NCBI GenBank assembly: GCA_021793235.1 | Contig: JAJYTD010000003.1 | Span: forward strand, 124,001-188,000 | Source of the DNA: Actinomycetes bacterium | GTDB taxonomy: Bacteria > Actinomycetota > Actinomycetes > Streptosporangiales > Streptosporangiaceae | Length of the DNA: 64,000 bases | Reading direction: 5' to 3' | Part shown: one piece after another, positions 1 to 64,000 of the stretch | How the letters are laid out: each line of letters opens with the position of its first letter | How positions within the stretch are numbered: position 1 is the stretch's first letter | The notes under the pieces: generated by a model | Seen by the model: the letters and a program-made list of their open reading frames with translations, nothing else | What the model was told of the DNA's origin: nothing | Database searches by the model: none | Translations under genes and position numbers: made by a program

Positions 1-918
1 GCCGCACGCGATGACCACGATCTTCTCGATGTCGCGCAACTCCGATGGGGTGAGGCGCATCTCATCCAGGCTCAGCGTGCCGTCGACCCCGACGCGGCCC
101 AGGAGTGTGTCGGCGACCGCCTGCGGCTGCTCGACGATCTCCTTGAGCATGAAGTAGTCGTAGCCGCCCTTCTCGGCGGCAGAGGCGTCCCAGTCGACGT
201 GGTACTCGCGGACATCAGCGGGGTTCCCGTCGTAGTCGGTGACGGTTACCGAGTCGCGGCGCAATTCCACGACCTGGTCCTGGCCGAGTTCGATGGCGTC
301 GCGCGTGTGCGCGATGAACGCGGCGACGTCGCTGGCGAGGAAGTTCTCCCCGGTGCCCCGGCCGACGACCAGTGGAGAGTTGCGCCGTGCCGCGACGACC
401 AGCTCCGGGTCGCCCACGAACATCGCGACCAGGGTGAAGGCACCCTCCAGGCGGCGGCAGACCGAGCGCATCGCGGCGGCGAGGTCGTCGTCACCGCGCT
501 CCTTCAGTTCTTCGCTGAGCAGATGGGCGGTGACCTCGGTGTCGGTCTCGGAGGTGAACTTGCAGCCGCGTTCCTCCAGTTCCGCACGGAGTGCCACGAA
601 GTTCTCGATGATGCCGTTGTGGATAACGGCAACCCGGTTGTCGTTGTCGACGTGGGGGTGGGCGTTCACGTCAGTGGGTGCGCCGTGCGTGGCCCAGCGG
701 GTGTGCCCGATCCCGATGCCGTCGGCCGTTCGCGGAACCTGCTCCAGCGCCTCCCGAAGGTTGGCGAGCTTTCCGGCGCGCTTCTCGGTCTCCAGCCGAC
801 CGTGGGAGAGGACGGCGATTCCCGCCGAGTCGTATCCCCGATACTCCAACCTTGTCAGGCCGTCCACAACGACCTCGAGCGCCGGTTGCGGCCCGACGTA
901 GCCAACGATTCCGCACAT
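1..918 (-). CDS. glmS: Glutamine-fructose-6-phosphate aminotransferase, N-terminal part
   Basis: Makes glucosamine-6-phosphate from fructose-6-phosphate and glutamine, the first step to UDP-GlcNAc for cell wall. The reading frame starts at ATG 918 with MCGIVGYVG, the signature of class II glutamine amidotransferases in which Cys2 becomes the N-terminal nucleophile. Further family motifs are HTRWATHG (about residue 72) and HNGIIEN (about residue 97). The frame is open to the window edge, giving 306 residues that cover the glutaminase domain and the start of the isomerase part (VVIACG at the edge). The gene is complete in 5' only; the rest lies outside. It is divergent from coaA, with about 300 bases between them that hold a possible DasR-type operator. 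Confidence 0.97.
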   Translation of the reverse strand, partial: MCGIVGYVGPQPALEVVVDGLTRLEYRGYDSAGIAVLSHGRLETEKRAGKLANLREALEQVPRTADGIGIGHTRWATHGAPTDVNAHPHVDNDNRVAVIHNGIIENFVALRAELEERGCKFTSETDTEVTAHLLSEELKERGDDDLAAAMRSVCRRLEGAFTLVAMFVGDPELVVAARRNSPLVVGRGTGENFLASDVAAFIAHTRDAIELGQDQVVELRRDSVTVTDYDGNPADVREYHVDWDASAAEKGGYDYFMLKEIVEQPQAVADTLLGRVGVDGTLSLDEMRLTPSELRDIEKIVVIACG

Positions 919-991
919 GGCGGCCAGCGTAGTCAATCACGCGGGTCCCGCCCACCGTCCAGATACCAGACCATTCGTTATTTTCGCAGGT

Positions 992-1007
992 GGCGGTATA
1001 GACCATT
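992..1007. promoter_or_regulatory. Possible DasR-type operator upstream of glmS
   Basis: The sequence GGCGGTATAGACCATT matches 12 of 16 positions of the DasR responsive element AGTGGTCTAGACCACT known from streptomycetes (consensus from memory). It lies about 75 bases upstream of the glmS start. A second right half-site (CAGACCATT, 967-975) sits closer to glmS. Control of glmS by GlcNAc availability would make sense, but this is inference from similarity only. The rest of the glmS-coaA gap (919-1218) shows no gene. Confidence 0.4.
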
Positions 1008-1218
1008 TGGTGGGTAGCGGGTAGACCGCGCACGTCAGAGGGCAGGGCGGAAGCACTACGTGAGTCTGCGCCCCCCGCGCGGATGTACCGAAAATTTATC
1101 TGGTCGGACATCTCCGGCAAGTCGGGGCCATTCTGTGCGGCTCCCCCCGTTTCGCCGCGCCGATCAAGGTGGGGGCGGTGCGCCGCTGCCGAGAGGGCCT
1201 CGTCTAGGGTGGGCAACC

Positions 1219-2166
1219 GTGGCTCAAGCGACGACGAAGAACAGCTTCTCATCGCCGTATGTGGAGCTTGACCGGCAAGCGTGGGCGGCACTGCGCGCCT
1301 CGACACCGCTGTCCCTGACTGAGGCCGAACTGGACGTCCTTCGCGGAACGACCGACCCCACGTCGTTGGATGATGTCCGCGACATCTACCTTCCGCTGTC
1401 TCGGCTGCTCAACCTGTACGTCAAGGCGACGCGGCAGCGGCACGGGGCGGTCCGCGCCTTTCTCGGCGAGGACGACCAGCCCGCCCCGTTCATCATCGGC
1501 GTCGCGGGAAGCGTCGCGGTCGGCAAGTCGACCACGGCCCGGCTGCTGCGCAGCCTGCTCGCCCAGTGGCCGGACCACCCCAACGTGGAGCTCGTCAGCA
1601 CCGACAACTTCCTGTACCCCAACGCGGTGCTGAAGGAGCGCGGGATAATGAACCGCAAGGGGTTCCCGGAGAGCTACGACCGGCGCGCGCTCGTGCGGTT
1701 CGTCTCGGAGATGAAGGCGGGTGCGGCGAAGATGGAGATCCCCATCTACTCGCACCTGGCCTATGACATCGTGCCCGGCGGCGTACAGACGGTGCACCGC
1801 CCCGACATCCTCATCGTCGAGGGGATCAACGTGCTCCAGCCGCCGCAGCCGGGGCGGCTGGCGGTGGCCGACTTCTTCGACTTCTCCATCTACGTCGACG
1901 CCAAGGTCGAACACATCCGGTCCTGGTATCTGGACCGGTTCCGCGAGCTGCGCCGTACGGCGTTCTCCGACCCGCGGTCCTACTTCCACGCGGTGGCCAC
2001 CACCGTCGACGAGGAGTCGGCCATGAGGTTCGCGATGGACACCTGGCGTACGGTCAACGAGGTCAACCTGCTGGAGAACATCCAGCCGACCCGGGGCCGG
2101 GCCACGCTCGTGCTGTACAAGGGCGAGGGCCACCGGGTCCGGCGGGTCCGGCTGCGTAAGACCTGA
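1219..2166 (+). CDS. coaA: Type I pantothenate kinase
   Basis: ATP-dependent phosphorylation of pantothenate, the committed step of coenzyme A synthesis; cytoplasmic. The P-loop [12 protein letters not shown] sits at residues 94-105, followed by [12 protein letters not shown] and [11 protein letters not shown], typical of bacterial type I PanK. The C-terminal [20 protein letters not shown] is also characteristic. I chose the GTG at 1219 ([10 protein letters not shown]) because it gives 315 residues, the usual family length; the frame is open further upstream to 1060, but that extension looks like untranslated sequence. Stand-alone gene, divergent from glmS. Confidence 0.95.
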
Positions 2167-2201
2167 CCTGCGGCCGGGTGGAGCCGGTACCGAGGACAGG
2201 C

Positions 2202-2711
2202 TCAGGCGGTCTCGACCCGGCGCCGCTCCACGTGGCCGGCGGCCGTCAGGCAGGCGGCGAACGGCCCGCTCTCGGCGCACAGCCGGGCGAGGACGGGATC
2301 GAGGTGGTCGCGGTGCCAGATCCCGGGGCCGGACGCCCCTGAAGCAGCGGTGTCGGTGAGTTCGTCGTAGGCCAGGCGCAGCGCGTGCAGCCGGCCGACC
2401 GCCTCGTGGTGTTCCCACCACACGGGGCACCAGGTGGCGTTGTCGCCGACATAGACCGGAACCAGGAAGTCGTTCACCCATGCGACCAGCGCTGCGAGTT
2501 CTCCCTTGTAGGCGTCCCGGGACATGTTGAAGATGAAGGGCGTGGCCTTGCCGCTTTCGTCGGCCGGCTGTGGAGCCGTGGCTGCGAGGTCGGTGAGCTG
2601 TGTCTGCAACCGGATGACGTCCGCGCCGAGCTTGTGCATGGCGTTCTGCAGGTGTGCGACGCGCTTGACCAGTGCGTCGTCGGTCGCAATGCGGTCGTCT
2701 GTGGAGGTCAT
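2202..2711 (-). CDS. DUF4913 domain protein
   Basis: 169 residues, function unknown. Residues about 13-45 look like a short coiled coil (VKRVAHLQNAMHKLGADVIR). The middle and C-terminal part carries the DUF4913 pattern: a helix VAWVNDFLVPVY, then WCPVWWEHHEAVGRLHALRLAY and a late WHRDHLDPVLARLCAESGPFAAC. DUF4913 proteins are common in actinomycetes, often near integrative elements, plasmids or conjugation genes; no such neighbours are visible here. Start ATG 2711 was preferred over upstream in-frame starts because the domain begins soon after and the upstream peptide is low complexity. Transcribed towards coaA (convergent). Confidence 0.75.
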   Translation of the reverse strand: MTSTDDRIATDDALVKRVAHLQNAMHKLGADVIRLQTQLTDLAATAPQPADESGKATPFIFNMSRDAYKGELAALVAWVNDFLVPVYVGDNATWCPVWWEHHEAVGRLHALRLAYDELTDTAASGASGPGIWHRDHLDPVLARLCAESGPFAACLTAAGHVERRRVETA

Positions 2712-2865
2712 CGGAAAGTCCCGTGCTGCGGTCCGTGCCTGGATCGGTTCAGGCAAGTAAATCAGTGGCCGACGCGCACCGAGGAACACCGGTGCGCGCG
2801 GGAGCCCTCTTCCGACCGTATGCGACCTCCGGCAGGGAGGTGCAATGCCGGGCCGGGTACGCACT

Positions 2866-2890
2866 GTTCCTGACACTTCGTGTCAGGAAC
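2866..2890. promoter_or_regulatory. Perfect inverted repeat, probable operator
   Basis: GTTCCTGACAC, loop TTC, GTGTCAGGAAC: 11-bp perfect arms at 2866-2876 and 2880-2890, between the DUF4913 gene and the VOC gene. It is about 70 bases upstream of the VOC start and has no following T-run, so an operator for the VOC gene is more likely than a terminator. No regulator gene is adjacent. Confidence 0.5.
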
Positions 2891-2961
2891 GGTCGCCATC
2901 ATTCGGGGCGTTCGGGGCGCGTACGCGCTCTTTGCACACGACATCTGAAAGGCAGGGCCCC

Positions 2962-3339
2962 ATGCCCGCGACCGCGACACTGGCCATGGTCAACATCGAC
3001 TGCGGGGATCCCCGCGCGCTCGCCGCGTTCTACGCCGACATCCTCGGCTGGACGGTCCTGCACAGCCAGGACGAGTACGCCATGATCGGCGGAGAGGGAG
3101 CCTCCATCGGTTTCGGCCGAGTCAAGGGCCACCGCGCCCCGAGCTGGCCGGGAGAGGCCAACGACAAGCGTTTCCACCTCGACTTCTATGTCGACGACCT
3201 GGACCAGGCCGAGAAGTACTGCCGCGGTCGGGGCGCCACCACACCGGATTTCCAGCCGGGAGAGCACTGGCGGGTCCTCCTGGACCCCGACGGCCACCCG
3301 TTCTGCATCTGCCTCAGGCGGGACGGCGACGGTGAGTAG
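2962..3339 (+). CDS. VOC family (glyoxalase-like) protein
   Basis: A 125-residue single-chain vicinal oxygen chelate protein: an N-terminal strand (ATLAMVNIDCGDPRALAAFYADILGW) and a C-terminal module (HLDFYVDDLDQAEKYCRGRGA ... DPDGHPFCICLR) form the two beta-alpha-beta-beta-beta units. Such proteins are often antibiotic resistance, dioxygenase-like or unknown metabolic enzymes; the substrate cannot be told. ATG 2962 was chosen as it begins the fold directly; the open frame upstream to 2845 runs through the inverted repeat at 2866-2890 and is unlikely to be coding. Monocistronic. Confidence 0.8.
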   Translation: MPATATLAMVNIDCGDPRALAAFYADILGWTVLHSQDEYAMIGGEGASIGFGRVKGHRAPSWPGEANDKRFHLDFYVDDLDQAEKYCRGRGATTPDFQPGEHWRVLLDPDGHPFCICLRRDGDGE

Positions 3340-3411
3340 CCTCGGTCGCCGCCGGACGCGGTATTCCGGGCGTGCGCCGTGGGTAGATAAGGTCACCGCG
3401 GAGCAGGCTCC

Positions 3412-4110
3412 GTGGTGGCAGAATTGTGGAAACACCGTGACGGGATGGCGGATATGGCTACTCTGAGCGACGAAAACGATCCGACTACCGGAGGTAGTGA
3501 CGTGGGCGCTCTCCCCGTGGTGGAACCCGAGGCACCGCCGTCGCAGGGCGTGACCTGGCCGGTCCCGCCGCCCGAAGGCTACTCCGCCGAAGACCTCGAC
3601 CGGATTCCGGATCTCCCCCCGCACACCGAGCTCATCGACGGGAGCCTGGTCTTCGTGAGTCCGCAGAAGCTTTTCCACATGTTGGTGCTCCGCCTCTTTG
3701 AACGGCGTCTCGACGCAGTAGTGCCCGGCCACCTCCGAGTGCGTCGGGAGATGACCGTGGCGCTCGGCCGCAGACAGCGCCCCGAGCCGGACATCATGGC
3801 CATCCGGTCGGATGCCGAGACCGGCCCCGACCAGACCTCGTATCCGCCCGATGCGGTGGTCCTCGCTGTGGAAGTGGTGTCCCCTGATTCGGAGGAGCGC
3901 GACCGAAAGCGGAAGCCGCAGCTGTATGCGGAGGCGGGCATCGCCCACTTCTGGCGGATCGAGGAGGAGGCCAAGAAACCGGTCGTCTACGTCTACGAAC
4001 GTGACCCTGCCACGAAGGTCTATGTCCCGACCGGTATCCACCGCGACCGGCTGAAGCTCGGCGTCCCGTTCGACATCGACATCGACCTGACCGAGATCGA
4101 CCGGATGTGA
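3412..4110 (+). CDS. Uma2 family (DUF820) putative endonuclease
   Basis: 232 residues with the PD-(D/E)XK-like Uma2 fold: TELIDGSLVFVSP, RREMTVALGRRQRPEPDIM and VVLAVEVVSPDSEERDRKRK hold the acidic and basic residues of the nuclease-like core, followed by LYAEAGIAHFWRI. Uma2 proteins are abundant in actinomycetes and cyanobacteria; their role is not settled. The GTG at 3412 has GGAG about 8 bases upstream; ATGs at 3445 and 3454 are alternatives that would remove 11 or 14 residues from a non-conserved N terminus. No restriction, toxin or transposon partner is next to it. Confidence 0.8.
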   Translation: MVAELWKHRDGMADMATLSDENDPTTGGSDVGALPVVEPEAPPSQGVTWPVPPPEGYSAEDLDRIPDLPPHTELIDGSLVFVSPQKLFHMLVLRLFERRLDAVVPGHLRVRREMTVALGRRQRPEPDIMAIRSDAETGPDQTSYPPDAVVLAVEVVSPDSEERDRKRKPQLYAEAGIAHFWRIEEEAKKPVVYVYERDPATKVYVPTGIHRDRLKLGVPFDIDIDLTEIDRM

Positions 4111-4219
4111 CCCGCACCGCATCAGGCGGCGCTGCGCGGTGCTGCCCAAGCCGTCCGCCGCGGTCGGACCGGTCCGCTCCGGGGTAGGAGGCAGGGGATC
4201 GATCGGTACGGGAGGTCAC

Positions 4220-5800
4220 GTGCGGTACGCACACACAGTCGACACGGTGCGCAGCGCCGAGGGCGAACTCATGGCGCGCCTGCCCGACGGAGCCCTCATG
4301 CGCAGGGCCGCCACCGGGTTGGCCGCGGTGTGCGGCCGGATGCTGCCCGGCGTCTACGGTTCCCGCGTGGTACTGCTCGTCGGCAGCGGTGACAACGGGG
4401 GAGACGCGCTGTATGCGGGCACCTTTCTGGCCCGCAGAGGGGCGGCGGTGCGGGCGGTCCTCACCGGTTCGCGGGTGCACGAGGCCGGACTGGCCGCGCT
4501 CCGCGCCGCGGGCGGCCGCGCCGTCAGCGCGCCGAACACAGGGGGGCTCGCCGACTCCGATACCGCCGCGGAGATCGCGGCGGCCGACCTGATCATCGAC
4601 GGACTGGTCGGCATCGGTGGACGCGGTGGGCTGCGCGGCCCGCACGCGGCGATCGCGGCACTGGCCAACGCCGCCGGGGCCCCGGTCGTCGCCGTGGACC
4701 TGCCCAGCGGCATCGATGCCGACACCGGTGCCGTCGACGGACCGGCCGTGCGGGCCGACGTCACCGTCACGTTCGGCACGCACAAGCCGGGGCTGTTCGT
4801 CGACCCCGCCGCGGAGCGGGTCGGCGTCGTGGAATGCGTTGACATCGGCATCGGCCCCGAGCTTCCCGCAGCGCGGCTGGAGAGCCCGCAGGCGGCCGAC
4901 ATCGCGGCGCTGCTGCCGCGGCCCGGCGCGGAGTCCGACAAGTACCGCCGCGGTGTCCTGGGGATGGCGGCGGGGTCCGACCGCTACCGGGGAGCGGCCG
5001 TTCTTGCGGTGGGCGGCGCCCTGCGCAGCGGAGTGGGCATGGTCCGCTACGCCGGGCAGCGGGCGGCCGTGACCCAGGTGCTGGACCGATGGCCCGAGGT
5101 GGTCGCCTCTGCGCTGGACCCGGCCGACCCCATCACCACCCTTCCTGAACGTGTGGCCGCGTGGGTGATCGGTCCGGGGCGCGGCCTGTACCCGATGGCC
5201 GAACTGGAACTGGAGGCGGTTCTCGGTTCCGCCGTGCCGGTACTGGTCGACGCCGACGCCATCACCCTCGTGGGCAGGCGGCCGGAGCTCGTTCGCGAGC
5301 GGGCGGCGCCCACACTGCTCACCCCGCACGCGGGCGAACTCGCCCGGCTGCTCCCGGGCACCGAGCGCGGCGACATAGAGGCGCGCCGGCTGGAGCACGC
5401 ATCCCGCGCCGCTGAGGAGTACGGGTGCACAGTGCTGCTGAAGGGGTCCACGACCATCGTGGCCGAGCCCGGGCGTCCGGCCGCCGCCAACCCCACCGGA
5501 ACCCCCCTGCTGGCCACAGCGGGCAGCGGTGATGTCCTGGCCGGGCTCATCGGATCCCTGCTCGCCGGGGGGCTCGCCCCGCGCGAGGCGGCCGTGTGCG
5601 GCGCCTACGTGCACGGGCTCGCGGCGCGGCTGGCCCGAAACGGCGCCTCGATCTCGGCTTCGGACCTGCTCGACGCCCTTCCGGTGGCGTTCGGGAAGAT
5701 CTGCGGCGCGGCTGACGGAGATCCCGCCGAGGGCGCCGCTCAGCGCCGGAGTTCGCGGGCGCGCCGCAGACCGCGGGCCACGATGTCGACGATGAAGTAG
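4220..5800 (+). CDS. nnrE-nnrD: Bifunctional NAD(P)HX epimerase / dehydratase
   Basis: Repairs hydrated NAD(P)H: the N-terminal YjeF_N-type epimerase interconverts R- and S-NAD(P)HX and the C-terminal ribokinase-fold dehydratase restores NAD(P)H using ADP. Epimerase motifs: VGSGDNGGDALYAGTFLARRG, DGLVGIGGRGGLRGP, VAVDLPSGIDADTGA. Dehydratase motifs: DKYRRGVLGMAAGSDRYRGA, LLTPHAGELARLL, LLKGSTTIVAEP and ATAGSGDVLAGLIGSLLAGG. Start GTG 4220 has GGAGG four bases upstream, giving 526 residues. The last 20 codons (an Arg-rich tail) overlap the convergent NUDIX gene by 61 bases, so the tail is probably not conserved. Confidence 0.93.
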   Translation: MRYAHTVDTVRSAEGELMARLPDGALMRRAATGLAAVCGRMLPGVYGSRVVLLVGSGDNGGDALYAGTFLARRGAAVRAVLTGSRVHEAGLAALRAAGGRAVSAPNTGGLADSDTAAEIAAADLIIDGLVGIGGRGGLRGPHAAIAALANAAGAPVVAVDLPSGIDADTGAVDGPAVRADVTVTFGTHKPGLFVDPAAERVGVVECVDIGIGPELPAARLESPQAADIAALLPRPGAESDKYRRGVLGMAAGSDRYRGAAVLAVGGALRSGVGMVRYAGQRAAVTQVLDRWPEVVASALDPADPITTLPERVAAWVIGPGRGLYPMAELELEAVLGSAVPVLVDADAITLVGRRPELVRERAAPTLLTPHAGELARLLPGTERGDIEARRLEHASRAAEEYGCTVLLKGSTTIVAEPGRPAAANPTGTPLLATAGSGDVLAGLIGSLLAGGLAPREAAVCGAYVHGLAARLARNGASISASDLLDALPVAFGKICGAADGDPAEGAAQRRSSRARRRPRATMSTMK

Positions 5801-6234
5801 CCTTCCGGGTCCCGGTGGTCGTGGAGCAGGCCGATCCTGTCCTCGTCGACCCACATGAACTCGGTGTGCTTGCCCGCTTCCAGCCGCGGAGCGGCCAGAT
5901 CGCCGTCGACGCGCACCAGGTAGTCGACTTCGTGCCGCTCGATGCCGTCATCTGGAGTCCAGACCAGCCGGTACAGGTCGGCCAAGACGGCGGCGAGCCG
6001 CCACCCCGTCTCCTCGGCGATCTCTCGGTGAAGGGCCTCCAGCATGGTTTCACCGGGCTCGACGTGCCCGCTTACGACGTCCCAGCAGTGCGGGAAGATT
6101 CGCCGGTGCGGTGAGCGCCGCTGCGCGAAGGCGCGCCCGTGGGCGTCGATGACCACGGCACCCACGACCCACTGTCTGCCGTCGTCGGTCGCCGGGAACT
6201 CGACTCCCGGCGCGATCTCCACGTCCGCCGCCAT
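5740..6234 (-). CDS. NUDIX hydrolase
   Basis: 164 residues with a full Nudix box from about residue 56: GHVEPGETMLEALHREIAEE then TGW, matching GX5EX7REUXEEXGU. The N-terminal part (WVVGAVVIDAHGRAFAQRRSPHRRIFPHCWDVVSG) resembles the IDI/8-oxo-dGTPase-like NUDIX branch that cleaves nucleoside diphosphate-linked compounds. Substrate unknown. The gene is convergent with, and overlaps, the end of nnrE-nnrD; together with that nucleotide repair enzyme it may serve nucleotide pool cleaning, but this is only suggested by position. Confidence 0.9.
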   Translation of the reverse strand: MAADVEIAPGVEFPATDDGRQWVVGAVVIDAHGRAFAQRRSPHRRIFPHCWDVVSGHVEPGETMLEALHREIAEETGWRLAAVLADLYRLVWTPDDGIERHEVDYLVRVDGDLAAPRLEAGKHTEFMWVDEDRIGLLHDHRDPEGYFIVDIVARGLRRARELRR

Positions 6235-6319
6235 CAGCCCGCCTCCATCGCTGTGCGCTGCTTGCCCGGGGCGACGCTACCCTGCGCCGGCCTCGAGCAG
6301 TAGTGCACGGCAGGTGGGC

Positions 6320-7057
6320 CTACGGGGCGGGGCCGGTCACCACGCCGCGACGGAAATAGGAGCCGGACTGCGGGGCGGACGGGGCGTGAGGGGGCGTTGC
6401 GGGGCCGAAGGGTGGCACGCCCTGGTGGGCGCCGATACCGCCGGGGGAGGGCGCGGGGGTGAGGAGGGCCTGTGCGAGCCCGGCGTTCAGCAGGGCGGTG
6501 AAGCGCAGAACGAAGGGCAAAGTGGCGGCGGACAGAGCGCCTACCAGCACGTGGAAAAGGAAGGAGACCCCGAGGCCGTCGCTCAGCCCCAGTAGTTCGG
6601 GAAGGCTCGTGTTGCCGGGGGTCGCTTCGATGACCCACCCGTAGAGGGGGTAGGCCAGTCCGCCGAGGGCCACCGCCCACCAGGAGACGGCGATGGTGAA
6701 CGAAGCGGTCGCCAACGGGAGGCGCAGGATGCCGTATGCCAGGTCCATCCAGCTCTGACCGCAGGCCAAGGGGGTGGTCCCGGTGCGGAACCAGCCCGCG
6801 CCAACCGGCGGACGGCGGTAGCGCGGCGCTGAGATGGGGCGGCCGAGCACCTCGGAGAGGAGGTTCCGCTCGGCGGTGGCGAATCCCCGCGCGATGAGCA
6901 GCGCCAGCGCGAGGACGAACAACCCGAACACGGTGACCGCTGTGCCGAGCCCCGTGGCGAAGAGGGGCACCAGCAGGGAGAAGGACACGACCGCGGCCGG
7001 GAACCCGAGGATCAGATAGCGGGTGTCGGCGCCGATGCGCCGGGTGAGCTCCGACAT
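6320..7057 (-). CDS. Membrane sensor-domain protein (PF13796-like)
   Basis: 245 residues. After RYLILGFPAAVVSFSLLVPLFATG there are two membrane helices, then RGFATAERNLLSEVLGRPISAPRYR, a short loop, GQSWMDLAYGILRLPLATASF and two to three more helices, closing with FVLRFTALLNAGLAQALL. This pattern is the 'putative sensor' domain often fused to actinobacterial histidine kinases; here there is no kinase domain, only a Pro/Gly-rich tail. The start ATG 7057 (MSELTRR) was chosen because it directly precedes the domain; in-frame starts exist up to 7156. Divergent from the PrsW-like gene. Confidence 0.65.
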   Translation of the reverse strand: MSELTRRIGADTRYLILGFPAAVVSFSLLVPLFATGLGTAVTVFGLFVLALALLIARGFATAERNLLSEVLGRPISAPRYRRPPVGAGWFRTGTTPLACGQSWMDLAYGILRLPLATASFTIAVSWWAVALGGLAYPLYGWVIEATPGNTSLPELLGLSDGLGVSFLFHVLVGALSAATLPFVLRFTALLNAGLAQALLTPAPSPGGIGAHQGVPPFGPATPPHAPSAPQSGSYFRRGVVTGPAP

Positions 7058-7440
7058 GCTGGAAACGCTACGGAAGGCACGGGCCGCGGGCACTACTCCG
7101 CTCATGCCTTCCCACAGTGGTGCTGACACCACCCCGGAGTGGAGCGCGGCACCCAAGACCGGGCTGGAGCCGAGCCCTACCTTCAGCTTCGCGCCTGTCC
7201 GCCCTCCGCGGAGCGGCCCGGAGGCAGGGTCCGAGAGGTCTTCCTGGTGGCCCGCTTGGACCGGTCGCCGGTCGTGGCCGCAGAGATGGCTCCCTACCGG
7301 GCGGTCTCTGAATCGCTTGTCCGCGGGGCGGGCCGCCGCGATAACGTAGGCGATCCCTCGGGCATACTCGCCTCGGCGCGGGCGGAATGTGCTGTTTCGC
7401 GCTGGATCAAGCAGTAACCGGGCACGGCATAAGGGAGCTT

Positions 7441-9615
7441 ATGGACGAGCAGGCCATGCTCACCCGCGACCTCGTGTTGCGCGTGTGCGCCAACGCCACC
7501 GAGTTCGATCAGGGCTGGACCCAGGCGGCTCACAAGGGCGTCGTCCCTTTCACCGCGCCGCGCGATACCGCATTGATCGACCGGATCGTCGCGGCGGGCC
7601 GCGCGGTGGGCGTCGACCGCCTGCTGGTCTGCCGTACTCGCGCCGAGTTCGCCTATGAACCGGTGACCGAGGTCCCCACCGACACCAGGAGCGTGGTCCG
7701 GCTCATCCGCGACTGGGGCGATGAACCCACGGACCTGCTGTTCGTCGTCGAGGACTTCTCCGCCGCGGTGCTGGTGACCTCCTCCACGCTCACCGTGGCC
7801 GCCGGACCCGACGACTTCCTCCGCCCGCTCGTGGGTTCGGACACGGCCCGGGCGCGGACCCGTTTCGCCGAGGAGGCCCGGGACCGGCGCGATCCCGAAC
7901 TGCTGCGGGCCGCGCAGCGGTACAACTGCCTGGAGCCGGGCGCACGTCACGCGCGCAACCCGCGCGGTCCCGGGCCGGACATGGTCGAGCGGCTGGCGGT
8001 GCGCATGCGGTCCCTCCGGGAGAAGACGCCGGGCACGGTCGCGGGCTGGCGGGCGCTGCGCGGTGTCTGGACGTGGGCCATGCTGGCAGCGCTGCTGCTG
8101 GCCCCTGTCTTCGTCGCGCCCTTGTGGGGGGTGCTCCCGGTGCTCATCGGCATGGTTTGGCTGCTCGCCCAACTCGCCTGGCTCGCGCGGTCGCGTACGG
8201 TCGGTTTCGCGACGCTGGTACGCGTCCTGCTCCTCGGCGCGCTCATGCTCTGGCCGATCGCCCTGGCAGAGCATGCGTTGGCCGGCGCGTTCGGCGCCTC
8301 CCCCAACGACTGGTTCGCCTATACCTACATTGCCGTACCGGTCGAGGAGGTCGCCAAGTTCGCCCCCCTCCTGCTGTTCCGACTAGTGGGGCGCCGCAGG
8401 TTCAGGCGGTTCGCGGCGGTCGACTACCTGCTGCTCGCGGCGGCCTCCGGGGCCGGCCTCCACTTGGCAGAAGAAGGACTGCGCATGCTCTCCGGCGGCG
8501 TCGGCACCGTGGCGCCGCAGTACGGCGCCTTCATGTTCCTGCCGGGCGCCGCCGATCTGCCGGAGGTGGCTGTTCACTTCTCCGGGCACGCCGTCATCAC
8601 CGGGCTCATCGGCGGGGCACTGGGCATGGCGATCGTCGGGCACCGCCGTTACGGCATCTGGCTGTGGCTGCTGCCCATGGCCGCTGCGGCCGTGGCGGGC
8701 GTGGAGCACATGGTGTTCAACGCGGCACTGGCCGGGGTCGACCCGACACCGGCCACCATGGTGGTGTACGCGCTCACCGGAAGCGGTGCGGCGACCCGCT
8801 GGATGCTCCTGCTCCTGCTGATCGCGGCGGTCCTGATGGACTACCGGGCGGTGCGGTCGGCCGGTGAGGTCACCCCGCCGTTGCCGGGGGAGCCGCCGCT
8901 GGCGGGGCTGCGCCGGTGGGCCCACGGCCGCGCCATCCGGCTCGGTGTGCGCGTCCCCGGCGACATCGCGCCACTGTTCCGCCGCATCGCGCTCGCATGG
9001 GCGCGGCTTCCCATCACGTTGGGGCTGGCAGCGTCGGCGATCGCGCACGAGTACACGGTGCAGCTCGTCGCCGCGCAGCGAGGCCCGGACGCGCTCGCCG
9101 CAGCGTGGCGTTTCCTCAGGGAGCGCCGTGCGTATGCGATGGGCGCGGCGCGGGCGGGGGACCGCCCATGGCGCCGCTTTCCAACGCGCGAGGAACTGGA
9201 GGTGAGGGGGCGCGATCTCGAATCCGCTCTGGCCCCGGCAACCGCGACCGCCGTGCTCGCGGTGTCGGCCGTGTGGCTGCTCATCTCCCCGCCGCTTTCC
9301 GGTACGCCCGCCGACCACGGCGCCGCCTATGCGGTAGCGGCGCTGCAGGAGGCCGTGGCCTGGTACGGCTCTGTTCCCGCGGGGGGCCGCCCATGGGTAT
9401 GGGTCGGGGCCGTGGCCCTGTTCAGCGTTCTGGTCAGCGGCTGGACGGTTCCGCGCGCCTACCCGCACCTGAGCGGTTTCCTGCGCGACCCGGCCCACGG
9501 TATGAGCCGCGCCCTCGGTGCGTTCGCTCCGGGCCAGGTCCCCTATGCCATCGCCTATCTCGTCGGCGCGGTGCTGCCGAGAAGCGTCGATCAGCTGCTG
9601 CGCCCGCGCCGGTAG
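7441..9615 (+). CDS. PrsW family intramembrane metalloprotease, large form
   Basis: 725 residues. A soluble N-terminal region of about 200 residues, without a motif I recognise, precedes a membrane domain with the PrsW motifs: VPVEEVAKFAPLLLF (EExxK), GLHLAEEGLRML, VHFSGHAVITGL and VEHMVFNAAL. Those Glu and His residues would bind the catalytic zinc. A further soluble stretch (about 470-590) and two to three membrane helices close the protein. Family members cleave membrane proteins such as anti-sigma factors, but no anti-sigma gene is adjacent. Typical PrsW is much shorter, so both flanking parts are additions. Start ATG 7441 has AAGGGAG four bases upstream. The 7058-7440 gap to the divergent sensor protein shows no gene. 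Confidence 0.8.
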   Translation: MDEQAMLTRDLVLRVCANATEFDQGWTQAAHKGVVPFTAPRDTALIDRIVAAGRAVGVDRLLVCRTRAEFAYEPVTEVPTDTRSVVRLIRDWGDEPTDLLFVVEDFSAAVLVTSSTLTVAAGPDDFLRPLVGSDTARARTRFAEEARDRRDPELLRAAQRYNCLEPGARHARNPRGPGPDMVERLAVRMRSLREKTPGTVAGWRALRGVWTWAMLAALLLAPVFVAPLWGVLPVLIGMVWLLAQLAWLARSRTVGFATLVRVLLLGALMLWPIALAEHALAGAFGASPNDWFAYTYIAVPVEEVAKFAPLLLFRLVGRRRFRRFAAVDYLLLAAASGAGLHLAEEGLRMLSGGVGTVAPQYGAFMFLPGAADLPEVAVHFSGHAVITGLIGGALGMAIVGHRRYGIWLWLLPMAAAAVAGVEHMVFNAALAGVDPTPATMVVYALTGSGAATRWMLLLLLIAAVLMDYRAVRSAGEVTPPLPGEPPLAGLRRWAHGRAIRLGVRVPGDIAPLFRRIALAWARLPITLGLAASAIAHEYTVQLVAAQRGPDALAAAWRFLRERRAYAMGAARAGDRPWRRFPTREELEVRGRDLESALAPATATAVLAVSAVWLLISPPLSGTPADHGAAYAVAALQEAVAWYGSVPAGGRPWVWVGAVALFSVLVSGWTVPRAYPHLSGFLRDPAHGMSRALGAFAPGQVPYAIAYLVGAVLPRSVDQLLRPRR

Positions 9616-9664
9616 GAGCATACGGCGCCAAGGGCGCCGCCCTGGGCCGCGGTCCGGTGGGGCG

Positions 9665-10720
9665 TCAAGCCGGATAGCACTCCACTTCGGTGGCCTTGAC
9701 CCCGGCCCAGGCCGGGCTGCCCACGGTCAGCCGCAGGTCGGCCAGAGCCGCCGGGGTGATGTCCGCGCTCACCGGAATCTCTCCGTCGAGGTGCACGCGC
9801 ACCTGGTCGCCGAACCGCTCGATGCCGTCGATGGTCGCCCGCCACACATTGCGGGGGGTTCCGTCGGGGCGTTCCCGGTACAGGGCGACCGCACGCGGCG
9901 GAAACACGACGAACACCTCGCCCTCGTGCCGCCCGGCGACCGACATGTTCCGCGCCGCCGTTCCCTCGCCGATCGCCACCTCGGTGCCGTGGGCGCGCCC
10001 CCGGTACAGGTTCAGCCCGACCAACCGGGCCACGTACTCGGTGCGCGGATGCTGGGCGACCTCGGCCGGAGAGCCGTCCTGCACGACGCGCCCCTGCTCG
10101 ATCACCGTCACCCGGTCGGCGAGCACCATGGCGTCGAGGGGATCGTGGGTCACGAGTACGGTCGCGGCGTCGACCTCGGCCAGGTGCCGACGGAGCCGGG
10201 AACGGACGGCCGCACGGGTATGCGCGTCCAGTGCTGCGAGGGGTTCGTCGAGTAGGAGCAGCCGCGGCCGCACAGCCAGCGCCCGGGCCAGTGCCACCCG
10301 CTGCGCCTGCCCGCCGGAGAGCGTCCGCGGTTTGGCCTGTGCCCGGTCGGCCAGGCCGACGCGGGCCAACAGCTCCGCCGCCCGGGCGCGGGCCTCGGCC
10401 GCGGAGGCGCCTCGGCAACGAGGGCCGAACGCGACGTTGTCCAGCGCGTTCAGGTGAGCGAACAGCAGGTAGTCCTGGAACACCATGCCGATGGGCCGGA
10501 GCTCGGTCGGGGTGGCCGTCACATCGCGGCCGTCCAGCAGGATGTGCCCCTTTGACATCGGCTCCAGTCCGGCCAGTGCGCGCAGCGCGGTCGACTTGCC
10601 GGCGCCATTGGGGCCGAGCAGTGCGACGATCTCCCCGGGCGCCGCGGTCAGCCGGAGATCGAGCCGGAAGCCGGGGCGCTCTACCACCAGGTGGGCATCC
10701 AGCGCCGGAGCGGTCGTCAT
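9665..10720 (-). CDS. modC: Molybdate ABC transporter ATP-binding protein
   Basis: Energises molybdate (or tungstate) import. Walker A GPNGAGKST at about residue 37, Q-loop MVFQDYLLF, signature LSGGQAQRVALARAL, Walker B LLLLDEPLAALD and the H-loop VLVTHDP are all intact. The C-terminal part (about 240-351) is a TOBE/Mop-like domain (RNMSVAGRHEGEVFVVFPPRAVALY ... DQVRVHLDGEIPVSADI), usual for ModC and probably oxyanion binding. 351 residues. The ATG at 10720 overlaps the modB stop by four bases (ATGA), so it is translationally coupled. Last gene of modABC. Confidence 0.93.
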   Translation of the reverse strand: MTTAPALDAHLVVERPGFRLDLRLTAAPGEIVALLGPNGAGKSTALRALAGLEPMSKGHILLDGRDVTATPTELRPIGMVFQDYLLFAHLNALDNVAFGPRCRGASAAEARARAAELLARVGLADRAQAKPRTLSGGQAQRVALARALAVRPRLLLLDEPLAALDAHTRAAVRSRLRRHLAEVDAATVLVTHDPLDAMVLADRVTVIEQGRVVQDGSPAEVAQHPRTEYVARLVGLNLYRGRAHGTEVAIGEGTAARNMSVAGRHEGEVFVVFPPRAVALYRERPDGTPRNVWRATIDGIERFGDQVRVHLDGEIPVSADITPAALADLRLTVGSPAWAGVKATEVECYPA

Positions 10721-11508
10721 AGCGCTCCCACCCATCTGTCGCGCAGGCCGACCAGGACGGCGAGGGAGACCAGGAGCAGCACCAGGCTGAGCACAACGGC
10801 GGACTCGGGGCTTTCCTGCATGGCCAGATACACGGCGAGTGGCATGGTCTGAGTGCGGCCGGGGAAGTTCCCGGCGAACGTGATGGTGGCGCCGAACTCG
10901 CCCAGGGCGCGCGCCCAGGCCAGTACCGCGCCCGCTACCACGCCCGGCGCCACCATCGGCATCGTGACCCGGAGGAAGATCACCGCGCGCGTCGCGCCGA
11001 GCGTCGCCGCGGCCTCTTCGTAGCGCCGATCCGCGCCGCGCAGCGCTCCCTCGACGCTGATGACCAGGAACGGCATCGCCACGAACACTTGGGCCACGAC
11101 GACCGCCGCCGGGGTGAAGGGAAGGGAGAAGCCGAACCAGTCGTACAGGTACCGGCCGACGACGCCGCCGCGCCCCAGTACGAGCAGCAGCGCGACACCG
11201 CCCACCACGGGCGGAATGACCAGCGGCACCGTCACGAGCGCCCGGACCAGTCGGCGTCCGGGAATATCGGTGCGCGCCAGCAGCCATGCCAGGGGAACGC
11301 CGAAGCACAGCGCGAGGGCGGTCGCGGCCGTGGCGGTGGCCAGCGACAGCAGCAGCGCATCACGCACCTCGGGCAGCAGCAGCCGGGTACCGATCGTGGA
11401 CCACGGCGTGCGGATCAGCAGCCCCGCGAACGGCAGCACCAAAAAGAGCAGGCCGACGAGTGCCGGGACCGCGAGCAGCCACGGAAAACGGCCGGACTTC
11501 ACCCGCAT
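10717..11508 (-). CDS. modB: Molybdate ABC transporter permease
   Basis: 263 residues, about six membrane helices, with the binding-protein-dependent transport signature that contacts the ATPase: EEAAATLGATRAVIFLRVTMPM followed by ARALGEFGATITFAGNFPGRTQT, the latter very typical of ModB/CysT-type permeases. The start ATG 11508 (MRVKSGRFPWLLAV) has GGAG-like sequence (GAGAGGTTCCG) upstream; the frame is open further upstream but there it runs antisense through modA. It ends in a four-base overlap with modC and begins 11 bases after modA, so the three genes form one operon. Confidence 0.93.
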   Translation of the reverse strand: MRVKSGRFPWLLAVPALVGLLFLVLPFAGLLIRTPWSTIGTRLLLPEVRDALLLSLATATAATALALCFGVPLAWLLARTDIPGRRLVRALVTVPLVIPPVVGGVALLLVLGRGGVVGRYLYDWFGFSLPFTPAAVVVAQVFVAMPFLVISVEGALRGADRRYEEAAATLGATRAVIFLRVTMPMVAPGVVAGAVLAWARALGEFGATITFAGNFPGRTQTMPLAVYLAMQESPESAVVLSLVLLLVSLAVLVGLRDRWVGAL

Positions 11509-11519
11509 CGGAACCTCTC

Positions 11520-12281
11520 CTACACTTCGGTGAAGCCGGCGTCGCCGAGGACCTCGGCGCCCTCCTGAGAGACCAGCAGCTCCACCCACTCCGCGGCGAG
11601 GCCGGGCTCGGAAGCGCCCGCCACGACGGCGATCGGGTAGTCGTTGGGCGCGGCCGCCGCCTCGTCGAACGCGATACCCTCCACGTCCTCGCCCGCGGAC
11701 CGCACGTCGGTCCGGTACACCAGGGCGGCGTCGACCTCGTTGAGCCGTACTTTCGTCAGCGCCGCCCGGACGTCCTCCTCCTCCGTCACCGGGGTGACCG
11801 CCACGTCGGCGGCTGCCATGACGGCCTCCGCCGCGGCCCCGCAGGGCACCTCCCGGGCGCACAGCGCGACAGCGGTGTCGGCGTCGGCGAGGTCGGCCAG
11901 TCCGGTGACATCGGCGGGGTTGCCCGGTGGTACGGCGATCTCCAGCCGGTTGCGGGCGAACACGGAAGGCTCGTCGGCCAGGTGTCCCTCATCGGCGACC
12001 GCGTCCATGGTCCGTCGGTCCGCCGACGCGAAGACATCAGCGGGTGCGCCCTCGTTGATCTGGTGGGCGAGCGCGGAGCTCCCGGCGAAGTTGAACTCCA
12101 CCCGCGTGCCCGGGCGATCCCCTTCGAACCGCGCGCCGAGGGTCTGGAACGGCTCCGTCAGAGAGGCCGCGGCGAACACGGTCAGTACTTTGCCGCCCGC
12201 GGAGTCCTCCGATACGGCCGCGCACGCCGCCAACGGCAGCAGCAGCGCACCCGCGGCACACACAACGGCGCGACTACCCAT
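11520..12281 (-). CDS. modA: Molybdate-binding lipoprotein
   Basis: Extracytoplasmic receptor that captures molybdate for ModBC. 253 residues; signal peptide with lipobox LPLAAC (Cys20 lipidated). Mature motifs VFAAASLTEPFQTLGARFE, VEFNFAGSSALAHQINEGAPADVFASAD and the late DAALVYRTDVRSAG are those of ModA. Start ATG 12281 is preceded by GAAGGG at a good distance. Only about 12 bases separate it from the stop of the interrupted regulator frame, so regulator and transporter were probably one operon before the insertion described at 12310-12632. Confidence 0.93.
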   Translation of the reverse strand: MGSRAVVCAAGALLLPLAACAAVSEDSAGGKVLTVFAAASLTEPFQTLGARFEGDRPGTRVEFNFAGSSALAHQINEGAPADVFASADRRTMDAVADEGHLADEPSVFARNRLEIAVPPGNPADVTGLADLADADTAVALCAREVPCGAAAEAVMAAADVAVTPVTEEEDVRAALTKVRLNEVDAALVYRTDVRSAGEDVEGIAFDEAAAAPNDYPIAVVAGASEPGLAAEWVELLVSQEGAEVLGDAGFTEV

Positions 12282-12293
12282 GCCGGATGCCCT

Positions 12294-12983
12294 TCACCGT
12301 CTACCTCCGAGGATGCCCCGGACTTGAGCCCGGGGAGGAACCGGACTCCTGCACAGGAGGGCGGCAACGGCAGAGCGCTTCGCGCTCTGCCGTGGTATTG
12401 TCGCTCTCGGTGAGTGAACCTCACCGTCCCGGCCCCGTGCTACCTCCTTCGGGCCGGAATATGCGAAGAAACGGGTACCGGAGGACGTTCGGGATCCCGG
12501 GGCGCACGCCCCGAATGCCTGCGGAGGCGGTGTAAGACCGTCCGACGTCGCTCGGGCGGCTGTCGGCTGTGAAACAGGAACCCCTGCCCGCGAGGGTAGG
12601 AATCCCCGTGCTTCAGCACGGGGAGAAGTCAAGACAGCTGTGGCGACCGACCCCGGTTCCAGCCCCAGTTCCTCGGCGGCCTCGCGGCTCATCAGCGACA
12701 CCACGCGGTGCGGTCCGGCCTGGATCTCCACTTGGGCCATCACATCGCCCAACGTGACATCGGTGACCAGTCCGCGGAACCGGTCGCGGGCCGAGGACCG
12801 GTGGCGTTCGGGGTCCTCGCCGGTGCCGCCGCGCATGAACGCGGCCAATTCGGCGCCGTCCACCACCCGGTGCCCGTGGGGATCGCGGGCGGCGGGCAGC
12901 CGCCCCGAGTCCACCCAGCGCCGGACCGTGTCGCCGCTGACCCCGATGAGGGCGGCGACCTCGCTCATGCGAAAGATCGACAC
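12294..12983 (-). pseudogene. MopI-type HTH/molybdate-binding regulator, C terminus replaced by element
   Basis: Starts at GTG 12983 (VSIFRMSEVAALIGVS). Residues 1-60 are a MerR/excisionase-like winged helix (DTVRRWVDSGRLPAARDPHGHRVVDGAELAAFM), then a single Mop/TOBE domain (FRGLVTDVTLGDVMAQVEIQ ... VVSLMSREAAEELGLEPGSVATAV). Homologues then continue with a last beta strand of about ten residues (roughly VKATxVxVE). Here the frame enters the IS200/IS605-like remnant at about 12633 right after ATAV. The frame stays open through the remnant to 12294, adding some 113 unrelated residues. The original protein would be a molybdate-responsive regulator of modABC; whether the fused product still works is unknown. 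Confidence 0.75.
12310..12632 (+). mobile_element. TnpB-less IS200/IS605-like remnant with omega-RNA-like 3' end
   Basis: About 320 bases of structured, gene-free DNA. The right end has a perfect 8-bp hairpin CCCCGTGC-TTCA-GCACGGGG (12604-12623), preceded by GGGTAGGAAT and followed by GAGAAGTCAA: this is the familiar right end of actinobacterial IS200/IS605 elements. At the other end lies a 6-bp palindrome (12316-12335) and an 11-bp perfect hairpin (12367-12377 with 12383-12393). The centre (about 12430-12600) resembles the 3' region downstream of tnpB that encodes the omega/guide RNA. No transposase or TnpB frame is present, so it is a non-autonomous or decayed copy. Left boundary is uncertain by about 10 bases. 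Confidence 0.65.
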
Positions 12984-13202
12984 GTCGCCAACTCTATTCC
13001 TTGCACTTGCGAAGGGGAATGCCAGGTGTCCCAGCAAATGAGCTGGGAAGTGCGGGAATCTCCGGAAGAATGCCGATGGCCTCCGGCAGCACAGAGGAAG
13101 GGTGCTGGCACTACGCCCACGCGGCGTGCTGCCGTCATGGCGACAGCGGGCGCCCTACTTCTAAGTTGATGGGAAAGCAGTTGACAGAAGAGAGTGCACA
13201 TC

Positions 13203-14594
13203 ATGCGCAGCCTGGTGGACAAAGCCAGGACCGGAATGCTCGCGGCCAGGGCTGAGATCACCGCTCGGCGGTCCGCCGCTGAGCGCCTGGTCGCGCTGCT
13301 GCACCTGCTGACCTCCCTGGCGCTGTCCGCGGGCTATCTGCTTCCGGCCGCTCTGCTCACTCTCTTCGGGGTCTGGGTCTCCCTACTGCTCTGGGGCGGC
13401 GTGACCGGCCTTCTGCCCCAGACCGGCCTCAGGAGCGCCGGGGACATCGCCAACACGGTCGCCTTCGTTCTGCTCGCGCCGACCGCGGCGACCCTGCTCG
13501 CCCGGCTCTCCGGCCGGATCCAGCGCAGCCGCCTGGCGAGCGCCTTCGGCATCGTCGAGGCGCGCGACCCCGCCCCCGCCGTCCGCGAGCGCGACCCCGC
13601 CCCCGCCGTCCGCGAGCGCGGCCCCGCCCGTGCCCTGGCGTTCCTCTTCGGCCGCGAGGCGTGGACCGCCGTCGCCCACAGCACGATCACCGGGATCCTG
13701 GGAGCCGTCTCCGGCGGGATCGCGGTCGGCCTTGTCGTCTACGGGGCCGCCGTGGCGGCCGGTTCCCTCCTAGGCCTCGGATACGCCATCGTCGACGGCT
13801 CCCTCGACAGCGCCGCGCGGCCCCTCGCTCTGGTCCTCCTCGGCCCGGTGGGGGCACTGGTGGGCATGTGGCTGGTTCCTCCGCTGGTCCGCCTGGAGGT
13901 CGAGGTGACCCGGCGGCTGCTGTTCGACGCTCCGGAGGTGCGGATGCGGCGGCGGCTGGCCCACGTGCAGGACAGCCGGTCGCGCATGGTCGACGCGGCC
14001 GAGGCCGAGCGCCGCCGCATCGAACGCGACCTGCACGACGGCGCCCAGCAGCGGCTGCTCGCCGTCACCATGACCCTCACCCGGGCGCGGGCCAAGTTCG
14101 ACCGCGACCCGGCAGCGGCCCGAGCCCTGCTGGAGGAGGCGCAGTCGGAGTCCAAGGCCGCGATGGCGGAGTTGCGAGAGGTCGCGCGGGGCTTGCACCC
14201 CCGGGTCCTCACCGACCACGGCCTGGAAGCGGCCCTGCCCGTTGCGGCCGAGCGCTGCCCGCTCCCCGTCCGGGTGCACGCGGAACTGCCCGAGCGGCCA
14301 TCGGCGCGGGCTGAGGGTGTGGCCTACTACGTCGTGTGCGAGGCGCTCACCAACGTCACCAAGCACGCGGGCGCCGGCAAGGTCGAAGTCCGCGCCGAGA
14401 GGCTCCGCGACGGTGGCGAGGACCTGGTGCGGATCACCGTCACCGACGATGGCGCGGGCGGTGCCGACCCCGACGCGGGAACCGGTCTCTACGGCCTGTG
14501 GGACCGGGTCAACGCTGTTGATGGGACGCTGACCGTGCACAGCCCCTCGGGCGAGGGGACCGTCCTCACCGCCGACATTCCATGGAGGGCATGA
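13203..14594 (+). CDS. Two-component sensor histidine kinase, NarL/DesK type
   Basis: 463 residues. The N-terminal half has about six membrane helices arranged as in the actinobacterial sensor domain; the soluble half has HisKA_3 with the phosphoacceptor His278 in IERDLHDGAQQRLLAVT, and a HATPase_c domain (EALTNVTKHAGAGKVEV as N box, VTDDGAGGADPDAGTGLYGLWDR as G boxes). Between helices, a 27-base tandem duplication (13563-13616) doubles the peptide RDPAPAVRE. ATG 13203 has GAAGAGAG eight bases upstream; GTG 13194 is an alternative. Coupled to the response regulator by a stop/start overlap. The signal is unknown; the DUF4097 gene downstream may be a target. Confidence 0.92.
   Translation: MRSLVDKARTGMLAARAEITARRSAAERLVALLHLLTSLALSAGYLLPAALLTLFGVWVSLLLWGGVTGLLPQTGLRSAGDIANTVAFVLLAPTAATLLARLSGRIQRSRLASAFGIVEARDPAPAVRERDPAPAVRERGPARALAFLFGREAWTAVAHSTITGILGAVSGGIAVGLVVYGAAVAAGSLLGLGYAIVDGSLDSAARPLALVLLGPVGALVGMWLVPPLVRLEVEVTRRLLFDAPEVRMRRRLAHVQDSRSRMVDAAEAERRRIERDLHDGAQQRLLAVTMTLTRARAKFDRDPAAARALLEEAQSESKAAMAELREVARGLHPRVLTDHGLEAALPVAAERCPLPVRVHAELPERPSARAEGVAYYVVCEALTNVTKHAGAGKVEVRAERLRDGGEDLVRITVTDDGAGGADPDAGTGLYGLWDRVNAVDGTLTVHSPSGEGTVLTADIPWRA
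13563..13616 (+). repeat. Two-copy 27-bp tandem repeat inside the kinase gene
   Basis: Two identical 27-base units (13563-13589 and 13590-13616) followed by a diverged partial third copy. Being a multiple of three they keep the frame and duplicate RDPAPAVRE in a cytoplasmic loop of the histidine kinase. Copy number may vary between strains. Confidence 0.85.
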
Positions 14595-14596
14595 GT

Positions 14597-15265
14597 ATGC
14601 GGATCATCATCGCCGAAGACTCGGTTCTGCTGCGCAGCGGCATGGCCAAACTCCTGGAGGACGAGGGCGTGGAGATCCTCGCTCAGGTCGGCGACGCCGA
14701 TGGACTGCTCGCGGCGGTCGCCGAGCACGATGACGTGGACCTGTGCCTGGTCGACATTCGGATGCCGCCCGGCTATTCCGAAGAAGGGATCCAGGCCGCC
14801 GTCGAGATCCGGCGTGCCCACCCGTCGGTCGCTGTCCTCCTGCTGTCGCAGCACGTGGTCAGCAGGTACGCCGCCGAACTGCTCGGCGGCGGTGCCGCCA
14901 AGGTGGGCTACCTACTGAAGGACCGGGTCGCCGACATCGACGAGTTCCTGGTGACCCTGCGCCGTGTCGCCGCAGGGGGCGCGGCCATCGACCCCGAGGT
15001 GGTGTCCCAATTGCTGTCCCGTAGCAGCGACAGCGCGCTCGGCCGTCTCAGCCCGCGCGAGAGCGAGGTGCTCGGCGTGATGGCGGAAGGGCTGAACAAC
15101 GCGGGTATCGCGGCGCGGCTGTTCATCACCGAGCGCGCGGTCGAGAAGCATATCCGGGCGATCTTCACCAAGCTCGGCCTGGGGCAGGACGACCACGACC
15201 ACCGCCGGGTGCTGGCGGTCCTGCAGTACCTGCGCGGCAGCGGGGCACACCCGGCCGGTCGCTGA
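14597..15265 (+). CDS. LuxR/NarL-family response regulator
   Basis: 222 residues. Receiver domain 1-120 with the acidic pair E7/D8, phosphorylated Asp53 (CLVDIRMPP) and Lys in GYLLKDRV; C-terminal HTH LuxR from about 150 (LSPRESEVLGVMAEGLNNAGIAARLFITERAVEKHIRAIFTKLGL). Partner of the kinase just upstream. The ATG at 14597 has GGAGG eight bases before it; ATG 14591, which overlaps the kinase stop as ATGA, is an alternative that would add only two residues. Acts as DNA-binding transcription regulator; target genes unknown but the DUF4097 gene 66 bases downstream is a candidate. Confidence 0.93.
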   Translation: MRIIIAEDSVLLRSGMAKLLEDEGVEILAQVGDADGLLAAVAEHDDVDLCLVDIRMPPGYSEEGIQAAVEIRRAHPSVAVLLLSQHVVSRYAAELLGGGAAKVGYLLKDRVADIDEFLVTLRRVAAGGAAIDPEVVSQLLSRSSDSALGRLSPRESEVLGVMAEGLNNAGIAARLFITERAVEKHIRAIFTKLGLGQDDHDHRRVLAVLQYLRGSGAHPAGR

Positions 15266-15331
15266 CAGATGAGCGCGAGGGCACAAGAGCACGAGGAGAC
15301 GGGGCCGCGGCCGCCTCGGAAGGGAAGGAAC

Positions 15332-16309
15332 ATGACGTTCACCGGCAGGGGCCTGTACGCCTCGTCGAGCAAGGTACCGCGCAAACGGCGGTCCGGGTGG
15401 CTGTTCATCGGGGTCGCCGTCGCGGTCGCCGTTCTGGTCATCGGGGCGGTGAGGGCGCTCGGTGAGGTGCCGACGGGCAAGGAGTCCAGGAGCGACACCT
15501 TCGGCGGCGCGGCGCGGGTCGTCGTGGACAACGACACCGGAGGTGACGTCGAGGTGCGGTCGAGCGGCGGTGACGAGGTCACCGTCGCTCGCACGCTGCG
15601 CGGGTCGCCCCTGGGCGAACCCGGAGACGAGGTGGAGCTTGACGGCGAGACGGTCCGCGCCGACGCGGACTGCAACGGATTGCTCCCGGCCGTCGGCGGT
15701 TGTGCGGTGGACTACGAGATCTCGGTCCCCGCCGGGACCGAGCTGACCATCGAGACGACCTCCGGCGAAGTCGAACTCACCTCCATCGAGGGCGACGTTC
15801 AGGTCGATACGGACTCAGGCCAGGTCACGGCGGATGAGCTGAAGGGAAACGCGGCCGTCTCGACATCCTCGGGCGGGATCGAGCTGAGCGACGTAGCCGG
15901 CGACATGGAGCTCAAGACCACGTCAGGCGGGATTACCGCCTCGGGCACGGCCGAGACCGTGCAGGCCGAGTCGACCTCGGGCACGGTCCACCTGGAGGAG
16001 ATCAGCGCCGTGCGCGTCGAGGCCGGATCCGTATCGGGAACGGTGAACATCGAGGGAGACTTCGAAACGGCCGATGTGGAAACGGTGTCCGGTACCGTCA
16101 ACGTCGACGCCGAATCCCCCTTCGAACGGGTCACGGCCGAGAGCACATCCGGCAGTGTGCAGATGCGCGTCCCCCGCGGGGACTACCGCGTCACCGGCGA
16201 ATCCACCAGCGGCGAACGCGACATCGAGGTCGGCCGGGACAGCAGCGCCTCCGCCGAGATCGAGGCGAGCACCACAAGCGGGTCCATCGACATCGGCTAC
16301 CTGGACTGA
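15332..16309 (+). CDS. DUF4097 repeat surface protein
   Basis: 325 residues: cytoplasmic basic N terminus, one membrane helix (WLFIGVAVAVAVLVIGAV, about 22-42), then an extracellular all-beta region of DUF4097 type. The repeats show as about nine copies of an S/T-S-G turn followed by a short strand (TTSGEVEL, SSGGIEL, TSGGITA, TSGTVHL, VSGTVNI, VSGTVNV, TSGSVQM, TSGSIDI), consistent with a right-handed beta-helix-like stack. One pair of Cys lies in ADCNGLLPAVGGCAVDY. ATG 15332 has AAGGAA upstream. Same strand as the two-component system and probably in its operon or regulon; related proteins accompany envelope-stress kinases. Confidence 0.85.
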   Translation: MTFTGRGLYASSSKVPRKRRSGWLFIGVAVAVAVLVIGAVRALGEVPTGKESRSDTFGGAARVVVDNDTGGDVEVRSSGGDEVTVARTLRGSPLGEPGDEVELDGETVRADADCNGLLPAVGGCAVDYEISVPAGTELTIETTSGEVELTSIEGDVQVDTDSGQVTADELKGNAAVSTSSGGIELSDVAGDMELKTTSGGITASGTAETVQAESTSGTVHLEEISAVRVEAGSVSGTVNIEGDFETADVETVSGTVNVDAESPFERVTAESTSGSVQMRVPRGDYRVTGESTSGERDIEVGRDSSASAEIEASTTSGSIDIGYLD

Positions 16310-16375
16310 ACGGGAAAAAGGGGATCTCTGGCGGCCTTGCGAACCGTTCAGGCCGCTGTGTGCGTCCGACACCAT

Positions 16376-16405
16376 GGGGCGCCCGTTCTGTGGATCGGGC
16401 GCCCC
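16376..16405 (+). terminator. Hairpin after the DUF4097 gene
   Basis: GGGGCGCCCG (16376-16385) and CGGGCGCCCC (16396-16405), 10-bp perfect stem, loop of 10. No T-run follows, as is common in high-GC actinobacteria. Likely ends the two-component/DUF4097 transcript. Confidence 0.5.
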
Positions 16406-16468
16406 GCGACATGACCTAAAGTTCGCCTATGCGGCGGTTCATGCCGATCGGAACGGAGAGCGGGGCCC

Positions 16469-17179
16469 ATGCAAGGAACGACGTTCGCGGAGGTCTGGCG
16501 GGACGTGTTCCTGGTCCAGCCGACACCGCCCCAGTGGCTGGTCATCGCCACGGGGGCGGCCGCTCTCGCCGTGGTGATCATCCGCGGCCCCTGGCGTATC
16601 GCCCGCAATGTGGTGACGATCGCGCACGAGGGCGGGCACGCCGTGGTCGCCCTGCTCAGCGGGCGTCAGCTCACCGGCATCCGGCTGCACTCCGACACCT
16701 CGGGTGTCACCGTGTCCCGGGGCAGGCCCGACGGCATCGGGATGATCCTTACGGTAGCCGCCGGCTACATCACCCCGTCCATTGTGGGCCTCTTCGGGAT
16801 CCTGCTGCTCATGGGCAACAGGATCACCGCGCTGCTGTGGATGAGCATCCTGGTGCTGGCCGCGATGCTGCTGCTCATCCGCAACGTCTACGGGGTCGTC
16901 TCGGTAGTCGGTACCGGGGCGGTCGTCTTCCTGGTCTCCTGGTTCACCCCGGCCGAGGTGCAGGCCGCCTTTGCCTACTTCTTCACCTGGTTCCTGCTGT
17001 TCGCGGGTGTGCGCCCGGTGTTCGAACTGCAGTCGCAGCGCCGGAGGCAGCCCTCACCGCAGTCCGACGCCGACCAGTTGAGCCGGTTGACAGGGGTGCC
17101 GGGTACGGTCTGGGTTCTTTTCTTCGGCGCGGTCAACGCGGCCGTGACGGCGCTGGGCGTGTGGCTGCTGATGTTCTGA
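16469..17179 (+). CDS. M50B-like membrane metalloprotease
   Basis: 236 residues with about six to seven membrane helices. The zinc motif HEGGHA (His53, Glu54, His57) lies in the second helix region after VVTIAHEGGHAVVALLSG, followed by a loop TGIRLHSDTSGVTVSRGRPDG, the pattern of M50B-like proteins (PF13398). These are site-2-protease relatives that act inside the membrane; function of the actinobacterial branch is not established. ATG 16469 has GGAACGGAGAG upstream. A hairpin at 17233-17272 ends the gene. No substrate candidate is adjacent. Confidence 0.85.
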   Translation: MQGTTFAEVWRDVFLVQPTPPQWLVIATGAAALAVVIIRGPWRIARNVVTIAHEGGHAVVALLSGRQLTGIRLHSDTSGVTVSRGRPDGIGMILTVAAGYITPSIVGLFGILLLMGNRITALLWMSILVLAAMLLLIRNVYGVVSVVGTGAVVFLVSWFTPAEVQAAFAYFFTWFLLFAGVRPVFELQSQRRRQPSPQSDADQLSRLTGVPGTVWVLFFGAVNAAVTALGVWLLMF

Positions 17180-17232
17180 CCCGCTCAGGTTCGGATTCGC
17201 GCCCGGGGCCTGCTCGGCCCGGACAGCAGCGG

Positions 17233-17272
17233 CCGAGGGCGCCGTGGCGGGTTCTCCGCTCGGCGCCCTCGG
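17233..17272. terminator. Hairpin between convergent genes
   Basis: CCGAGGGCGCC (17233-17243) and GGCGCCCTCGG (17262-17272), 11-bp perfect stem, 18-base loop, between the ends of the M50B-like gene (+) and the STAS gene (-). Probably a bidirectional terminator. Confidence 0.55.
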
Positions 17273-17302
17273 TACTTCCTCGGTGCTCGTGTATCGGCCG
17301 TC

Positions 17303-17668
17303 TCAGCTCGCGCTGGGGCTTGATTCGGGGGCCACCAGGGCGGCGTCGACCGTGGGGAAGGTGGGGATGCGGGTGTCGATCGCGGTGACGTGCAGCACCT
17401 GGGCCACGCGCGTGCTCGGCGCGGCGATGAAGACGACGCTGCCGCGCTCCTTCGCGAGCTTGTGGGCCTGGATGAGGACACGCAGCCCGCTGGAGTCGAT
17501 GAAGGCCAAGCCGGTGCAGTCGAGGACGACACGTCCGCGCGGCCGGGATTCGACGGCCTCGCGGACGGCCTGGTGAAACTGGTCCTCGGTGGCCATGTCG
17601 ATCTCACCATCGAGCACGAGAACAAGGCCGTTGTCGTGGCAGCGGGTGGTGATCTTCAAGGCGGGCAT
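17303..17668 (-). CDS. STAS-domain anti-anti-sigma factor
   Basis: 121 residues, a single STAS domain: LVLVLDGEIDMATEDQFHQAV, VVLDCTGLAFIDSSGLRVLI and VFIAAPSTRVAQVLHVT. The serine in FIDSSG is the expected phosphorylation site that switches binding to an anti-sigma kinase (RsbW/SpoIIAB type). No kinase or sigma factor gene is adjacent, so the partner is elsewhere. ATG 17668 has GGAG at a good distance; the longer open frame to 17848 is not needed. The 17669-18177 gap holds no gene; a GGGTAT on the minus strand (17930-17935) resembles a sigma-B-type -10 but lacks a convincing -35. Confidence 0.88.
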   Translation of the reverse strand: MPALKITTRCHDNGLVLVLDGEIDMATEDQFHQAVREAVESRPRGRVVLDCTGLAFIDSSGLRVLIQAHKLAKERGSVVFIAAPSTRVAQVLHVTAIDTRIPTFPTVDAALVAPESSPSAS

Positions 17669-18177
17669 GCTCGCTCCGGGGTGGTGCGCCGATACCGCCG
17701 TCCGGGCGGACGGAAAAACGCTCCGCGTGTCACCCGGCCGAGGGCGGGCGCTGGATGTGCCGGTCAGCACATTGACGGGCGCACCGCTGTGGCGGAACTG
17801 ATGGTTCAAAGTAGTTACTCCCATGCCGGCAACGCGGTCGAATGCCATAGGCGCCGACGTCGGCTCAGGGCCGGGTCTGTCGCCGACTCGGGACGGCCGG
17901 CTGGGGGCCTGCGATGCACAGGCGCTGTCATACCCTCGTTCTTAAGACGCTTAGCACAGCATCCGACCGGACCATACCATACCGCCGTAGCCTTTTCGTG
18001 ACGTCAGTGAAGCGGGATCGTGTTCGGGTGCATGCCGGATTCACCCGCCTTCCAGAGAATATCAAGCGCTTCGGGGGGTAACCCGGCTCGCCGGGGCCCG
18101 AGTGTGAGCAAGGGCATCGCGCAGGGGCGTTTGCCGGGCGCCGGCCGGTCCCGCAGCGGTCGGCTCTTGCGGGTGCC

Positions 18178-20433
18178 TCAGACGCGTTCTCGGAAATGTT
18201 CAGGCACCGTGGTCCGGGGGCCTTCCTGCTGCAGTACCCATGTGCACGCCGACAGCGTGAGGGGAACGGCCACCGTGAGCGCCAGGGCGGGGATGGCGAT
18301 GCCGGAGTCGTTCAGTCCGAAGCCCGCGAGTGCGGTGACCAGCGATCCGGTGAGCCCGGCGCGCAGCGTCGGCGCATACTCGTAAGCACGCTGCAGCGCA
18401 CTCATCCGCCAGTTCGTGGGTTTGTTCAACACCGCGAACAGGAACAGCAGCGCGCACGCCGACAGAAGAGTGAGCTGCCAGTTGCCCAGGGACCCCAGCA
18501 TCGCGCTGAGCTTGCGGCTGACCACTGTTCCCGCCTCGCCTGAGAAGAGCTGTCCGGCGAACTGGCCGAAGTGGCTGCGTTCGCTCGCCGGGCGCAGGTA
18601 GTCCAGGTAGGTCAGCAGGCCGATGATGACGACAGCCGTGAGGCCGACACTCAGCAGCCGCCCTGCCGTGACCCGCAGCCCCGCGATCATCAGCACCGTC
18701 ACGGTCAGTCCCGGCATGAGGGCCAGCACCCCGCCGAAGTCGGTGCCCAGCCCCGGCCAGCCGATGACGAACAGGGTGGCGATGCCGACGGCCAGTGTCA
18801 CCGCGACCGCCCAGGCGCGCCGACTGCGGGCGAGCAGGCCGTGGGCGATACCCGCGACGGCCATCAGCATGCCGGTGGCGAACGTGGCGAAGGCGATGTT
18901 GCCCAACCCGTAGAAGCGCCCGCCGACGATCGGCGTGTACCCGGTGGGAGAGTTCATCTGCAGATGGGCGCCGGTGCACATGTCGATGAAGAGAACGGCG
19001 GTGGTGATCCCCGCGACCACCGTCATGGGGCCGAGAATGCCGCGCCGCCACGGACCGGCCATGGCCAGGCCGACCACGAGCACGTCGGCGAGTAGCACGC
19101 AGGCGGGCAGGGCGAGTTCCGGGACGGAGGCGGACCACCATGGGATGAGATTGGCCAGGTAGCTGGAGACCGGGAACGCAGCGCCGCCCAGCGCCACGAC
19201 GCGTGTCACCGACAGCACCAGGGTGCGCGTCGTACGGTCCCGGTCGCCGTACCGGTGCAGAGCGTAGGCCGCGGCCGCGTAGATCAGCAGTTGCAGGGAC
19301 ACGAGGAGGCTGAAGAACCCGGCCATGAGGGACTCCACGACCTTTGCGGCCGTGTTGAAGTCGGCAAGGCTGCCGACGGCCTCGTCCATGTCCGGCGGCC
19401 GTTCCGCCTGCAGCCAGGCGCGCCCCACCATGCCCGAGGGGGTCGGCAGCGCCATGGCGTGCAGGAGCGTCGCCGTCGTATCGGTGAGCGTCACCAGTCC
19501 GCCGCGGCGGGTGGACTCCGAGACCAGGTAGCCGCCGTTGTACTCCGTCCCGCCGGGGCCGGGCCCGTGCAGCAGCGCCGCGTTGAGGTTGGAAGCGCCT
19601 GCCTCCACCGATACTCCGGCGACCATGACGGCGGATCCCTCCGGCAGGTTTTCGCGCACCTCGCCGATCTGGTCGTCGATCCGGGCCAGTACGTCCAATC
19701 GGTCCCGGTCCTGGTTCGGGTCTGGTTCGGGCTCCTCTTCATCAGGTGTGTCCGCGTCGGAATCCTCCGGGCTGGGATCGGCCTCGGGATTCTCCGGCGG
19801 GTCGAGGTAGATGTCGGACAGGCCGTTCAGGTCGATGACGGCAAGCCAGGCCTCCGCCATGTCCTGGGTCCGCAGTGCTTCGACGTCGCTGATGTAGCGG
19901 TCGACGCGGCCGTCCTCGTCGGCCGCGGCCAGGGCGGCACCGGGGCCGACCGCCAGTGTCGTCCCGCCGGCGTCGTGCACGGTCTGTCCGAGGAGGCCGA
20001 CGCGCGCGGCATAGGGAGAGGCGGCATTGTCGGCGATATGCGCGCTGTAGTCGGGGACGACCGCGCCTTCGCCATCGAGTTCGGGCGGTGTGGGAAGTTC
20101 GCAGATCGAGTAGCGCTGACGCTCACTGAAGGCGCGCTGACCGGCCGAAACACTCAGCCAGCCGTCGACCGGGCAGGTGCGGGAGGTCACCGTGCGGATC
20201 GACATGTCCCCGATGGCGCTGCCGCGGGCGAGTTTCCACAGGTGCGGCGTGGTGTCCGCGTTGATCTCCTCCCACATGAGCCCGGGAACCCCGATCAGCA
20301 CGACGGGGCCTTCTGGGCGCTCTGGAGCGGGCGCCCCTGCCGAAGCAGCCGCATGCGGCGCCCCGAGAATCAGGGCCGAGGCCACGGCCGCGCATCCGGC
20401 CGCGGCACGGGACAGCAGCGCACGCAGTGCCAC
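18178..20433 (-). CDS. Alkaline-phosphatase-like exported domain fused to polytopic membrane domain
   Basis: 751 residues. Signal peptide (about 1-31, ends AHAAASAG). Residues 40-350 look like an alkaline phosphatase superfamily fold: PVVLIGVPGLMWEEINADTTPHLWKLARG, IRTVTSRTCPVDGWLSVSAG and a later TLTDTTATLLHAMALP. An acidic low-complexity insert (PPENPEADPSPEDSDADTPD, about 218-245) interrupts it. From about 375 there are some ten to eleven membrane helices, with the loop NSPTGYTPIVGGRFYGLGNIAF. Proteins of this layout are conserved in actinobacteria and unassigned. GTG 20433 starts at the signal peptide with GGAAAGG upstream. Confidence 0.7.
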   Translation of the reverse strand: MALRALLSRAAAGCAAVASALILGAPHAAASAGAPAPERPEGPVVLIGVPGLMWEEINADTTPHLWKLARGSAIGDMSIRTVTSRTCPVDGWLSVSAGQRAFSERQRYSICELPTPPELDGEGAVVPDYSAHIADNAASPYAARVGLLGQTVHDAGGTTLAVGPGAALAAADEDGRVDRYISDVEALRTQDMAEAWLAVIDLNGLSDIYLDPPENPEADPSPEDSDADTPDEEEPEPDPNQDRDRLDVLARIDDQIGEVRENLPEGSAVMVAGVSVEAGASNLNAALLHGPGPGGTEYNGGYLVSESTRRGGLVTLTDTTATLLHAMALPTPSGMVGRAWLQAERPPDMDEAVGSLADFNTAAKVVESLMAGFFSLLVSLQLLIYAAAAYALHRYGDRDRTTRTLVLSVTRVVALGGAAFPVSSYLANLIPWWSASVPELALPACVLLADVLVVGLAMAGPWRRGILGPMTVVAGITTAVLFIDMCTGAHLQMNSPTGYTPIVGGRFYGLGNIAFATFATGMLMAVAGIAHGLLARSRRAWAVAVTLAVGIATLFVIGWPGLGTDFGGVLALMPGLTVTVLMIAGLRVTAGRLLSVGLTAVVIIGLLTYLDYLRPASERSHFGQFAGQLFSGEAGTVVSRKLSAMLGSLGNWQLTLLSACALLFLFAVLNKPTNWRMSALQRAYEYAPTLRAGLTGSLVTALAGFGLNDSGIAIPALALTVAVPLTLSACTWVLQQEGPRTTVPEHFRERV

Positions 20434-20543
20434 GGTGCCTTTCCCCCCTTACGGCCGCCCGGAAGCACCGTCCTCACACTAACGGCCGGGGGTGGGCGAC
20501 TGTGGGACCAAGATCGCGTTGTGGTGGTGCTTTGCTCGATTTG

Positions 20544-21200
20544 TCATGCGGAAGTGCTGCGGTCCTCGGTCGCCCTGTGGCTGCGCAGGCCGCTGAAGGC
20601 GACCGCTGTGAGTGTGTCGGCGAGCTCTGCGGCTTCGAGGCCGCGTCCGGGCCGGTACCACTCGACCAGCGAGTTGACCATGCCGAACAGCAGCCGTCCG
20701 GCCACAGCGGGGTCGATATCGGGCCGGATGTCGCCTGTTTCCATGCCCGCGCGGACCAGGGAACCCACGAAGCGGTCGAACTCGCGCCGCCGCTCCAGTG
20801 CGCCGCGCTCCACCGGCGTGTTGCCGCGGACCCGCAGCAGCAGCGTGACATGCGGCAGCTCATCGGCAAGGACGCGGATGCTGCCGCGCACCACGTGTGC
20901 CAAGCGATCGATGGCCGGGCCGTGCACGGCACCGGGTTCGCGGGTCACCGAGAAGAGGGCGTCCAGTGCGCGGTCCAGCGACTGGCGGAGCAGCTCCTCC
21001 TTGCCGGTGACATGGTGGTAGATCGCGGACTTGGTCACGCCCAGCGAGCGCGCGAGGTCCTCCATGCTGGTGCCGTCATAACCGCGCTCATTGAATACCT
21101 GGACGGCCACACGCAGCACGGACTCGGCGTCATGGCCCGGGCGCCCCGCGCGGCGCCGGGCCGGGGCGGTGGGTGGGCCGGATACGTCGGGACTGGGCAT
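20544..21200 (-). CDS. TetR-family regulator, candidate PaaR
   Basis: 218 residues. N-terminal TetR HTH (VLRVAVQVFNERGYDGTSMEDLARSLGVTKSAIYHHVTGKEELL), then an all-helical ligand domain ending at FGMVNSLVEWYRPGRG. Its sequence resembles the TetR proteins that accompany phenylacetate genes in actinobacteria, and paaABCDE begins 1.5 kb away, so it may be PaaR, which senses phenylacetyl-CoA. Two accessory genes lie between, which weakens the case. A near-palindrome TAACACGTTA (21264-21273) plus TTACCGGTAA about 65-80 bases upstream could be its own operator; it differs from the paaA operator. ATG 21200. Confidence 0.7.
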   Translation of the reverse strand: MPSPDVSGPPTAPARRRAGRPGHDAESVLRVAVQVFNERGYDGTSMEDLARSLGVTKSAIYHHVTGKEELLRQSLDRALDALFSVTREPGAVHGPAIDRLAHVVRGSIRVLADELPHVTLLLRVRGNTPVERGALERRREFDRFVGSLVRAGMETGDIRPDIDPAVAGRLLFGMVNSLVEWYRPGRGLEAAELADTLTAVAFSGLRSHRATEDRSTSA

Positions 21201-21497
21201 GGTCTGTGGAGCTCTCCCCCTGCGGCCGCGGAGCAGCCGACCGCCTGGTAAGCAGGTATATCGCTAACACGTTACCGGTAAGCGTCTTCCGCGGGCGTTC
21301 GCCCGCTGGGTGGCTGGGCCCGAAGTCCGCCGTGGGAACGGGCGCGCGGAATGGGGCCGGGCCGCATCGAAGCCGGTCCGATCGGTCCCTTCGGGTGAAT
21401 ATAACGGCCGATTTTGGTCATTCGGCCGCTTTCTGTTTTACGTCTATGTCTGGTGGGATGTGGTAATTTCTAGTCCTGATGTGGGAGGTACTGGTCT

Positions 21498-21767
21498 GTG
21501 ACTCGTCTCTGGGATGTCGACCCGTCGGCTCAGTTCAAGCGGCGCCTCGGAAAAACAGCGGCTGAACTGGAGAAGAGCAGAACCAACGAGGACTGCCCGG
21601 AAATTTGGGAACTCGACAACGGTGATATCGCCGTTGTCGGTCGGGATGCGACGGAGCGTTTCGGCGGCCGCCTCCCCGCGGGCTTGCGGATCGGGGACGA
21701 CGAGCGCCTCGTCATCATCCCGGGAACGATGCTGCGTGCGGCTAAACCAGATATCCTCGACCTGTAA
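21498..21767 (+). CDS. Small hypothetical protein next to DUF6879
   Basis: 89 residues, starts at GTG 21498 (VTRLWDVDPSAQFKRRLGKTAAELEKSRTNEDCPE as the N-terminal part). No signal peptide or membrane helix. The C-terminal half (WELDNGDIAVVGRDATERFG ... DERLVIIPGTMLRAAKP) looks like a small beta fold. Proteins of this type are found beside DUF6879 genes in actinomycetes, so it is probably the partner of the next gene. Function unknown. The region before it (21300-21480) is less GC-rich than the neighbourhood. Confidence 0.6.
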   Translation: MTRLWDVDPSAQFKRRLGKTAAELEKSRTNEDCPEIWELDNGDIAVVGRDATERFGGRLPAGLRIGDDERLVIIPGTMLRAAKPDILDL

Positions 21768-21997
21768 GAATCACCGGCCACCGGTGCGGCGGCGGCGCGG
21801 AACCGCTCCCTTGCAGACGCGGCCGCAGATCCGTTCCCGGTCGCCTGCGCACCTGTATGGCCAATTCCGCCTATCTCGGCGTCAGCATGTGGTTACCCTG
21901 TTCATCGGTGTGGGCGGGGCATTGATCCGCCTTGGCGACCGGTCCGTGCCTCCGCCTGCCCATGGCCACGGGTTCTTCCCTATTCGATGGGAAAAGC

Positions 21998-22630
21998 ATG
22001 AAGCACGTCTTCGACGCCGTCCGTGCCGCCGAAGGCACAACTATGGACCGCCGCAGTTACCACGCCGACGCTGCGGCGCTTCGGCAGAGCGACAGAATCA
22101 TCGGCGATGTCTGGAAACTGGAGCGGGCGCAGACATTCGAAGACACATGCGACCCCGCATGGGCGGCGTTCCTTTCGGGGGATTGGAACCGCGTCCTTGA
22201 GATCTTCGATGGAGAACGGGCCGGCCTCGTGGAGCAATCCCGGTCCTACGCGCGACTGGGGCTGCGTTTCCGGCGGCTGCGCATCGTCGAACACCCACCG
22301 ACTCCCTATCTGCAATGGGAGATGCGCAGCCACCGAATTTTCGTCGAATGCGGCCATGAGATTCGGACGCTGGAGGCCGAGTGGATACGGGAGTGGGAGC
22401 GCGACCGTCCGCTCCCCGAACTGGTGATCTACTGCGGAGAGGTCATCTACCAGGTGCGTTATGACGAGCGTCGGCGCCCGGTGGGGGCCAAACGCATCGA
22501 CGACCCCCGGCTCGCGGCCGCCGCGGCCGCAACCGTGTCGGAGCTGTATGTCCAAGCCGAGCCGCTGATGGACTACTTCGACCGCGAAATCGCCCCGCTT
22601 CCTCCCTGCACCCCGGCACTCGACTGGTGA
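21998..22630 (+). CDS. DUF6879 family protein
   Basis: 210 residues. The DUF6879 pattern is visible: FEDTCDPAWAAFLSGDWNRVLEIFDGERAGL, then RSYARLGLRFRRLRIVEHPPTPYLQWEM (the conserved 'RRLRIV..P...YL.WE' block), IRTLEAEWI and LPELVIYCGEVIYQVRYDERRRPVGAKRIDDP. These proteins are frequent in Streptomyces and relatives, often near XRE regulators with DUF397; no such regulator is here. Function unknown. ATG 21998 has GGGAAAAG upstream; other in-frame ATGs at 21932, 21965 and 22043 are possible. Confidence 0.65.
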   Translation: MKHVFDAVRAAEGTTMDRRSYHADAAALRQSDRIIGDVWKLERAQTFEDTCDPAWAAFLSGDWNRVLEIFDGERAGLVEQSRSYARLGLRFRRLRIVEHPPTPYLQWEMRSHRIFVECGHEIRTLEAEWIREWERDRPLPELVIYCGEVIYQVRYDERRRPVGAKRIDDPRLAAAAAATVSELYVQAEPLMDYFDREIAPLPPCTPALDW

Positions 22631-22658
22631 GCGCTCCCCTCAGAGCACAGGCATTCCA

Positions 22659-22704
22659 TTGACCCTTCCCTTCGGGCGATGTATTTTCAACTGAACGTTC
22701 GGTT
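22659..22704 (+). promoter_or_regulatory. paaA promoter and PaaR-like operator
   Basis: -35 TTGACC (22659-22664), 17-base spacer, -10 TATTTT (22682-22687), then the imperfect palindrome AACTGAACGTTCGGTT (22689-22704, 7 of 8 pairs) right at the expected start of transcription. The core ACTGAACGTTCGGT fits the ACCG-NN-CG-NN-CGGT core that I recall for PaaR of Corynebacterium except for one base. A repressor here would block initiation until phenylacetyl-CoA accumulates. A strong ribosome site GGGAGG (22714-22719) precedes paaA. Confidence 0.75.
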
Positions 22705-22726
22705 GGTATTTCCGGGAGGTCAGGGC

Positions 22727-23695
22727 ATGGCCGAGACCGAGAACGGCGACCGGTGGCGAGAACGGTTCGACGCGATGATCGCCGCCGAGGAGCGGATCGA
22801 GCCCCGGGACCACATGCCCGACGACTACCGCAGAACCCTGGTGCGCCAGATCGCGCAGCACGCCCACTCCGAGATCATCGGTATGCAGCCCGAGGGCAAT
22901 TGGATCACCCGCGCGCCCAGCCTCAACCGCAAGGCCGTGCTCATCGCCAAGGTGCAGGACGAAGCCGGACACGGGCTCTACCTGTACAGCGCAGCCGAAA
23001 CCCTCGGCGTCACGCGCGCCGAACTGCTCGACCTGCTGCACGAGGGGCGGCAGCGCTACTCGTCGATCTTCAACTACCCCACGGTGTCCTGGGCCGACGT
23101 CGGGGCGATCGGCTGGCTCGTGGACGGCGCCGCCATCACCAACCAGGTCCCGCTGTGCCGCTGCTCCTACGGCCCCTATGCCCGCGCCATGGTGCGCATC
23201 TGCAAGGAGGAGAGCTTCCACCAGCGCCAGGGATTCGAGATGCTGTACGTGCTCGCGCGCGGCACCGACGCCCAGAAGGCCATGGCGCAGGGTGCCGTCG
23301 ACCGCTGGTACTGGCCCTCCCTGATGATGTTCGGGCCGCCCGACTCCGAATCGTCGCACTCGGAGCGGTCCATGGCCTACAAGATCAAGCGCTTCTCCAA
23401 CGACGAGCTGCGGCAGAAGTTCGTCGACATCATCGCCCCCCAGGCCGAGGTCTTGGGCCTCACCCTGCCAGACCCCGACCTGCGGTGGAACGGCGAACGC
23501 GGCCACTACGACTTCGGCCCGATCGACTGGTCGGAGTTCAACCGGGTACTCAAAGGCGAGGGGCCGTGCAACCGGCAGCGCCTGGAGCACCGGCGGGCGG
23601 CACACGCGGAGGGCGCCTGGGTCCGCGAGGCCGCCCGCGTCCACGCGGCCAAGCAGGCGGCGCGCGCGGAACGCGAGAAGGAGAACGCGGCGTGA
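22727..23695 (+). CDS. paaA: Phenylacetyl-CoA 1,2-epoxidase catalytic subunit
   Basis: Di-iron oxygenase subunit that epoxidises the ring of phenylacetyl-CoA, in complex with PaaB, C, and E. 322 residues. The ferritin-like ligands lie in [25 protein letters not shown] (ExxH) and [12 protein letters not shown] (EExxH); [13 protein letters not shown] and [17 protein letters not shown] are typical of PaaA. ATG 22727 has GGGAGG seven bases upstream; the in-frame ATG at 22679 lies within the promoter. First gene of paaABCDE, each coupled to the next by a 4-base overlap. The C terminus is Ala/Arg-rich. Confidence 0.96.
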
Positions 23696-23982
23696 GCACG
23701 GCACCGGACCAGCCGATATGGGAAGTGTTCGTGCGCGCCCGGCGGGGCATGTCACACGTACACGTGGGCAGCCTGCACGCGGCCGACGCCGAGCACGCGC
23801 TGCACAATGCCCGCGACCTGTACACCCGGCGCCAAGAGGGCGTGAGTGTGTGGGTCGTCCCGGCCGCGGCGATCACCGCGTCCGCACCCGAGGACAAGGG
23901 CGCCTTCTTCGACCCCGCCGACGACAAGGTGTACCGGCATCCGACGTTTTACGAGGTACCAGAGGGAGTCGAGCACCTGTGA
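23692..23982 (+). CDS. paaB: Phenylacetyl-CoA epoxidase structural subunit B
   Basis: 96 residues, GTG 23692 overlapping the paaA stop (GTGA). The family pattern [50 protein letters not shown] is complete, ending in [19 protein letters not shown]. PaaB bridges PaaAC heterodimers in the multicomponent oxygenase and has no cofactor of its own. Confidence 0.96.
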
Positions 23983-24785
23983 ACGAGCGAGGGGCGAACG
24001 CAGCCGCCACCGATACCGCCACCATCGCCTACGTACTGCGGCTGGGCGACGACGCGCTCATCGCGAGTCACCGGCTCGGTGAGCTGGTGTCGCGGGCGCC
24101 GCAACTCGAAGAGGACGTCGCACTCGCCAACATCGCCCTGGACCTGCTGGGCCAGGCCCGCTCACTGCTGACCTGCGCCGGGCGCATGGAGGAGCAGTTG
24201 ACCGGGGTGCTGCGGACTGAGGACGACCTGGCCTACCTGCGCGATGAGCAGCAGTTCACCAACTGCCGGCTGGTGGAGCTGCCCAACACCGACTTCGCGC
24301 ACACCATCGCCCGCCAGCTGCTGTTCTCCGGCTACGCCTTCGAGCTCTACGCGGCGCTGCGCGATTCCGCGGACGACACGCTCGCCGGTATCGCCGGCAA
24401 GGCGGTCAAGGAGCTGTCCTACCACCGGGACCACGCCGCGCGGTGGACGGTGCGGCTCGGCGACGGCACCCGCGAGAGCCGCGAGCGCATGAAGGCAGGA
24501 CTGGATGCGGCATGGCCCTACACCGACGAACTGTTCGCCGCTGACCAGGTGACCCGGAGCGTCAGCGAGGCGGGGACCGGAGTCGACCCGGCGAGGCTGC
24601 GCCCGGCGTGGGAGGAGTTCCTCGCCCAAGCCCTCTCCGATGCGGGACTGGACTGGCCCGAGACCGCCCCGATCACCGGGCCGGGCGGGATGGGCGGCCG
24701 CGACGGCGTGCACACCGAGGCGTTCGGCTACCTGCTGGCCGAGATGCAGCACCTGCACCGCTCCCACCCGGGGGCGGCGTGGTGA
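23979..24785 (+). CDS. paaC: Phenylacetyl-CoA epoxidase non-catalytic subunit C
   Basis: 268 residues from GTG 23979, which overlaps the paaB stop by four bases. Ferritin-like, without the full iron ligand set, as usual for PaaC; motifs LRLGDDALIASHRLGELVSRAPQLEEDVALANIALDLLGQAR and LVELPNTDFAHTIARQLLFS, then KELSYHRDHAARWTVRLGDGTRESRERM. Forms the PaaAC core with PaaA and is needed for activity. Confidence 0.96.
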   Translation: MNERGANAAATDTATIAYVLRLGDDALIASHRLGELVSRAPQLEEDVALANIALDLLGQARSLLTCAGRMEEQLTGVLRTEDDLAYLRDEQQFTNCRLVELPNTDFAHTIARQLLFSGYAFELYAALRDSADDTLAGIAGKAVKELSYHRDHAARWTVRLGDGTRESRERMKAGLDAAWPYTDELFAADQVTRSVSEAGTGVDPARLRPAWEEFLAQALSDAGLDWPETAPITGPGGMGGRDGVHTEAFGYLLAEMQHLHRSHPGAAW

Positions 24786-25279
24786 CCGCGGAGGAGGCAC
24801 TCCTGGAGGAGGTCCGAGGCCTGGCCGCGGCAGTCCCGGACCCGGAGATGCCCATGGTGAACCTGGAGGACCTCGGCATTCTGCGCGGTGTCGCCCGCGA
24901 CGCCGAAGGGACTGTCACGGTCACCATCACCCCGACCTACTCCGGGTGCCCCGCCATGGACGCGATCCGCGCGAACATCCGCGAACGCCTCGCCGAGCAC
25001 GGGCACACCCGCGTCAGGGTCCGCACCGAACTCGCCCCGGCATGGTCCACCGACCGGATCACCGCGGAAGGGCGGCGCAAGCTGGCCGAGCACGGTATCG
25101 CGCCGCCGACCGGCGCCGCTCCCGCGCCCGGAGCGGCGCTGGTACCGCTGTCCGTGCGCTGCCCCCGCTGCGGTGCATTCACCACCCGGGAGCTCAGCCG
25201 CTTCGGCTCCACCGCGTGCCGGGCACTGTATGTCTGCGAGTCCTGCCGGGAACCGTTCGACCACGTCAAGCCGCTGTGA
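24782..25279 (+). CDS. paaD: Phenylacetyl-CoA epoxidase maturation protein D
   Basis: 165 residues, GTG 24782 overlapping the paaC stop (GTGA); a second GTG at 24779 is possible. N-terminal MIP18/SufT-like domain (AAVPDPEMPMVNLEDLGILRGV ... ITPTYSGCPAMDAIRANI) and C-terminal zinc-ribbon-like part with four Cys in two CPxC/CxxC pairs (VRCPRCGAFTTRELSRFGST, LYVCESCREPFDHVKPL). PaaD is thought to help assemble the iron centre or Fe-S cluster of the epoxidase. Confidence 0.95.
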   Translation: MTAEEALLEEVRGLAAAVPDPEMPMVNLEDLGILRGVARDAEGTVTVTITPTYSGCPAMDAIRANIRERLAEHGHTRVRVRTELAPAWSTDRITAEGRRKLAEHGIAPPTGAAPAPGAALVPLSVRCPRCGAFTTRELSRFGSTACRALYVCESCREPFDHVKPL

Positions 25280-26406
25280 ACGGGGAAGCATTGCGCAGCG
25301 ACATCCGGGAGCCCGCCCCGGGGATGCGGCGCCGCACCGCTTTCCACCCCCTGACCGTGGCCGCTGTGGACCGGCTCACCGATGACGCGGTCGCGGTGAC
25401 CTTCGAGATCCCCGGGGAGCTCGCCGGGGAGTTCCGGTTCGTGCAGGGCCAGCACGTGACCGTGCGCCGCGAACTCGGTGGCGAGGAGGTCCGGCGGACC
25501 TATTCCATCTGCGCCCCGGCGCCGGACGGCCCGCTGCGGATCGCGGTCAAACGGCTGGCGGGCGGCGCGTTCTCCACGTGGGCCAATGAGCGGCTGCGTC
25601 CCGGCGACGTCCTGGACGTCATGCGGCCCTTGGGCCGGTTCCACGTCCCCCTGCGGCCGGACCAGGCCCGCACCCATGTCGCCCTCGCCGCGGGCAGCGG
25701 CATCACGCCTGTGCTCTCGCTGGTGGAAACGACACTGGCCGCCGAACCGGCGAGCACCTTCACCCTCGTCTACGGCAACCGGACGGCCCGCGATGCGATG
25801 TTCCTGGAGGAGCTGCAGGACCTCAAAGACCGCTACCCCGCGCGGTTCCACCTGCTCAACGTGCTCAGCAGGGAGGCGGGCGAGGCCCCGATCGCCAGCG
25901 GCCGGATCGACGCCGAGAAGCTCGACCTCCTGTGCACCCGGATGATCCGCCCGGCCGGGGTCGACCACTGGTACCTGTGCGGGCCGCTGGATCTGGTGGA
26001 GACGGTCCGCACCGGGCTGCGCGAGCGCGCGGTAGAGGAGCACCGGGTGCACGTCGAACTGTTCCATGCCGGGGACGGGAAGCCGCCGCCCCGCCGCCTG
26101 GAGGGCGCCGCCGCGGGGGCCGCCGGCCGGGTGAGGTTCACCCTCGACGGCCGCACCACCGTCGTCGACGTCGACGACGGTGGTGCGGCCGAAACCGTCC
26201 TCGCCGCGGCCCTTCGCGCCCGTGGTGACGCCCCCTACGCCTGCCGCGGCGGTGTCTGCGGGACCTGCCGGGCCAAGCTGTGCGAGGGCGACGTCGACAT
26301 GGCCCGCAACTACGCACTGGAGCCCGACGAGATCGCCCGCGGCTACATCCTCACCTGCCAGTCCCGTCCCGCCACCCCGACCGTCACCGTCGACTACGAC
26401 GCCTGA
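25276..26406 (+). CDS. paaE: Phenylacetyl-CoA epoxidase reductase E
   Basis: 376 residues from GTG 25276, overlapping the paaD stop by four bases. Passes electrons from NADPH to PaaA. FAD-binding domain with RRTYSICAPAPDG, NAD-binding domain with AAGSGITPVLSLVETTL and HWYLCGPLDLVE, and a C-terminal plant-type 2Fe-2S ferredoxin domain with ACRGGVCGTCRAKLCEG and a later TCQSRP supplying the fourth Cys. Last gene of the operon; the ring-opening and beta-oxidation genes (paaZ, F, G, H) and paaK are not in this window. Confidence 0.96.
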   Translation: MNGEALRSDIREPAPGMRRRTAFHPLTVAAVDRLTDDAVAVTFEIPGELAGEFRFVQGQHVTVRRELGGEEVRRTYSICAPAPDGPLRIAVKRLAGGAFSTWANERLRPGDVLDVMRPLGRFHVPLRPDQARTHVALAAGSGITPVLSLVETTLAAEPASTFTLVYGNRTARDAMFLEELQDLKDRYPARFHLLNVLSREAGEAPIASGRIDAEKLDLLCTRMIRPAGVDHWYLCGPLDLVETVRTGLRERAVEEHRVHVELFHAGDGKPPPRRLEGAAAGAAGRVRFTLDGRTTVVDVDDGGAAETVLAAALRARGDAPYACRGGVCGTCRAKLCEGDVDMARNYALEPDEIARGYILTCQSRPATPTVTVDYDA

Positions 26407-26431
26407 GCCGCCGCAGCCGCTCGTCGGGGGA

Positions 26432-27436
26432 TCAATCGGAGCCGAAAGCGGAGTCGAATGCGGCATCGGGGGCGTCGAAGGCATGGGCACGGACGTAGTC
26501 GACGGCTTCGGCGGCTCCGGAGAGGCGGTCCATGCCGGCGTCCTCCCACTCGATGGAGATCGGCCCCTCGTAGCCGATCCGGTTCAGTGTTCGGAAGCAG
26601 TCCTCCCAGGGCACGTCGCCGTGCCCGGTCGACACGAAATCCCAGCCCCGGCGGGGATCCCCCCAGGGCAGGTGCGAGCCCAGGCGCCCGTTGCGGCCGT
26701 TGCCGGTGCGGCGCCGGGTGTCCTTGCAGTCGACGTGGTAGATGCGGTCGCGGAAGTCCCACAGGAACCCGACAGGGTCGATGTCCTGCCAGATCATGTG
26801 GCTGGGATCCCAGTTGAGCCCGAACGCCTCGCGGTGCCCGACCGCCTCCAGCGTGCGCACGGTCGACCAGTAGTCGTAGGCGATCTCAGAGGGGTGCACT
26901 TCGTGGGCGAAGCGCACCCCGACCTCGTCGAAGACGTCCAGGATGGGGTTCCACCGGTCGGCGAAGTCGGTGTATCCGGCGTCGATCACGGTTTCAGAGA
27001 CCGGTGGGAACATGGCGACGTATTTCCAGATGGCCGACCCGGTGAAGCCGACGACCGTCGACACGCCGAGACGGGCGGCCGCGCGGGCCGTCACCTTCAT
27101 CTCCTCCGCGGCCCGCTGCCGCACCCCTTCGGGGTCGCCGTCGCCCCATACACGGGCGGGCAGGATGTCGCGATGCCGGTGGTCGATGGGGTCATCGCAG
27201 ACGGCCTGGCCGGTGAGGTGGTTGGAGATCGCCCACACTTTGAGGCCGTGCTCGCCCAACGTGTCGAGCTTGGCCTGGACGTAGGCGTCGTCGTCCGCGA
27301 CCCGCCGGACGTCGAGATGGTCGCCCCAGCAGGCGATCTCCAGTCCGTCGTAGCCCCACGCGGACGCCAGCCGGCAGACCTCCTCGAACGGCAGATCGGC
27401 CCACTGGCCGGTGAACAGGGTGATCGGGCGGGCCAT
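26432..27436 (-). CDS. Sugar phosphate isomerase/epimerase (IolE-like TIM barrel)
   Basis: 334 residues of the AP endonuclease 2-like TIM barrel: [89 protein letters not shown] and [13 protein letters not shown]. The Glu, Asp, His and Glu residues in these motifs form the metal site of the family. Conserved next to inositol- or sugar-type ABC transporters in actinobacteria; substrate not decided. ATG 27436 has GGAGG ten bases upstream. It is 133 bases after the next gene of the operon, so a separate promoter is possible. Confidence 0.88.
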
Positions 27437-27569
27437 GGTCGTGGTACCTCCGTAGGAGCGTGGGCGTTGTCGAAGCAGGGGCGGTGTGCACTGCGGGGAG
27501 GGGCGGCCGCCGGGGTCGTTTCCCGCGCGTGCCGCCCGCAACCACCGAACGCATATCGGATCGGTGGCT

Positions 27570-28463
27570 CTACCCGGTTCCTCGGTCCGGTTGGTCCTGT
27601 CGGTCCTGCTGGTCCGACAACCGGCGGAGGAAGGCGAGGCCGTCGGTGGCGAGTGTGTCCTGATCGGCGGCCAGCGGCCGCCAGATGGACGCGGCCGTCG
27701 CGATGGACGCGTTATCGGCGGTGAAGGATTCGATCACCAGCGGGCCCCGGTATCCGCTGTCGTCAAGGGCCGCCAGCAGGGCCGGCCAGTCGATGTGGTC
27801 GCTGCCGGGCGCCCCCCGGTCGTTGGCGCAGACTTGCACGTGCGCGATCCGGCCGGACGCCCGCCGGACGGCGGCGGCGATGTCGGTCTCCTCGATGTTC
27901 ATGTGGTAGACGTCCAGAGCGAGCCCGCACCCTTCCGGCGGGAGGCCGGCCAGCGCGGCCAGCGCCTGGTCGACGGTATTCAACAGGCTTGTCTCGTAGC
28001 GGTTCAGCGGCTCAACGGCGACCCGCACACCCGAGGCCGCCGCGTGCTCCACGACCGGACCGAGGCCGTCGGCCAGTTCGGCGTAGTGGGCGGCCCTTTC
28101 CGCGCCGGTCATCCGCCAGGTCCGGCCCACCGAGGAGTAGGCCGGACCGGCGATGACCGCCGAACCGACAGCGGCCGCGGCGTCGACCACCCGGCACAGG
28201 TAGTCCCGGGTGGCGGTGACCGTCGCGTGGTCCGTCGCCACCAGTTCGCGCCCCGGGCCCATCACTAGCGTCACCGTGGCGCTCAAGCCGAGCCCGTCGA
28301 GGAGCTTTGCCGCCCGGGAGGGCGTCCAGTCCCCGATGTTCTCGACGGGAAGCTCGATGACGTCGAACCCCCAGTCGCGGATCCGGGGGGCCAGACGCTC
28401 CAGGGCGGTGTCCGTCAACGGCGAGGTCCACACCCAGGTGTTGACGCCCAGCGCGCGTCCCAT
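27570..28463 (-). CDS. Second sugar epimerase (tagatose/psicose 3-epimerase-like)
   Basis: 297 residues, TIM barrel of the D-tagatose 3-epimerase type: [50 protein letters not shown] with the metal Glu, [36 protein letters not shown] and [11 protein letters not shown]. Motifs VEPLNRYE and [10 protein letters not shown] are those of ketose 3-epimerases, which invert C3 of ketoses. The ATG at 28463 shares one base with the stop of the binding-protein gene (TGATG), so it is coupled to the transporter; the sugar imported is probably its substrate. A Gln/Asp-rich tail ends the protein. Confidence 0.87.
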
Positions 28464-29662
28464 CAGCGGTCCTGCCAGGCGTCGGGGAACCCGGGCAGGT
28501 CCTCGCCGCCGAACTTGGCATAGTGCAGGCTCGGCATGTCGGCGTTGCGCTCCAAGTAGTCGTCGAGTTCGGCCTCGGTGACCGGCTGCTGCGGCAGCAC
28601 CCACTCCTGGGGGACCTCCTCGCCGTTGAGGATCTGGGAGGCGGCCAGCACCGGCGTACGCCACTGGAAGTTGGAGTAGACCGGGGCGATCGCCGTGATG
28701 TCCTCCTCCTGCCACTTGCGCATGAAGCTGAGCTCGTCCTCGCCGGAGATCACCGGGTAGGGCTTCCCAGCGTCCTCGAAGGCCTCCAGGGCCGCGACGG
28801 CCCCGTCGCCGGCGTCCATCCAGATGCCGTCGACATCCCCACGCTGCAGGTGCTGGGTGACCAGGTCCTTGATCTGCGCGCCGTCTCCTTCGGTGAACTC
28901 GAAGCCGAGGACGTCCAGCTCACTGTCGCCGAAGACCTGCTGGGCCGCTGCCCAGCGGTGCTCCAGCACGTCCACACCCGGCAGGATGCGCAGCGCCAGC
29001 ACGGTCGATCCGGGCTCCAACTCCTCCACCAGGAACTCCGCGGCGTCGGCGCCGTAGGCGTAGCCGCCGATCGGGTGGATGAAGGTGACCATGCAATCGG
29101 TGTTGACGCCGCGGTCGAAGACGATCACCGGTGCCCCGCTCTCGCACGCGGCCTCGACCGCGGGGGTGAGCGTGGCGGTCGTGGACGGCGAGATGATGAT
29201 CGCCTCGCAGTCGCCGGCGTCCACGAACGCCTGGATGTCGGAGATCTGCTGGTTGTCGTCGTCAGCGGCGTCGGAGACCCGGAACTCGCCGATGTCCCCG
29301 CTCTCCTGCAACACCTCCACCTGCTGCTGCATGGTGATCCAGCCGGTCACCCGCCACGGGTTGGAGACCGAGGCGTTGGAGAAGCACACCGTCGGTTCCT
29401 CGGCGTCCTCCCCTTCCAGCTTGTACTCGGAGGTGTCCGCCATCTCCGGCTCGATCGCCTGCAGCCACGGCTCGTCCTCCGGGCCTTCCGGTTCGATGTC
29501 GCGCTGGGCGAGCTGGTTCTCGTACTCCTCGGCGTCGAACCACTCCTCGTCGGGGGTGAGTTCCTGTCCGGCGTCGGCGCTATCAGGATCGTCGGTGGTA
29601 CAAGCGGTCAGCAGCAGGCTCATCGCTGCACCGCCGGCGAGCAGAGCGCGGGGGATGCGCAT
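28463..29662 (-). CDS. Sugar ABC transporter substrate-binding lipoprotein
   Basis: 399 residues. Signal peptide with lipobox LLTAC (Cys21), an acidic linker of about 55 residues, then a periplasmic-binding fold of the ribose/galactose class: VCFSNASVSNPWRVTGWITM, ISDIQAFVDAGDCEAIIISP, VIVFDRGVNTDCMVTFIHP, WAAAQQVFGDSELDVLG and DGIWMDAGDGAVAALEAFEDAG. It delivers the sugar to the two permeases encoded upstream in the operon. The unusually long acidic N-terminal linker is notable. ATG 29662. Confidence 0.9.
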   Translation of the reverse strand: MRIPRALLAGGAAMSLLLTACTTDDPDSADAGQELTPDEEWFDAEEYENQLAQRDIEPEGPEDEPWLQAIEPEMADTSEYKLEGEDAEEPTVCFSNASVSNPWRVTGWITMQQQVEVLQESGDIGEFRVSDAADDDNQQISDIQAFVDAGDCEAIIISPSTTATLTPAVEAACESGAPVIVFDRGVNTDCMVTFIHPIGGYAYGADAAEFLVEELEPGSTVLALRILPGVDVLEHRWAAAQQVFGDSELDVLGFEFTEGDGAQIKDLVTQHLQRGDVDGIWMDAGDGAVAALEAFEDAGKPYPVISGEDELSFMRKWQEEDITAIAPVYSNFQWRTPVLAASQILNGEEVPQEWVLPQQPVTEAELDDYLERNADMPSLHYAKFGGEDLPGFPDAWQDR

Positions 29663-29675
29663 GGTATCGGCCCTC

Positions 29676-30680
29676 CTAAGGGGATCGTGTCGATCTCTGC
29701 CGGGCGGCGTAGCCGACCGCGGCGATGATGATCAGGCCCTGCACCGTCGGCTGGATCGTCGACGGTAGGAACAACTGGTTGAACAGCGTGAACAGCGCTT
29801 CGACGGTGAGGGCGCCGGCCATCGCGGCGATGACCGTGCCGCGGCCGCCGCCCAGGACGACGCCGCCGAGCACGACCGCGGTGATCGCCATGAATTCCAG
29901 GCCGTCGCCGACCTGGGCGGTGACGCCGGCGAATCCGCCGATGAGGATGCTCGCGGCCGTGGCGAGCAGGCTGGAGAGCACGAACGCGGTCGTGCGCACC
30001 CGCCACACCCGTGCGCCGGAGAACGCGGCTGCGGTGTCGTTGTCGCCGGTGGCGATGAGGGTCCGTCCGTAGGGGGAGCGCGTGAGCGCCAAGGCCGCCG
30101 CGCCGACCGCGAGCGCGATCAGCAGCGCCCACGGAAGCTGTCCGATAACGGGCAAGTCCTCGATTCCGCCGCGTCCGGGCCGGCGGAACGCCTCGGAAAG
30201 CGCGCCCGTAGGGGCGCCGCCCGTCCACAACCGGATCGCGCCGTAGAGGACCAGCATCGTCCCGAGCGTGGTGATGATCGACGGCACTCGGAGCACGGTG
30301 GTGACCAGCCCGTTGACCAAGCCCACCAGGGCACCGAAGGCGATCATCAGCAGGATCACCGGGACGGTGCGGGACTCCTCTCCGTCGATCAGCTTGGCGG
30401 CGATCACCACCTGGGCGCCCACCAGCGATCCCACCGACAGGTCGAGTTCACCGGAGACGATCACGAAGTACTGGCCGACGGCGAGGATGACCAGGGGTGC
30501 GGCCTGCTTGGCGAAGGCCAGCATCGACGGGGGCTGGGCGAAGGACGGGTTGATCGCGAAGATGACCGCGAAGATCAGGATGAGCAGGGCGAATACGGTG
30601 CCGCTGCCGCCTCCGACCAGTCGGCTCACCGCCTCGCGCGCGATCCGTCCGGGCGCCGTGGGAACAGCTGTGCGCGTCAT
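29676..30680 (-). CDS. Sugar ABC transporter permease (RbsC-like) 2
   Basis: 334 residues, eight to ten membrane helices. BPD_transp_2 family motifs: VILAVGQYFVIVSGELDLSVGSLVGAQVV, the characteristic 'GxxDLSVG' loop, IITTLGTMLVLYGAIRLWTGG, and GLEFMAITAVVLGGVVLGGGRGTVIAA near the ATPase contact. Start ATG 30680 overlaps the stop of the preceding permease by four bases. Paralogue of that permease; both probably form a heterodimeric channel. Confidence 0.92.
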   Translation of the reverse strand: MTRTAVPTAPGRIAREAVSRLVGGGSGTVFALLILIFAVIFAINPSFAQPPSMLAFAKQAAPLVILAVGQYFVIVSGELDLSVGSLVGAQVVIAAKLIDGEESRTVPVILLMIAFGALVGLVNGLVTTVLRVPSIITTLGTMLVLYGAIRLWTGGAPTGALSEAFRRPGRGGIEDLPVIGQLPWALLIALAVGAAALALTRSPYGRTLIATGDNDTAAAFSGARVWRVRTTAFVLSSLLATAASILIGGFAGVTAQVGDGLEFMAITAVVLGGVVLGGGRGTVIAAMAGALTVEALFTLFNQLFLPSTIQPTVQGLIIIAAVGYAARQRSTRSP

Positions 30681-31747
30681 GTCCGGCCTCCCTGCTCCGC
30701 GGGTGCGGGATGGGGCGGATCACCGGTGCCGCCGGATGGCCCGCCGCGGCTGCCGGCGAACCGGGACCGGCTGGCGGTGCGGTCGACCTGGCGCCGCGCG
30801 TAGATCGCGACCGCGGCGATGACGATGACGCCGCGCAGTACGTCCTTGAAGAACGGGTCGACGGCGAGGATGTTGAACACGGTGTCGAGCACCGCCAGGA
30901 TCAGCACTCCGGCGACCGTTCCGGCGACGCCGCCGCGCCCGCCGAGCAGGTAGGTGCCGCCGAGGACGACCGCGGCGATCGACTCCAGGTCGTAGCCGGA
31001 CGCGTAGACGAGCGTGCTTCCGGTGCCGAACCGGGCTGCGACGAGCAGTCCGGCCGCGCCGGCCGCCACCGAGCACAGCACGTGGGCGGTGATGACGGGG
31101 CGCTCGACGTGGATCCCCGACATCCGGGCGACCTCGGCGTCGCCGCCGACCGCGTACATGTGGTAACCCGTCCGCGTCATGCGCAGGAACAGGATGGCCA
31201 GCACCGCGGCCGCGACCATGGCCGCGGCCGACAGGGGGAGGAAGGCGATCCGGGTGTAGCCGAAGAGCTGGAACGCCTCGGGGATGTCGCCGGCGGGGCC
31301 CTTGTACCGGGTGTCGAGGTAGCCCTTGATGATGAGCCCCATGCCCAGGGTCGCGATGAACGCGTTGACCCGCAGCCGGGTCACCACCAGGCCGTTGACC
31401 AGTCCGATCAGTGCCGATACCGCGATGACCGCGGCGATCCCGAGGCCGATCCGGGCCGGGTCGCCGGCCATGGTGGTCGCGGCCACCACGCTGCTCAGCG
31501 CCATCACATAGCCCACCGACAGGTCCAGCGACCGGCACAGGATCACCAGGGTCTGGCCGATTGCGACGAATCCCAGCAGGCTGGAACGGGTCAGCATGTC
31601 GACCAGGTTCGCGGTGCCCAGCAGGTTGTGGCCGCGGGCGGCGGCGACCGCCGTGCCGACCAGCACGATCGAGACCAGGGCCAGGTAGACCAGCCCTGTG
31701 GTGCCCAGCCGGAACGGCCGCGGCCGTGCGGTGGCAAGGGAACGCAT
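30677..31747 (-). CDS. Sugar ABC transporter permease (RbsC-like) 1
   Basis: 356 residues, RbsC family: IGQTLVILCRSLDLSVGYVMALSSVV, FIATLGMGLIIKGYLDTRYKG, YAVGGDAEVARMSGIHVERP (the EAA-like loop facing the ATPase) and ESIAAVVLGGTYLLGGRGGVAGTVAG. ATG 31747 shares one base with the stop of the ATPase gene (TGATG). The long open frame upstream of 31747 is antisense to nothing useful and was not used. C terminus is a Gly/Pro-rich tail. Confidence 0.92.
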   Translation of the reverse strand: MRSLATARPRPFRLGTTGLVYLALVSIVLVGTAVAAARGHNLLGTANLVDMLTRSSLLGFVAIGQTLVILCRSLDLSVGYVMALSSVVAATTMAGDPARIGLGIAAVIAVSALIGLVNGLVVTRLRVNAFIATLGMGLIIKGYLDTRYKGPAGDIPEAFQLFGYTRIAFLPLSAAAMVAAAVLAILFLRMTRTGYHMYAVGGDAEVARMSGIHVERPVITAHVLCSVAAGAAGLLVAARFGTGSTLVYASGYDLESIAAVVLGGTYLLGGRGGVAGTVAGVLILAVLDTVFNILAVDPFFKDVLRGVIVIAAVAIYARRQVDRTASRSRFAGSRGGPSGGTGDPPHPAPAEQGGRT

Positions 31748-33255
31748 CACGCCACCTCCCGGCCGTTGTTGTGCGAACCGGTGGCCAGGGACATGACGGC
31801 CTCCTCGCTCGCACCGGCGGGAAGTTCCCCGAAGATCCGGCCATCGTGCAGTACCAGAACACGGTCGGCCAGGCCGATCACCTCCTGCAGCTCCGACGAG
31901 ATCAGCACGATGGCGACACCGGCCGCGGCGAGTTCCCTGATCAGGGTGTAGACCGCGCGTTTGGCTCCGACGTCGATCCCCCGGGTGGGCTCGTCGAGGA
32001 CGATGATCTTGGGCTCGGTGGCCAGCCACTTGGCCAAGACGACTTTCTGCTGGTTGCCGCCGGACAGAAAGCGGACCTCCTGCGCGGTGTCGCGTGCCAC
32101 CAGTTCCAGCGAGGTGAAGAATCCGGGCAGCCGCCGGGCGCCACTGCGGGCGCGGAACGGCAGCACGGAGTCCAGCACCAGCCGACCGTTGGCCAGCACC
32201 GACTGGCTCAGCGCCAACCCCTGGGTCTTGCGGTCCTCGGTCACCAGGGCGATGCCTTCGCGCACCGCGCGCGTGGGAGAGCGCAATGCCACCCGGCGGC
32301 CGTCCACGCGCACCTCGCCGCGGGTGAAGCGGGCGATCCCGAACAGCGCGTGGGCGATCTCGGTGCGTCCGCTGCCCTGAAGGCCGGCCAGCCCGACGAT
32401 CTCGCCGCCGCGGACCTGCATGTCGATCCCGTCGAGCCGGTCGTTCCCGCCCTGGGCGACCTCCAGCCGGACCGGTCCCGGCCGAGTGCCCTCGATCGGG
32501 TCGGGGAAGAACGTGCTGATCGGCCGACCCACCATCATCCGGATCAGCTCGGTCGGCGTCGTCGCGGATATCGGTACCGTGTCCACCCGCCGACCGTCCT
32601 TCAGCACGGTGGCGCGGTCGCACAGGTCGAAGATCTCCTTGAGCCGGTGCGAGACGTAGAGGACGGCCATGCCACGGTCGCGCAGTCGCCGCACCAGCCG
32701 GTAGAGCAGTTCCACCTCGTGGTCGGCGAGGGCGGCTGTGGGCTCGTCCATCGAGATGATCCGGGCGTCGCTGGACAGCGCCTTGACCACCTCGACGATC
32801 TGCTGCTGGGCGACGGAGAGGGTGCGCACCGCGGCGTGCGGGGAGATACCGGTGATTCCGAGCTCATCGAGCAGGCCGGCGGTGTCGTCGGCCATTCCGC
32901 GGGCGTTGACCCGCCCCCGGCGCACCGGTTCGCGGCCGAGGTAGACGTTCTCGGCGACGGTGCGTTCGGGCAGCAGGTTGAACTCCTGGAATACGGTGGA
33001 GACGCCGGCCTGCTGCGCCCGCACCGGGTGGCTGAACTCGACCCGTTCACCGGACAGCTCGATGTGCCCGGTATCGGCCGGATGGACCCCTGCCAGGATC
33101 TTCATCAGCGTCGACTTCCCGGCGCCGTTCTCGCCGACCAGTGCGTGCACCTCGCCGGAGCGCACGTCCAGGTCGATGCCTTCCAGCACGTTGACTCCGA
33201 AGAACGACTTGCCGATCCCGCTCATCCGGAGCAGCGGCGGATCCGGGGCGTTCAA
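31747..33255 (-). CDS. Sugar ABC transporter ATPase, two-domain RbsA/MglA type
   Basis: 502 residues with two ABC domains. First: Walker A GENGAGKST, signature LSVAQQQIVEVVKALS, Walker B IISMDEPTAAL. Second: degenerate P-loop (LAGLQGSGRTEIAHALFG), signature LSGGNQQKVVLAKWL, Walker B IIVLDEPTRGID, the normal asymmetry of this family. Start chosen as TTG 33255 because GGAGG lies seven bases upstream and it overlaps the stop of the oxidoreductase gene by four bases (TTGA); the GTG at 33273 has no ribosome site and would lie 22 bases inside that gene. Confidence 0.92.
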   Translation of the reverse strand: MNAPDPPLLRMSGIGKSFFGVNVLEGIDLDVRSGEVHALVGENGAGKSTLMKILAGVHPADTGHIELSGERVEFSHPVRAQQAGVSTVFQEFNLLPERTVAENVYLGREPVRRGRVNARGMADDTAGLLDELGITGISPHAAVRTLSVAQQQIVEVVKALSSDARIISMDEPTAALADHEVELLYRLVRRLRDRGMAVLYVSHRLKEIFDLCDRATVLKDGRRVDTVPISATTPTELIRMMVGRPISTFFPDPIEGTRPGPVRLEVAQGGNDRLDGIDMQVRGGEIVGLAGLQGSGRTEIAHALFGIARFTRGEVRVDGRRVALRSPTRAVREGIALVTEDRKTQGLALSQSVLANGRLVLDSVLPFRARSGARRLPGFFTSLELVARDTAQEVRFLSGGNQQKVVLAKWLATEPKIIVLDEPTRGIDVGAKRAVYTLIRELAAAGVAIVLISSELQEVIGLADRVLVLHDGRIFGELPAGASEEAVMSLATGSHNNGREVA

Positions 33256-34394
33256 TCCGCGACCTCCACCCACGTGCGTTCCCGTGCCGAGGTCAGCACG
33301 GCGTCGGCCAGGCGGGCCGCCCGCAGGCCGTCAGCAAACGTCGGCAGGCCGTCGGGCGCGGTGCCGGCGATGGCGTCGCGGGTGTCGGCCACGAAGGCGT
33401 CGAAGCAGTCCTGGTAGCCCTGGGCGTGGCCGGCGGGGACACGGGCCAGTCGCCGCGCGTCCGGGCTCAGCGTGTCGGGGTCGCGCATCAGCAGGGCGCT
33501 GCGCTCGCGGCCTCCCTGCCACAGCAGTTCGGGCTGCTCCTGGTCGAAGGAGAGCGTCGCCTCCGTCCCGGAGATCTCCAGGAGCAGGCGGTTCTTCCGG
33601 CCGGCCGAGACCTGGCTGATGATCGAGGCCCCGACCATCCCGCCGCGGGTGGCGAACTGGAAGGTGGCCAGGTCCTCGGTGGTGACCGGGCGGTTGCCTC
33701 CTCGGCTGCCGTTGACCGTGGCGGTCTGTGCGGACAGCCGGGTGATGCGGTCGCCGGTGACGAACTCCAGCAGGTCGCACCAGTGTGAGCCGATGTCCCC
33801 GAAGGCCCGGGTCGGGCCGCCCAGTTCTGCGTCGACCCGCCAGTTGTCGTCGCCGGGGCGCAGTAGCCAGTCCTGCAGGTAGCTGCCGTGGGCCAGAGTG
33901 AGCCGGCCGACCGCGCCGGCACGGACCTGCTCGCGTGCTTCGCGGACCATCGGGTGGAAGCGGTAGACGAAGGGGACCGTGGCGACACGCTGGGCGGCGG
34001 TGGCGGCGTCCGCCATCCGGGCGGCCGTGGCCGCATCGGTGGACAGCGGCTTCTCGCACACCACGTGTTTACCGGCGGCGAGTGCGGCCAGGGAGAGCGG
34101 CCCGTGCAGGTGGTTGGGCGTGCACACGTGGACGACGTCGACGTCGTCACTGGCGAAGAGTTCGGCGGTATCGGCAAAGGCGCGTTCGGCACCGAGCGGC
34201 CGCAGCGCGTCGTGCGCCTTGGTCGGGGTGGACGCGGCGACCCCGACCACGCGCCCGCCGGCGACCCGGATGGCGCGGGCGTGCACCCGCCCCATGAAGC
34301 CGGTGCCGATGACCGCTGCGCGGTAGCCGTTCCGGAGCCGGTCGGAGCCGGGATCGGGCGGCGTGTTCGGTTCTGTGATGCGACTCACTGCCAT
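33252..34394 (-). CDS. Gfo/Idh/MocA family oxidoreductase
   Basis: 380 residues. Rossmann N terminus AAVIGTGFMGRVHARAIRVAGG, NAD(P)-site CTPNHLHGPLSLAALAAGKHVVCEKPLSTD with the catalytic Lys in EKP, then YRFHPMVREAREQVRAG and FGDIGSHWCDLLEFVTG with the conserved His. These enzymes oxidise or reduce sugars and inositols at a hydroxyl. It is the first gene of the transport operon and starts directly at its promoter: the ATG at 34394 lies about seven bases after the -10 box, so the message is probably leaderless. Likely acts on the imported sugar or its epimerised product. Confidence 0.9.
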   Translation of the reverse strand: MAVSRITEPNTPPDPGSDRLRNGYRAAVIGTGFMGRVHARAIRVAGGRVVGVAASTPTKAHDALRPLGAERAFADTAELFASDDVDVVHVCTPNHLHGPLSLAALAAGKHVVCEKPLSTDAATAARMADAATAAQRVATVPFVYRFHPMVREAREQVRAGAVGRLTLAHGSYLQDWLLRPGDDNWRVDAELGGPTRAFGDIGSHWCDLLEFVTGDRITRLSAQTATVNGSRGGNRPVTTEDLATFQFATRGGMVGASIISQVSAGRKNRLLLEISGTEATLSFDQEQPELLWQGGRERSALLMRDPDTLSPDARRLARVPAGHAQGYQDCFDAFVADTRDAIAGTAPDGLPTFADGLRAARLADAVLTSARERTWVEVAD

Positions 34395-34400
34395 GGCGGG

Positions 34401-34437
34401 AATCTAACCTCACTTATGACGATGGTCAAGCATAAGT
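34401..34437 (-). promoter_or_regulatory. Promoter of sugar operon with ROK operator
   Basis: Minus strand: -35 TTGACC (34429-34424), 17-base spacer, -10 TAGATT (34406-34401), ATG six bases later. Overlapping it is the inverted repeat ACTTATG (34412-34418) / CATAAGT (34431-34437), with a 12-base gap that contains the -35. Binding there would block RNA polymerase. The divergent ROK gene starts at 34501, so autoregulation is also possible. Confidence 0.8.
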
Positions 34438-34500
34438 TGCACAATCTTCGTGTATTAGCTGGTGGGAGTTCCGCATTAGATCCTGTGCTTCACTGTCTGT

Positions 34501-35736
34501 GTGACAGAAGACGCGTTGATGCCACCGGGAACAGCTCAGCCCTCCGCCATGCGCGTACCGCCTTCGGGGACGCCGACGGTTCCCGGTGCGGGAACGCTGC
34601 TGCGGATTCTGCGCGATGGCCGCCCGCGAACCCGTTCCGAACTGGCCGCCGTCACCGGTCTGGCCCGCTCTACCGTCGCTCAGCGTGTGGACGCCCTGCT
34701 CGCCAGCGGTCTCATCGGCCCCGCGGGCGAGGCCGCCTCGACTGGTGGGCGCCCCCCGACGACCTTCGCCTTCATGCCATCGGCGCGCGTCGTCTTGGCG
34801 GCCGACCTCGGCGCCACCTACGCGCGACTCGCGCTCACCGACATGGCCGGCTACGTCCTGGCCGAAACACGGGCCGACCTCGACATCGCCACGGGCCCGG
34901 AAACCGTCCTGGACTGGGTCATCACCCACGGGAGAAAACTGCTGGAGCAGGTCGGCCGGTCACCCGGCGAGCTCCTGGGCGTGGGCATCGGCCTGCCCGG
35001 TCCGGTCGAACACTCCACCGGCCGCGCGGTCAACCCGCCGATCATGCCGGGATGGGACGGCTTCGACGTCCCCGGATACGTCGAGGCGCGGTTCTTCGGG
35101 CCGGTCCTGGTGGACAACGACGTCAACATCATGGCGCTGGGCGAGCACTTCGCCCGCTGGGGCGATGCCAGCCACCTGATGTTCGTGAAGGTCGCCACCG
35201 GTATCGGCTGCGGCATCATCAGCGATGGCGGCGTCTACCGCGGTGCCAAGGGTGCGGCCGGGGACCTGGGGCACATCCAGGTGCCGCACGGCACGGGGCA
35301 TCCCTGCCGGTGCGGCAACACCGGCTGCCTGGAGGCGGTGGCCAGTGGATCCGCTATCGCGGCCGAGCTCGCAGAGCAGGGCATCGCCGCCCGGACAGCG
35401 CTCGACGTGGTGGAATTGGCCCGTTCAGGATCGGTACCGGCCCTGCGTTCGCTGCGCCAGTCCGGGCGCGACATCGGCGAGGTGCTGGCAGCCTCGGTGA
35501 ACATGCTCAACCCCTCCATCATCGTGATCGGGGGATCCCTCGCGCTGGCCGGCGACCACCTGCTCGCCGGTGTCCGCGAGGTCATTTACCAGCGCTCACT
35601 ACCGCTGGCAACAGAAGACCTGCGAATCGTCTCCGCACAGATGGGCGAGCGCGCCGGCGTCATCGGAGCCGCCGTCATGGTGATCGAGTACGGGCTCAGC
35701 CCTGAGCGGGTGGAGGTGCTGGTCAGCGGGGGATAG
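34501..35736 (+). CDS. ROK family transcriptional repressor
   Basis: 411 residues. N-terminal winged HTH (LLRILRDGRPRTRSELAAVTGLARSTVAQRVDALLASGLIGPAG), then a sugar-kinase-like ROK domain: VLAADLGATYARLALTDM (phosphate 1), GVGIGLPGPVEH, VDNDVNIMALGEH (catalytic-type Asp), ATGIGCGIISDGGVYRGAKGAAGDLGHI, and the zinc site CRCGNTGCLEAVASG. Family members such as NagC, Mlc or XylR bind a sugar and release DNA. Divergent from the ABC sugar operon and very likely its regulator. GTG 34501 has no obvious ribosome site, so translation may be leaderless or use a different start. Confidence 0.9.
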   Translation: MTEDALMPPGTAQPSAMRVPPSGTPTVPGAGTLLRILRDGRPRTRSELAAVTGLARSTVAQRVDALLASGLIGPAGEAASTGGRPPTTFAFMPSARVVLAADLGATYARLALTDMAGYVLAETRADLDIATGPETVLDWVITHGRKLLEQVGRSPGELLGVGIGLPGPVEHSTGRAVNPPIMPGWDGFDVPGYVEARFFGPVLVDNDVNIMALGEHFARWGDASHLMFVKVATGIGCGIISDGGVYRGAKGAAGDLGHIQVPHGTGHPCRCGNTGCLEAVASGSAIAAELAEQGIAARTALDVVELARSGSVPALRSLRQSGRDIGEVLAASVNMLNPSIIVIGGSLALAGDHLLAGVREVIYQRSLPLATEDLRIVSAQMGERAGVIGAAVMVIEYGLSPERVEVLVSGG

Positions 35737-35799
35737 GCGGTCCGGTCGCGGTAGGGCCGCGGCGAGGACGGCTCGCCACGGCCCCGTTCCGTATCCGCG

Positions 35800-36378
35800 T
35801 CAGCCATCCAGGCCGCGGGCCCCGGCGTCGGGGTCGCGGTCACCGCGGTGATGCGTCGGCCCCTCGGCCGCGTCGCGGAAACCGCTCTCGTAGCCGATGT
35901 CGGGAAGGGCGCCCTCTCCGTGCAGCCGCGGGCGCTGGCCGTGTGCCCGCCGCAGCGCACTCGCACCGACGCTGGCCAGCAGGGACATGATGGCGATACC
36001 GGTGATGGCGTTGACGAGCGCGGTGGCGATCTGGTTCGGTATCGGAGCGTCTTGGGCGAACGGGCTGATGGCGGCCACCACGGTCGCCAGTCCGACGATC
36101 CAGCCGAAGAAGGTCATCGGCCGGGGCGCGTTCAGCAGCAGTACATGCAGCAGGCCCGTCGCGGAGAGGGCCGCGACCGCTGCGATCACGGCATAGACAG
36201 CGGTTCCGGCGTCACCGAAGTAGCCCGCCTCATCGGAGGCGAGGATCGGCATCGTCAGCACCCCGCGCATGACCAGTGCGCCGACGAGGACCACGAGCCC
36301 GGCGACCACGGCCGTGGCCAAGCCTCCCGTCCACAGCCGGGCGGTGTCGATACCGCCTCTGTTCCCATATTCGCTCAT
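35800..36378 (-). CDS. DUF6069 family membrane protein
   Basis: 192 residues with four membrane helices (about 12-35, 55-77, 85-105, 120-145). Pattern LWTGGLATAVVAGLVVLVGALVMRGVLTMPIL, YAVIAAVAALSATGLLHVLLLNAPRPMTFFGWIVGLATVVAAISPF fits DUF6069, found across actinobacteria. Function unknown. The C-terminal 45 residues are Arg/His/Gly-rich and cytoplasmic. ATG 36378 follows a G-rich stretch; the upstream in-frame start to 36423 is less likely. The upstream gap 36379-36929 holds no gene; it is visibly richer in A and T from about 36590 on, probably promoter DNA for the methyltransferase. Confidence 0.65.
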   Translation of the reverse strand: MSEYGNRGGIDTARLWTGGLATAVVAGLVVLVGALVMRGVLTMPILASDEAGYFGDAGTAVYAVIAAVAALSATGLLHVLLLNAPRPMTFFGWIVGLATVVAAISPFAQDAPIPNQIATALVNAITGIAIMSLLASVGASALRRAHGQRPRLHGEGALPDIGYESGFRDAAEGPTHHRGDRDPDAGARGLDG

Positions 36379-36929
36379 GCCGGTACCCCCCGATACGGCG
36401 TCGAACACGGTCGTAAGCCCCATACCCGGATGTCACTATAGGTAATCCGACAATCACCTAAAGGAGTGCGGGGTGGGCAGTGTTGTCGGCGGCCTCGCGG
36501 AAGCCGCGTCCGCTGATGGCCATGGCCGCATTGTCCGGCGGAGCGCGGTTCGGATATCGCATTCCGCATAGAACGGCGGCCGAGTCCGGGAAAACGCTCC
36601 AGAAAGGGGTAGGGATAGGCCATTATATCGGGTTTAGGATTCTGCTTTATTTTTCGGTCACGGCAGCGGATTTTGCGGTGCGCGTTGCGCAATGTGTTGC
36701 GTCCTGCGGTTCATGATCATTACAGAAATTTGTCGGGGTTGCTCGGCGAAGGCCAGTGAAGCCCTCTGGGGGCATGTGGTCACCCAACGAATTTTTCTGC
36801 TCTGACCTGGTGTTATGGTGAATATTCCGGTCTCGGCACTTGATCTTTGGTGGGGTGCATGCTTTTCAATATAGGTACCCGAAGTTTCACCCTCGGCTCG
36901 TGTGCTGTGTGCCCGAGGGTGTTTCGAGT

Positions 36930-38585
36930 GTGAGGAGTCGACCTATTAAAGGGCAGGATCAGCAGCGTTTTGGAGACGACCCGCTAGCCGTTCGCGACAC
37001 CGACCACTACAAAGCCGAATATGTTACGGGCTTCGTCGAGAAGTGGGACGAGCTGATCGACTGGAAGCGGCGCTATGCCAGCGAAGGGCGCTTCTTCGTC
37101 GAGCAGCTCAAGGCCCGCGGGGTACGCAAAGTGCTCGACGTCGCCACCGGTACCGGTTTCCACTCGGTCCGTCTGGTCGAAGAGGGATTCGACACCGTCA
37201 GCGCTGACGGCAGTCCGGAGATGCTGGCCAAGGCGTTCGCCAACGGTCTCACCTACGGAGGGCACATCCTGCGTGTGGTGCACGCGGACTGGCGGTGGCT
37301 GAACCGCGATGTCCACGGGACCTACGACGCGATCATCTGCCTGGGCAACTCCTTCACCCACCTCTTCTCGGAGCGGGACCGGCGCAAGGCGCTGGCGGAG
37401 TTCTACGCGATGCTGAAGCACGACGGTGTGCTCATCATCGACCAGCGCAACTACGACGCGCTGCTCGACGGCAAGTACGGTAACAAGCACACCTACTACT
37501 ACTGCGGCGAAGAGGTCTCAGCCGAGCCCGAGCACGTCGACGAAGGGCTGGCGCGGTTCGTCTACCGCTTCCCCGACCGGTCGGAGTACCACCTCAACAT
37601 GTTCCCGCTGCGCAAGGACTATACGCGGCGGCTTCTGCGCGAGGTGGGGTTCCAGCAGATCGACACCTACGGCGATTTCCAGGAGACCTATCAGGGTGCG
37701 GAGCCCGACTTCTTCATCCACATCGCCGAGAAGGCCTACCACCGCGACGACCAGCTCTCCGAGAGCTATTCGGCGGCGGTGCAGACCGCGCGGGAGTACT
37801 ACAACTCCAGTGACGCCGACACCTTCTATCACTCGATCTGGGGCGGCACCGACATCCACATCGGCCTCTACCGCTCGCCCGAGGACGACATCGCCGAGGC
37901 CAGTCGGCGCACTGTGGAGCGCATGGCGGGGAAACTGGAGATCACTTCCGACACCGAGGTGATCGACATCGGGGCCGGCTACGGCGGTTCGGCGCGGTAC
38001 CTCGCCCGCACCTACGGCTGCCGGGTGACGTGCCTCAACCTCAGCGAGGTCGAGAACGAACGCAACCGGGAGATGAACCGCGCCGCGGGCCTGGACCACC
38101 TCATCGACGTGGTGGACGGCTCCTTCGAGGACATCCCGGCTCAGGACAACGGGTTCGACGTGGTGTGGTCCCAGGACGCGCTGCTGCACAGCGGCGACCG
38201 CACGCGGGTGCTCGAAGAGGTCGTGCGTGTGATGCGCAGCAACGGCCACTTCGTCTTCACCGACCCGATGGCCACCGACGGGGCCTCCAGCGAGGCGCTG
38301 CGTCCGATCCTGGACCGCCTGCACCTGGACAGTATGGGCACACCGGGCTTCTACGACCGGGAGGCGGCTCGGCTGGGTCTGACCAAGGTGGAGTTCGACG
38401 ACCTCAGCGAGCAGTTGCCGACGCACTACGGGCGGGTGCTCGCCGAGACCGAGGCCCGCGAGTCCGAACTCACCGGCAAGATCAGCGAAGCGTACCTGTC
38501 CCGGATGAAGACGGGATTGCAGAACTGGGTCAACGGCGGCCGGGCCGGCGCCTTGGCGTGGGGCGTTCTCCACTACCGCGGCTGA
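36930..38585 (+). CDS. Fused glycine/sarcosine and dimethylglycine N-methyltransferase
   Basis: Makes the compatible solute glycine betaine from glycine in three SAM-dependent methylations. The N-terminal half matches GSMT: FGDDPLAVRDTDHYKAEYVTGFVEKWDELIDWKRR, LDVATGTGFHSVRLVEEGFD (SAM motif I) and CLGNSFTHLF. The C-terminal half matches SDMT: YYNSSDADTFYHSIWGGTDIHIGLY, EVIDIGAGYGGSARYLARTYGCRVTCLNLSEVENERN and VVWSQDALLHSGDR. A single polypeptide with both activities is known from halophilic actinomycetes; here it has 551 residues from GTG 36930 (GAGGG 11 bases upstream). A salt-adapted lifestyle is implied. A terminator hairpin follows. Confidence 0.9.
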   Translation: MRSRPIKGQDQQRFGDDPLAVRDTDHYKAEYVTGFVEKWDELIDWKRRYASEGRFFVEQLKARGVRKVLDVATGTGFHSVRLVEEGFDTVSADGSPEMLAKAFANGLTYGGHILRVVHADWRWLNRDVHGTYDAIICLGNSFTHLFSERDRRKALAEFYAMLKHDGVLIIDQRNYDALLDGKYGNKHTYYYCGEEVSAEPEHVDEGLARFVYRFPDRSEYHLNMFPLRKDYTRRLLREVGFQQIDTYGDFQETYQGAEPDFFIHIAEKAYHRDDQLSESYSAAVQTAREYYNSSDADTFYHSIWGGTDIHIGLYRSPEDDIAEASRRTVERMAGKLEITSDTEVIDIGAGYGGSARYLARTYGCRVTCLNLSEVENERNREMNRAAGLDHLIDVVDGSFEDIPAQDNGFDVVWSQDALLHSGDRTRVLEEVVRVMRSNGHFVFTDPMATDGASSEALRPILDRLHLDSMGTPGFYDREAARLGLTKVEFDDLSEQLPTHYGRVLAETEARESELTGKISEAYLSRMKTGLQNWVNGGRAGALAWGVLHYRG

Positions 38586-38604
38586 TCCGACCCCCCTTCC
38601 CAGC

Positions 38605-38631
38605 CCGGCCCCGTGGATCCCGCGGGGCCGG
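38605..38631 (+). terminator. Terminator after the betaine methyltransferase
   Basis: CCGGCCCCG (38605-38613) and CGGGGCCGG (38623-38631), 9-bp perfect stem, 9-base loop, 20 bases after the stop, followed by ACTGCTTTC. Confidence 0.6.
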
Positions 38632-38714
38632 ACTGCTTTCCCGCGCCCGCGCACGGGTATCTCAGAGTCCTGAGAGCGAACGGGAACGGCGAGGGCGAGT
38701 AAGGGGCAGATCAG

Positions 38715-39623
38715 ATGGGCAGCACGCCAGCGGCGCGCTGGGTGATCGTCGGAGTGGACGGCTCCGACTCCAGCCGGTATGCGCTGGAATGGTCGGCCAA
38801 CCAAGCCTCCATACGCGGCTTGGGTGTGCGTATCGTCACCGCGGTCTGGCCGCCGGAGACGGAAGGGCCGTTCGGGGAACTGGTACTCCCAGACGACGGC
38901 GAGGACACCGCACCGCGCCTGTATGAAGCCCAAGCGCTGCTGAACTACGCACGCGAGTGGGTCCTGCGACTTTTTCCCGAGCTTCTTGTGCAGACCAAGA
39001 GGGTCACATCCCGCGCGGCCGAAGCGCTGCTGGCCGAGGCGTCGCAGCCGGATACCGTCGCGGTGGTCGTCGGCTCACGCGGGCTGGGCGGCCTGGCCAC
39101 GGCCTTCATCGGGTCGGTGGGGGTGGAACTGGCGGCCAAATCCCCGGTGCCCGTCGTCGTACTGCCCAAGAAGCACGAGTCCGCCCGTGGCGCCAAGGGT
39201 CGCCTCGTCGTCGGCGTCGACGGTTCTGAGAGCAGCCGTCGGGCGGTGGAGTTCGCGTTCGCCCAGGCGGATACGACGGGGGCCGAGATCGTCGCGGTCT
39301 GCGCCTGGCAGCCCATGGCGGCGTTCGCATCCTCGATGGGGCCGGTGCCGCCCGAGGCGTTCGACGACGAGGCGGTCGAGGCGGCGGCGCGCCGCACAGC
39401 ACAGGCCGAGCTCGATGAGGTGCGCGGCGATTACCCCGATGTAGCCGTTGAGCTTCGCCTGGTTCGGGCGCACCCCGTGGTGGCCCTGCTGGAGGAGGGC
39501 ACACCGGCGGATTTGATCGTGGTCGGTTCGCGCGGCCGGGGCGGTTTCCGCGGTCTGCTGCTCGGGTCGGTCAGTCAGTCCGTTCTGCACGGGGCGCACG
39601 GCCCTGTTGCGGTCGTGCACTGA
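38715..39623 (+). CDS. Tandem universal stress protein
   Basis: 302 residues, two UspA domains. Domain 1 (1-155): WVIVGVDGSDSSRYALEWSAN and VVVGSRGLGGLATAFIGSVGVELAAKSPVPVVVLP. Domain 2 (162-302): LVVGVDGSESSRRAVEFAFAQA and IVVGSRGRGGFRGLLLGSVSQSVLHGAHGPVAVV. Both carry the ATP-binding G-2X-G-9X-G-S/T pattern. Such tandem Usps are typical of actinobacteria and respond to starvation or hypoxia. ATG 38715. Single gene. Confidence 0.93.
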   Translation: MGSTPAARWVIVGVDGSDSSRYALEWSANQASIRGLGVRIVTAVWPPETEGPFGELVLPDDGEDTAPRLYEAQALLNYAREWVLRLFPELLVQTKRVTSRAAEALLAEASQPDTVAVVVGSRGLGGLATAFIGSVGVELAAKSPVPVVVLPKKHESARGAKGRLVVGVDGSESSRRAVEFAFAQADTTGAEIVAVCAWQPMAAFASSMGPVPPEAFDDEAVEAAARRTAQAELDEVRGDYPDVAVELRLVRAHPVVALLEEGTPADLIVVGSRGRGGFRGLLLGSVSQSVLHGAHGPVAVVH

Positions 39624-39634
39624 CCTCCAGACGG

Positions 39635-39667
39635 TATTATCTTCCCAAGAAGATTTCTTCTGGGAAG
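39635..39667 (+). promoter_or_regulatory. Promoter -10 and palindromic operator of the dioxygenase gene
   Basis: A TATTAT box (39635-39640) is followed at once by a 27-base near-palindrome (39641-39667): CTTCCCAAGAAGA and TCTTCTGGGAAG, which pair fully apart from one extra A in the left arm. It lies 28 bases before the GTG start of the LigB-type gene. Position after -10 suggests a repressor site; the regulator is not adjacent. No good -35 is visible. Confidence 0.55.
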
Positions 39668-39695
39668 TGGCCCCTTGGGGTCGGAGGGAGTCCCC

Positions 39696-40478
39696 GTGAA
39701 CACCGGCATGCCCGTGCTCTACTTCGGCCACGGCGCCCCGCCGCTGGCAGACGACGAACTGTGGACGGGCCAACTCTCTGCCTGGGCCGCACGCCTCGCC
39801 CGTCCGCGGTCCGTGCTCATCGTCTCGGCGCATTGGGAAGCGGCGCCGGTGACGATCGGCGCCACGTCCACCGTTCCGCTCACCTACGACTTCTGGGGAT
39901 TTCCGCAGCGCTACTACGAGGTCACCTATCCCGCTCCCGGCGCACCGGAGCTCGCGGCCTCGGTGCGCGCCCTGCTGGGCGACGGGTCCCGGCCAGTGGC
40001 CGAGGCTCCCGAGCGCGGCCTGGACCACGGTGCCTATGTTCCGCTGAAGGAGATGTATCCCGGCGCCGACGTTCCGGTGCTGCAGGTCTCGATGCCCACG
40101 CTGGACCCCCGAGAGCTGTTCGAAATGGGTCGGCGCCTGGCACCGCTGCGTGAGGAAGGCGTGCTGATCATGGGCAGCGGGTTCCTCACCCACAACCTCT
40201 CCTGTATCGACTTCGGGCTCGGCGCCGACGCCGCACCGCCCGCGTGGTCGGCGGAGTTCGACGACTGGGCGGCCCGAGCCGTGGACTCCGGCGACATCGA
40301 CGCGCTGCTCGATTGGCGGAACAAAGGGCCGGCCGCGCACATCGCACACCCCAGAAGCGAGCACCTGGCGCCATTGTTCGTCGCGCTGGGCGCGGCGCAG
40401 GACGGGAACGAGCAGGCGCGCAGCGCCATCGACGGGTTCTGGTACGGCCTGGCCAAGCGCGCCTTCCAATTCGGCTAG
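39696..40478 (+). CDS. LigB-type extradiol dioxygenase (4,5-DOPA dioxygenase-like)
   Basis: 260 residues of the class III extradiol dioxygenase superfamily: PVLYFGHGAPPLADDELW with the first His ligand, VLIVSAHWEAAPVTIG with the second, then LTYDFWGFPQRYYEVTYPAPGAPELA, RGLDHGAYVPLKEMYPGADVPVLQVSM and MGSGFLTHNL. Bacterial YgiD-like enzymes open catechols such as DOPA using non-haem metal. The physiological substrate is unknown. GTG 39696 is preceded by GGAGGGAG. Single gene behind a clear palindrome. Confidence 0.88.
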   Translation: MNTGMPVLYFGHGAPPLADDELWTGQLSAWAARLARPRSVLIVSAHWEAAPVTIGATSTVPLTYDFWGFPQRYYEVTYPAPGAPELAASVRALLGDGSRPVAEAPERGLDHGAYVPLKEMYPGADVPVLQVSMPTLDPRELFEMGRRLAPLREEGVLIMGSGFLTHNLSCIDFGLGADAAPPAWSAEFDDWAARAVDSGDIDALLDWRNKGPAAHIAHPRSEHLAPLFVALGAAQDGNEQARSAIDGFWYGLAKRAFQFG

Positions 40479-40541
40479 CGAACCGGACACCGTCGACCCG
40501 ACCGGCGCTTGACGGGGGGCTCCCTCTCGCGGTTCACTCTG

Positions 40542-40557
40542 TACCGACTAGTTGGTA
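40542..40557 (+). promoter_or_regulatory. TetR-type operator before quinone oxidoreductase
   Basis: TACCGACTAGTTGGTA, 7 of 8 base pairs symmetric, 22 bases before the GTG start. This is the common TetR-family operator shape (TACCGACTAGTCGGTA). A TTGACG (40509-40514) upstream may be the -35. No TetR gene is adjacent. Confidence 0.55.
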
Positions 40558-40578
40558 TCCAAAGTTCGGAGGCGGGTA

Positions 40579-41568
40579 GTGAAAGCGTCGCGGGTACACG
40601 AACCAGGCGAGCCGCGCGATGTCCTGCGGCTCGAAGAGGTCGCGGACCCGCGCCCCGCACCAGGGCAGGTGCTGGTCCGGGTGCGCGCAGCCGCGGTGAA
40701 CTTCCCCGACGCCCTGCTCTGCCGCGGCATGTACCAGACCAAACCGCCGCTGCCGTTCACTCCCGGTATCGAACTGTGCGCCGAGGTCGCCGAGGTAGGG
40801 GAGGGTGTCACCACGGTCGCCGTCGGCGACCGGGTGATCGGCGGCGCCGAGCTTCCCAATGGGGCCTTCGCCGACTATGCCCTCATGGGCGCCGACACCG
40901 TGTTCCCCGCCCCCGACTCGCTCACCGACGACGAGGCCGCGTCGCTGTTCATCGGCTACCAGACCGGCTGGTTCGCCCTGCACCGCAGGGCCGGACTGCG
41001 TGAAGGCGAGACCGTCCTGGTACACGCGGCGGCCGGCGGTGTGGGCAGCGCGGCGGTCCAGCTCGCCAAAGCGGCCGGGGCCCGGGTCGTCGGTGTCGTC
41101 GGAGGGTCGAAGAAGGCCGAGGCCGCCGCCGAACTCGGTGCGGACGTCGTTGTCGACCGGCACACCGAGGACTTCGTATCCGTGGTCAAGGAGCTGACCG
41201 ATGGGCGCGGGGCCGACGTCGTGTTCGACCCTGTGGGCGGCGACTCCTTCACCCGCTCCACCAAATGCATCGCCTTCGAGGGGCGCATCGTCATCATCGG
41301 CTTCGCCAGCGGAACCATTCCCACGCCTGGTCTGAACCACGCCCTGATCAAGAACTACGCGCTGATCGGCCTGCACTGGGGGCTCTACCGCGAGCGCGCA
41401 CCCGAATACATCGGCGAGGCGCACGCCCGGCTCACCGAACTCGCCGACCAGGGCCTGATCAAACCACTGGTCAGTGAGCGAATCGGCGCCGCGGACCTGG
41501 CTGACGGGGTGCAGCGGCTCGCCGACGGCTCCACCGTGGGCCGGCTGGTCTTCGCTCCCACCGCATAG
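40579..41568 (+). CDS. NADPH:quinone oxidoreductase, zinc-less MDR family
   Basis: 329 residues: VRVRAAAVNFPDALLCRGMYQTKPPLPFTPGIELCAEVAEVGEG (GroES-like part), ETVLVHAAAGGVGSAAVQLAKAAGARVVGVV (nucleotide site AAxGGVGxxxxQ) and FEGRIVIIGFASGTIPTPGLNHALIKNYALIGLHWGLY. Matches the QorA/acryloyl-CoA-like branch that reduces quinones or activated alkenes with NADPH. GTG 40579 has GGAGG six bases upstream. It is 27 bases before the SDR gene, so both are probably co-transcribed from the operator at 40542. Confidence 0.9.
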   Translation: MKASRVHEPGEPRDVLRLEEVADPRPAPGQVLVRVRAAAVNFPDALLCRGMYQTKPPLPFTPGIELCAEVAEVGEGVTTVAVGDRVIGGAELPNGAFADYALMGADTVFPAPDSLTDDEAASLFIGYQTGWFALHRRAGLREGETVLVHAAAGGVGSAAVQLAKAAGARVVGVVGGSKKAEAAAELGADVVVDRHTEDFVSVVKELTDGRGADVVFDPVGGDSFTRSTKCIAFEGRIVIIGFASGTIPTPGLNHALIKNYALIGLHWGLYRERAPEYIGEAHARLTELADQGLIKPLVSERIGAADLADGVQRLADGSTVGRLVFAPTA

Positions 41569-41595
41569 CCCTCCGCCCCATTCGAAGGAGCACGT

Positions 41596-42399
41596 ATGGC
41601 CGAGGCCTTCGCCATCCCCGCAACGACGGCGGTCGTCACCGGTGCCGCCGGCGGTATCGGTCGCGCCCTTGCCGAACGCCTGATCAGCGAGGGCGCCGCC
41701 CGTGTGGTGGTCACCGACCGCGACCCCGACGCGGTCAAGGCGGTGGCCGCCGAGCTGGGCGAGCGCGCTCATGCCATGGCCTTCGACGTGACCGACGAGG
41801 ACGCCGTCGCCTCCGCTGTGGAGACGATCGAAGACACGCATGGGGCGATCGACCTGTGGTGCTCCAACGCGGGTGTAGCCAGAGGGAGGGGGCTCGGCGA
41901 CGACACCGACTGGGACATGTCCTGGCGGGTGCACGTGCTCGCGCACATCTACGTCGCCCGGGCGCTGTTCCCCCGCATGGCGGAGAGGGGACGTGGCCAC
42001 CTGCTCGTGACCGCCTCGGCCGCCGGGCTCCTCACCCAACTCGACACCGCCCCCTACTCGGTCACCAAGCACGGGGCGGTCGCGCTGGCCGAATGGCTGG
42101 CCATCCGGCACGCCGACGAGGGCATCAACGTCTCATGCCTGTGCCCCCAAGGCGTCAACACCCCCATGACCGCGGGCGACGACGGCACCTCCGCGACCCG
42201 TCTCGGCGGCGCCTACATCGAGCCGGAGGATGTCGCCGAATCCGTGGTCGCGGCCCTGCATACCGGCCGCTTCCTGATCCTGCCGCACCCCGAGGCCGCA
42301 GACTACGAGCTGCGGCGCGTCACCGACCGCGACCGCTGGATCAGCGGGATGCGCCGCGCTCTGGCCAAGATCCGCGGTGCCGCGGCGCAAAGGAGCTGA
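41596..42399 (+). CDS. Short-chain dehydrogenase/reductase
   Basis: 267 residues, classical SDR: cofactor loop VVTGAAGGIGRALAERLI, SNAG (NNAG variant) in LWCSNAGVARG, catalytic Ser in LLVTASAAGLL and YSVTK. Asp in VVTDRDPDAV after the second strand suggests preference for NAD. The substrate is unknown. GAAGGAGCAC precedes ATG 41596. Probably one transcript with the quinone oxidoreductase. The gap 42400-42823 after it contains no gene; the last 60 bases before pckG probably hold its promoter but no clear box. Confidence 0.9.
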   Translation: MAEAFAIPATTAVVTGAAGGIGRALAERLISEGAARVVVTDRDPDAVKAVAAELGERAHAMAFDVTDEDAVASAVETIEDTHGAIDLWCSNAGVARGRGLGDDTDWDMSWRVHVLAHIYVARALFPRMAERGRGHLLVTASAAGLLTQLDTAPYSVTKHGAVALAEWLAIRHADEGINVSCLCPQGVNTPMTAGDDGTSATRLGGAYIEPEDVAESVVAALHTGRFLILPHPEAADYELRRVTDRDRWISGMRRALAKIRGAAAQRS

Positions 42400-42823
42400 A
42401 ACGGGCTTCGCCTGCGATGCCACCACGCAGGAGTACCGCCTCTGCGGCTCGCCGACGGCCCAGGCGAGGCGCGCCTGCGGCCGACCGCGTGCGCCAGGAG
42501 CCCACGCCCTACCTCGCCAAGGACAAGAAGCGGTAGCGGGCCGTGCATCCGCGGCCGGACCGACGGTCAGGCGCGGAATATACCAGTGAATGTGACGAAC
42601 ACCATCGCAGAGTGCTGAACGAAGGCTCACAGCCAGGCCACCGACCGCGCCGGCAGCGGGAGGGCCGCCGCCAGGCACGACGATGATCAACATGGTATGC
42701 GCGGACCGCCGGTCACCATTATCTGCAAGTAGACCAATGGACTACACCTGTTGTCTAGGCCAACTGGCCTGGAAGGGGGCTTGTCGCTGATGATGCGGAA
42801 CTGACACGACGTAAGGAGCTGCT

Positions 42824-44638
42824 GTGCCTGAACAGGTCCCTGACATCGGGACGGCCCCCACCGGCCACCAAGAGTTGATCGACTGGGTACGCGAGGTCGC
42901 AGCCCTGACCCGACCCGATGAGGTCGTCTGGTGCGACGGCTCGCAGGAGGAGTGGGAGCGGCTGACCGGTCTACTGGTCGAGAAGGGGACATTCACGCGC
43001 CTCAACCCCGAGCTTCGGCCCAACAGCTTCTACTGCCGCTCCGACCCTGACGACGTCGCCCGGGTCGAGGACCGCACGTTCATCTGCTCCGAGCACGAAA
43101 AGGACGCCGGTCCGACCAACAACTGGATCGATCCCGCCGAGATGCGCGCGACCTTCGCCGACGTCTTCGACGGCTGCATGCGCGGCCGCACCATGTACGT
43201 GGTCCCGTTCTGCATGGGACCGCTGGGTGGAGCGATCTCGCAGCTCGGCGTGGAGATCACCGACTCCGCCTACGTCGCGGTGTCGATGCGGATCATGGCC
43301 CGCATGGGCGAGCCCGCCCTGCGCCTCATCGAAGAGCGCGGCTCCTTCGTGAAGGCCGTCCACTCCGTCGGCGCCCCCCTGGAGCCGGGCCAGGCCGACG
43401 TGCCATGGCCGTGCAACTCCACCAAGTACATCTCGCACTTCCCCGAGACCCGGGAGATCTGGTCCTACGGGTCGGGCTACGGCGGCAACGCACTGCTCGG
43501 CAAGAAGTGCTACGCGCTGCGCATCGCATCGGTCATGGCGCGCGACGAGGGGTGGCTGGCCGAGCACATGCTCATCCTCAAGGTCACCCCGCCCGAGGGC
43601 GAACCCCGCTACATCGCGGCGGCCTTCCCGAGCGCCTGCGGCAAGACCAACCTCGCCATGCTGGCGCCCACCATCCCCGGATGGAAGGTCGAGACGGTCG
43701 GCGACGACATCGCCTGGATGCGCTTCGGCGAGGACGGGCGGCTGCGCGCCATCAACCCCGAGGCGGGGTTCTTCGGCGTCGCCCCCGGCACGGGAGCGGG
43801 CACCAACGCCAACGCGATCGAGACGCTGTGGGGCAACAGCATCTTCACCAACGTCGCCCTCACCGACGACGGCGACGTCTGGTGGGAAGGGCTCACCGAC
43901 GAGCCGCCCGCGCACCTCACCGACTGGAAGGGGCGCGACTGGACACCGGACTCGCCGGAGCCGGCCGCCCACCCCAACTCCCGCTTCACCACGCCCGCGG
44001 GCCAGGCGCCGACCATCGCCGGCGAGTGGGAGGACCCGGCCGGCGTCCCGATCTCGGCCATCCTGTTCGGCGGGCGCCGGGCCACCGCGGTGCCGCTGGT
44101 CAACGAGTCCTTCGACTGGCAGCACGGCGTCTTCCTGGGCGCCAACGTCGCCTCGGAGAAGACTGCCGCTGCCGAGGGCACGGTCGGCGAGCTGCGCCGC
44201 GACCCCTTCGCCATGCTGCCGTTCTGCGGCTACCACATGGGCGACTACTTCGCCCACTGGCTGCGCATCGGCACGATGACCGACCCCGAGAAGCTGCCCC
44301 GCATCTTCTACGTCAACTGGTTCCGCAAGGACGACGGCGGGCGCATCGTCTGGCCCGGGTTCGGGGAGAACAGCCGAGTGCTCAAGTGGATCGTCGAGCG
44401 GCTCGACGGCCGCGCCGATGCGGTCGAGACCCCGATCGGGAACCTGCCGACAAAGGACTCCCTCGACACTGACGGCCTCGACCTCAGCGAGGAGGAACTG
44501 GAGTTCCTGCTGTCGGTCGACCGCGGTACCTGGCGCGAGGAAGCCGCGCTGATGCCGGAGTTCTTCAAGTCCTTCGGCGACCAGCTGCCCGGCGAACTGT
44601 GGGACGAATACAGCGCCCTGCTGAACCGGCTCGGCTGA
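42824..44638 (+). CDS. pckG: GTP-dependent phosphoenolpyruvate carboxykinase
   Basis: Oxaloacetate + GTP to PEP + CO2 + GDP, first step of gluconeogenesis. 604 residues, the usual length. Key motifs: [15 protein letters not shown], the P-loop with catalytic Cys [15 protein letters not shown], the metal-binding [18 protein letters not shown], and [23 protein letters not shown] with the guanine-binding Phe region. Start GTG 42824 has AAGGAG eight bases upstream. A strong terminator follows. Its presence next to a catabolic island fits growth on organic acids. Confidence 0.96.
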
Positions 44639-44674
44639 CCGGCGCAGCAGAGAGACCACGGGCAGCGGAACCAA

Positions 44675-44709
44675 GGGAGGCCCGCACCAGGGGTGCGGGC
44701 CTCCCTTTT
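44675..44709 (+). terminator. Rho-independent terminator of pckG
   Basis: GGGAGGCCCGCACC (44675-44688) and GGTGCGGGCCTCCC (44692-44705), 14-bp perfect stem, 3-base loop, followed by TTTT. Confidence 0.9.
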
Positions 44710-44723
44710 CACATACCACTCCC

Positions 44724-44784
44724 GCCGGCCTTGGCTCTGTGCACGTGTGCGGACGGGACAGGGGTGTCCAGAGCCAAGGCCGGC
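44724..44784 (-). terminator. Long inverted repeat after the MHS transporter
   Basis: GCCGGCCTTGGCTCT (44724-44738) and AGAGCCAAGGCCGGC (44770-44784), 15-bp perfect arms with 31 bases between, just after the stop of the minus-strand transporter. An inner hairpin (GGACAGG/GGTGTCC type) lies within the spacer. Probable terminator of the transporter transcript and back-stop to pckG. Confidence 0.6.
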
Positions 44785-44791
44785 AAGGGGC

Positions 44792-46090
44792 TTAGGCCAG
44801 TTCCTTGTGCGCTGTCTCTTTCAGCGCCAGCACGCAGACGGCGCTGATCGCACAGCTGAGGAACAGGTAGCCGGCCACGGCCATGGAGGTTCCCGTCGCG
44901 GCGAACAGTGCGGTGGCGATGAACGGGGCGAACCCGCCGCCGATGATCGCGCCGACCTGGTAGCCCATCGACGCCCCGCTGTAGCGGGTCTTGGTGTTGA
45001 ACATCTCCGAGAAGAGGGCCGCCACCGGTCCGGACATCGCCTGGTTGATGAGGGCGGCGAGGAGGATCCCGATGAACACCAGGGCCAACACCTTGGTGTT
45101 GACGAGCAGGAACAGCGGGAACGCCATCACCGCGCCGCCAACGGCGCCGAACATGAAGACCTTGCGCCGCCCGATGATGTCGGAGAGGTAGCAGAACCCG
45201 ACGATGGCCGGGATCGAGAGGGAGCTGATGATCCCGACGAAGATCAGGAGGGTGTTGTTCGGCAGCCCGAGCACAGTGGTGCCGTAGGAGAGCATGTACG
45301 TGAGGTTGAGGTAGCCACCCACCTGGAAGCCGAGGCTCAGCCCCAGAGCGAGCAGCACCTGCTTCCAGTAGCTGCGGAACACCTCGACGATGGGCATCCG
45401 CTCCTTGGTCTGGCTCTTCCGGGCCTTTTCCTGGGCCTCGCGGAACATCGGGCTCTCTTCGATCCTCAGCCGGATCACCATGCCCACCAGGATCAGGACC
45501 GCGCTCAGCAGGAACGGGATACGCCATCCCCAGGACGCGTCCGGGAGGGTGATGTTGACGACGAGGAAGATGACCGTCGACAGGATGAATCCGAGCGGGA
45601 CCCCGAGCTGCGGGAAGCTGCCGTAGAAGCCGCGCCGGTTCGGGGGAGCGTGTTCGACCACCAGCGCCACGGCTCCGCCCCACTCACCGCCAATGGCGAA
45701 ACCCTGCAGCAGGCGGAGAAAGACAAGGAGTATCGGGGCGAGGATGCCGATCTCACTGAATGTCGGCAGCAGGCCGATCAGGAACGTGGCACCACCCATG
45801 ATGAAGAGGGTGAGGACGAGGATCGACTTTCGGCCGACTTTGTCCCCGAAGTGCCCGAAGACGACCGCTCCGGCGGGGCGCATGACGAACCCGACACCGA
45901 AGGTGGCGAAGGCGAGCAGTGTTCCTATCAGGGGCGACGCGTCAGGGAAGAACGCCTTATTGAACACCAGCGCCGCAGCGGTACTGTAGATGAAGAAGTC
46001 GTACCACTCGATGGTGGTTCCCACTAGCGCTGCGGTGGAAGCACGGCGGATCATGGACATATCCGCCTTGTGCACCTGTTGCGTTGTCAT
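44792..46090 (-). CDS. MHS family major facilitator transporter
   Basis: 432 residues, 12 membrane helices. MHS motifs: STAALVGTTIEWYDFFIYSTAAALVFNKAFFP, MRPAGAVVFGHFGDKVGRKSILVLTL (loop 2-3 signature), LRLLQGFAIGGEWGGAVALVVEHAP and YLSDIIGRRKVFMFGAVGG. The family moves organic acids, betaines, shikimate and similar compounds with protons. As the nearest transporter to the catabolic island it may import the substrate or a diacid. Start ATG 46090 overlaps the stop of a small upstream frame by four bases. Confidence 0.92.
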   Translation of the reverse strand: MTTQQVHKADMSMIRRASTAALVGTTIEWYDFFIYSTAAALVFNKAFFPDASPLIGTLLAFATFGVGFVMRPAGAVVFGHFGDKVGRKSILVLTLFIMGGATFLIGLLPTFSEIGILAPILLVFLRLLQGFAIGGEWGGAVALVVEHAPPNRRGFYGSFPQLGVPLGFILSTVIFLVVNITLPDASWGWRIPFLLSAVLILVGMVIRLRIEESPMFREAQEKARKSQTKERMPIVEVFRSYWKQVLLALGLSLGFQVGGYLNLTYMLSYGTTVLGLPNNTLLIFVGIISSLSIPAIVGFCYLSDIIGRRKVFMFGAVGGAVMAFPLFLLVNTKVLALVFIGILLAALINQAMSGPVAALFSEMFNTKTRYSGASMGYQVGAIIGGGFAPFIATALFAATGTSMAVAGYLFLSCAISAVCVLALKETAHKELA

Positions 46091-46326
46091 CTGGCTCCGT
46101 TCGTTCTGGTGCGTCGGAAGGCTCCCGCGGTCACCAGAGAACTCAGGTAGGGGACGGGGCTGCTGGTTCCGGCCCGGTGGAACGTGCCGCCTCCCGAACA
46201 GGGCAGGGAAACAGTGTTCTGGTCCGGGACTTCTCGGGTGGGCAGCGTGTGCGAGGGGCTCTTCTTAGTTCTGAAGTCGAGCGGGTCGTGGTAGATCGGC
46301 GGGCTCCCTCCGATCACCGCCGACAT
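46087..46326 (-). CDS. Small 79-codon frame coupled to the transporter
   Basis: ATG 46326 has AGGAG eight bases upstream and the frame ends in a 4-base overlap (ATGA) with the start of the MHS transporter, which argues for real, coupled translation. The product begins MSAVIGGSPPIYHDPLDF, then becomes low in recognisable features. No domain, signal or membrane segment is seen. The beginning is vaguely like the N terminus of some P450s, so it could also be a gene fragment. Function not assigned. Confidence 0.4.
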   Translation of the reverse strand: MSAVIGGSPPIYHDPLDFRTKKSPSHTLPTREVPDQNTVSLPCSGGGTFHRAGTSSPVPYLSSLVTAGAFRRTRTNGAR

Positions 46327-46538
46327 GCGTGGTGCTCCTGCCGTGGTACGGCACTGCACCCTGCCCGATGTATCGGGGCCGGTGGTGATGCCCGTCGGGG
46401 TGGCGGGCTAGCTGCCGACACGGTCCCGGCCGGTACCGGATGCGGTTGTCCGCGTGGCCGAAAGCAGCACGAGGTCGCACGATGGACCTACCTTCCCGGC
46501 GGCTTGACCATGAGCGCCGGTGACATCGTTCCTACATG

Positions 46539-46553
46539 ATGAACAGTGTTTCA
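46539..46553. promoter_or_regulatory. Degenerate island operator upstream of the transporter
   Basis: ATGAACA-G-TGTTTCA, a weaker copy of the 15-bp repeat seen at 51110, 55525 and 55691. It lies in the AT-rich, gene-free stretch 46530-46680 that would hold the promoter for the small frame and MHS transporter. On the minus strand a TTGACT (46585-46580) and TGATAC next to the repeat are possible -35/-10 elements, but their spacing (20) is long. Confidence 0.45.
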
Positions 46554-46657
46554 GTATCAAACCAAAACATCAGACTTATAGTCAATAGGAAGACTAGTTG
46601 AAAATTATGCACATATGCGCACGTGGGGGGCGTTAAGTTATTGATCAGTCTTAGATT

Positions 46658-46677
46658 AATCGAACATATGTTCGATT
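46658..46677. promoter_or_regulatory. Perfect LexA-type SOS box
   Basis: AATCGAACATATGTTCGATT is a 20-bp perfect palindrome containing TCGAAC-N4-GTTCGA, the LexA site of Gram-positive and actinobacterial SOS genes. It lies about 45 bases after the amidohydrolase stop and some 330 bases upstream of the small frame and transporter. No DNA-repair gene is nearby. The whole stretch 46327-46723 otherwise has no gene. Confidence 0.55.
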
Positions 46678-46723
46678 CCGAGGGGATGCTGGGCCGGGTG
46701 TTCCGCCCCCGCGGACCGGGGGC

Positions 46724-48127
46724 TCACCGGATCCAGGACCAGGTGCTTCTCTCCCGGTAGGCCTCGGGGAGCGAGGTCCGGTCGCCCACGACCTCGGCTG
46801 CGCGGTTTCCTTCCCGCACGATGTCGCCGTGCTCCCACATCGTCAGACGGCCGGCGTCCACCAGAATCCGGCCGTCCACCACCACCGTCTCCACGGCATG
46901 GGGGTTGCCCGAGTAGACGAGGTTCGACGGCCAGGTGCTCCTGGGAACCAGATGCGCCCGGTCGATATCGACGACGGCGAGGTCCGCCCGCTTGCCCGCT
47001 TCCAGGGAACCGATCTCTTCCGCCATGCCCAGCGCGCGGGCGCCGCCGATGGTGGCCAGTTCCAACGCCAGCTCCGCGGAGCCCCACTCGGCTCCCCAGC
47101 GGGACTTCTGCAGGAAGACGGCGATCTTCATCGCCTCCCAGAGATTCTGACCGTTGTTCGTGGAGGCGCCGTCCGTACCCAGGCCCACGTGCACCCCCGC
47201 CTGGAGCATCTCGGCCAGCGGGGCGACCCCGGCCGCGTACATCAGATTCGCCACCGGGTTGTGCGAGACCCCCGTCTGCGATTCGGCGAGCAAGCGGCGC
47301 TCAGTCTCGTCGCACCAGACACAGTGTGCGATCAGCAGGTGCGGCCCGAGCGCGTCCAGCTCGCTCAGCCTCTCGATGGAACCGGTGCCGAACCGGTGCC
47401 GGGCCTCGTCGCGCTCATCCGGAGAGCTCGCCACGTGCATGGTCATCCGGCAGGACTCGGCCTTGGCGTAGGCGGTGAACTCGGTGATCATGTCCGGGGT
47501 GCAGCGCAGGACCCCCAGCGCCTCCGGGACGACCTCGACCAGTTCGGAACCGTAGGTCCGGCGCAGCCGGGTGACCTCGGAGAGGGCGTGATCGATGCTC
47601 TCCCGGGCATCGGGTGCGGTGCTCTGGCTGGGGTCGTGCTCGTCGCTGGAGTCGGCGGAGATGCGCGCCACGACCGCCCGGGACCGGGATTCCGTGAGCG
47701 CGCGCAGCACACCGTCGATGGCGCCGGGGTTGGGCGTACCGAACTCGCCCACCGCGGTGGTGGTCACGCCGCCGAGGAGGTTCTCGGCGAGCGCCACCCG
47801 GGCACCGGCGTAATAGGTGTCCTCGGTGTTCGCGCGTAGCGTCGGCCACATGCCCCGGGTGACCCACTCCGCGAGGGGCATCTCGTCGAACAGGCCGCGC
47901 GTGATGCCGTTGGACAGGTGAGTGTGGCAGTTGACCAGGCCTGGGAGGATGACCTTGCTGTCCGCCCGGATGGTGTGCGGTGATTCGAAACCGCACTCCT
48001 CGTCCCGCCCCACCCCCGCGATACGCCCGCCGTCGATCGCGACGTAGCCCGACTCGAAGACTCTGCGCTCGCCGTCCATTGAGACGACGGTGGCGCCCCT
48101 GAACAGCAGGTCTACGGCCTCAGCCAT
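46724..48127 (-). CDS. Amidohydrolase (TrzN/MtaD/SAH deaminase-like)
   Basis: 467 residues of the metal-dependent amidohydrolase superfamily, subtype of chlorohydrolases and aminohydrolases. Metal motifs: PGLVNCHTHLSNGITRG (HxH), RMTMHVASSPDERDEA, LLIAHCVWCDETERRLLAE, and the Asp in GLGTDGASTNNGQNLWEAMK. Such enzymes hydrolyse C-N or C-Cl bonds on heteroaromatic rings (deaminase-type). In the island it could deaminate or open an N-heterocycle. ATG 48127. Not fused to the flavoprotein upstream; 174 bases separate them. Confidence 0.88.
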   Translation of the reverse strand: MAEAVDLLFRGATVVSMDGERRVFESGYVAIDGGRIAGVGRDEECGFESPHTIRADSKVILPGLVNCHTHLSNGITRGLFDEMPLAEWVTRGMWPTLRANTEDTYYAGARVALAENLLGGVTTTAVGEFGTPNPGAIDGVLRALTESRSRAVVARISADSSDEHDPSQSTAPDARESIDHALSEVTRLRRTYGSELVEVVPEALGVLRCTPDMITEFTAYAKAESCRMTMHVASSPDERDEARHRFGTGSIERLSELDALGPHLLIAHCVWCDETERRLLAESQTGVSHNPVANLMYAAGVAPLAEMLQAGVHVGLGTDGASTNNGQNLWEAMKIAVFLQKSRWGAEWGSAELALELATIGGARALGMAEEIGSLEAGKRADLAVVDIDRAHLVPRSTWPSNLVYSGNPHAVETVVVDGRILVDAGRLTMWEHGDIVREGNRAAEVVGDRTSLPEAYRERSTWSWIR

Positions 48128-48301
48128 GTGCTGTGCACCCTTTCGCGTATGACCCGCCGCGGTTCCGCGGCGGGTGTCTGGGCATTGATCGCTGCCGCCG
48201 CTGCCGACGAGGAGGCCGCGGGCGTCGGCGGTGCCGCGGTCCGGCGAACCGCCACCGGCCGGGTGGCCGATTGGGCCACCCGGCCGTACTCCGGTACCGC
48301 G

Positions 48302-49765
48302 TTAGGATGAGCGGGAGGCGGTGGCGCCGGCCGAGAGCCGTTCGCCCAACAGGCGCCCGAACGTGAGGGCGGGGGTGACCAGCATTCCGGAGCAGAAGCT
48401 GTTACCGCAGGTCGCCCCGGCGCCGATCACCTCGCCCACGGCGTAGAGGCCCTCGATCCGCTCACCCGCGGCCGAACGGACCGTGAAATCGGTATCGATG
48501 TCGAGCCCCGTGAACGTCACCAGGGTGATCGCATGGTTGCGAATGGCGTAGTACGGGCCCTTCTCGATGGGCATCGGAAGATGGGTGCGTCCGAAGTCCT
48601 CATCGACCCCGCGGGCCACCTGGTCGTTGTACCGGGCGACCGTGCTCACGAGCCCTTCCGGATCGATGCCCGCCAACGCCGCCAGTTCGCTGAGGTCGTC
48701 GGCCCGGTGGACGCCGACCCGGTTGTTGGCCATCGCCCGCACCTGGTCCGGTTCGCAGCCGACGACCATCTCGAGGGCTCCGGTGGAGGCCTCCAGCATC
48801 GCGTCGTCGAAGACCGTCCAGAAGGTCCGCTGCGGGATCGTGGTGAGCGCGCGCTCCTTCTCGTCGATGGACGGCTCGTCCTCGGCGACCCAGCGCTTTC
48901 CGTCGGTGTTGACGTAGATCTCCAGGGGAGGGCGCTCACTGGTCAGCCGCTGACGGTCGGACCAGTTGGCTCGTCCCGGCGTCTTCGGGTCGGGCAGTCC
49001 GCCGAATGTCGGCAGATACGTCCCCTGCCCTTGGAGGCCGGCACCGGCGGCCCGCCCCAGGTGGATGCCGTCGCCGGTCGCCGCGCGCCCCGACGCGGAC
49101 ACCAGCGGCGCGCCTTCGAGCTCCTCGAACAGCTCGGAGTCGGCGCCGAAACCACCGGTGGCGATGACCACCGACGGCGCGTCGACGTCGACCTCCTGGC
49201 CGTTTTTGAAGACCGAGACGCCGCAGACCCGTCCCGTGTCGTCTTTGCGGATCTCCAAGGCCGGGGTGCTGGTCCACAGCGTGAGGTCGTGGCTCTCCCG
49301 GGCCTTCTCCAGTTCGGCGCGGAGAACCTCGAGGATGGACTGCCCCTCGTCCTTGCCGTAGTACGTCCGAGCGACAGTGTAGGGCTCGTGCCCGTAGACG
49401 ATGCGGGGTGTCTCCGGGGCGAAGGCGAAGCCGCGCTCGTCCAGCCAGTCCACAGTGTCCGCGGCGTTGGCGACCTGGATCTGGATCAGGTCGTCGCGCG
49501 CGGTCCCCTGGCTGATCCGACGGATGTCGGCGAGGTGCTGCTCGACGCTGTCCTCGATGCCCCGGGAGCTCTGCCGGCGGGTGCCGGCGGCGGCCATATG
49601 CCCGCCGGTCACATGCAGCGTGCCGCCGATCAGACTGTCCTTTTCCACCAGCAGAACCCTGGCCCCGCCCTGCGCCGCGGCGATGGCGGCCGGGATCCCG
49701 GCCGTTCCGGCGCCGATGACGGCGACGTCGTAGGCGGTCTCCTCCTGGCGCTCTTGACTGTTCAA
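48302..49765 (-). CDS. FAD-dependent oxidoreductase 1 (fumarate reductase/KSTD-like)
   Basis: 487 residues. N-terminal FAD site YDVAVIGAGTAGIPAAIAAAQGGARVLLVEKD, then GGTLHVTGGHMAAAGTRRQ, VVIATGGFGADSELF and C-terminal GLYAVGEVIGAGATCGNSFCSGMLVTPALTFGRLLGERL. This is the FAD_binding_2 class (fumarate and urocanate reductases, 3-ketosteroid dehydrogenases), which adds or removes two hydrogens next to a carbonyl. Clearly a paralogue of the flavoprotein at 52185 (shared GTRRQ, YGHEPYTVARTYYG block). Start TTG 49765 with GAGGG upstream. Substrate unknown. Confidence 0.88.
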   Translation of the reverse strand: MNSQERQEETAYDVAVIGAGTAGIPAAIAAAQGGARVLLVEKDSLIGGTLHVTGGHMAAAGTRRQSSRGIEDSVEQHLADIRRISQGTARDDLIQIQVANAADTVDWLDERGFAFAPETPRIVYGHEPYTVARTYYGKDEGQSILEVLRAELEKARESHDLTLWTSTPALEIRKDDTGRVCGVSVFKNGQEVDVDAPSVVIATGGFGADSELFEELEGAPLVSASGRAATGDGIHLGRAAGAGLQGQGTYLPTFGGLPDPKTPGRANWSDRQRLTSERPPLEIYVNTDGKRWVAEDEPSIDEKERALTTIPQRTFWTVFDDAMLEASTGALEMVVGCEPDQVRAMANNRVGVHRADDLSELAALAGIDPEGLVSTVARYNDQVARGVDEDFGRTHLPMPIEKGPYYAIRNHAITLVTFTGLDIDTDFTVRSAAGERIEGLYAVGEVIGAGATCGNSFCSGMLVTPALTFGRLLGERLSAGATASRSS

Positions 49766-49832
49766 ATCCCTTCCCTCTCATCCCGAACCGGGGCCATGCA
49801 CCGCTCGCGTCTGATCACGGGCACGGCCCGGG

Positions 49833-51077
49833 TCACATACCGTCGCCGTCCCAGCGCCCGCGCGAGCGGCTCCGCACCGGAAGGGTGGACAGGATCGGAG
49901 CGGGAATCGGGTCCCCCTCACTCCAGGACCGGCCGTGGCCCCAGTTGTGCCGCCCCTCGTCGGTCCGCTCGTCGGAGTGCTCCAGGCTCGCCGGGTCCGC
50001 GCCCCAGTCGAGATCAGCAGGAGACCCGTGGTCATGGTCGTGACCGTGGTCGTGGTCGTGGCCGTGGTCGTGACCGTGGCCGCCCTGCAGCTGGGCGGCG
50101 TCGAGCGCCTTGGCGATGGCGATCGCCGAGGGGTCGGGGCCCGTGCCGTGGGGGACGAGCGGGGCATCGGGAGCGCCCTGCTCGTTCTGGTACTCCCACG
50201 CCTTGCGCAGGATCTCCAGGCTCTCTTCGCCGCGCCACGGCTGGGCGAGGTCATGCGACGACTGCGACCAGCGGAGCGGGGTCTTGCCATCCCCGGGGCC
50301 GTAGTTGATGGCTTCACCGCCCCAGCGCACCCACTCGTTCTGGGTGTACCAGTTGAACAGTTCGCCGTCCGAACGCAGGATCCAGGTGGCGCCGCCCTCC
50401 ATCGAGGTGAAGTGGCCGTGCTTGACGCGGGCGGGCCGGAAGAAGTAGGTGCCCAGGTCCAGGGTGCCGAAGTTGTACTCCATGTGGCCCTGGAGGGTGT
50501 AGGCCTCCTCATAGCACGGGTGGTGGGCCAGGCGGTGATCGGACCAGCCCTCCTGGGCGTGCACGAGGCGGGTGTAGAAGCCCGTTACGGGGTCCACGTG
50601 CAGGTACTTGATGAACAGGCCCGGCATGGGTCCCGCGTTGGGGACCGAGTCCCACTGCATCGCCTCGCTGTCGATGACGATCACATCTTCCCGGGCGTCC
50701 TGCCACCGCGGCGCCTGCAGCGAGTCCACCGGGTCGAATCCGGCATCGCCGTACTCCCGGTAGCACAGGATGCGCGTGCCCTTGGTGAAGGTAATGGCTC
50801 CGGTCGGCACGCCCTTGGGCGCGTAGACGTAGCCGCCCTTGCCGATCTTCCGGCCCTCGTAGGTCATCTCCCCTTCGAGGACGAAGTATTCGGTGTTGGC
50901 GTGGTGGATGCCGGGGCTGCGGCCCCAGTCGGTGTGGAAGTCCACCCGGAGCGAGGACGAACCGTCCTCCTCGTCGGTGGACAGCCGACGCTCGCTCGCG
51001 CGCCCTTCCCCGCCGGGAAGCTCGGCGCTGTGCCAGATGTAGTCGTCTTCTTGGATCAGTTCAACGTGGGGACGCAA
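49833..51077 (-). CDS. Bicupin with His/Asp-rich C-terminal metal-binding stretch
   Basis: 414 residues, two cupin barrels. Cupin 1: PGIHHANTEYFVLEGEMTYEGRKIGKGGYVYAPKGVPTGA; cupin 2: HHPCYEEAYTLQGHMEYNFGTLDLGTYFFRPARVKHGHF. The His and Glu residues there can bind one metal each, suggesting an oxygenase or hydrolase with iron or similar. Near residue 350 is a run of alternating G/H/D (GHGHDHGHDHDHG type) probably storing or delivering metal. I placed the start at TTG 51077 (GAGG six bases upstream). The frame is open to GTG 51134, but that would put the island operator (51110-51124) inside the gene, whereas promoter boxes at 51131-51159 point to a start after it. Confidence 0.75.
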   Translation of the reverse strand: MRPHVELIQEDDYIWHSAELPGGEGRASERRLSTDEEDGSSSLRVDFHTDWGRSPGIHHANTEYFVLEGEMTYEGRKIGKGGYVYAPKGVPTGAITFTKGTRILCYREYGDAGFDPVDSLQAPRWQDAREDVIVIDSEAMQWDSVPNAGPMPGLFIKYLHVDPVTGFYTRLVHAQEGWSDHRLAHHPCYEEAYTLQGHMEYNFGTLDLGTYFFRPARVKHGHFTSMEGGATWILRSDGELFNWYTQNEWVRWGGEAINYGPGDGKTPLRWSQSSHDLAQPWRGEESLEILRKAWEYQNEQGAPDAPLVPHGTGPDPSAIAIAKALDAAQLQGGHGHDHGHDHDHGHDHDHGSPADLDWGADPASLEHSDERTDEGRHNWGHGRSWSEGDPIPAPILSTLPVRSRSRGRWDGDGM

Positions 51078-51109
51078 TTCCGCCTCTTCACAGAAGGATT
51101 TTCGATTAT

Positions 51110-51159
51110 TGAAACATTGTTCCACAGGGCACACTATGAGTGCTCACGTGGCCAGTCAA
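51110..51159 (-). promoter_or_regulatory. Bicupin promoter with island operator
   Basis: Minus strand: -35 TTGACT (51159-51154), 17-base spacer, -10 TAGTGT (51136-51131), then operator TGGAACA-A-TGTTTCA (51124-51110; on the plus strand TGAAACA-T-TGTTCCA). The repeat is 6 bases after the -10, the same arrangement as at the other two island promoters. Confidence 0.8.
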
Positions 51160-51225
51160 GGCTGTCATCAGGGGGAATCGCGGGGTTCCCCCGCGCTTCC
51201 CCACCTGCAGTCTTTCCTCCGGTGC

Positions 51226-52188
51226 TTAACTGGAGCTCTCTTGGATGGTGACCGGAATGCCGTTAGGGGTGTCCACCATGGCCACACGCGCGGACCCGAA
51301 GAGCAGTTCGGGGCCGTGGACGGGGCCGGTGCGCACTGTGCCTCCGAGCTCTGCCACCCGGGCGAGCGTCGCGTCGAGGTCGGGGGTCTGCACAAGCCAT
51401 CCCGTGTGCCCCAGGTGGCGGGCCGTGCGCTGCCGCTCCCGGCGGTCCGTTCCCACCATGCCGTCCTGGACCTGGGTGACCTCGATCCGCGCGGTGAGCG
51501 GGCCGGCGAGGAACGCCAGACGCATCTGTGTTCCCGCGGGAAGGCTGGCCATCTCCTCAAGCCCGGGCGAGGAGAAGGAGACGTCGTACCAGAGCTGCAG
51601 TCCAAGGCCCTCCGGTCCCCAGAAGCCGATCTCGGCCTCGAAGTCGGGCACGTTGCAGACCACCGATGTGAGCTCGGTGTACCCGCGGTCCGGATCGGTG
51701 TCCCACGCCGCCGTCCCCCGCGGTGACGCCGGCTCCACGAACACCAGGTCGGTGCCATCAGGCGCGTTGCAGAAACCCTCGGTCACCGTGACCATGCGCT
51801 CGCCCAGTGGAACCTCCCACGTAGCGGGGGGAGTCACCCAGTCATAGGACGCGGCGGTCAGCGTGCGGTGGGACTCCTGGATGTCGTGGGTGTACATGTC
51901 GATCCCCGCGAGGCCGAAGTCGGCGGTGTGCGGGTACTCCGCCGGTCCCCGGTCAGGCACGGTGAGCAGCACGATGCGGCCGTGCGGGGCGCCGGCGGCG
52001 GTCAGTACGGTGACGTGCGTCTCGGTGACGCCTTCGCCCCATATCGCGGCCGCCGCTTCGGCGCTGAGCACACCCGATTCGGCCACCGCGTAGCCGAGCT
52101 GGCCGCAGTAGAGGTCGATGTGCCGCTCCGGGGTGCTCACTCCGATGAACGCGGCGTTGACCCCCTGGATCAGTGGTTGTCCTGTCAC
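51226..52188 (-). CDS. Two-module VOC protein 1
   Basis: 320 residues with two glyoxalase-like VOC halves: 1-150 (NAAFIGVSTPERHIDLYCGQLGYAV ... FGLAGIDMYTHDIQES) and 165-315 (GYTELTSVVCNVPDFEAEIGFWGPE ... HTGWLVQTPDLDATLARVAELGG). PAGTQMRLAFLAGP is shared with the VOC protein at 53666, so the two are paralogues. VOC proteins in catabolic clusters are extradiol dioxygenases, isomerases or epimerases; clear metal ligands could not be fixed by eye. GTG 52188 overlaps the stop of flavoprotein 2 by four bases. Confidence 0.8.
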   Translation of the reverse strand: MTGQPLIQGVNAAFIGVSTPERHIDLYCGQLGYAVAESGVLSAEAAAAIWGEGVTETHVTVLTAAGAPHGRIVLLTVPDRGPAEYPHTADFGLAGIDMYTHDIQESHRTLTAASYDWVTPPATWEVPLGERMVTVTEGFCNAPDGTDLVFVEPASPRGTAAWDTDPDRGYTELTSVVCNVPDFEAEIGFWGPEGLGLQLWYDVSFSSPGLEEMASLPAGTQMRLAFLAGPLTARIEVTQVQDGMVGTDRRERQRTARHLGHTGWLVQTPDLDATLARVAELGGTVRTGPVHGPELLFGSARVAMVDTPNGIPVTIQESSS

Positions 52189-53669
52189 GATCGGCTCCTG
52201 TCCGAGATCGTCTCGGCGAGGCGTTCGCCGAGCAGTCGTCCCAGGGTCATGGCGGGAGTGACGCTCATTCCCCCGACGTAGTTGTCTCCGGCGAAGACGT
52301 TGTTGCCCAGAATCTCCCCGACGGCGTGCAGGCCGGGGATCGGGTTTCCGGCGGTGTCCAGCACCGACAGGTCGGTGTTCACCCGCAGTCCATCGCGGGA
52401 CAGGATGGAGGCGGCGACGCTGGTGATCGCGTAGAACGGGCCCTGCTCCAACCGGGAAGGCAGCACGCTGCGCCCGAACGCCGCGTCCGTCCCGGTTGCC
52501 ACGGCGTCGTTGTAGCCTCCCACTGTCCGCGCGAGCACGTCAGCGTCGATACCGAGCCGATCCGCCAGCGTCTCGAGGTCTGGCGCCCGGGTCACCCACG
52601 GGCTCGTCTCGCAGGCCGAGAGGAAGCGGTCCTGGTCCCAGCCGCTGGTGGGATTGTTGATGAGCGGCTTCGGCGCGGCCTCCGCCGCGGCGCGGTCGAA
52701 GATGATGTGCATGGTCGCGTCGGGTTGGCGCAGCAGTTCGCGCTCGCGCTGCTCCGGGCTCTGGGTGTCCTCCGGGACGAAGCGCTCGCCGCGCTTGTTG
52801 ACCCAGATCTCATACGGTGTCCGGTACGCCGGGGCGAGCTCGATGAACGCTTCCCGGTAGTCCACGGCGTGCCCGGGACGGGACGGATCCGGAATCAGTC
52901 CCATGATGGGGAGGAAGACGCCGTCACTGGAGACCGCGGCACCGATGTCTTCGGCCATCACCAGCCCGTCACCGGTGGCGTGGTCGAGGCAGCCGATGAG
53001 CACCGACGAGAGGTGCTCGGGCAGGAAGCGGTTGCGCAGTTCCCGGTTCGCGTCGTAGCCGCCCGTGGCCAGGACGACGGCGGCGGCGGTGAGCTCGATC
53101 GTCTCGCCTGTGGCGGAAGGGACCACCCGCACCCCGGTGACCTGTCCCCTTTCGGTGATGAGCCCGGTGGCCTCGGTGCCAAGGCGCAGGGTGATGCGGC
53201 CGTCGGCGATCAACGGGCGCAGCCGCTCGTGGAGCACCCGAATCACGGAGAGGCCGTTCTGGCGGCCCCAGTACGTCCGCGGGACCGAGTACACCTCGTG
53301 GCCGTGGATCAGGCCCGGGCACGCCGGGGAGAAGTCGAAGCCCAGGGAGTCCAACCAGTCGACGATCTCCCCCTGTCGGCGCACGGTCAGCCAGGCGAGC
53401 TCGCGGTCGACCTTGCCGTGGGAGAGGCGCCAGACGTCGTCGAAGTGCCGCTGCGGATCGTCGTCGATGCCGTGTTCCCGCTGGCGCCGCGTGCCGGCAC
53501 CGGAGAACTCCCCGTTCGCGATGTGCAGCATCCCGCCGATGTGGTCCTGCTTATCGATCAGATCGACGTGTAGACCGTGCTCGGCCGCTGCGAGCGCGAC
53601 GCACAGGCCGGCCCCACCGGTGCCGACGACGACGATGCCGCTCCGGTGCTCGGTGCGGGGCGCGGTCAT
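52185..53669 (-). CDS. FAD-dependent oxidoreductase 2 (fumarate reductase/KSTD-like)
   Basis: 494 residues. GIVVVGTGGAGLCVALAAAEHGLHVDLIDKQ (FAD), GGMLHIANGEFSGAGTRRQREHGIDDDP, IHGHEVYSVPRTYWGRQNGLSVIRV, VVLATGGYDANRELR and GLHAVGEILGNNVFAGDNYVGGMSVTPAMTLGRLLGERL. Same class and order of motifs as the protein at 48302. ATG 53669 overlaps the stop of the VOC gene upstream by four bases (ATGA), and its own stop overlaps the next VOC gene, so it is translationally tied to two VOC proteins. Likely removes or adds hydrogens on a ring or side chain of the pathway substrate. Confidence 0.88.
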   Translation of the reverse strand: MTAPRTEHRSGIVVVGTGGAGLCVALAAAEHGLHVDLIDKQDHIGGMLHIANGEFSGAGTRRQREHGIDDDPQRHFDDVWRLSHGKVDRELAWLTVRRQGEIVDWLDSLGFDFSPACPGLIHGHEVYSVPRTYWGRQNGLSVIRVLHERLRPLIADGRITLRLGTEATGLITERGQVTGVRVVPSATGETIELTAAAVVLATGGYDANRELRNRFLPEHLSSVLIGCLDHATGDGLVMAEDIGAAVSSDGVFLPIMGLIPDPSRPGHAVDYREAFIELAPAYRTPYEIWVNKRGERFVPEDTQSPEQRERELLRQPDATMHIIFDRAAAEAAPKPLINNPTSGWDQDRFLSACETSPWVTRAPDLETLADRLGIDADVLARTVGGYNDAVATGTDAAFGRSVLPSRLEQGPFYAITSVAASILSRDGLRVNTDLSVLDTAGNPIPGLHAVGEILGNNVFAGDNYVGGMSVTPAMTLGRLLGERLAETISDRSRS

Positions 53670-54505
53670 TGGGACTCCTCTGCGACGAGAGCGATTCGGA
53701 CTCCCGCGGGTCCCTGCAGATCGCCGTCGGGCAGCTCCGCCGCACCCGCGGCGACCAGGGACGCACGGTCGGCGGCAGGGTCCTCGGCCGTGAACACCAG
53801 GCGCTGAATGCCGACCCGGTCGGCGGTCCGGTCGGCCGCCTCGACCCCCGTGAACGACATGATCTCCAGCCGTGCCGGTGCCCCCTCCGGCCCGATCATG
53901 AAGGCGAGGCGCAGCGACGCCCCGGCGGGCATGCCGACCAGCCGCTCGAACTCCTCGCCGGTCATCGCGGCGTCGAACAGGGGGCGCATGCCGGCCGCGG
54001 TGAACAAGTCGACCGCGGCCTGGTGGTCCTCGACTACGAGTACCGCGGTGTGCAGTTCCGAGTGGCGGCGCTCGGAGTCGGCCCAAAGCGCGGGGCTGGG
54101 CCGGTGGGCATCCCCGGTGACCTGCGGGATCGTCCACCAGATTCCGTCGGTTCCCCGCCCGACGAGCTCGGTCATCGTCGCGGTTCCGTACGCGTAGCTC
54201 ACCGGATCGCGGGGCTCGCCCCCGGCCGCTCGCATCGCCTGAGCAGTGCCGGCCAGGTCCCGCGAGTAGATACCGAGCAGCCGGGCGCCGTAGTCCCACA
54301 GAGCGGGTGGTGGGTCGGCGGTGGCCGTGGTCGGGACCAGGCGCAGGCGCCCTCCCGGGGATCCGGCCACCCCCAACAGCACGCCGTCGTGGGCGGTGGG
54401 GGCGCCGTCCAGCACCTCCAGCCCGAAGGCCTCCCGGTGGAACGCGGTGGCGGCCGGCACGTCCGTGCTGGCCACCACGGCCTCCCGTATCCCGAGCAAA
54501 CTCAT
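53666..54505 (-). CDS. Two-module VOC protein 2
   Basis: 279 residues, two VOC halves: REAVVASTDVPAATAFHREAFGLEVLDG ... LWDYGARLLGIYSRDLAGTAQAMRAAGG and ELHTAVLVVEDHQAAVDLFTAAGMRPLFDAAM ... RLVFTAEDPAADRASLVAAG. The block MPAGASLRLAFMIGPEGAPARLEIMSF parallels the VOC protein at 51226. ATG 54505 with AGGAG five bases upstream. First gene after the lyase in the leftward arm; coupled to flavoprotein 2. Function unknown, perhaps ring isomerase or dioxygenase. Confidence 0.8.
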   Translation of the reverse strand: MSLLGIREAVVASTDVPAATAFHREAFGLEVLDGAPTAHDGVLLGVAGSPGGRLRLVPTTATADPPPALWDYGARLLGIYSRDLAGTAQAMRAAGGEPRDPVSYAYGTATMTELVGRGTDGIWWTIPQVTGDAHRPSPALWADSERRHSELHTAVLVVEDHQAAVDLFTAAGMRPLFDAAMTGEEFERLVGMPAGASLRLAFMIGPEGAPARLEIMSFTGVEAADRTADRVGIQRLVFTAEDPAADRASLVAAGAAELPDGDLQGPAGVRIALVAEESQ

Positions 54506-54629
54506 GACAACTCCTATCCAGAAGGGATACAACGGGACGGCTTTGGTCGGGTGCGCGGCCGGAGGCCGGTACCGCCCGGCTCCACCGCCGTTTCCACCGC
54601 CGTGGGCCGGCCCGAACCGTGGCCGTCAC

Positions 54630-55490
54630 CTATCGGGCGAGCGCGAGGACGCGGCGGGCGCGGCGCACTACCGCCTCGTCGATCATCTTTCCGTCGGCGC
54701 CGATGAGAACTCCCTTGCCTTGGGAGACGGCGTCTTCGTAGGACGCCACGAGTTCCCGGCTTGCGGCGACGGTGCGTTCGTCGGGGGTGAATACGTCGTT
54801 GGCGACGTCGATCTGGGCCGGATGGATGCAGGCGCGCCCCACGAACCCCTGCCGAGCCAGCGCTGTCGTGGACGCGCGGAACGCCTCAAGGTCCCGGAAG
54901 TCGGTGGAGACCGGCGCCACCGGCGACATGAGGCCTGCCGCCGCGCTGACCAGCACCACCCGGGAGCGGATCGCGGCCAGCTCACGCTGGTCGGCTCCCG
55001 GGGCGATGCCGGTGTCCGCCGCGAGGTCCTCCTCGCCGACCTGCAGCCGGACGACGCGGGGGGCGGCCGCGATCCGCTCCGCTTGCAGCACGGCGGCCGC
55101 CGACTCCAGCAGCGGAACCACGCCGATTGTGCCCGTGGTCACCCCGGTCGCGCTCTCCGCCTCGGTGAGGACGGTGTCCATGACTTCCAGTTCCTCGGCG
55201 GAGGCCGCCTTGGCGACCATCACGCCGGTGACCGCGGGTCCCACGACGGCTCGGATGTCCTCGTGGCCGAGGTCTCCCGGGTTCACCCGGACCCAGATCT
55301 CGACATTGCGCTCCTCGCGCGGGCGCTGTTCCCCGAGCCAGCAGGCCACAGCCTCGCGGGCCGTCTCCTTCCCCGAAACCGGGACAGCGTCCTCAAGATC
55401 GATGATCAGCGCGTCCGCGCCCCGTGATAGCGCTTTGTCCAGCTTGGACTGGTCGTTCCCAGGTACGTACAAGTAGGATCGGGGAATCAC
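54630..55490 (-). CDS. HpcH/HpaI family lyase (CitE-like)
   Basis: 286 residues: PRSYLYVPGNDQSKLDKALSRGADALIIDLEDAVP, VRVNPGDLGHEDIRAVVGPAVTGVMVAKAAS, VPLLESAAAVLQAERIAAAP and LQVGEEDLAADTGI, then GRACIHPAQIDVANDVF. This is the CitE/malyl-CoA lyase/citramalyl-CoA lyase branch, which splits or forms 3-hydroxy-acyl-CoA or acid thioesters with metal. It would be the C-C cleaving step of the island. GTG 55490 has GGAGG four bases upstream. First gene of the leftward arm, behind its own promoter and operator. Confidence 0.88.
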   Translation of the reverse strand: MIPRSYLYVPGNDQSKLDKALSRGADALIIDLEDAVPVSGKETAREAVACWLGEQRPREERNVEIWVRVNPGDLGHEDIRAVVGPAVTGVMVAKAASAEELEVMDTVLTEAESATGVTTGTIGVVPLLESAAAVLQAERIAAAPRVVRLQVGEEDLAADTGIAPGADQRELAAIRSRVVLVSAAAGLMSPVAPVSTDFRDLEAFRASTTALARQGFVGRACIHPAQIDVANDVFTPDERTVAASRELVASYEDAVSQGKGVLIGADGKMIDEAVVRRARRVLALAR

Positions 55491-55524
55491 GGAGCCTCCG
55501 AAACGAACGCGTTGTTTCGTCTTT

Positions 55525-55572
55525 TGGAATAATGTTCCAATTACACTAGACTGGCCAGGCCACGGCCGTCAA
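55525..55572 (-). promoter_or_regulatory. Leftward-arm promoter with island operator
   Basis: Minus strand: -35 TTGACG (55572-55567), 18-base spacer, -10 TAGTGT (55548-55543), operator TGGAACA-T-TATTCCA (55539-55525; plus strand TGGAATA-A-TGTTCCA, one of the two most symmetric copies). A second inverted repeat CGAAAC-N9-GTTTCG (55499-55519) lies between operator and the lyase start. Confidence 0.85.
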
Positions 55573-55658
55573 CGGCCGGGTGCGGTGAGCCGCCCGTCTC
55601 CGTGTAGTTCGAGCAAGTCAAGGGTGTCTCGGGAGGTCTTGGGGTGATCGGTCGCCCC

Positions 55659-55717
55659 TTGTCTTGCGCTGCCCCGTATCTTACGATAAATGGAATGCTG
55701 TTCCTGATAGTGGAACA
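55659..55717 (+). promoter_or_regulatory. Rightward-arm promoter with island operator
   Basis: -35 TTGTCT (55659-55664), 17-base spacer, -10 TACGAT (55682-55687), then operator TGGAATG-C-TGTTCCT (55691-55705) and an extra half-site TGGAACA (55711-55717). Ribosome site GAAGGAG follows and the CoA transferase starts at 55736. Confidence 0.8.
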
Positions 55718-55735
55718 ACCCGCGAAGGAGTCTCC

Positions 55736-56935
55736 ATGTCGAACGGTCCGCTGGACGGGCTGCGCGTGCTGGATGTTTCGACGATCCTCGCCGGGCCGCT
55801 GTGCTGCCAGATCCTCGGCGACTTCGGCGCCGAGGTGATCAAGATCGAGCATCCGGTCAAGGGCGACAGCATGCGCGGCCACGGGGAGAGCAAGGAAGGC
55901 ATCCCGCTGTGGTGGAAGGAGATCTCCCGGAACAAGCGGACGATCGGGCTCAGCCTCTCCGACCCGGAAGGCGCCGACCTGTTCCTTGAACTCGCCGCGA
56001 CGGCCGACGTCATCGTGGAGAACTTCCGCCCCGGGACGCTGGAGCGCTGGGGCGTTGGCCCTGAGCGGCTCCACGAACGCAACCCCGGCCTGGTCATCGT
56101 CCGGATCACCGGTTTCGGGCAGACGGGCCCCTACGCCTCGCGTGCCGGATTCGGCACCATCGCCGAGGCCATGAGCGGGTTCGCGCACCTCACCGGAGAG
56201 GCCGACGGTCCGCCGACCCTGCCGGCGTTCGGCCTCGCCGACAGCATCTGCGGGATCGCCGCCTCCTCCGCCGCGACGATGGCGCTCTACGAGCGCGACC
56301 GCGGCAGTGGCCGCGGTCAGGTGGTGGACATGAGCCTGCTCGAGCCGATCATGACGGCCGTCGGTCCCGGACCCACGGTCTACGACCAGCTCGGCACGGT
56401 CGGCATGCGCCACGGCAACCGGTCGACGAACAACGCCCCCCGCAACACCTACCGCACCAGTGACGGCCACTGGGTCGCCGTGTCCACCAGTGCCCAGGCG
56501 ATCGCCGAGCGCGTGCTCCGGCTGGTCGGCCACCCGGAGGTGATCGACGAGCCCTGGTTCGCCACCGGTCACGGCCGCGCTCAGCACGCCGACCTGCTCG
56601 ACGAGTACGTCGGCGGCTGGATCGGCGAGCGCACGCGTGATGAGGCCGTCGCCGCCTTCACCGAGGCCGGCGCCGCGATCACCCCGATCTACTCGGCCAA
56701 GGACCTTGTCGAGGACCCCCACATCCAGGCCACCGACATGATCGTCGAGGTACCCGACGACGACCTCGGCAAGCTCAAGATGCACAACGTGATGTGGCGA
56801 ATGCAGCGGACCCCCGGCCGTATCCGCTTCACCGGACACGACCCCGGTCAGGACACCGACGCCGTCCTCATCGATGAGCTTGGCTGCGACCCCGACACCA
56901 TCGCACGCCTTCGGGAACGCAGGATCGTTCACTGA
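55736..56935 (+). CDS. CaiB/BaiF family (class III) CoA transferase
   Basis: 399 residues. LDGLRVLDVSTILAGPLCCQILGDFGAEVIKIEHPVKGDSMR, NKRTIGLSLSDPEGADLFLELAATADVIVENFRPGTLERWG (the catalytic Asp of the family is in this part of the protein or shortly after), GFGQTGPYASRAGFGTIAEAMSGFAHLTGEADGPPTLP and the helical FGLADSICGIAASSAATMALYERDRGSGRGQVVDMSL. Moves CoA between acids by an Asp-anhydride. It would activate the acid formed by ring opening, perhaps with succinyl-CoA or acetyl-CoA as donor. ATG 55736 with GAAGGAG upstream. First gene of the rightward arm. Confidence 0.93.
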   Translation: MSNGPLDGLRVLDVSTILAGPLCCQILGDFGAEVIKIEHPVKGDSMRGHGESKEGIPLWWKEISRNKRTIGLSLSDPEGADLFLELAATADVIVENFRPGTLERWGVGPERLHERNPGLVIVRITGFGQTGPYASRAGFGTIAEAMSGFAHLTGEADGPPTLPAFGLADSICGIAASSAATMALYERDRGSGRGQVVDMSLLEPIMTAVGPGPTVYDQLGTVGMRHGNRSTNNAPRNTYRTSDGHWVAVSTSAQAIAERVLRLVGHPEVIDEPWFATGHGRAQHADLLDEYVGGWIGERTRDEAVAAFTEAGAAITPIYSAKDLVEDPHIQATDMIVEVPDDDLGKLKMHNVMWRMQRTPGRIRFTGHDPGQDTDAVLIDELGCDPDTIARLRERRIVH

Positions 56936-56981
56936 CCCGAGTCCGCCCCCCCATCCCACCCCTTCGACGGACGAGGAATAC

Positions 56982-57824
56982 ATGACCACTGAGACCATGC
57001 CAGCGACCGACCCCTTGCTGGCGGCCATACGCGCGGGTGTGAGGATCTTCGACCTGGGTCGACGCCTCACCGTCGGTATGCCGCAGTCTCCGAACCACCC
57101 GGCCTACTGGCACGCTCTGGTGCGCCGCCACGGTGACATGGTCCGCCCCGACGGGGGGTCCGCGGCCAATGACATGATCTCCATGGGCACCCACGTCGGG
57201 ACGCACATCGACGCCCTGTCCCATGTCTCGCAGGACGGCGAGCTCTACGACGGGATCGGCGCAGCAGAGGCCCTTGAGCACGGACGCTACGCCCGCCTCG
57301 GCGCCCACACCATCGAACCGATGTTGCGCCGCGGCGTCCTGCTCGACATCCCCGCCGTGCTGGGTGTGCAGCGCTGCGAGCCGGGATATGAGATCACCCC
57401 CGACGACCTGGCCGCAGCCGAGCGCCACCTGCCCGAGGGGATCGGCGCCGGTGACGTGGTCCTCGTTCGCAGCGGGTGGGGCCAGCACTTCGACAACGGC
57501 GATTCCGCGCTGTTCATCGGCAAGGACTCCGGTGTACCGGGGGTCGGCGCCGCCGGTGCCGCTTGGCTGGCCGACAAGGAGGCGCACGCGGTAGGCGCCG
57601 ACACGATCGCCTTCGAGCGCCTCGCCCCCGGCGCAGGGCACAGCGTGCTTCCGGCGCACCGCGTGCTCCTGGTCGAACGCGGCATCTACATCGTTGAGAC
57701 CATGGCCCTGGAGGAGCTGGCGGGCGCGGGCATTCGCGACTTCGCCTTTGTGCTCGCCCCGCTTCCGCTGTTCGGAGCGACGGGCTCCCCGGTCCGCCCG
57801 CTGGCGGTGGTGAGCAATGGCTGA
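56982..57824 (+). CDS. Cyclase family hydrolase (kynurenine formamidase-like)
   Basis: 280 residues. The metal motif HVGTHIDALSH (HxGTHxDxxxH) is complete, preceded by FDLGRRLTVGMPQSPNHPAYWHALVRRHGD; GAGDVVLVRSGWGQHFDN and PAHRVLLVERGIYIVETMALEEL are also family features. The family contains kynurenine formamidase, isatin hydrolase and polyketide cyclases; it hydrolyses amides or lactams. It may open a lactam or imide of the pathway. ATG 56982 is chosen (frame open upstream inside the CoA transferase). Overlaps the next gene by 8 bases. Confidence 0.9.
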   Translation: MTTETMPATDPLLAAIRAGVRIFDLGRRLTVGMPQSPNHPAYWHALVRRHGDMVRPDGGSAANDMISMGTHVGTHIDALSHVSQDGELYDGIGAAEALEHGRYARLGAHTIEPMLRRGVLLDIPAVLGVQRCEPGYEITPDDLAAAERHLPEGIGAGDVVLVRSGWGQHFDNGDSALFIGKDSGVPGVGAAGAAWLADKEAHAVGADTIAFERLAPGAGHSVLPAHRVLLVERGIYIVETMALEELAGAGIRDFAFVLAPLPLFGATGSPVRPLAVVSNG

Positions 57825-59235
57825 GCCCACACTCGGACAGCGGATCGCCGAGTTCGCGGCCGACGCAAGAAGCAACGGGATCCCCGATGACGTCGCCGCC
57901 AGTGTCCGGCAGCGCATCCTGGACGTGCTCGGGCTCTGCGTGGCCGCCCACCGGCTGGACACGAGCACGGCGGCCGTCGACTACCTGCTCGGCCAGGGCG
58001 GAAACCCGCAGGCACGGATCGTGGGGGTGCCTACGCCGGTGACCGCCGCCCAGGCCGCTTTCGGGAACGGTGTGCTGGCGCACTCCCTCGACTACGACGA
58101 CACCCACCTTCCCTCGGTGCTGCACCCCAGTGCCAGCGTGGTCCCCACGGCCCTGGCCGCGGCCGAGCACTCCGGTGTCAACGACGCCGGGGAGATCCTC
58201 AGCGCCGTCGCGGTCGGCCTGGAGGTCGCGGTCCGACTGGGCATGGCAGGCTACGACCGGGAACTGGGCAACTCGGTCTTCTTCGAGCACGGCCAGCACG
58301 CCACCTCCATCTGCGGCGCCATGGGCGGCGCCGTTGCCGCGGCCATGCTGTACGGCGCGGACGCCCCCGGCATCCTCGACGCCTTGGGGATCACCGGATC
58401 GATGGCCTCCGGAATCATCGAGGCGAACCGGACCGGCGGCACCGTCAAGCGACTGCACTGCGGCTGGGCGGCCCAATCGGCCATCACCGCAGCACAGCTG
58501 GCCAAGGGCGGCTTCACCGGACCCCCGAGCGTGCTGGAGGGGCGGTTCGGGTTCTTCCAGGCCTGGCTGCACGGCACCTTCCACCCGGAGGAGATCACCC
58601 GGGGGCTGGGGGAGGAGTGGAGCGTACCCGGCATCTTCTTCAAGCCCTATCCGGCGAACCACTTCACCCACACCGCGATCGACGCGGGGCTGGCACTGCA
58701 CGCGCGGGGGGTCGACCCCGAGCGGATCGAGCGGATCACGCTGGCGGTGCCCTCGGCGGTGATCCGCACCATCGGCCAGCCCATCGAGACCAAACGCGCC
58801 CCCATGACCGGCTACCAGGCGCAGTTCAGCGGCCCGTACGCGGTTGTGGCCGGCCTCCTCGGAGGCGGCGGCGGACTCGGCCTCGGGCTGGACGACTTCA
58901 CCGATGAGCTGGCCCAAGACCCGCATCGGCGCGCGCTCATGAACAAGGTCGACATCGTAGGGGCGGCACGCTGCGATGAGATCTACCCGTACCAGTTTCC
59001 CGCCGTCGTGACGGTGACCACCACCGACGGCGAGGAGATCGTCGAGGAGGCGCTGACCAACCGTGGCGGCCCGCAGCGGCCGCTGAGCGACGCGGAACTC
59101 GCCCGCAAATTCGACGACAACGTGCGCGGCCGCCTCCCCGAAGACGTGGCCGCCAACGTCCGGGAACGGGTCCTGGCTCCCGGCCCTGTCCTCGACGTGC
59201 CCTCGATTCTGACGCAGATGTGCACCTTCCGCTGA
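57817..59235 (+). CDS. MmgE/PrpD family protein
   Basis: 472 residues. N-terminal helical domain (LGQRIAEFAADARSNGIPDDVAASVRQRILDVLGLCVAAHRLD), GNGVLAHSLDYDDTHLPSVLHPSASVVPTALAAAEHSG (substrate-site His/Asp motif), KRLHCGWAAQSAITAAQLAKGGFTGPPSVLEGRFGFFQAW and FKPYPANHFTHTAIDAGLALHARG, all typical. PrpD dehydrates 2-methylcitrate; MmgE relatives handle itaconate- and aconitate-like acids or isomerise. Here it would hydrate or dehydrate a branched acid before the CitE-like cleavage. Start ATG 57817 overlaps the cyclase gene. Confidence 0.92.
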   Translation: MAEPTLGQRIAEFAADARSNGIPDDVAASVRQRILDVLGLCVAAHRLDTSTAAVDYLLGQGGNPQARIVGVPTPVTAAQAAFGNGVLAHSLDYDDTHLPSVLHPSASVVPTALAAAEHSGVNDAGEILSAVAVGLEVAVRLGMAGYDRELGNSVFFEHGQHATSICGAMGGAVAAAMLYGADAPGILDALGITGSMASGIIEANRTGGTVKRLHCGWAAQSAITAAQLAKGGFTGPPSVLEGRFGFFQAWLHGTFHPEEITRGLGEEWSVPGIFFKPYPANHFTHTAIDAGLALHARGVDPERIERITLAVPSAVIRTIGQPIETKRAPMTGYQAQFSGPYAVVAGLLGGGGGLGLGLDDFTDELAQDPHRRALMNKVDIVGAARCDEIYPYQFPAVVTVTTTDGEEIVEEALTNRGGPQRPLSDAELARKFDDNVRGRLPEDVAANVRERVLAPGPVLDVPSILTQMCTFR

Positions 59236-59267
59236 CTGACGTCAGCCCCGTCCGGTTAGGAGACCCC

Positions 59268-60737
59268 GTGACTCCCCAGCTCGATCTACTCGTCAAGAAC
59301 GTCGCCGTCGTCCTCGATGAGCACCCCGAACCGCAACGGCTCGATATCGGGGTCAAGGACGAGAAGATCGTCCGGCTAGAGGCCGGTATCCCGGAGGCGG
59401 ACGCCGCCCGGGTCGTCGATGGCGGCGGCCGAGTCGCCTTCCCCGGTATCGTGGACGCCCACCAGCACTGGGGCATCTACAACCCGCTCTCGGCGGATGC
59501 CGCTGTGGAGAGCCGGGCCTGTGCCCAGGGCGGGGTCACCACCGCCATCAACTACATGCGCACGGGGCAGTACTACCTGAACAAGGGCGGGCCCTACGCC
59601 GACTTCTTCCCGGAGGTGCTCGCTGCCACCGAGGGGAAGTCGCTGGTCGACTACGCCTTCCACATCGCGCCGATGAGCTCCGAGCACCTCGACGAGATCC
59701 CGAGCCTGATCCGCGACATGGGCGTCACCTCGTTCAAGATCTTCATGTTCTACGGCAGCCACGGGCTGCACGGCCGTAGCCAGGACCAGAACTCCTTCCT
59801 GATGCTCCCCGAGGGGGAGCGCTACGACTACGCCCGGTTCGAGTTCGTGATGCGCGCCATTCAAAAGGCCCGCGAGGCCAACCCCGAACTCGCCGACCAG
59901 ATCTCGCTGTCGCTGCACTGCGAGACCGCCGAGATCATGAGCGCCTACACCAAGCTCGTCGAGGACGAGGGCAAGCTCAGCGGTCTGGAGGCATACCACG
60001 CCTCCCGCCCGCCGCACTCCGAGGGCCTGGCGATCTCCATCGCCTCCTACCTCGCGCACGAGACCGGGCTGCCCACCATCAACCTGCTGCACCTGACCTC
60101 GCGCAAGGCCGTCGAGGCGGCGCTGCTGATGGCGCGGACCTTCCCGCACATCAACTTCCGCCGCGAGGTCACCGTGAGCCATCTCCTCGCCGACATCACC
60201 ACCGCGCATGGGATCGGCGGCAAGGTCAACCCGCCGCTGCGGCCGCGCGAGGACGTCGAGGCCCTGTGGCGGCACGTGATCGACGGGGATATCGACTGGG
60301 TGGTCAGCGACCACGCATGCTGCCAGGACGAGCTCAAGTTCGGTTCGGACCGTGAGGACGTCTTCCTGGCCAAGTCCGGATTCGGCGGTGCCGAGTACAT
60401 GCTCGCCGGCATGATCACCGAGGGGAGGAAGCGCGGCCTGTCCTACCGGCGGATCGCCCAGCTGACCGCCGGGAACCCCGCGGCGCGGTTCGGCCTCCAC
60501 AGCAAGGGCGCTATCGCGGTCGGCCTCGACGCCGACTTCTGCCTCGTGGACACGGACCGGACCTGGACGGTGCGCGCCGAGGACTCGGAGTCCGCCCAGG
60601 AGTACACCCCCTTCGAAGGCTTCGAGCTGACCGCGAAGGTCACCGACACCTTCCTGCGCGGCACGCAGATCCTGGCCGACGGTGCGGTGACGGACACCGC
60701 TCCGTCGGGCCGGTACCTCTCGCGCCCCACAGCCTGA
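59268..60737 (+). CDS. Dihydropyrimidinase/hydantoinase-like amidohydrolase
   Basis: 489 residues of the cyclic-amide hydrolase family. Metal ligands: FPGIVDAHQHWGIYNP (HxH), bridging Lys in GVTSFKIFMFYGSHG (carbamylated in the family), SLHCETAEIM, NLLHLTSRKAVEAALL, and Asp in DWVVSDHACCQDE. Opens dihydropyrimidines, hydantoins or related cyclic amides. The substrate loop residues differ from classical dihydropyrimidinases (the HQHWG segment is unusual: most have HxH followed by other residues), so the ring is uncertain. GTG 59268 with TAGGAGA upstream. Same transcript as the PrpD gene, 32 bases away. Confidence 0.9.
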   Translation: MTPQLDLLVKNVAVVLDEHPEPQRLDIGVKDEKIVRLEAGIPEADAARVVDGGGRVAFPGIVDAHQHWGIYNPLSADAAVESRACAQGGVTTAINYMRTGQYYLNKGGPYADFFPEVLAATEGKSLVDYAFHIAPMSSEHLDEIPSLIRDMGVTSFKIFMFYGSHGLHGRSQDQNSFLMLPEGERYDYARFEFVMRAIQKAREANPELADQISLSLHCETAEIMSAYTKLVEDEGKLSGLEAYHASRPPHSEGLAISIASYLAHETGLPTINLLHLTSRKAVEAALLMARTFPHINFRREVTVSHLLADITTAHGIGGKVNPPLRPREDVEALWRHVIDGDIDWVVSDHACCQDELKFGSDREDVFLAKSGFGGAEYMLAGMITEGRKRGLSYRRIAQLTAGNPAARFGLHSKGAIAVGLDADFCLVDTDRTWTVRAEDSESAQEYTPFEGFELTAKVTDTFLRGTQILADGAVTDTAPSGRYLSRPTA

Positions 60738-60780
60738 TCCCCGACCGGCCGGTGCGCGGCGGTCCGCGGCAAGAGGCTAC

Positions 60781-60819
60781 GGGGCACCGGTGCCCGCGCT
60801 AGGCGCGCACCGGTGCCCC
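60781..60819 (+). terminator. Hairpin after the hydantoinase-like gene
   Basis: GGGGCACCGGTGC (60781-60793) and GCACCGGTGCCCC (60807-60819), 13-bp perfect stem, 13-base loop, no T-run. Could end the rightward arm or regulate read-through into the next gene 56 bases later. Confidence 0.55.
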
Positions 60820-60874
60820 GCCGCATGGCACCCGGACCGGCCCACTGCCTGGTAACCAGCCCGACTGGAGACAT

Positions 60875-61612
60875 ATGGACCTCGCACAACAGATGATCGA
60901 GCCTGTCTACGGCTTCGATCTGCACAGTTTCGCTGTGCTTCTGCACATCCTGCTACTGACCTACTGGCTCGGCGCGGACATGGGCGTCTTCTACGCCAGC
61001 AGGTTCGTGGTCAACCCCTCGGTGTCCCCGGCCGCCCGGGGCGTGGCGGCCAAGGTGATGAACGTCGTAGACCTGGCCCCCCGCATCTGCCTCGTGCTGA
61101 TGCTGCCCAGCGGAGTGACCCTCATGGCAGCCACGGACCTGGGGCGCGACGTGTTCTACGGGTGGCCGCTGGCGCTGGTCTGGGCTGCGGCCCTGATCTG
61201 GCTCGCGTTGGTCATCGTCGACTTCCGGCGTGCGCCGGTACGGTATGCCGACCTGGCGCACCGCACCGACTACGTGGTGCGGATCGCCCTCGTGCTGGGG
61301 CTTTTGGCCGTGTCCGGGTACACCTTCGTCGTCGCCGAGCCCTTCGGCGTGACCACCAACCCGAAGTGGCTGGCGGGGAAGGTGGCGGCGTATGCGCTGT
61401 GCATCTTCGGCGGGATCATGATCCGGGTGAAGCTGAGGCCGTTCGGCCCCGCCTTCGCCAAGCTGATGAGCGACGGCTCCTCGCCCGAGGTCGAGCGCGG
61501 CGTCCAGGGCGCGGTCCGCGGGTCCATCCCCTACGTGCTGCTGATCTGGGTGATGATCCTGACCGCCACCTTCCTCGGGGTGGTGAAGCCCGGCACGGCC
61601 GCTGTCGGATGA
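60875..61612 (+). CDS. Polytopic membrane protein (CopD/HemJ-like look)
   Basis: 245 residues with six membrane helices (SFAVLLHILLLTYWLGADMG, APRICLVLMLPSGVTLMAA, ALVWAAALIWLALVIV, VVRIALVLGLLAVSGYTFVV, KVAAYALCIFGGIMIRVKL, YVLLIWVMILTATFLGVV). The first helix has His in LHILLLTYWLG, a pattern shared with CopD- and HemJ-type haem or copper membrane proteins; I do not recognise a defined family. It sits in the island behind a hairpin, so it may be an electron-carrier or transport partner. ATG 60875. Confidence 0.6.
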   Translation: MDLAQQMIEPVYGFDLHSFAVLLHILLLTYWLGADMGVFYASRFVVNPSVSPAARGVAAKVMNVVDLAPRICLVLMLPSGVTLMAATDLGRDVFYGWPLALVWAAALIWLALVIVDFRRAPVRYADLAHRTDYVVRIALVLGLLAVSGYTFVVAEPFGVTTNPKWLAGKVAAYALCIFGGIMIRVKLRPFGPAFAKLMSDGSSPEVERGVQGAVRGSIPYVLLIWVMILTATFLGVVKPGTAAVG

Positions 61613-61677
61613 CCCGTGTGGCGGGCTTTCCTCCGGTCCCGCAGTGGCCTGGAGGGAGTCCGCCTCGGGTTTCCGCT

Positions 61678-61733
61678 GATCTTGACGTTGTGTACCCCAA
61701 AGCGCGCGCTTTGGGGTACACAACGTCAAGATC
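61678..61733. repeat. 56-bp perfect palindrome
   Basis: Positions 61678-61705 and 61706-61733 are exact inverse complements, 28 bp each, with no loop (arm begins GATCTTGACGTTGTGTACCC, centre AAGCGC/GCGCTT). Lies between the membrane protein (+) and nitrilase-like (-) genes, so it may act as a bidirectional terminator; so long a perfect palindrome is unusual. No second copy was noticed in this window. Confidence 0.85.
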
Positions 61734-61747
61734 GATCGGTGACGAGC

Positions 61748-61791
61748 ACAGCCCCCTGACTCAGGGCCTTGGGCCAGAGTCAGGGGGCTGT
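61748..61791 (-). terminator. Terminator hairpin of the nitrilase-like gene
   Basis: ACAGCCCCCTGACTC (61748-61762) and GAGTCAGGGGGCTGT (61777-61791), 15-bp perfect stem, 14-base loop, right after the stop at 61804 on the minus strand. Confidence 0.7.
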
Positions 61792-61803
61792 ATGCGAGGG
61801 GAC

Positions 61804-62829
61804 TCAGATGATCCCGTCAGCGGCGAGCCGGTCGATGACGGAAGCCTGGACCTCTCGGAAGTGGCTGCGCTCGGGCACGCCGTCGATGTTGTTGACGGGG
61901 TGGACGGACGTGCGGGCATAGGTGGGGGCGTAGAGATCGAACCGCTGGCGCACCAGGAGGTTGTCCATGGAGATCCGCCGGCGGAAGGCACGCAGCGAGG
62001 CCAGGTCGATCTCCGCGTGCGCGGCCATCGAGGACCCCAGTGCCGCCTCGGCGAGGACGCTGCCGCGGAAGTCGACGACCTTGCTGCTGCCGTCGGCCGA
62101 GGCAGGGGGAAGGGCGGTGCCGAATACGCCCGCGGTGTTCGCCGAGACCACGTAGGCGCTGTTCTCTATCGCGCGCGCGAGTTTCGCGACGTTCTTCGGC
62201 GACAGGAGCGCACTGCTGATCTCGGAGGAGCTGTGCACGAACACCTCCGCGCCCCGCATGGCGAAGCAGCGGGCCAGCTCCGGGAACAGGATCTCCTCAG
62301 AGGCGATCGGCGCCAGCCGGCCGATCTCGGTGTCGGCGACCGGGAACAGCGAATCCTCGCCGTAGATCTCCAGGTAGCGATCCAGCACATCGTGCGGTGA
62401 GACCGTCCACATGGAGTGGAGCCGCCGATAGTGCAGCACCCGGCGGCCGTCAGGCCCCAGGATCACGCAGCCCTGGAAGTAGACGTCGGGGAAGTGCGGG
62501 TCGGTCTCGTAGGCGTTGACCGCGAGGTAGACGTCGGCGTCGGAGGCCAGCTGGCCCAGGCGCCGGTACTCCGGGCCGTCCGGATCGAGCGCCGCCCGCT
62601 CGGCCCACACGGGAAGCGGCTCGCCCATCGGGGGACCGGTGAGGACGTACTCGGGGAGCACCACCAGCCGGAGGTCCTGGCCGATGGTCCGCTTGGCGGC
62701 GATGGTCTCCTTGTGGATCCGGTCGATGGACTCGTTGATGGCGTCCCTCGCCGCCGGGGTGTCCACGTGGTCGTTCACCGCGTGGCACGCCGTCTGCAGG
62801 GCAAGGGCGCGGTATCTCTGGGTCGTCAA
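61804..62829 (-). CDS. Nitrilase-superfamily protein lacking the catalytic Cys
   Basis: 341 residues with the carbon-nitrogen hydrolase fold: LRLVVLPEYVLTGPPMGEPL (catalytic Glu60 present), HYRRLHSMWTV where the usual Lys is Arg135/136, and IGRLAPIASEEILFPELARCF where the usual Cys is Ser177 (or Ala). The next block MRGAEVFVHSSSEISS is like other members. So the E-K-C triad reads E-R-S; either the protein is not a nitrilase/amidase in the usual sense, or it acts as a serine variant or a regulatory subunit. Start TTG 62829 with AAGGGA five bases upstream. Leftward gene in the island. Confidence 0.8.
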   Translation of the reverse strand: MTTQRYRALALQTACHAVNDHVDTPAARDAINESIDRIHKETIAAKRTIGQDLRLVVLPEYVLTGPPMGEPLPVWAERAALDPDGPEYRRLGQLASDADVYLAVNAYETDPHFPDVYFQGCVILGPDGRRVLHYRRLHSMWTVSPHDVLDRYLEIYGEDSLFPVADTEIGRLAPIASEEILFPELARCFAMRGAEVFVHSSSEISSALLSPKNVAKLARAIENSAYVVSANTAGVFGTALPPASADGSSKVVDFRGSVLAEAALGSSMAAHAEIDLASLRAFRRRISMDNLLVRQRFDLYAPTYARTSVHPVNNIDGVPERSHFREVQASVIDRLAADGII

Positions 62830-62944
62830 GGCATTCCCTTGGCTGCGTCGGGGTGTGCCAGTGCCCGCGGCTCGAACAGGGCGAGTTCGCTGTCAAGGCC
62901 GGGCCTCGGGCACTGACTCGTCATATCCGCTGTGCGTCCGCCGG

Positions 62945-63397
62945 TCACTTCACCCGGAGTTCCTGGATGACCGTGCGCTTGACGACCCGGTCGCCTTCCA
63001 TCCAGTGCCAGGTGCGGATCTTCTGCTGGCCGTCCTTGCTGAGCTGGATGAGCTCATACAGGTAGTCGCCGTCTCCGGTGGCGCTCTTGTAGCGCCAGGT
63101 GAGCAGGATCGTGAGGTCGTCGGTCTGGTGCATGTGGCCGATGATCCGATCGTTGTCGAACCATACGTCCTTGCCGCGGAGGTGACCGTTGAACTCGATG
63201 GACTGCTGGCGCCCATCGTCCCAGGTGTAGGTGTTGATCTGCGTGATGTCGCAGGAGCCGTCGTCGGGCAGCCAGCAGTTCAGGTGCGAGGCGTGCCGGT
63301 CCACGATCTCACCCTCCGGGGTGATGTGCACGTACTCACCGCTCCACTGCCCGGCGTGCTTCTCCAGGATCGGAAAGGCGTCCAGCAGGTTGCTCAT
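62945..63397 (-). CDS. DUF3598-like small protein
   Basis: 150 residues, mostly beta strands; FPILEKHAGQWSGEYVHITPEGEIVDRHASHLNC at the N terminus and IIGHMHQTDDLTILLTWRY, YLYELIQLSKDGQQKIRTWHWMEG further on. The pattern of WxGxYxxxxxxGxxxDRHxS recalls DUF3598, a lipocalin-like ligand-binding family. I am moderately sure. It could bind a pathway intermediate. ATG 63397 with GAGGAAG upstream. Separate gene, 115 bases upstream of the nitrilase-like gene and in the same direction. Confidence 0.6.
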   Translation of the reverse strand: MSNLLDAFPILEKHAGQWSGEYVHITPEGEIVDRHASHLNCWLPDDGSCDITQINTYTWDDGRQQSIEFNGHLRGKDVWFDNDRIIGHMHQTDDLTILLTWRYKSATGDGDYLYELIQLSKDGQQKIRTWHWMEGDRVVKRTVIQELRVK

Positions 63398-63476
63398 CGG
63401 AGCTTCCTCTCGACAGTTCAAGGGAACAGGGTCTGCTGGCCGTCCGCGCGATGCGCGGTGGCCGCATTGGATACCC

Positions 63477-63515
63477 TATTCCATTACATGGAACATTGTC
63501 ACTAACAGTGGAACT
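63477..63515. promoter_or_regulatory. Cluster of island-operator half-sites
   Basis: Three half-sites, TATTCCA (63477-63483), TGGAACA (63489-63495, followed by T and TGTCACT), and TGGAACT (63509-63515). On the minus strand a TAGTGA overlaps them and could be a -10 for the DUF3598-like gene. The arrangement differs from the strong sites but uses the same half-site words. Confidence 0.5.
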
Positions 63516-63653
63516 TTTACCGATGCTCTTCTGGGGGACGTGGGAAGAGTAAGGTGTTGCGCCGGGTGCTCCGGCTGTGACGCCCACGAACTTCCTGGGC
63601 AATGCGCTACTGCTACCCCGTCCTGGTCGCTGGGTTGCCGGGACAGCCAGTAC

Positions 63654-63672
63654 GTAACAGTGTTTCTATAGA
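63654..63672 (+). promoter_or_regulatory. Weak operator and -10 before the oxidoreductase
   Basis: GTAACA-G-TGTTTC (63654-63666) resembles the copy at 46539; TATAGA (63667-63672) is a likely -10 (TATAGAAT context). No convincing -35. The ribosome site GGAGGG (63681-63686) follows. Confidence 0.35.
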
Positions 63673-63692
63673 ATCTGCAAGGAGGGAACCGT

Positions 63693-64000
63693 ATGGGGAA
63701 CGCGACGAGTTCGTCAAAGGCCGCGCGCCGGGTCGTCCTCGCGGCGCACCCGTCCGGACTCCCCACGGCCGAGTGCTTCGCCGTCGATACGGAGCCGGTC
63801 CCCGTCCCGCGGGACGGAGAACTGCTCCTGCGTGTCCGGGAACTCACCGTGGAACCGTTCGTGCGCAGGCTGATCAACCCCGGCGGCGATGTGGGAATCG
63901 GAGACTGCCCGCCCGCCACCGCGATCGCCGAGGTCGTCGGTTCCGCTGATCCCGACCACCCGGCAGGGACCCCGGTGCTGGCCGCGACCGGCTGGCGCGA
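63693..64000 (+). CDS. NADP-dependent MDR oxidoreductase, 5' part
   Basis: The first 102 codons of a gene that leaves the window. ARRVVLAAHPSGLPTAECFAVDTEPVPVPRDGELLLRVRELTVEPFVRRLINPGG is typical of the CurA/YncB-type NADPH-dependent enone or prostaglandin reductases (N-terminal GroES-like part). The cofactor domain is outside. ATG 63693 with GGAGGG seven bases upstream. It may be the last island gene in this window, reducing an unsaturated ketone. Confidence 0.8.
   Translation, partial: MGNATSSSKAARRVVLAAHPSGLPTAECFAVDTEPVPVPRDGELLLRVRELTVEPFVRRLINPGGDVGIGDCPPATAIAEVVGSADPDHPAGTPVLAATGWR

Follow-up and report, generated by a model that had tools for sequence, protein, structure and literature searches.

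Palindrome-associated transposable elements (PATEs) of Haloquadratum are derived from IS605-type transposons (PMC3119063). Elements of the IS1341 type, the tnpB-only members of the IS200/IS605 group, are about 1.25 to 1.4 kb long (PMC9956272), and in ISDra2 the reRNA or omega RNA comes from the right end of the element, its guide comes from the right flank, and the motif 5' of the target is the insertion motif (PMC8612924). Literature searches on TnpB together with MITEs returned nothing relevant. In the window, the whole stretch of 64,000 nucleotides that was analysed and that comes from a Nocardiopsis-like soil bacterium, a molybdate-regulator gene has a remnant of jumping DNA of 335 nt in its 3' end (12298-12632, + strand). 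We consider it very probable that this is a non-autonomous, PATE-type IS200/IS605 element that was inserted 3' of TTCAC and is now an orphan guide-RNA locus.

The first-pass annotation had started the element at 12310. The element is real, but homology and the target motif place its left end at 12298 and rule out 12310. TTCAC, the target or transposon-adjacent motif with the left cleavage site, occupies 12293-12297 (+) directly 5' of the element, which gives a left junction at 12297|12298; the right junction is 12632|12633, after GTCAA. TCAC or TCAT was found 11 to 14 nt ahead of a common GGA motif in 11 of 11 left ends (three full-length elements, six tnpB-less copies and two left fragments), the background being 1.8% for random window positions with three allowed spacings. 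Both element ends have subterminal hairpins (all on the + strand) homologous to those of coding IS200/IS605 elements: the left one, an imperfect hairpin at 12315-12336, is conserved in the TnpB-coding loci L050, L064 and L065, and the right one, TCCCCGTGCT-TC-AGCACGGGGA at 12603-12624, is a perfect 10-bp hairpin with arms at 12603-12612 and 12615-12624 that is conserved in alignment A1. The same arrangement, a hairpin and then G(A/T)AGTCAA, terminates 26 homologous right ends, the majority of which lie immediately 3' of a TnpB gene, and GTCAA, the right cleavage end (12628-12632, +), does not vary among the 23 TnpB-linked ends in A1. The earlier reading of IS200/IS605-type ends, with the hairpin given as 12604-12623 and followed by GTCAA, thus holds. 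The same is true of the claim that tnpA and tnpB are missing, since no fragment of either was found inside 12298-12632. A further hairpin, internal and perfect over 12 bp, lies at 12367-12393 (+); L002 and L003, left-end fragments without a right end, have a similar one.

The interrupted gene (12633-12983, - strand) encodes a helix-turn-helix protein with a TOBE (Mop) domain of the molybdate-regulator type (Pfam HTH_17 and TOBE; 70 to 82% identical to its relatives), and it lies upstream of modA (11520-12281, - strand; TIGR01256, 133 bits) and of permease- and ATPase-type genes. What remains of it ends at ATAV, and NCBIfam Mop aligns with only positions 2-62 of 70 at 37 bits, the cut-off being 55. 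Relatives have ATA(V/I)VKSTxV(V/I)VE and then a short tail, which in the near ones ends in RHG* or HA* at a CATG overlap. The insertion lies exactly after ATAV of the Mop domain, as had been proposed; every relative with a readable tail goes on with VKSTxVVVE at this point. The present frame (ORF 12294-13037, - strand) crosses the element, adds about 113 codons including the stop (12294-12632), and ends at a TGA (12294-12296) that is formed by the TTCAC motif. When the flanks are joined at 12297|12633, they read GTC GCC ACA GCT GTC GTG AAG GGC ATC CGG CAT GGG TAG, that is, VATAV|VKGIRHG*, without target duplication, and the stop of the joined frame overlaps the modA start (CATGGGTAG), as it does in relatives. 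Of three candidate junctions, 12297|12633 is the only one that gives back the conserved frame with its stop; 12303 and 12309, which lead to other tail frames, were rejected.

The remnant of the native tail, VKGIRHG* (12274-12297, - strand), which overlaps the modA start, still has V-K and GIRHG* at the insertion. It is about 12 in-frame codons shorter than the 17-residue tails of relatives; these codons are missing beside the left junction, and the rest of the last strand is among them. Thus, the regulator has indeed lost its last beta strand, as the first-pass annotation stated, but the cause is an insertion plus a deletion and not a simple cut of the frame, and removal of the element would not by itself bring the strand back. 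The deletion may have come before or after the insertion. Regulator relatives from same-family genomes and from named genomes such as Nocardiopsis, Streptomonospora and Marinactinospora were compared, a minority whose tails fell outside the search pattern being left aside. No insert was found in any relative with a readable tail, and the full last strand (VKSTNVVVE...) was present. Relatives with a longer regulator thus lack the element, and the same sequence beside an intact regulator, which would have spoken against an insertion, was not encountered among them. Many relatives encode VK as GTG AAG, so that their opposite strand reads TTCAC precisely at the position of the insertion. This empty-site comparison is one between relatives, the genus being represented by this genome only and not by a pair of strains with and without the insert. 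In the neighbouring histidine-kinase-like gene, a 27-bp tandem repeat is present in 2.5 copies at 13562-13629.

A DNA search with the whole element gave matches in 138 of 299 same-family genomes. At most of the best-matching loci this right end comes immediately after a TnpB gene, and the last 120 bases align readily. L050, L064 and L065 are full-length relatives of 1.38 kb with the same ends; L050 and L064, for which reading frames were listed, encode one TnpB of 368 amino acids each and no TnpA. Other copies lack tnpB, namely, L005 and L089 in this genome and L042, L043, L044, L054 and L079 elsewhere, and such copies occur in at least three genera. L005 (positions 1491-1847; G000:C104), the third tnpB-less copy, is about 345 nt long and follows TTCAC, and its central omega-RNA stem contains a longer insert. 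L089 (1348-1620; G000:C7), of about 273 nt, is preceded by TTCAT, which the spacing favours over TTCAC as its motif, and ends in GCCGA instead of GTCAA. L095 (C98) likewise ends in GCCGA, and the two possibly represent a second subfamily, one whose right cleavage site differs. Weak matches to the middle region (L075 to L078) yielded no further copies where they were read (L077 and L078).

Omega-RNA scaffolds were searched with a covariance model, R1, that was built only from 23 TnpB-linked right ends. Positions 12514-12632 (+) match R1 over its full length (1-119 of 119) at 105 bits, which identifies them, as judged from the sequence, as a complete omega-RNA (reRNA) scaffold. The TnpB-linked ends themselves score 111 to 126 bits and the other tnpB-less copies 70 to 123 bits. 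The element stands out beyond chance, being the best of the 11 places that R1 finds in this genome and having a fold z-score of -4.9. In Rfam, the scaffold matched sot0042, an archaeal family of IS200/IS605 omega RNAs, and HgcC, in both cases below threshold; a match to mir-3155 (20.7, gathering score 70) was dismissed as a chance hairpin. The scaffold is preceded by a 5' extension of two hairpins (12473-12497 and 12498-12513, +), which is shared by the element with L042, L043, L044 and L079 and which, within the actinobacterial family as sampled, was found only at loci without TnpB and in no TnpB-coding relative.

Could such scaffolds be maintained without a nuclease gene of their own? In an alignment of seven tnpB-less copies, 16 of 30 scaffold pairs had both-side changes that keep the pair, and 92% of the cells were paired, a value reached by 0 of 500 shuffles; pairing fell to about 46% when partners were slid by one column. 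This alignment was fitted to the model and is thereby biased towards the structure. A second alignment, of four copies with the extra 5' segment (66 to 79% identical), is independent of the model, and 8 of its 49 pairs had changed on both sides, versus 0 to 1 in slid controls, although its structure was derived from the same alignment and so tends to beat slid versions. Since the segment 12473-12513 was found in this family only at loci without TnpB, at least part of the compensatory changes probably came after the loss of tnpB. Such changes suggest that the RNA was more than debris, at least until recently. Both alignments would suit an element kept as a working source of omega RNA, one that relies in trans on the TnpB (and TnpA) of others and whose RNA structure is selected without a nuclease of its own, a reading we regard as unlikely. 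A broader form, in which the tnpB-less lineage of at least three genera consists of guide-RNA-only parasites with a co-varying scaffold, an extra 5' hairpin domain, and TnpB and TnpA borrowed for retention and movement, seems improbable to us as well. Against such borrowing, the compensatory changes could predate the loss of tnpB or have arisen when copies with and without tnpB recombined, a scan for one promoter type showed no promoter-like site for the RNA of the element, and the assemblies of two of the genomes concerned, this one and the related G147, are without cognate TnpB and TnpA.

Indeed, no Y1 TnpA (Y1_Tnp) match was obtained in the draft assembly of this genome, and PF07282 found two TnpB loci. 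One of them, L009, is an intact TnpB of the IS607 type (630 bits) that is only 31% identical to the cognate IS200-type protein of L064; it lies at positions 1330-2757 (G000:C17) in a region resembling a conjugative element. The other, L008, is a C-terminal remnant of the cognate, IS200-type TnpB together with its right end, and no intact IS200-type TnpB was found in the assembled genome. Among seven relatives searched, six carry 3 to 23 TnpB and 1 to 7 Y1 TnpA matches. The seventh, G147, which harbors L042 and L079, has five omega-RNA model matches and neither protein. The end of contig C87 (L091) and the start of contig C117 (L092) of this genome break at the same right-end base of a second omega-RNA type (CTGTGGAGCCGGTGTCAGACGGCAAGG...), which suggests that a repeated full-length TnpB element may be hidden in assembly gaps; the absence of TnpA and TnpB from the draft assembly is therefore provisional. 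The earlier proposal that the RNA is usable by a TnpB encoded elsewhere thus finds no support in this genome as assembled, in view of the missing Y1 TnpA, the sole intact TnpB being of the IS607 family, and the missing promoter-like site.

If a full IS1341-type element had been inserted at the regulator and had later lost tnpB by internal deletion, the ends shared with TnpB-coding relatives and the many right-end remnants in the genome would be accounted for. However, L042, from another genus, comes close to the element in length and interior, and the tnpB-free segment beside the scaffold recurs in L043, L044 and L079, at unrelated sites. The tnpB-less copies in general (the element, L005 and L089 here; L042, L054 and L079 elsewhere) are at unrelated sites, and similar short copies at unrelated sites imply that the short form moved, or existed before the insertion at the regulator. 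A one-off decay is disfavoured on these grounds, and we consider it quite unlikely. That the host has adopted the element as an antisense or attenuator RNA regulating the mod operon would fit its strong folding and its location, flanked by the regulator and modA and in antisense orientation relative to the operon, but the element sits at the regulator in one genome only, relatives regulate without it, its copies elsewhere are at unrelated loci and no promoter-like site is present, all of which makes this very improbable.

The insertion of a non-autonomous element that has become an orphan guide-RNA locus accounts best for the data. An element without tnpA and tnpB, from a group related to the tnpB-only IS1341 type, would have entered the 3' end of the mop-type regulator gene, just upstream of modA, as single-stranded DNA on the 3' side of TTCAC, placed there by a Y1 TnpA acting in trans. 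Its copies point to past mobility of the element type; the present copy is probably immobile, since Y1 TnpA is absent from the present assembly. The complete scaffold ends at 12632, and the predicted guide, GACAGCTGTGGCGACCGACC (12633-12652, +), antisense to the regulator, starts at 12633 and would be copied rightward from the regulator gene, as the first-pass annotation had it. The geometry of guide and target is established; by analogy with ISDra2 (PMC8612924), rightward transcription would yield an omega RNA with the guide GACAGCTGTGGCGACC..., and this RNA, once loaded into a compatible TnpB of the IS200 type, would confine cutting to the empty TTCAC-GACAGCTGTGG site and thereby keep the element in place, for the target TTCAC-GACAGCTGTGGCGACC exists only where the element is missing. 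No second target for the predicted guide was found in the genome, the best other site having 2 mismatches in 17, and near-match counts resembled those of a reversed-pattern control. Since no compatible TnpB was found, what the element amounts to at present is most likely an orphan guide-RNA locus, and its lasting effect is most likely the altered C terminus of the regulator.

Should such orphan scaffolds be transcribed, any TnpB brought in by a plasmid or a different element would be supplied with several guides at once, each for an empty insertion site, and non-autonomous elements would be retained in trans; with 11 scaffold matches and no assembled intact IS200-type TnpB, this genome makes such retention testable. 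Otherwise, the case is one of ordinary insertion, with the regulator's last strand altered.

Like the PATEs (PMC3119063), the element is too short for a transposase, has near-terminal IS605-like palindromes, caused no target duplication and occurs in several copies. It differs from them in its actinobacterial host and in keeping a complete, scorable omega-RNA scaffold; the passages on PATEs that were consulted do not mention omega RNA. With the IS1341-type elements L050, L064 and L065 it has the ends, the target motif and the omega-RNA scaffold in common, but it lacks tnpB and measures only 335 nt. The predicted RNA has the same right-end, right-flank-guide and motif geometry as that of ISDra2, with the motif TTCAC instead of TTGAT and without an adjacent tnpB. 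Haloarchaeal sotRNA (Rfam RF02656; PMC12558985) matched the right end below threshold (E = 0.008; 20 bits versus a gathering score of 88) and comes from another domain of life. The element thus belongs to a known kind, of which it is a well-preserved example, and does not represent a new system; less ordinary are how many scaffolds lack a cognate nuclease and the compensatory changes within them.
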